From a virus, in the IMG/VR virus record IMGVR_UViG_3300017986_000179, positions 1 to 20,433 of that record: a DNA stretch of 20,433 bases. The stretch is one strand, 5' to 3'. Each line of letters opens with the position of its first letter. Position 1 is the stretch's first letter. Below, in pieces: positions 1 to 20,433 of the stretch. Under the pieces are notes generated by a model. It saw nothing but the letters and a program-made list of their open reading frames with translations, did no database searches and was not told the origin of the DNA. The translations under genes were made by a program, and so were the position numbers.

Positions 1-139
1 CAGCATTGCCACTAAAAAGCAAGTGCGGAATAGTTTTATCTTTGATCCAAGTTTTGACTTGTTGTTTTTGTGCTTCATCTCTAAATACATATCCATCTAC
101 CGTCTTAGGACGATACTTTTCTACCCATAATTCTTTCAT
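1..139 (-). CDS. 44: Sliding-clamp loader ATPase subunit, T4 gp44 type (3' part outside window)
   Basis: The first 46 residues are visible and begin MKELWVEKYRPKTVDGYVF, the standard opening of T4 gp44 and of archaeal/eukaryotic RFC small subunits (WxEKYRPxT). The window ends within LLFSGNA, which leads directly into the Walker A P-loop (GxxGxGKT), so the ATPase core itself is not seen. In T4, gp44 assembles with gp62 into the clamp loader that places the gp45 sliding clamp on DNA for the replicative polymerase and late transcription. An AGGA ribosome-binding site lies about 6 bases before the ATG. The ATG overlaps the TGA stop of the preceding 55-aa gene (ATGA), which suggests translational coupling. 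Family assignment is firm despite the truncation, because the N-terminal motif is distinctive. Confidence 0.92.
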   Translation of the reverse strand, partial: MKELWVEKYRPKTVDGYVFRDEAQKQQVKTWIKDKTIPHLLFSGNA

Positions 140-303
140 TTCTTTTCCTGTTCTTTCTTTGGCTTACGTCCGTAAAAACTTTTATATGAAATTTCTTCAG
201 TTCTTTCACCTGGTTTAAAATATTGTATTTTTCCGCCTTTGTCTAAAAAGTCCTGTAACTGTTTTTCAGTCATTCCGCTTTCTTTTGATTGTCTGTCCAT
301 CAT
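136..303 (-). CDS. Small conserved-looking protein, 55 aa, function unknown
   Basis: This 55-residue protein begins MMDRQSKESGMTEKQLQDF and ends in a Lys-rich tail (GRKPKKEQEKK). It has no membrane segment or cysteine pair. The central part (DFLDKGGKIQYFKPGERTEE) looks like a short helix followed by a strand with an invariant-looking KPG turn. I chose the ATG at 303 because it overlaps the stop of the exonuclease gene (ATGATG with TGA inside) and has a GGAG about 10 bases upstream. An in-frame ATG at 363 would lie well inside the exonuclease gene. It is sandwiched by ATGA overlaps between dexA-like and clamp-loader genes, so it is probably co-translated with replication functions. I do not recognise the family, and the ATG directly following (300) is an equally possible start. 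Confidence 0.8.
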   Translation of the reverse strand: MMDRQSKESGMTEKQLQDFLDKGGKIQYFKPGERTEEISYKSFYGRKPKKEQEKK

Positions 304-845
304 CGTTGTGTTACTCCAAAGTGTTTGTATGATTGTTGAACACACTTCGCTTGATAATAACAATCAGCTAATGCATTATGTAGTTCATCTTGAATTGCTT
401 TGCGTGGATCCTGAGGCATCATAGCAAACAGTGTACGACTGTCACGTATCTGCCAATAGTTCCAGGGTACAGGTTTTTCAGCTTCTTTGTACAAATGCTG
501 TAGTATTACAAAATCAAATGTAGGACCTTGACACCAAATGTAATCTAAACCTACACTCCATTTGTTTAATTGACGTAGCATCTCTTGTACACTTACACGA
601 TCTTCGTGATCACCAAATGCTTCGTCTTGAATTGCTTGCGGTTGCGTAGCCCACCAAGCAAGAGTATTATCGTCGATACTACGATTATAGTCTGTAGTTT
701 GTTCTTCTACATCACCACGTAGATATAATGGACTGTGCGGCTCAGCATCTGAAAATGGATCAAACTTAATAGCACCAAGGGTCATAACAACACTATCTGG
801 ATTAACTCCAAGTGTTTCTAAATCGATCATACCGTGTGTAGCCAA
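300..845 (-). CDS. dexA: DexA-like 3'-5' exonuclease (DEDDh family)
   Basis: The 181-aa product matches the T4 exonuclease A layout: IDLETLG with D8 and E10 (Exo I), WCQGPTFDF with D111 (Exo II; T4 has WCRGMSFDF), WQIRDSRT around 131-138, and H156/D161 in HNALADCYYQA (Exo III, DEDDh). These acidic residues bind the two metal ions for 3'-5' phosphodiester hydrolysis. It is somewhat shorter than T4 DexA (about 227 aa). The start is TTG at 845: an AGGAG lies 7 bases upstream, and the first ATG (codon 6) would leave too long a gap and sit tight against the Exo I motif. The gene follows a strong sigma70-like promoter set in an inverted repeat, and its stop overlaps the next start. Likely roles in T4-like phages are host DNA degradation or processing of 3' ends; the substrate here is inferred. 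Confidence 0.9.
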   Translation of the reverse strand: MATHGMIDLETLGVNPDSVVMTLGAIKFDPFSDAEPHSPLYLRGDVEEQTTDYNRSIDDNTLAWWATQPQAIQDEAFGDHEDRVSVQEMLRQLNKWSVGLDYIWCQGPTFDFVILQHLYKEAEKPVPWNYWQIRDSRTLFAMMPQDPRKAIQDELHNALADCYYQAKCVQQSYKHFGVTQR

Positions 846-851
846 AAGAAA

Positions 852-897
852 ACTCCTAACATTTTATATACATTATAGCGTATAAACTGCTAGGAGT
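852..897 (-). promoter_or_regulatory. Inverted repeat around the dexA promoter: candidate Shine-Dalgarno-masking hairpin or terminator
   Basis: In minus-strand RNA, ACUCCUAGCA (897-888) pairs with UGUUAGGAGU (861-852) over 10 bp with one G-U. An inner stem UAUAC/GUAUA (884-880 with 871-867) closes an 8-base loop. The 3' arm contains the AGGAG that serves the dexA start. RNA starting at the enclosed promoter lacks the 5' arm, so its ribosome site stays open; read-through RNA would mask it. The 3' arm is followed by UUUCUUUU, so the same element could instead act as an intrinsic terminator for the upstream operon. Confidence 0.6.
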
Positions 898-900
898 CAA
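872..900 (-). promoter_or_regulatory. Sigma70-type promoter for dexA-orf55-clamp loader
   Basis: Reading the minus strand, TTGACT (-35, 900-895) is followed by a 17-base spacer and a perfect TATAAT (-10, 877-872). The expected start is near 866-865, about 20 bases before the TTG start codon. This is the best host-type promoter in the window and starts 4 bases after the MazG-like stop codon. It would give early expression of the exonuclease and clamp-loader genes by host RNA polymerase. Confidence 0.82.
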
Positions 901-903
901 GTA

Positions 904-1269
904 CTATTTTAGGAATTTTGCCAATTCTGGACCAGTCCAACCTTCTGGTTTTAAAACTTTTCCATCTTCACGCTTGCGAACCTTACCTGTTTCTGGATCA
1001 ATTTTGGCAAAATTAGTACGCATAACTTCGTTCCACGCACCTTCGCCATCTGCTCCTAAAGAGTTAATGGCACCAATTGTGACAACAAGAATATCAACCA
1101 GTGCATCAAGTTGTTCTACAGCGTCTTGTGATTTAATAGCATCAGCAAGTTCACCGGCTTCTTCTTCAATTAATTTTAGGTACATACCATATTGATCAGT
1201 ATTAACCTTATCAACAGTTTGATCGCAAGCAATCATAAAATCTGTTTGATCTTTAAATGGATTTGTCAT
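904..1269 (-). CDS. MazG-like nucleotide pyrophosphohydrolase
   Basis: The 121-aa, mostly helical protein carries the MazG/HisE-superfamily metal-binding signature: EEEAGE (E35-E37, E40) on one helix and EQLDALVD (E52, D55, D59) on the next. Enzymes of this fold hydrolyse nucleoside triphosphates or related nucleotides to the monophosphate and pyrophosphate. The tail (NFAKIDPETGKVRKREDGKV, ending GWTGPELAKFL) is the one typically seen in single-domain phage versions. Marine phage MazG proteins have been proposed to influence host alarmone or nucleotide pools, but the substrate here is unknown. The ATG at 1269 has AGAGG 6 bases upstream. It follows the co-chaperonin gene by 9 bases, and its stop is 4 bases from the next promoter, so it closes an operon. 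Confidence 0.85.
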   Translation of the reverse strand: MTNPFKDQTDFMIACDQTVDKVNTDQYGMYLKLIEEEAGELADAIKSQDAVEQLDALVDILVVTIGAINSLGADGEGAWNEVMRTNFAKIDPETGKVRKREDGKVLKPEGWTGPELAKFLK

Positions 1270-1278
1270 TATTACCTC

Positions 1279-1680
1279 TTATTGGTTGATAAATGCTGAA
1301 GGATCAATATCTACAGATCCTCCGTGTGAAGTTTCGTTTCCAATATATAATTCATCTGGTTTTTCATCTGAATAGGCTAGAATACTTTCTGTTTCTACCA
1401 TACGAATTTCCATTTCACCTTCACCGGTATCGATATTCATACCACGTGTCCAACGTCCGTGTTCTATTAAGATCCATTGTCCTACTTCATAAGGGTCTTT
1501 GTTTTTCGGACCTTTTGAATATACCTTAGCCCAACGTGGATAAATTCCTCGTTCTTTACCATCGTCGCTTGAAATAATTAATCCGCTCTTTGTTGTTTGT
1601 TCACCAAAGTGCATATCTGATACTAGTACACGATTTCCTATCGCACGAGGAGTACCTTTAATAGCATTGATATTAGCCAT
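1279..1680 (-). CDS. GroES/gp31-like co-chaperonin
   Basis: The 133-aa product aligns by eye with the Cpn10 fold: an N-terminal strand AIGNRVLVSD (13-22), a glycine-rich mobile loop TTKSGLIISSDDGKERG (29-45), then WAKVYSKGP and a roof/closing strand region GQWILIEHGRW (67-77). The LII at 34-36 occupies the place of the GroES IVL tripeptide that docks on GroEL. T4 gp31 replaces GroES so that host GroEL can fold the major capsid protein, and a similar role is inferred here. It is longer than GroES (about 97 aa) or gp31 (about 111 aa), mainly through an acidic C-terminal tail (102-133). The ATG shares its A with the TAA stop of the upstream gene (TAATG), a coupling arrangement. The family call rests on motifs only. 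Confidence 0.78.
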   Translation of the reverse strand: MANINAIKGTPRAIGNRVLVSDMHFGEQTTKSGLIISSDDGKERGIYPRWAKVYSKGPKNKDPYEVGQWILIEHGRWTRGMNIDTGEGEMEIRMVETESILAYSDEKPDELYIGNETSHGGSVDIDPSAFINQ

Positions 1681-2069
1681 TATTCACCCTTTTTTACAAA
1701 GTTGCCGTCTGCGTCTTCTACCCATTCATCGTCTGAAACATCTACGATTGCAGGATCTTCATTTGTTTCTTGTTTAGTTGTAGTCTTTTTTGAAGTTGTA
1801 GTCTTTTTTACAGGTTCTTCATCAACTACTGTTTTCTTTCTTACAGGTGATTCGTCTGGAACTCCTTGCGCTGTTTCATAATACTCTTTAACAAGGTCTT
1901 CTCTTTTACGAACAATTTGCCCGCCGGCGCCTAGTTCATCGCCACGTGCATTTACACGAGCATTACCTACTGCCGGAGTTAACTCATTGCGTTGGCGCAA
2001 CATATCCATATCTACAGTTTTACCCTGCATTGATTTATAAACTTTCTTTTGAGGTTGTTTCATTGCCAT
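1680..2069 (-). CDS. Conserved-looking Lys/Thr-rich protein with acidic C terminus, 129 aa
   Basis: The N-terminal half is the ordered-looking part: KKVYKSMQGKTVDMDMLRQ (8-26), then NELTPAVGNARVNARGDELG (28-47) and a helix VRKREDLVKEYYE (53-65). The C-terminal half is low complexity: a KKTTTSKKTTTK stretch (88-99) followed by an acidic tail (DDEWVEDADGNFVKKGE). There are no cysteines and no membrane segment. The ATG at 2069 has AGGAG 7 bases upstream; a second ATG two codons later is less well spaced. The stop overlaps the start of the co-chaperonin gene. I have a general impression that similar N termini occur in marine T4-like phages but cannot name a function. A virion-associated or assembly role would be a guess. 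Confidence 0.75.
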   Translation of the reverse strand: MAMKQPQKKVYKSMQGKTVDMDMLRQRNELTPAVGNARVNARGDELGAGGQIVRKREDLVKEYYETAQGVPDESPVRKKTVVDEEPVKKTTTSKKTTTKQETNEDPAIVDVSDDEWVEDADGNFVKKGE

Positions 2070-2097
2070 TTAATTTCTCCTAAAATTATATGTATAC

Positions 2098-2631
2098 TTA
2101 TCTCAAGAACTCGGTGTAGTCTAGTCCATATTGGACGGAATTAATCTTATGTACACCTATCAAATATAACACATAACTTGCAACACTTGATCCACGTCCT
2201 ACACCCCACACAATGTTGTTTTCACGCATAAAGTCAACTAAGTATATCATATATTGTAGTAAGTGTATCATTTTACGAGATTCAAATTCTCTATACTCTG
2301 CTGTAATTCTACTTATATTTTTTGGCCAGTCGCCTTTTTCTTGACACTTTTTAACAAGATATTCCCATACATTAAGTTCTTTATATTTGTCAGGCATAAA
2401 CCAATGTCCTTGACAAACTTCGTCAAACTCTTTTTGATTTACATTTAATGGAATATACCAATTTAATGGACTTAATCCTTGATCTTCTAATGCACTATTA
2501 AATTTTTCGGTCTCTATTTCTTTTTGACAGAGTACAACGTGTACTTTGTCTGAGTGGCCACCATATATCATATTAATAAGGTCGCGCCCTGTGAATCTAG
2601 GTATACCGAGTTCGTCTGTTTTCATTAGCAT
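2098..2631 (-). CDS. DnaE-like protein: fragment of the bacterial DNA polymerase III alpha subunit, no catalytic aspartates
   Basis: The last third of this 177-aa protein resembles the start of the DnaE palm. LQYMIYLVDFMRENNIVWGV (125-144) and GRGSSVASYVLYLIGV (145-160) correspond to the DnaE pattern of a helix, then GPGRGSGAGSLVAYALG. INSVQYGLDYTEFLR (163-177) matches DnaE DPLxxGLLFERFLN. In DnaE the next residues are PDxDxDF, holding two of the three catalytic aspartates; here the protein stops right after FLR. The upstream NVWEYLVKKC...AEYREFESRK also recalls the DnaE segment before the palm. The protein therefore cannot be a polymerase by itself. No Shine-Dalgarno sequence is visible before ATG 2631 or the alternative ATG 2625. 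It could be a decoy, a clamp or clamp-loader partner, or a relic. Confidence 0.7.
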   Translation of the reverse strand: MLMKTDELGIPRFTGRDLINMIYGGHSDKVHVVLCQKEIETEKFNSALEDQGLSPLNWYIPLNVNQKEFDEVCQGHWFMPDKYKELNVWEYLVKKCQEKGDWPKNISRITAEYREFESRKMIHLLQYMIYLVDFMRENNIVWGVGRGSSVASYVLYLIGVHKINSVQYGLDYTEFLR

Positions 2632-2637
2632 TAATGT

Positions 2638-2666
2638 ATATTAACTGATATTAATCAGATTGTCAA
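2638..2666 (-). promoter_or_regulatory. Possible sigma70-type promoter before the DnaE-like gene
   Basis: Minus strand: TTGACA (2666-2661) is a perfect -35, followed by 17 bases and TAATAT (2643-2638; 4 of 6 to consensus). It lies in the 3' end of the 79-aa gene. The spacer contains CTGAT-TAAT-ATCAG, a 5-bp inverted repeat. The predicted RNA start (about 2631) falls on the ATG of the DnaE-like gene, so that RNA would be leaderless. The weak -10 and AT-rich setting limit confidence. Confidence 0.4.
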
Positions 2667-2880
2667 GTCCTGAATTGCCGTTTTCTTCGTCTTGTTTAAT
2701 TTTTTTATGTGCAATTCTTGACTCTAATTCTAAACGATACATTTCGAGTATCGTTTGAACTTGTGTTTGTAATTGAGGATTTCTAGATGCTTGAAAATAT
2801 TTCCTACTCAACTCTGAAATTTTTGATTCAACCTCAGAGTCGGTGAGGTCTTTTAAACTATCTACTAACGGATTAAACAT
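2641..2880 (-). CDS. Small helical protein, 79 aa, function unknown
   Basis: The product is almost entirely predicted helix: MFNPLVDSLKDLTDSEVESK at the N terminus, a central ISELSRKYFQASRNPQLQTQ, then VQTILEMYRLELESRIAHKK and a polar tail ending LDNLINIS. The helical repeats of Leu/Ile/Tyr suggest a short coiled-coil or helical hairpin. There are no cysteines, no transmembrane segment and no enzyme motif. The ATG at 2880 has AAGG about 7 bases upstream and follows the fibre gene stop by 9 bases, so it is probably on the same late RNA as that gene. The pattern KYFQAxxNPxLQxQV seems family-like, as in other marine T4-like phages, but I cannot assign a role. A small tail or baseplate accessory or chaperone is possible from position only. 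Confidence 0.78.
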   Translation of the reverse strand: MFNPLVDSLKDLTDSEVESKISELSRKYFQASRNPQLQTQVQTILEMYRLELESRIAHKKIKQDEENGNSGLDNLINIS

Positions 2881-2889
2881 TTGTTAACC

Positions 2890-4083
2890 TTAAGTAATTG
2901 TTATATTTTTCCAACTGTTGTCAGAAGGATCATAAACTTGGAATGCTTCATCAGTTGAATTGTAAATCAGTGATCTTGGAACTCCAATACCGCCTGCATC
3001 ACGTGCCGCAGTAGTATACTCTGGAATAATAAAGATTTGTGGACTCATTTTACCAGTTGTTGCATCAATCGCTTTAACCGATCCTGAGTTAGTAAAAATA
3101 TCACCTTGGAAATTTGCTTCAATAGTTGTACAAGTAAGAGTACCTGTACTAGGATTATATGTTAAAGTATCGTCGGTTTCAAGTCCGTTAGTTCCTGTTG
3201 CAGAATCAGCAAGTATAATTGACTTAGAAGCATTTTCGTCTCCTGAGTCAGAAAGTGTAACAGTTGTAGCATTAATTGTGCCAGTGTTAACCCACGCACC
3301 GTCTGCATCACTAAACGATAAAAAGTCTCCGTCAGCAAGTGTTGTAATTTCTACGTTGCCAATATTAGCAATATCGTCTATTGTGCCTTCAATTTCTTGT
3401 CCAAGAGTACCAGTTACAGTTAGATTACCTTGTATTGTTGTATTACCGCCTACTGAAAGATCATTTGTAATAGTTAGTGTAGAAAAAGGAATCACATCAG
3501 GACCTGCTGATGCTGTATTAAACTTTCCTACATATTCTAAAAATACTGTAGCACCTGAATCTGTTGTATACACATCTACGATTGTAGGAGTAGTATCACT
3601 ACTAATAACTAATGTAGCATTACTTTCAGGCCAGCTAGGATTCAAACGTAATGTCCCGCTTTGTGCGGCTTCAAAAGTTATAGTTCTAGTATCACTATTA
3701 TTACTTCTAATAGATAAACGCATATGACCGTATTGACTATTTGCAGGAAAACTATCTAATGTAATTGTTGCATTTCCAGCAACAGTAACATTTTGGAAAT
3801 GGCCATCATCCCAGTCTATTGTTCCCGAAGTTGTAAATTGAATGGTATCAAATGTTTGATATGAATTAGCTCTAAATTTAGCAAAACTTACTAAACTGTT
3901 ATTAAAATCATTATCTTCGTTTGTTTTAGCAGTATTAGTTTGTAGCGATTCTATTTCGCTCTTTGCGTTATTAAGGCTTGTTTTAATAGTCGAGAAATTA
4001 TCTCGAAATCCCTGCGAATCATTGTCCTGTCCTGCGACTGGAAAATTTTCGTCTATATCTGTAAAGTTTATATTACTGGCCAT
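2890..4083 (-). CDS. Tail-fibre/baseplate-associated structural protein, 397 aa
   Basis: The N terminus (INFTDIDENFPVAGQDNDSQ, then GFRDNFSTIKTSLNNAKSEI) is a short anchor plus helix related to the NDGTGD...FxKVNxNFxEL anchor of two neighbouring proteins. The middle is rich in Thr, Ser, Asn, Gly and Asp with beta-repeat texture (NDLSVGGNTTIQGNLTVTGT around 209-228), typical of trimeric fibre shafts. The final 48 residues (IPEYTTAARDAGG..., LIYNSTDEAFQVYDPSDNSW) match the C-terminal module of the 394-aa fibre protein. It has no enzyme motif. A late promoter box lies 18 bases upstream of the ATG and an AGGAG sits 8 bases before it. It probably forms or decorates a fibre or short tail appendage; receptor binding is inferred. 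Confidence 0.82.
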   Translation of the reverse strand: MASNINFTDIDENFPVAGQDNDSQGFRDNFSTIKTSLNNAKSEIESLQTNTAKTNEDNDFNNSLVSFAKFRANSYQTFDTIQFTTSGTIDWDDGHFQNVTVAGNATITLDSFPANSQYGHMRLSIRSNNSDTRTITFEAAQSGTLRLNPSWPESNATLVISSDTTPTIVDVYTTDSGATVFLEYVGKFNTASAGPDVIPFSTLTITNDLSVGGNTTIQGNLTVTGTLGQEIEGTIDDIANIGNVEITTLADGDFLSFSDADGAWVNTGTINATTVTLSDSGDENASKSIILADSATGTNGLETDDTLTYNPSTGTLTCTTIEANFQGDIFTNSGSVKAIDATTGKMSPQIFIIPEYTTAARDAGGIGVPRSLIYNSTDEAFQVYDPSDNSWKNITIT

Positions 4084-4101
4084 ATTATAGTCTCCTAACT
4101 A

Positions 4102-4109
4102 TATTTATC
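4102..4109 (-). promoter_or_regulatory. Late promoter box GATAAATA
   Basis: Minus-strand GATAAATA matches the T4-like late promoter (TATAAATA in T4, NATAAATA in marine relatives) at 7 of 8 T4 positions. It sits in the 30-base gap between two structural genes. The predicted RNA start is around 4096, giving a very short leader with AGGAG before ATG 4083. Confidence 0.7.
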
Positions 4110-4113
4110 TTGT

Positions 4114-7065
4114 TTATACGTTGAACTGGTAGTTTGCGAATAGAATGTATTCTTCCGCACTGCTTTCTTTTGTACTATCTATTATATATCTATCTAAGTC
4201 TAAGTCAAATTGACTAAAGTCAAAATTAGTTGATTTAATTGCACTCTTAATTACTTCGCTTTGACCCGGTTTAGTATAACATAAAATCAATGCCGGAGTA
4301 AATCCTAATTCATTTACATTATTTTCTTGTGCTGATCTCATCCACAAAGGAACAAAGTCTCTTTCAGTTGCTCCAATTGGTCTAATATTTTCTCTCATAT
4401 TAGTTAAGTTAGATATGAACTTAACAACATCTTTATTTTGACTTGCATTTATATGTGTAGAAGAAGTTTTTACTGAATTTGCTCTAGCAGGACGTAACGA
4501 AGAAGTAGGTCCAAGACCTCTTATAATTTCAATAAGAGTATCTTCAGTTCTTCTATCGACTAAGATTCCTTCTTCCCACTTTATATCTATATCACCGTTT
4601 CGAGTAACTACTTCAAAATCGTCTCCTAGTGTAACATTTATTGTGTTTCCACTTCTTAATTGAATTGAAAAAGTAGGTTTATCTTCAAAATCATAAAACG
4701 TATTTTTAGGAGTTGCATTTACTGTGTTTACAAGTATTTCATCTGCATTACTTAAATTAAATGTTTTTGCAGTTTTTCCTTTTGATGGTTCTGCAGGATC
4801 AACAACATCTAAGTAAACTACTTCGTATACTATATCATTTGAACCTGGAACTTTTGCAACAGCAGTTTTTAAATCACCGACTAAGTATCTTTTTCTTTTG
4901 TGGTTTTTTGATGCCGCCGCAACAAAGTTTTGAATATCTGTTGATTCAATTCCTGCATAAACAAGCATTTTTATTTCTTTTTGAATTCCAAAGTTTGGAT
5001 CACTCGGACGATATATAAGTTCAGGAATAAAAATTTCAGGATCAGAAATAAATGCTCTAAAACTTTGTCTAACATTTTCTTTTAAAAATGGTTTCATATA
5101 AAGATTGCTATATCTTTTAGTGTCAGGATTTTCAACTCTTATACTAAACTCTTTATTAACTATATTATATTTGTAAAGGTCTTGTGCTGAAACTACAAAC
5201 TTATATTCTCTATCAATTGGTGTTGTTGCACCGTCTAGTGTAAATGTATCTCCATCGAATACAGTTAGTCCATTTTCTGTATATACAAATCTTTCCCAAA
5301 GAGAAGAGTCTGCATTAAACGTAGAAGAACTAGTATGTGTAGTTAATGCACGATATGTCAAATCTTCATAACGAACAACATCACCAATGGTATATGATCT
5401 TGTAGGTTTCCAAAAACTTTTATAAACCTGTTGTCCAAATGCATTTACTTTTCCAACTATTTCTCCGTCAAAACTTAAAGCAAGGCCTGGAGGCAATCTT
5501 CCTGAATTTAAACTATAGATAACATTAGAATTAGGTATAGAAGTAGTTGCTTCTACTTTTAATACAGAAATAACATTAGAACCAATAAGTCCTAAATTAC
5601 TGTCTGTAATCCAAGTTGTCTCGCTATCAATTTCGCCAAGAAGTTTAAGAGTAAATGTTTTTTCTGTGCTTGCAGTTTCGTATTCTTGATCAGGAGTAAA
5701 TCTATTTGCACGTACACTAAATTTATAACTTGTGGTAATTTCAGACTGATAAGGTGTAACGCCTGCTATTTCGCCAGTTGAAGTATCTAATTCTAGTCCT
5801 ACAGGCAAAGTTGATTTTGTTTCTGGCACAACAGTTGTAAAGTCTATAAGTCTTACATAACCTATATTTTCATTAAATGAGACAGGATGACCTGTTGCTG
5901 TAAAAATAGTACCGACAGAATTTGTATCAGCACCAAAATTAGTAAAATCTGTTGTTCCTATTTTGGTTATAATATACTGAAAACCGGTAACCATTTTTTC
6001 TGCACTACGTGGATTTTGTAATCCTTTATCGGGATGAATTGGAAATTCTCCACTGATATCCCAACGACCTTCTGCTGTTTTACCGTCAGTAAATCGATAT
6101 GTGCCCGGTGTTGTTTCTAATAGTTCGTAAGAAACAACACCTGTTAAAGTATTTGGATCAATAATATCAAGAAAGAGTGTAATATAGTTATTGGCTCTTC
6201 TAACACCTAGATCACTCGGAGTTAACCAGATTGGAACTCTTAAGTTTGTATTGTCAGCAGTAAATGTACCAGTGCCAACTTGCATAATAGTATTATCAAC
6301 ACGGAAGAAGTCATCACCTACAACAAAGATACGAAATGTTCTTCTAGAAACTATGTCCCCGTCTGTTACACTAATTGTAAATTGATAATATCTGTTTAAT
6401 TTTTTAGGTGTTCTTTCATTATATTTAAAATCATATATAGTTGTGTCATAATAAAAGCTATCAAATCCGTTTGAACTTCTTAATCCAAAGTCATATCCTG
6501 CTGACTCGAAGTCATACGGTGCAGTATCAAATGTTCCTGCATTGTATGATAATGTTTTTTCAATAGCAAGAATAGGGTCAACAATACCTACTATTCTGCC
6601 ATCTTCTGTTAATTCAATTCCTGGTGGAAGTTCGCCGTCACCGTCTGCTATAAAATATGATAAAGTTTGTCCTGCTTCTATATCGTCGTCTGTTGCAATA
6701 AGTTGGAAATCAACGGGCGAACTATCAAGTATATAAAAGGTATCATTATTACCAACAGGAAGTAACCCTGGATCAGTTTGCCATACAGGAGCATCAGGAC
6801 CACTAACTGTTAATTTAAATGTTCTATCCTTTATTGCTCCGTTAAGCTCTGCCCTAAGTACAAATCTAAAATCTGTAACCCTTGCTACTTCATATGGAGT
6901 TCCTACTAACTGAGATCCTAGTATTCTAATGCCGCCAGGTAACTTACCACTTATTAACTTTACAGTGGAATTAGTATCTGATAACGGAAGATCAACCGCT
7001 ACAGTAACATTTTCTGTTAAGTCAGCGAGTTTAGTATCTGAAGGCTGTGTCCATAAATCTGCCAT
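4114..7065 (-). CDS. Large structural protein with putative Ig (He_PIG-type) repeats and a carbohydrate-binding-like module, 983 aa
   Basis: At least four copies of the He_PIG signature (LPxGLxLxxxxGxIxGxP/V) are visible: SGKLPGGIRILGSQLVGTP (39-57), GELPPGIELTEDGRIVGIV (144-162), STLPVGLELDTSTGEIAGV (418-436) and SGRLPPGLALSFDGEIVGKV (521-540). Such cadherin/Ig-like domains are common in phage baseplate and fibre proteins. Residues 549-593 resemble a CBM5/12 chitin-binding module: FWKPTRSYTIGDVVRYEDLT followed by YRALTTHTS and a closing SSLWERF. Residues 357-391 hold a motif (YIITKIGTTDF...VGTIFTATG) that recurs in marine phage virion proteins. The C terminus (GFTPALILCYTKPGQ...DLDRYIIDST) looks like a conserved end domain. 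It has its own late box, and AAGGA precedes the ATG. Probable role: a baseplate-linked or fibre protein that contacts surface glycans. Confidence 0.82.
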   Translation of the reverse strand: MADLWTQPSDTKLADLTENVTVAVDLPLSDTNSTVKLISGKLPGGIRILGSQLVGTPYEVARVTDFRFVLRAELNGAIKDRTFKLTVSGPDAPVWQTDPGLLPVGNNDTFYILDSSPVDFQLIATDDDIEAGQTLSYFIADGDGELPPGIELTEDGRIVGIVDPILAIEKTLSYNAGTFDTAPYDFESAGYDFGLRSSNGFDSFYYDTTIYDFKYNERTPKKLNRYYQFTISVTDGDIVSRRTFRIFVVGDDFFRVDNTIMQVGTGTFTADNTNLRVPIWLTPSDLGVRRANNYITLFLDIIDPNTLTGVVSYELLETTPGTYRFTDGKTAEGRWDISGEFPIHPDKGLQNPRSAEKMVTGFQYIITKIGTTDFTNFGADTNSVGTIFTATGHPVSFNENIGYVRLIDFTTVVPETKSTLPVGLELDTSTGEIAGVTPYQSEITTSYKFSVRANRFTPDQEYETASTEKTFTLKLLGEIDSETTWITDSNLGLIGSNVISVLKVEATTSIPNSNVIYSLNSGRLPPGLALSFDGEIVGKVNAFGQQVYKSFWKPTRSYTIGDVVRYEDLTYRALTTHTSSSTFNADSSLWERFVYTENGLTVFDGDTFTLDGATTPIDREYKFVVSAQDLYKYNIVNKEFSIRVENPDTKRYSNLYMKPFLKENVRQSFRAFISDPEIFIPELIYRPSDPNFGIQKEIKMLVYAGIESTDIQNFVAAASKNHKRKRYLVGDLKTAVAKVPGSNDIVYEVVYLDVVDPAEPSKGKTAKTFNLSNADEILVNTVNATPKNTFYDFEDKPTFSIQLRSGNTINVTLGDDFEVVTRNGDIDIKWEEGILVDRRTEDTLIEIIRGLGPTSSLRPARANSVKTSSTHINASQNKDVVKFISNLTNMRENIRPIGATERDFVPLWMRSAQENNVNELGFTPALILCYTKPGQSEVIKSAIKSTNFDFSQFDLDLDRYIIDSTKESSAEEYILFANYQFNV

Positions 7066-7085
7066 ATTTTATTCCTTATATAGCG

Positions 7086-7093
7086 TATTTATC
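7086..7093 (-). promoter_or_regulatory. Late promoter box GATAAATA
   Basis: Minus-strand CGATAAATACGC lies in the 37-base gap upstream of the 983-aa gene. The predicted start near 7080 gives a leader of about 15 bases containing AAGGA before ATG 7065. Confidence 0.75.
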
Positions 7094-7102
7094 GGAAATG
7101 AA

Positions 7103-7804
7103 TTATGTAAAACTACCGAGTTCAATAGTGTTAAGTGATTCAGGTGTAAACTCTCCCAGATCGACGTCAGTTTGTGATAAAATAAATTCAATAGCATTGT
7201 CCCACGTATTTCTAAAATTGCCAAAGTCGAATCCTTGGAAGTAAGCACCAAACTCTCTAAGATCATAACCGTACACTAATCCCTGTAAAGAACCTTGGAA
7301 CGTATTTGCTGATATTACATTTGCGCCAGTTATATCTTTAGCATTAGCATTTAAGTTAGCCGATAAAGTTGGTGACGAATCTCTAACTAAAATACCAGAG
7401 TTATCTAAATCAACATACAATGTTTGTCCAACTGAACGTGTGGCTATTCCTTCACCTCCTCTAAGAGACAAAGTTTGACCTCTAGTTATTCCAATTGTGC
7501 CTCCTTCGTCAACTATTATTTGTAGTTGGTCTAAACTCTCCGAACCAGTAATTGTAATAGTTTCTTCGTTGGCCTGTACTGTAATATTTGCGCCAGCAAC
7601 TAGTCTTTTAAACTTTTCAACACCTGACTGCTTCCCTGCATATACAGGTTGTCCTAAAGTTCCTAAATTTTCTATGACAGTAGTTTCAACAATTCTTGCA
7701 TCTAATTCTTCAAAGTTATCGTTTACTTTGATAAATGCTTCTCGGAGATCGTCGCCCGTTCCGTCGTTTGCTATAATTCCTACGTCAACATAATTAATTG
7801 CCAT
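7103..7804 (-). CDS. Tail-fibre-like structural protein with NDGTGD anchor, 233 aa
   Basis: Residues 6-35 (VDVGIIANDGTGDDLREAFI then KVNDNFEELD) form the same N-terminal anchor as the 3221-aa protein ([20 protein letters not shown]), so both probably attach to the same or equivalent virion site. A region ANITVQANEETITITGSESL (70-89) and the following beta-rich part look like a short fibre shaft. SPTLSANLNANAKDITGANV precedes FQGSLQGLVYGYDLREFGAY, which echoes the G-x-L-x-G-x-V motif of the 394-aa neighbour. The C terminus (TDVDLGEFTPESLNTIELGS) has no recognised enzyme motif. It is the only gene of the five-gene fibre block without its own late box and lies 12 bases after the 394-aa gene, so the two are co-transcribed. 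A GGAG sits 6 bases before the ATG. Confidence 0.82.
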   Translation of the reverse strand: MAINYVDVGIIANDGTGDDLREAFIKVNDNFEELDARIVETTVIENLGTLGQPVYAGKQSGVEKFKRLVAGANITVQANEETITITGSESLDQLQIIVDEGGTIGITRGQTLSLRGGEGIATRSVGQTLYVDLDNSGILVRDSSPTLSANLNANAKDITGANVISANTFQGSLQGLVYGYDLREFGAYFQGFDFGNFRNTWDNAIEFILSQTDVDLGEFTPESLNTIELGSFT

Positions 7805-7816
7805 TTATAATCTCCA

Positions 7817-9001
7817 TTAATGTAAGTCTACCCAAGATGTGCCATTGTATACTTGTGCTTTTGATGTTCCTTGATCAAACACCATCATTCCTGCAACTGG
7901 CGAAGCAATAGCACTATCTCTAGCAGTAGCATTTGTATAACTAGGCAACTGGAAACTTTGTGCGTCTGCGGCACTAACTATGTCAAGGTGTGTTCCGCTT
8001 CCTAGATAAATTGCTCCACCGTCGCCGTTGCTACTTATTGTAGTTGTAGAGCCGGTGATATCTATGTCTGAATATGCTCCTATTACTCCTGAAGTAATGC
8101 TTACGTATCCGCCGCCATTTAAATTTAAATTATCAACTGGTGCTAAAGTTAAATCTCCGCTAGTAGTAGATATAATAAGTGCAACATTACTTAATATTGC
8201 CGGAGTATGGATTACAGTTCCATAAAACTCTTTTGTTCTAGCATCAATTAATAAACTAGAATCACCTGCAATCATTGATGTATCTAATGCAATATCGTCA
8301 AGATATGCTAAACTAATATCTGCTCTTGGACTAGAAAAATATGTAGTATTAAGGTTATTAAAAGTGCTTGTACCGCTACTGTTATTTAAATTAAAGTTAC
8401 CTACACCTGAAATAACTTCTGCTGGTATGTTGCTATTAATATGATCTACAAGCAATGTACTATCTGTACCGAACACACTGCCTTGTAAATCTCCGGTGTT
8501 TTTAACTTCTATAGTTAAAGAACCATTTGTAAATTCTGATCTTAAAATGTAGTCAGGAATGTTATCTAAATCACTAAAGTTATTACTAACACCTACTGCG
8601 GCTAATCCTGTAACATTTGAAGCAGGAACCGTAGCACTAACATTTGTTACAAATCCTGTATCATTTACAAGTTGTGACAACTTTGATGGAATAGTTGGTC
8701 TATTAGTTAAGTCGTTATAACTTCCACTAAACAAAACTGGTTTGTCTTGTAAGTCATTATAACTTCCGCTAAAAATATCTGGTTTAGTAACTAAATCATT
8801 AAAGTTACCAGTTAGTGCAACTTGTGCTATATTGTTACCGTCAACTGATAATGATGTAGCAGTTAACGTATCTGCTTGTATTGTTCCTGACGCAGTAACA
8901 TTAATAGCATCTACTATACTACTTCCTTGTAAATTAAGGTTGTCGCCTGTTGGTAATTCTTTAATACCATTGTCAAATATTAACGGAAATCTATTAGCCA
9001 T
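7817..9001 (-). CDS. Tail-fibre protein with 14-residue tandem repeats, 394 aa
   Basis: The N terminus MANRFPLIFDNGIKELPTGD is followed by NLNLQGSSIVDAINVTASGT, the pattern seen at the start of many marine T4-like fibre proteins. Residues 65-106 are three tandem 14-residue units (GNFNDLVTKPDIFS, GSYNDLQDKPVLFS, GSYNDLTNRPTIPS), with a fading fourth at about 138-151 (NNFSDLDNIPDY). Further on are NTGDLQGSVFGTDSTLLVD (about 168-186) and a beta-rich shaft. The last 45 residues (LPSYTNATARDSAIA..., QVYNGTSWVDLH) match the C-terminal module of the 397-aa protein and may be a receptor-binding or trimerisation tip. A late box is 23 bases upstream of the ATG. A role as a fibre is strongly suggested by composition and neighbours; which T4 fibre it replaces cannot be told. 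Confidence 0.85.
   Translation of the reverse strand: MANRFPLIFDNGIKELPTGDNLNLQGSSIVDAINVTASGTIQADTLTATSLSVDGNNIAQVALTGNFNDLVTKPDIFSGSYNDLQDKPVLFSGSYNDLTNRPTIPSKLSQLVNDTGFVTNVSATVPASNVTGLAAVGVSNNFSDLDNIPDYILRSEFTNGSLTIEVKNTGDLQGSVFGTDSTLLVDHINSNIPAEVISGVGNFNLNNSSGTSTFNNLNTTYFSSPRADISLAYLDDIALDTSMIAGDSSLLIDARTKEFYGTVIHTPAILSNVALIISTTSGDLTLAPVDNLNLNGGGYVSITSGVIGAYSDIDITGSTTTISSNGDGGAIYLGSGTHLDIVSAADAQSFQLPSYTNATARDSAIASPVAGMMVFDQGTSKAQVYNGTSWVDLH
8684..8809 (-). repeat. Three tandem 42-bp repeats inside the 394-aa fibre gene
   Basis: Units at 8809-8768, 8767-8726 and 8725-8684 each encode 14 residues of the form G(S/N)(Y/F)NDLxx(K/R)Pxxxx. The first two are most alike in their second half (KPxxFS). 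The unit boundary is exact with no indels, so the array could expand or contract without a frameshift. Confidence 0.85.
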
Positions 9002-9024
9002 TCTCTGTTATCCTATTACTTTTA

Positions 9025-9032
9025 TATTTATC
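9025..9032 (-). promoter_or_regulatory. Late promoter box GATAAATA
   Basis: Minus-strand CGATAAATATAA lies in the 38-base gap between the giant gene and the 394-aa fibre gene. The predicted start near 9019 gives a leader of about 18 bases with AGGA before ATG 9001. It should serve the 394-aa and 233-aa genes together. Confidence 0.75.
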
Positions 9033-9039
9033 GAATATC

Positions 9040-18723
<9,684 letters not shown>

Positions 18724-18749
18724 TCAAGGATTAACCTATCTTGTCATAG

Positions 18750-18757
18750 TATTTATC
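18750..18757 (-). promoter_or_regulatory. Late promoter box GATAAATA for the giant gene
   Basis: Minus-strand ACGATAAATACTAT lies in the 84-base divergent region before the giant gene. The predicted start near 18744 gives a leader of about 39 bases, the longest of the set, with GGAG before ATG 18705. Confidence 0.72.
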
Positions 18758-18766
18758 GTATCATTT

Positions 18767-18772
18767 TATAAT
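18767..18772 (+). promoter_or_regulatory. Possible -10 element for the zinc-ribbon gene
   Basis: A perfect TATAAT lies 18 bases upstream of ATG 18790 on the plus strand. The only -35-like sequence (TTGTCA, 18741-18746) is 20 bases away, which is too far for a standard promoter. No Shine-Dalgarno sequence lies between it and the ATG, so the RNA would have a leader of about 11 bases. Confidence 0.3.
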
Positions 18773-18789
18773 CTTAATGTAAATACAAT

Positions 18790-19077
18790 ATGTTCATTAA
18801 AGAATATACAGTAAAGAAATCATACGAAAGGCCTAGTAAACTAGGAAAAGTTCATCAGTATACTAGGAATATTACTGTATGTGTGTTTCGTTGTGATAAT
18901 TGTAATATAGAATTTGAACGTAATAGAGGAAATATGAATCCTAAACGTCTAAATAATAATTATTTTCACGTATGTAGTAATTGTGATAGTAAGAAATTTG
19001 CCCAGAAAAAGGGAGTCGAACGTAAAAAGATTTGGGACTTAACGGCTTCTTCAGATATTCCTATTAGCCAAATATAG
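18790..19077 (+). CDS. Small zinc-ribbon-like protein, 95 aa
   Basis: Two CxxC knuckles, CDNC (35-38) and CSNC (62-65), are spaced 23 residues apart, the layout of a treble-clef or zinc-ribbon metal site. Between them is the basic segment FERNRGNMNPKRLNNNYFHV. The first 30 residues (EYTVKKSYERPSKLGKVHQY) are basic and Tyr-rich. The end is IWDLTASSDIPISQI. There is no catalytic HNH or nuclease signature. I recall similar proteins in marine T4-like phages without an assigned function; nucleic-acid binding is inferred from the basic charge and zinc knuckles. It is one of two plus-strand genes and diverges from the giant gene. Its start is the first ATG after an in-frame stop, yet it lacks a Shine-Dalgarno sequence. 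Its last 14 bases overlap the convergent iron-sulfur carrier gene. Confidence 0.82.
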   Translation: MFIKEYTVKKSYERPSKLGKVHQYTRNITVCVFRCDNCNIEFERNRGNMNPKRLNNNYFHVCSNCDSKKFAQKKGVERKKIWDLTASSDIPISQI

Positions 19078-19408
19078 AATCATTAAAGTTAACACTAACA
19101 CCGCAACCACAACTTGATTGTGCATTAGGGTTTTGTATATCAAACATTGAACCTATAATATCTTTTTTGTAATCTAATGTAGATCCAAAAAGAAACATTA
19201 CACTTTGTGATCCTATTGCTAATTTCCCAAGACCAGTATCAATAACTTCATCATTATCTTCAATTTGATCTTGACTTAACAATGACCAGTCATATTCAAA
19301 ACCTGCACAGCCGCCACCTTTGACATTTAAGCCAACAGCATAAGACGAATTTGATTTACAAAGTTCGTTTATTTGATCTTGGGCGGCTTCAGTAAGACTT
19401 ATAACCAT
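19064..19408 (-). CDS. A-type iron-sulfur cluster carrier (IscA/ErpA/HesB family)
   Basis: The 114-aa protein carries the three family cysteines: C34 in KGGGCAGFEYDW, and C100 and C102 in SSCGCGVSVNF, i.e. C-x65-C-x-C, as in bacterial IscA (C35, C99, C101). Length and order match A-type carriers that hold a 2Fe-2S or 4Fe-4S cluster and pass it to apo-enzymes. The N terminus is SLTEAAQDQINELCKSN. I chose ATG 19408 because the in-frame extension to 19477 would overlap the small membrane-protein gene and add sequence unlike the family. It lies 4 bases after that gene, under the same late box. Phage copies could supply clusters to phage-modified host enzymes or to phage Fe-S proteins; that is inference. 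Confidence 0.9.
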   Translation of the reverse strand: MVISLTEAAQDQINELCKSNSSYAVGLNVKGGGCAGFEYDWSLLSQDQIEDNDEVIDTGLGKLAIGSQSVMFLFGSTLDYKKDIIGSMFDIQNPNAQSSCGCGVSVNFNDSIFG

Positions 19409-19412
19409 TAAT

Positions 19413-19577
19413 TTACTCGGATTTCCAAATAGTCCAAGCGCCATAAGCAATAGCGCCATAAGCAAATAATGCCGCAATTGGTTTAAAAATTAAAAAAGCA
19501 ATACCAGCCGCAACTAGTACCACACCATCTAAAGTTGTACGCTCTTTAAGACGAGCATTTATCCATTTTTGTATCAT
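19413..19577 (-). CDS. Small membrane protein, 54 aa
   Basis: Translation gives MIQKWINARLKERTTLDGVV, then a hydrophobic stretch LVAAGIAFLIFKPIAALFAY (21-40) and GAIAYGAWTIWKSE to the end. The long hydrophobic region with a central KP could be one long helix or a tight hairpin of two; the basic first 13 residues suggest the N terminus is cytoplasmic. It is preceded by AGAGGA at 7 bases from the ATG. The ATG overlaps the TGA of the 62-aa gene (ATGA), and a perfect TATAAATA late box is 24 bases upstream. It is followed after 4 bases by the iron-sulfur carrier gene. Small size makes function unpredictable; a holin-like or membrane-scaffold role is only a guess. Confidence 0.78.
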   Translation of the reverse strand: MIQKWINARLKERTTLDGVVLVAAGIAFLIFKPIAALFAYGAIAYGAWTIWKSE

Positions 19578-19762
19578 CGTATGTTCCTCTTTTTTACAGG
19601 GTATTTATAGGCCGCTAGTAAATCACTGTTAGTTCTGGCTAATTGACGTTCATAAGGAGTTTTTTTCGGTGTAATAGTTGTAAAGCTCTTGCTAGGATCT
19701 TTATCACCTCTTAGCCCAGTGATCTTATCTAAGCTCATATCATTGTTTTCATCTACTGCCAT
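19574..19762 (-). CDS. Small polar protein, 62 aa, function unknown
   Basis: The product begins MAVDENNDMSLDKITGLRGD, continues KDPSKSFTTITPKKTPYERQ and ends YKYPVKKRNIR, with acidic N-terminal and basic C-terminal halves. There is no cysteine, no membrane segment and no known motif. GAGGA stands 7 bases before the ATG. Its stop is fused with the next start (ATGA), and the codons for A-Y-K-Y hold a TATAAATA late promoter box, so the reading frame doubles as a regulatory element. It lies divergent from the plus-strand gene at 19820 across a 57-base AT-rich spacer. A small virion or assembly peptide is possible, but nothing in the sequence proves it. Confidence 0.75.
   Translation of the reverse strand: MAVDENNDMSLDKITGLRGDKDPSKSFTTITPKKTPYERQLARTNSDLLAAYKYPVKKRNIR
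19602..19609 (-). promoter_or_regulatory. Late promoter box TATAAATA inside the 62-aa gene
   Basis: Minus-strand CTATAAATACCC is a perfect match to the T4 late consensus. It lies in codons for A-Y-K-Y near the end of the 62-aa gene. The predicted start near 19596 leaves a leader of about 19 bases with AGAGGA before ATG 19577, so it fits the membrane protein plus iron-sulfur carrier pair. Confidence 0.72.
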
Positions 19763-19798
19763 TTTTGATTCCTCATTATACTATATTTAGTAAATATT

Positions 19799-19818
19799 AT
19801 TTCCTAATAGGAGGAAAT
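19799..19818 (+). promoter_or_regulatory. Hairpin over the ribosome-binding site of the plus-strand membrane-anchored gene
   Basis: ATTTCCT (19799-19805) can pair with AGGAAAT (19812-19818) around the loop AATAGG. The GGAGGAAA Shine-Dalgarno sequence lies in the 3' arm and loop, one base before ATG 19820. The 7-bp stem would partly hide the site until melted. Confidence 0.4.
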
Positions 19819-19819
19819 T

Positions 19820-20143
19820 ATGACAATTGAAATAGTAATCGGTGTAATTGTTGCGGCAGTAGTTGCTTATGTTATCTATCAAGCAGTAGCCAGCGACGAT
19901 AAAAAAGCACCTGTAGTGCCACCAGTTGCTGAGGTTATTGATGAAGTAGCAAAAGCTACAGCTGAAAAGCCGAAAGCAAAGAAGAAAACTTCAAAGAAGA
20001 AACCTTCACAAGAGAAACTTCAAGATGAAACTTTAAATGCTATGAATAAGAAGGAACTTTTAGAAGTTGCTAAACTGCATAACATTAAAGCAAATGCTAG
20101 TTTAAAGAAGGATGAAATAATCCAAAGAATTAAGAACGGCTAG
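19820..20143 (+). CDS. Membrane-anchored Lys-rich protein with SAP/Rho-N-like C terminus, 107 aa
   Basis: Residues 4-23 (EIVIGVIVAAVVAYVIYQAV) form a single N-terminal transmembrane helix. A Pro/Val/Ala-rich linker follows, then a Lys-rich stretch (KPKAKKKTSKKKP, 50-62). The last 36 residues (LNAMNKKELLEVAKLHNIKA, NASLKKDEIIQRIKNG) fit the SAP / Rho N-terminal type helix-extended-loop-helix that binds nucleic acid: M/S-K-x-E-L, then a-x-x-x-x-I and L-x-K-x-E-L/I-I-x-x-I. The gene has a strong TAGGAGGAAAT ribosome site, held in a possible hairpin. It is one of two plus-strand genes, and its 3' end overlaps the convergent coiled-coil gene by 14 bases. A role tethering DNA to the membrane is inferred; the fold call is motif-based. 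Confidence 0.78.
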   Translation: MTIEIVIGVIVAAVVAYVIYQAVASDDKKAPVVPPVAEVIDEVAKATAEKPKAKKKTSKKKPSQEKLQDETLNAMNKKELLEVAKLHNIKANASLKKDEIIQRIKNG

Positions 20144-20417
20144 TAATAGCGTTTTGCAACTGCTGTAAAGCAGTATCTAAGCGAGTGAGCTTTCTTTCTA
20201 ATACATTGATAGCCGCTCGCTGTTTTCTTGACTGCTCTTCCAAACTTTGTACGTACTCAACTGTAGGAATTTCCTGCTTTGAGCCATCTTCACTAACCAT
20301 AGTGAATCTATCAACACCTTGTGCTTTTAGTCCGCCTGTTACACGGTTTGGATTTTTATCAGTAGACGGCGCAGTGTTCTTGGATTGACGACCGTACATT
20401 TTGTTCAAATAGCTCAT
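20130..20417 (-). CDS. Coiled-coil protein, 95 aa, function unknown
   Basis: Residues 1-30 are polar and basic (MSYLNKMYGRQSKNTAPSTD). 31-52 form a short strand-like segment (GVDRFTMVSEDGSKQEIPTV). 53-92 is a coiled coil (EYVQSLEEQSRKQRAAINVL, ERKLTRLDTALQQLQNAI) with Leu/Ile/Val at heptad spacing. There are no cysteines, no membrane segment and no enzyme motif. GAGGAG lies about 10 bases before the ATG at the window edge. Its 3' end overlaps the convergent plus-strand gene by 14 bases. The oligomeric helix suggests a structural or scaffold-type small protein; I do not recognise the family. Confidence 0.78.
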   Translation of the reverse strand: MSYLNKMYGRQSKNTAPSTDKNPNRVTGGLKAQGVDRFTMVSEDGSKQEIPTVEYVQSLEEQSRKQRAAINVLERKLTRLDTALQQLQNAITSRS

Positions 20418-20433
20418 AGTGTTCTAACTCCTC

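Follow-up and report, generated by a model that had tools for sequence, protein, structure and literature searches.

In IS10 and IS50, transcripts that come into the transposase genes from outside form a structure with the terminal inverted repeat that conceals the ribosome binding site (RBS), which RNA made from the internal promoter does not. In bacteriophage T4 the genes e, soc, 49 and I-TevI (also segB, and mobE of phage Aeh1) have an RBS that is masked in long transcripts, and a late promoter lies within the 5' strand of the masking hairpin (PMC3014915, PMC2988022). The extended start-associated sequences of Cluster K mycobacteriophages consist of a 13-bp repeat resembling a Shine-Dalgarno (SD) sequence with a separate 17-bp repeat pair upstream, and they are present in many copies per genome with a conserved sequence (PMC3203893). 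A search of the open-access literature for promoters located within the hairpin of a terminator or an RBS found no report matching the element described here. This element lies in a stretch of viral DNA of 20,433 nucleotides (the window), where a putative promoter of the host sigma70 type lies nested within an inverted repeat, the 3' arm of which is the SD of an operon's first gene, a dexA-like exonuclease gene (Table 1). We consider it likely that the element acts as a self-insulating promoter, the hairpin of which silences read-through RNA by masking the SD and usually also by termination.

On the minus strand, the intergenic sequence from the stop codon of the MazG-like gene (906-904) to the exonuclease start codon reads tacTTGACTCCTAGCAGTTTATACGCTATAATGTATATAAAATGTTAGGAGTTTTCTT. 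The promoter, TTGACT and TATAAT separated by a 17-nt spacer, has 11 of the 12 sigma70 consensus bases. The window contains one match to the pattern TTGAC-N-TATAAT-N-AGGAG (0.00 expected), and in viral contigs TTGACTCCT..TATAAT..AGGAGT gave at least 119 matches, compared with 5 for the scrambled TTGACTCTC control. A first-pass annotation had described a promoter nested between arms that pair over 10 bp with one G-U, with the SD in the 3' arm, and both the sequence and the predicted fold bear this out. An eleventh pair is formed by G898-U851, and an upper stem (886-878/871-863) extends the hairpin, leaving only the six bases of the -10 box as loop. The palindrome of about 55 bases is thus a near-continuous hairpin, longer and somewhat stronger than first described. 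The minus-strand segment 900-846 folds at -20.8 kcal/mol as compared to a shuffle mean of -6.8 (z = -6.49), with 0 of 200 shuffles as stable; over both strands of the contig, 4 of 8152 segments of 55 nt are equally stable, the element's own neighbourhood included (one overlaps it). No covariance model of Rfam 15 gave a match at E <= 1 in positions 700-1100.

Table 1. Features of the promoter-hairpin element and the adjoining genes in the window
Feature	Position	Strand	Remarks
Co-directional upstream gene, MazG-like pyrophosphohydrolase	904..1269	(-)	3 nt between its stop codon and the -35 box
-35 box TTGACT	895..900	(-)	its ACT opens the hairpin 5' arm; TTGAC in nearly all relatives
5' arm ACTCCTAGCA	888..897 (A897-A888)	(-)	complementary to the SD region; not in promoter-started RNA
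-10 box TATAAT	872..877	(-)	forms the whole apical loop when read-through RNA folds (predicted)
Transcription start	864..866	(-)	inferred from the -10 position
3' arm TGTTAGGAGT	852..861 (T861-T852)	(-)	pairs with the 5' arm
SD AGGAG of the dexA-like gene	853..857	(-)	within the 3' arm
U-rich tract UUUUCUUUU	844..852	(-)	directly after the stem, into the UUG start codon; intrinsic-terminator form
dexA-like 3'-5' exonuclease	300..845	(-)	181 aa; TTG start (845-843); PF16473, E 1.5e-34; phrog_255 exonuclease

The exonuclease is 29% identical to T4 DexA, shares the PF16473 profile with it and matches PDB 8kel/8ken at an E of about 5e-06. For T4 DexA both host and phage DNA are substrates (PMC12153337). 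The name of PF16473 refers to an exoribonuclease, so the window enzyme need not act on DNA. Among the cultured-phage dexA matches listed, the best is below 40% identity, and in a genome collection we found one 67% match, located in a MAG contig where dexA lacks the element.

In predicted folds of window RNA starting at position 1000, 950, 910 or 900, opening of AGGAG costs 13.1-14.3 kcal/mol. Set against each other, read-through RNA requires 14.1 kcal/mol and RNA starting at 866-862 requires 4.8 kcal/mol, in line with the earlier claim that the SD is masked far more in read-through than in promoter-started RNA. The accompanying claim was that promoter-started RNA can be translated. This RNA does lack the 5' arm, as the first-pass annotation said, but its SD is not wholly free, and the 4.8 kcal/mol is explained by a weak local hairpin in which AGGAG pairs with CUUUU. 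Accessibility was also computed for 65 elements from relatives. For the dexA elements the median opening cost was 13.8 kcal/mol in read-through versus 1.6 kcal/mol in promoter-started RNA (n=42), and for those in front of a small membrane protein gene it was 13.8 versus 2.3 kcal/mol (n=23).

We propose that RNA started at the promoter, being without the 5' arm, would leave the SD available so that the exonuclease is made, while RNA reading through from the co-directional upstream gene would carry both arms and form the long hairpin in which the SD is hidden. Most copies, that of the window included, have a U-rich tract after the stem, and there the hairpin may also end transcription; with masking and termination together, expression would come to rely on the promoter of the operon itself. 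A ribosome ending the upstream gene could hinder the folding, since in the window the upstream stop codon lies 3 nt before the -35 box and the ribosome would occupy the first part of the 5' arm.

Relatives were drawn from IMG/VR by protein homology alone, with the small membrane protein and two exonucleases as queries, because choosing on arm sequence had to be avoided. The exonuclease relatives form two sets: where a promoter is directly upstream the hairpin is kept, and where it is missing the gene has an ATG start and other upstream sequence. The SD is paired to the arm in the -35/spacer region in 95 of the 98 distinct promoter-bearing elements; L044, L434 and L513 have the promoter with little or no SD masking. 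The SD pairing probability exceeds 0.9 in 87% of elements, as compared to 10% of 145 generic promoter-SD pairs from other viral contigs, and its mean drops from 0.95 to 0.63 when the 5' arm is shuffled. Swapping of 3' halves among relatives lowers this mean just from 0.95 to 0.92, because ACTCCT/AGGAGT is common to most copies, and the covariation information therefore sits in the inner pairs. At inner position 8 we observed C-G (32), G-C (16), U-A (15), G-U (11) and A-U (8), and the inner arms reach -7.5 kcal/mol with their own partners versus -3.7 with swapped ones. Co-variation of the arms in relatives was a check that the first-pass annotation had set for its reading, and it was found: compensatory double changes map to 36 branches of the exonuclease tree and 25 of the membrane protein tree, compared with 0-6 for slid pairings. 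In 12 long related contigs there are further near-consensus promoters accompanied by an SD, and the majority of these are without the hairpin. Taken together, these sequence comparisons indicate that it is the pairing, rather than the sequence, that is conserved across related uncultured phages.

In loci with a callable upstream gene, this gene is on the same strand and its stop codon lies a median of 8 nt before the element, and in 84 of 92 loci with a same-strand frame of >60 codons upstream the distance is at most 20 nt. These upstream genes are of many kinds in the relatives (MazG-like, GroES-like and others); in the window the order from the element is the MazG-like pyrophosphohydrolase, a GroES-like protein and a DNA polymerase III-like piece. 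The element stays at the head of the operon, either before dexA or, when the gene for a 52-56 aa membrane protein comes first and precedes dexA by about 170 nt, before that gene. It is upstream of a short first gene in 46 loci, two of which have a different 41-aa gene. The same promoter-in-hairpin design is found elsewhere, before a MazG-like gene (L159, L123) and before a DNA ligase gene (L134, L147), the latter a phage ATP-dependent DNA ligase copy with the tail GACCGUG and no U-tract after the stem.

The membrane protein (..GIGTTGATGIALMILHITG..GWAWP..GIGQENRK), whose gene separates the element from dexA in many relatives (L358-L437; e.g. L097), had no Pfam, PHROG or cultured-phage match. 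In L012, L020, L022, L034, L037, L042, L048, L049 and L057 a tRNA-like sequence, read by eye, replaces the promoter element directly 5' of dexA. The polymerase-like gene of the window (2098-2631, 177 aa) matches just one part of DNA polymerase III alpha (PF07733), and its product is 37% identical to a protein of PA5oct-like Pseudomonas phages, which suggests part of a split polymerase. Further along, the window encodes a 3221-aa tail fibre-like protein (9040-18705), whose N-terminus is of the T4 gp9/10 type and which has a match to the E1_FCCH domain, and an IscA/HesB-type iron-sulphur protein (PF01521, 19064-19477) adjoins the fibre genes. The T4-type capsid protein Gp23 was present in 1 of 9 long related contigs, and the label of a T4-like phage was dropped.

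Of the other explanations, the one that survives best, and which we nevertheless think unlikely, is a plain intrinsic terminator of the upstream unit on which the next promoter is superposed to save space; the SD would then provide G-C pairs beside the U-tract and the masking would be incidental. In the window, a stable hairpin is followed directly by a U-rich tract, and T occupies 7 of the 8 positions behind AGGAG. A count of 6 T or more in these 8 nt is found in 100% of dexA elements (a set selected for one T) versus 0% of 180 other AGGAG-ATG genes, and the values are 84%, 79% and 45% in the unselected set. The T fraction of the SD-to-start spacer is 0.85 in the element, compared with 0.28 (A-rich) in 180 other AGGAG-ATG genes of the same loci, and the number of U rises with hairpin stability (rho 0.38 overall, P = 1e-4; 0.76 in the dexA1 (first) set). 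The U-rich tract is conserved, and intrinsic termination, already named as an alternative in the first-pass annotation, gains weight by this. A UUG start codon extends the U-tract, but the GUG copies have little U-tract. Among dexA genes with their own promoter element the start is TTG in 56, GTG in 5 and ATG in 7 (TTG/GTG in 61 of 68 loci), versus ATG in 93 of 93 loci without the element (Fisher P about 6e-37, relatedness ignored). In the loci compared, the switch between UUG/GUG when the exonuclease heads the operon and AUG otherwise thus appears as an association. A terminator as the sole function is countered by strong hairpins that lack a U-tract, in L372, L385, L364, L381, L367 and L417 (tails such as AUCUCU and AUUCUA) as well as in the DNA-ligase copy, and by borderline d'Aubenton-Carafa d-scores. 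The window scores +0.35 with the best of several stem ends and -7.1 with a fixed stem, and the medians in three sets are -5.5, +1.0 and -12.7. SD masking would seem to be a near-constant property of the element, and termination a frequent second property.

It is quite unlikely that the element is a timing device, in which late read-through from the virion genes is silent and production of the exonuclease stops while new genomes build up, as the first-pass annotation had proposed. The same strand of the window does carry fibre and baseplate-type genes upstream, and T4 is known to repress dexA translation by a different route, via RegA (PMC3014915). However, our results give this model no specific support. 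The immediate upstream genes are of nucleotide-metabolism or chaperone-like types (MazG-like, GroES-like) that differ among relatives, and TATAAATA late-promoter sites are no commoner in the window than expected by chance, with none at the element. The same device also stands before MazG and ligase genes, and the hairpin would insulate from any read-through, early or late.

Promoter dyads are often operators, and a repeat that is symmetric about the -10 box and overlaps the -35 box and start region could be bound as DNA by a phage or host repressor, but this is highly improbable here, as the inner arm letters are free to vary while pairing is kept with compensation, no fixed half-site sequence is conserved across relatives and the repeat is linked to the SD of the first gene. 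Moreover, opposite the fixed SD, U-G pairs (39 cells, two G positions) exceed C-A mismatches (10 cells, two A positions), which leans to RNA pairing on the coding strand, although a bias of C-to-T changes could contribute.

Returning to the self-insulating promoter, we lean, with more reserve, towards a general reading in which a terminator, a host-type promoter and an RBS are superposed in a palindrome of ~55 bp, giving a compact device by which a cassette placed behind any co-directional gene would answer only to its own promoter. Such a device would be widespread at the exonuclease operon of this group of uncultured phages and would recur before the unrelated MazG and DNA ligase genes. If true, this provides a rule, readable in sequence and with strong covariation behind it, for how a phage gene can be isolated from its neighbours' transcription at no cost in space, and the arrangement is that of T4 gene e, except that a host-type promoter replaces the late one. 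It would also offer a ready-made insulated part of promoter and ribosome site that can be tested in the laboratory, and one that is tied to a start-codon switch.

The element resembles the Cluster K start-associated sequences in having inverted repeats at the translation start region that recur before different phage genes. It was set apart from these fixed, sequence-conserved, many-copy repeats, as here pairing is conserved over sequence and there is usually one copy per contig. It is like an intrinsic terminator in its stable stem followed by a U-rich tract, and differs in the promoter in the loop, the downstream SD in the 3' arm, the borderline d-score and the absence of the U-tract in part of the family. 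In IS10 and IS50 the repeats are the terminal ones of a mobile element, whereas here the repeat is private to one promoter and RBS and heads a phage operon. Inheritance from T4 dexA was rejected, because that gene is preceded by the overlapping gene dexA.1, which leaves no room for such a device directly before it. With the T4 gene e type the element shares a promoter located in the sequence for the 5' strand of the SD-hiding helix, and the outcome, here predicted, that the short RNA is translated and the long one silent. It differs in having a promoter of the host sigma70 type, with the -10 box forming the loop of a near-continuous hairpin, in the usual presence of a U-tract and in the gene, an exonuclease. 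Since TTGACT-17-TATAAT stands in place of the phage late promoter (TATAAATA), we file the element as a variant, rather than a member, of the T4 gene e type.
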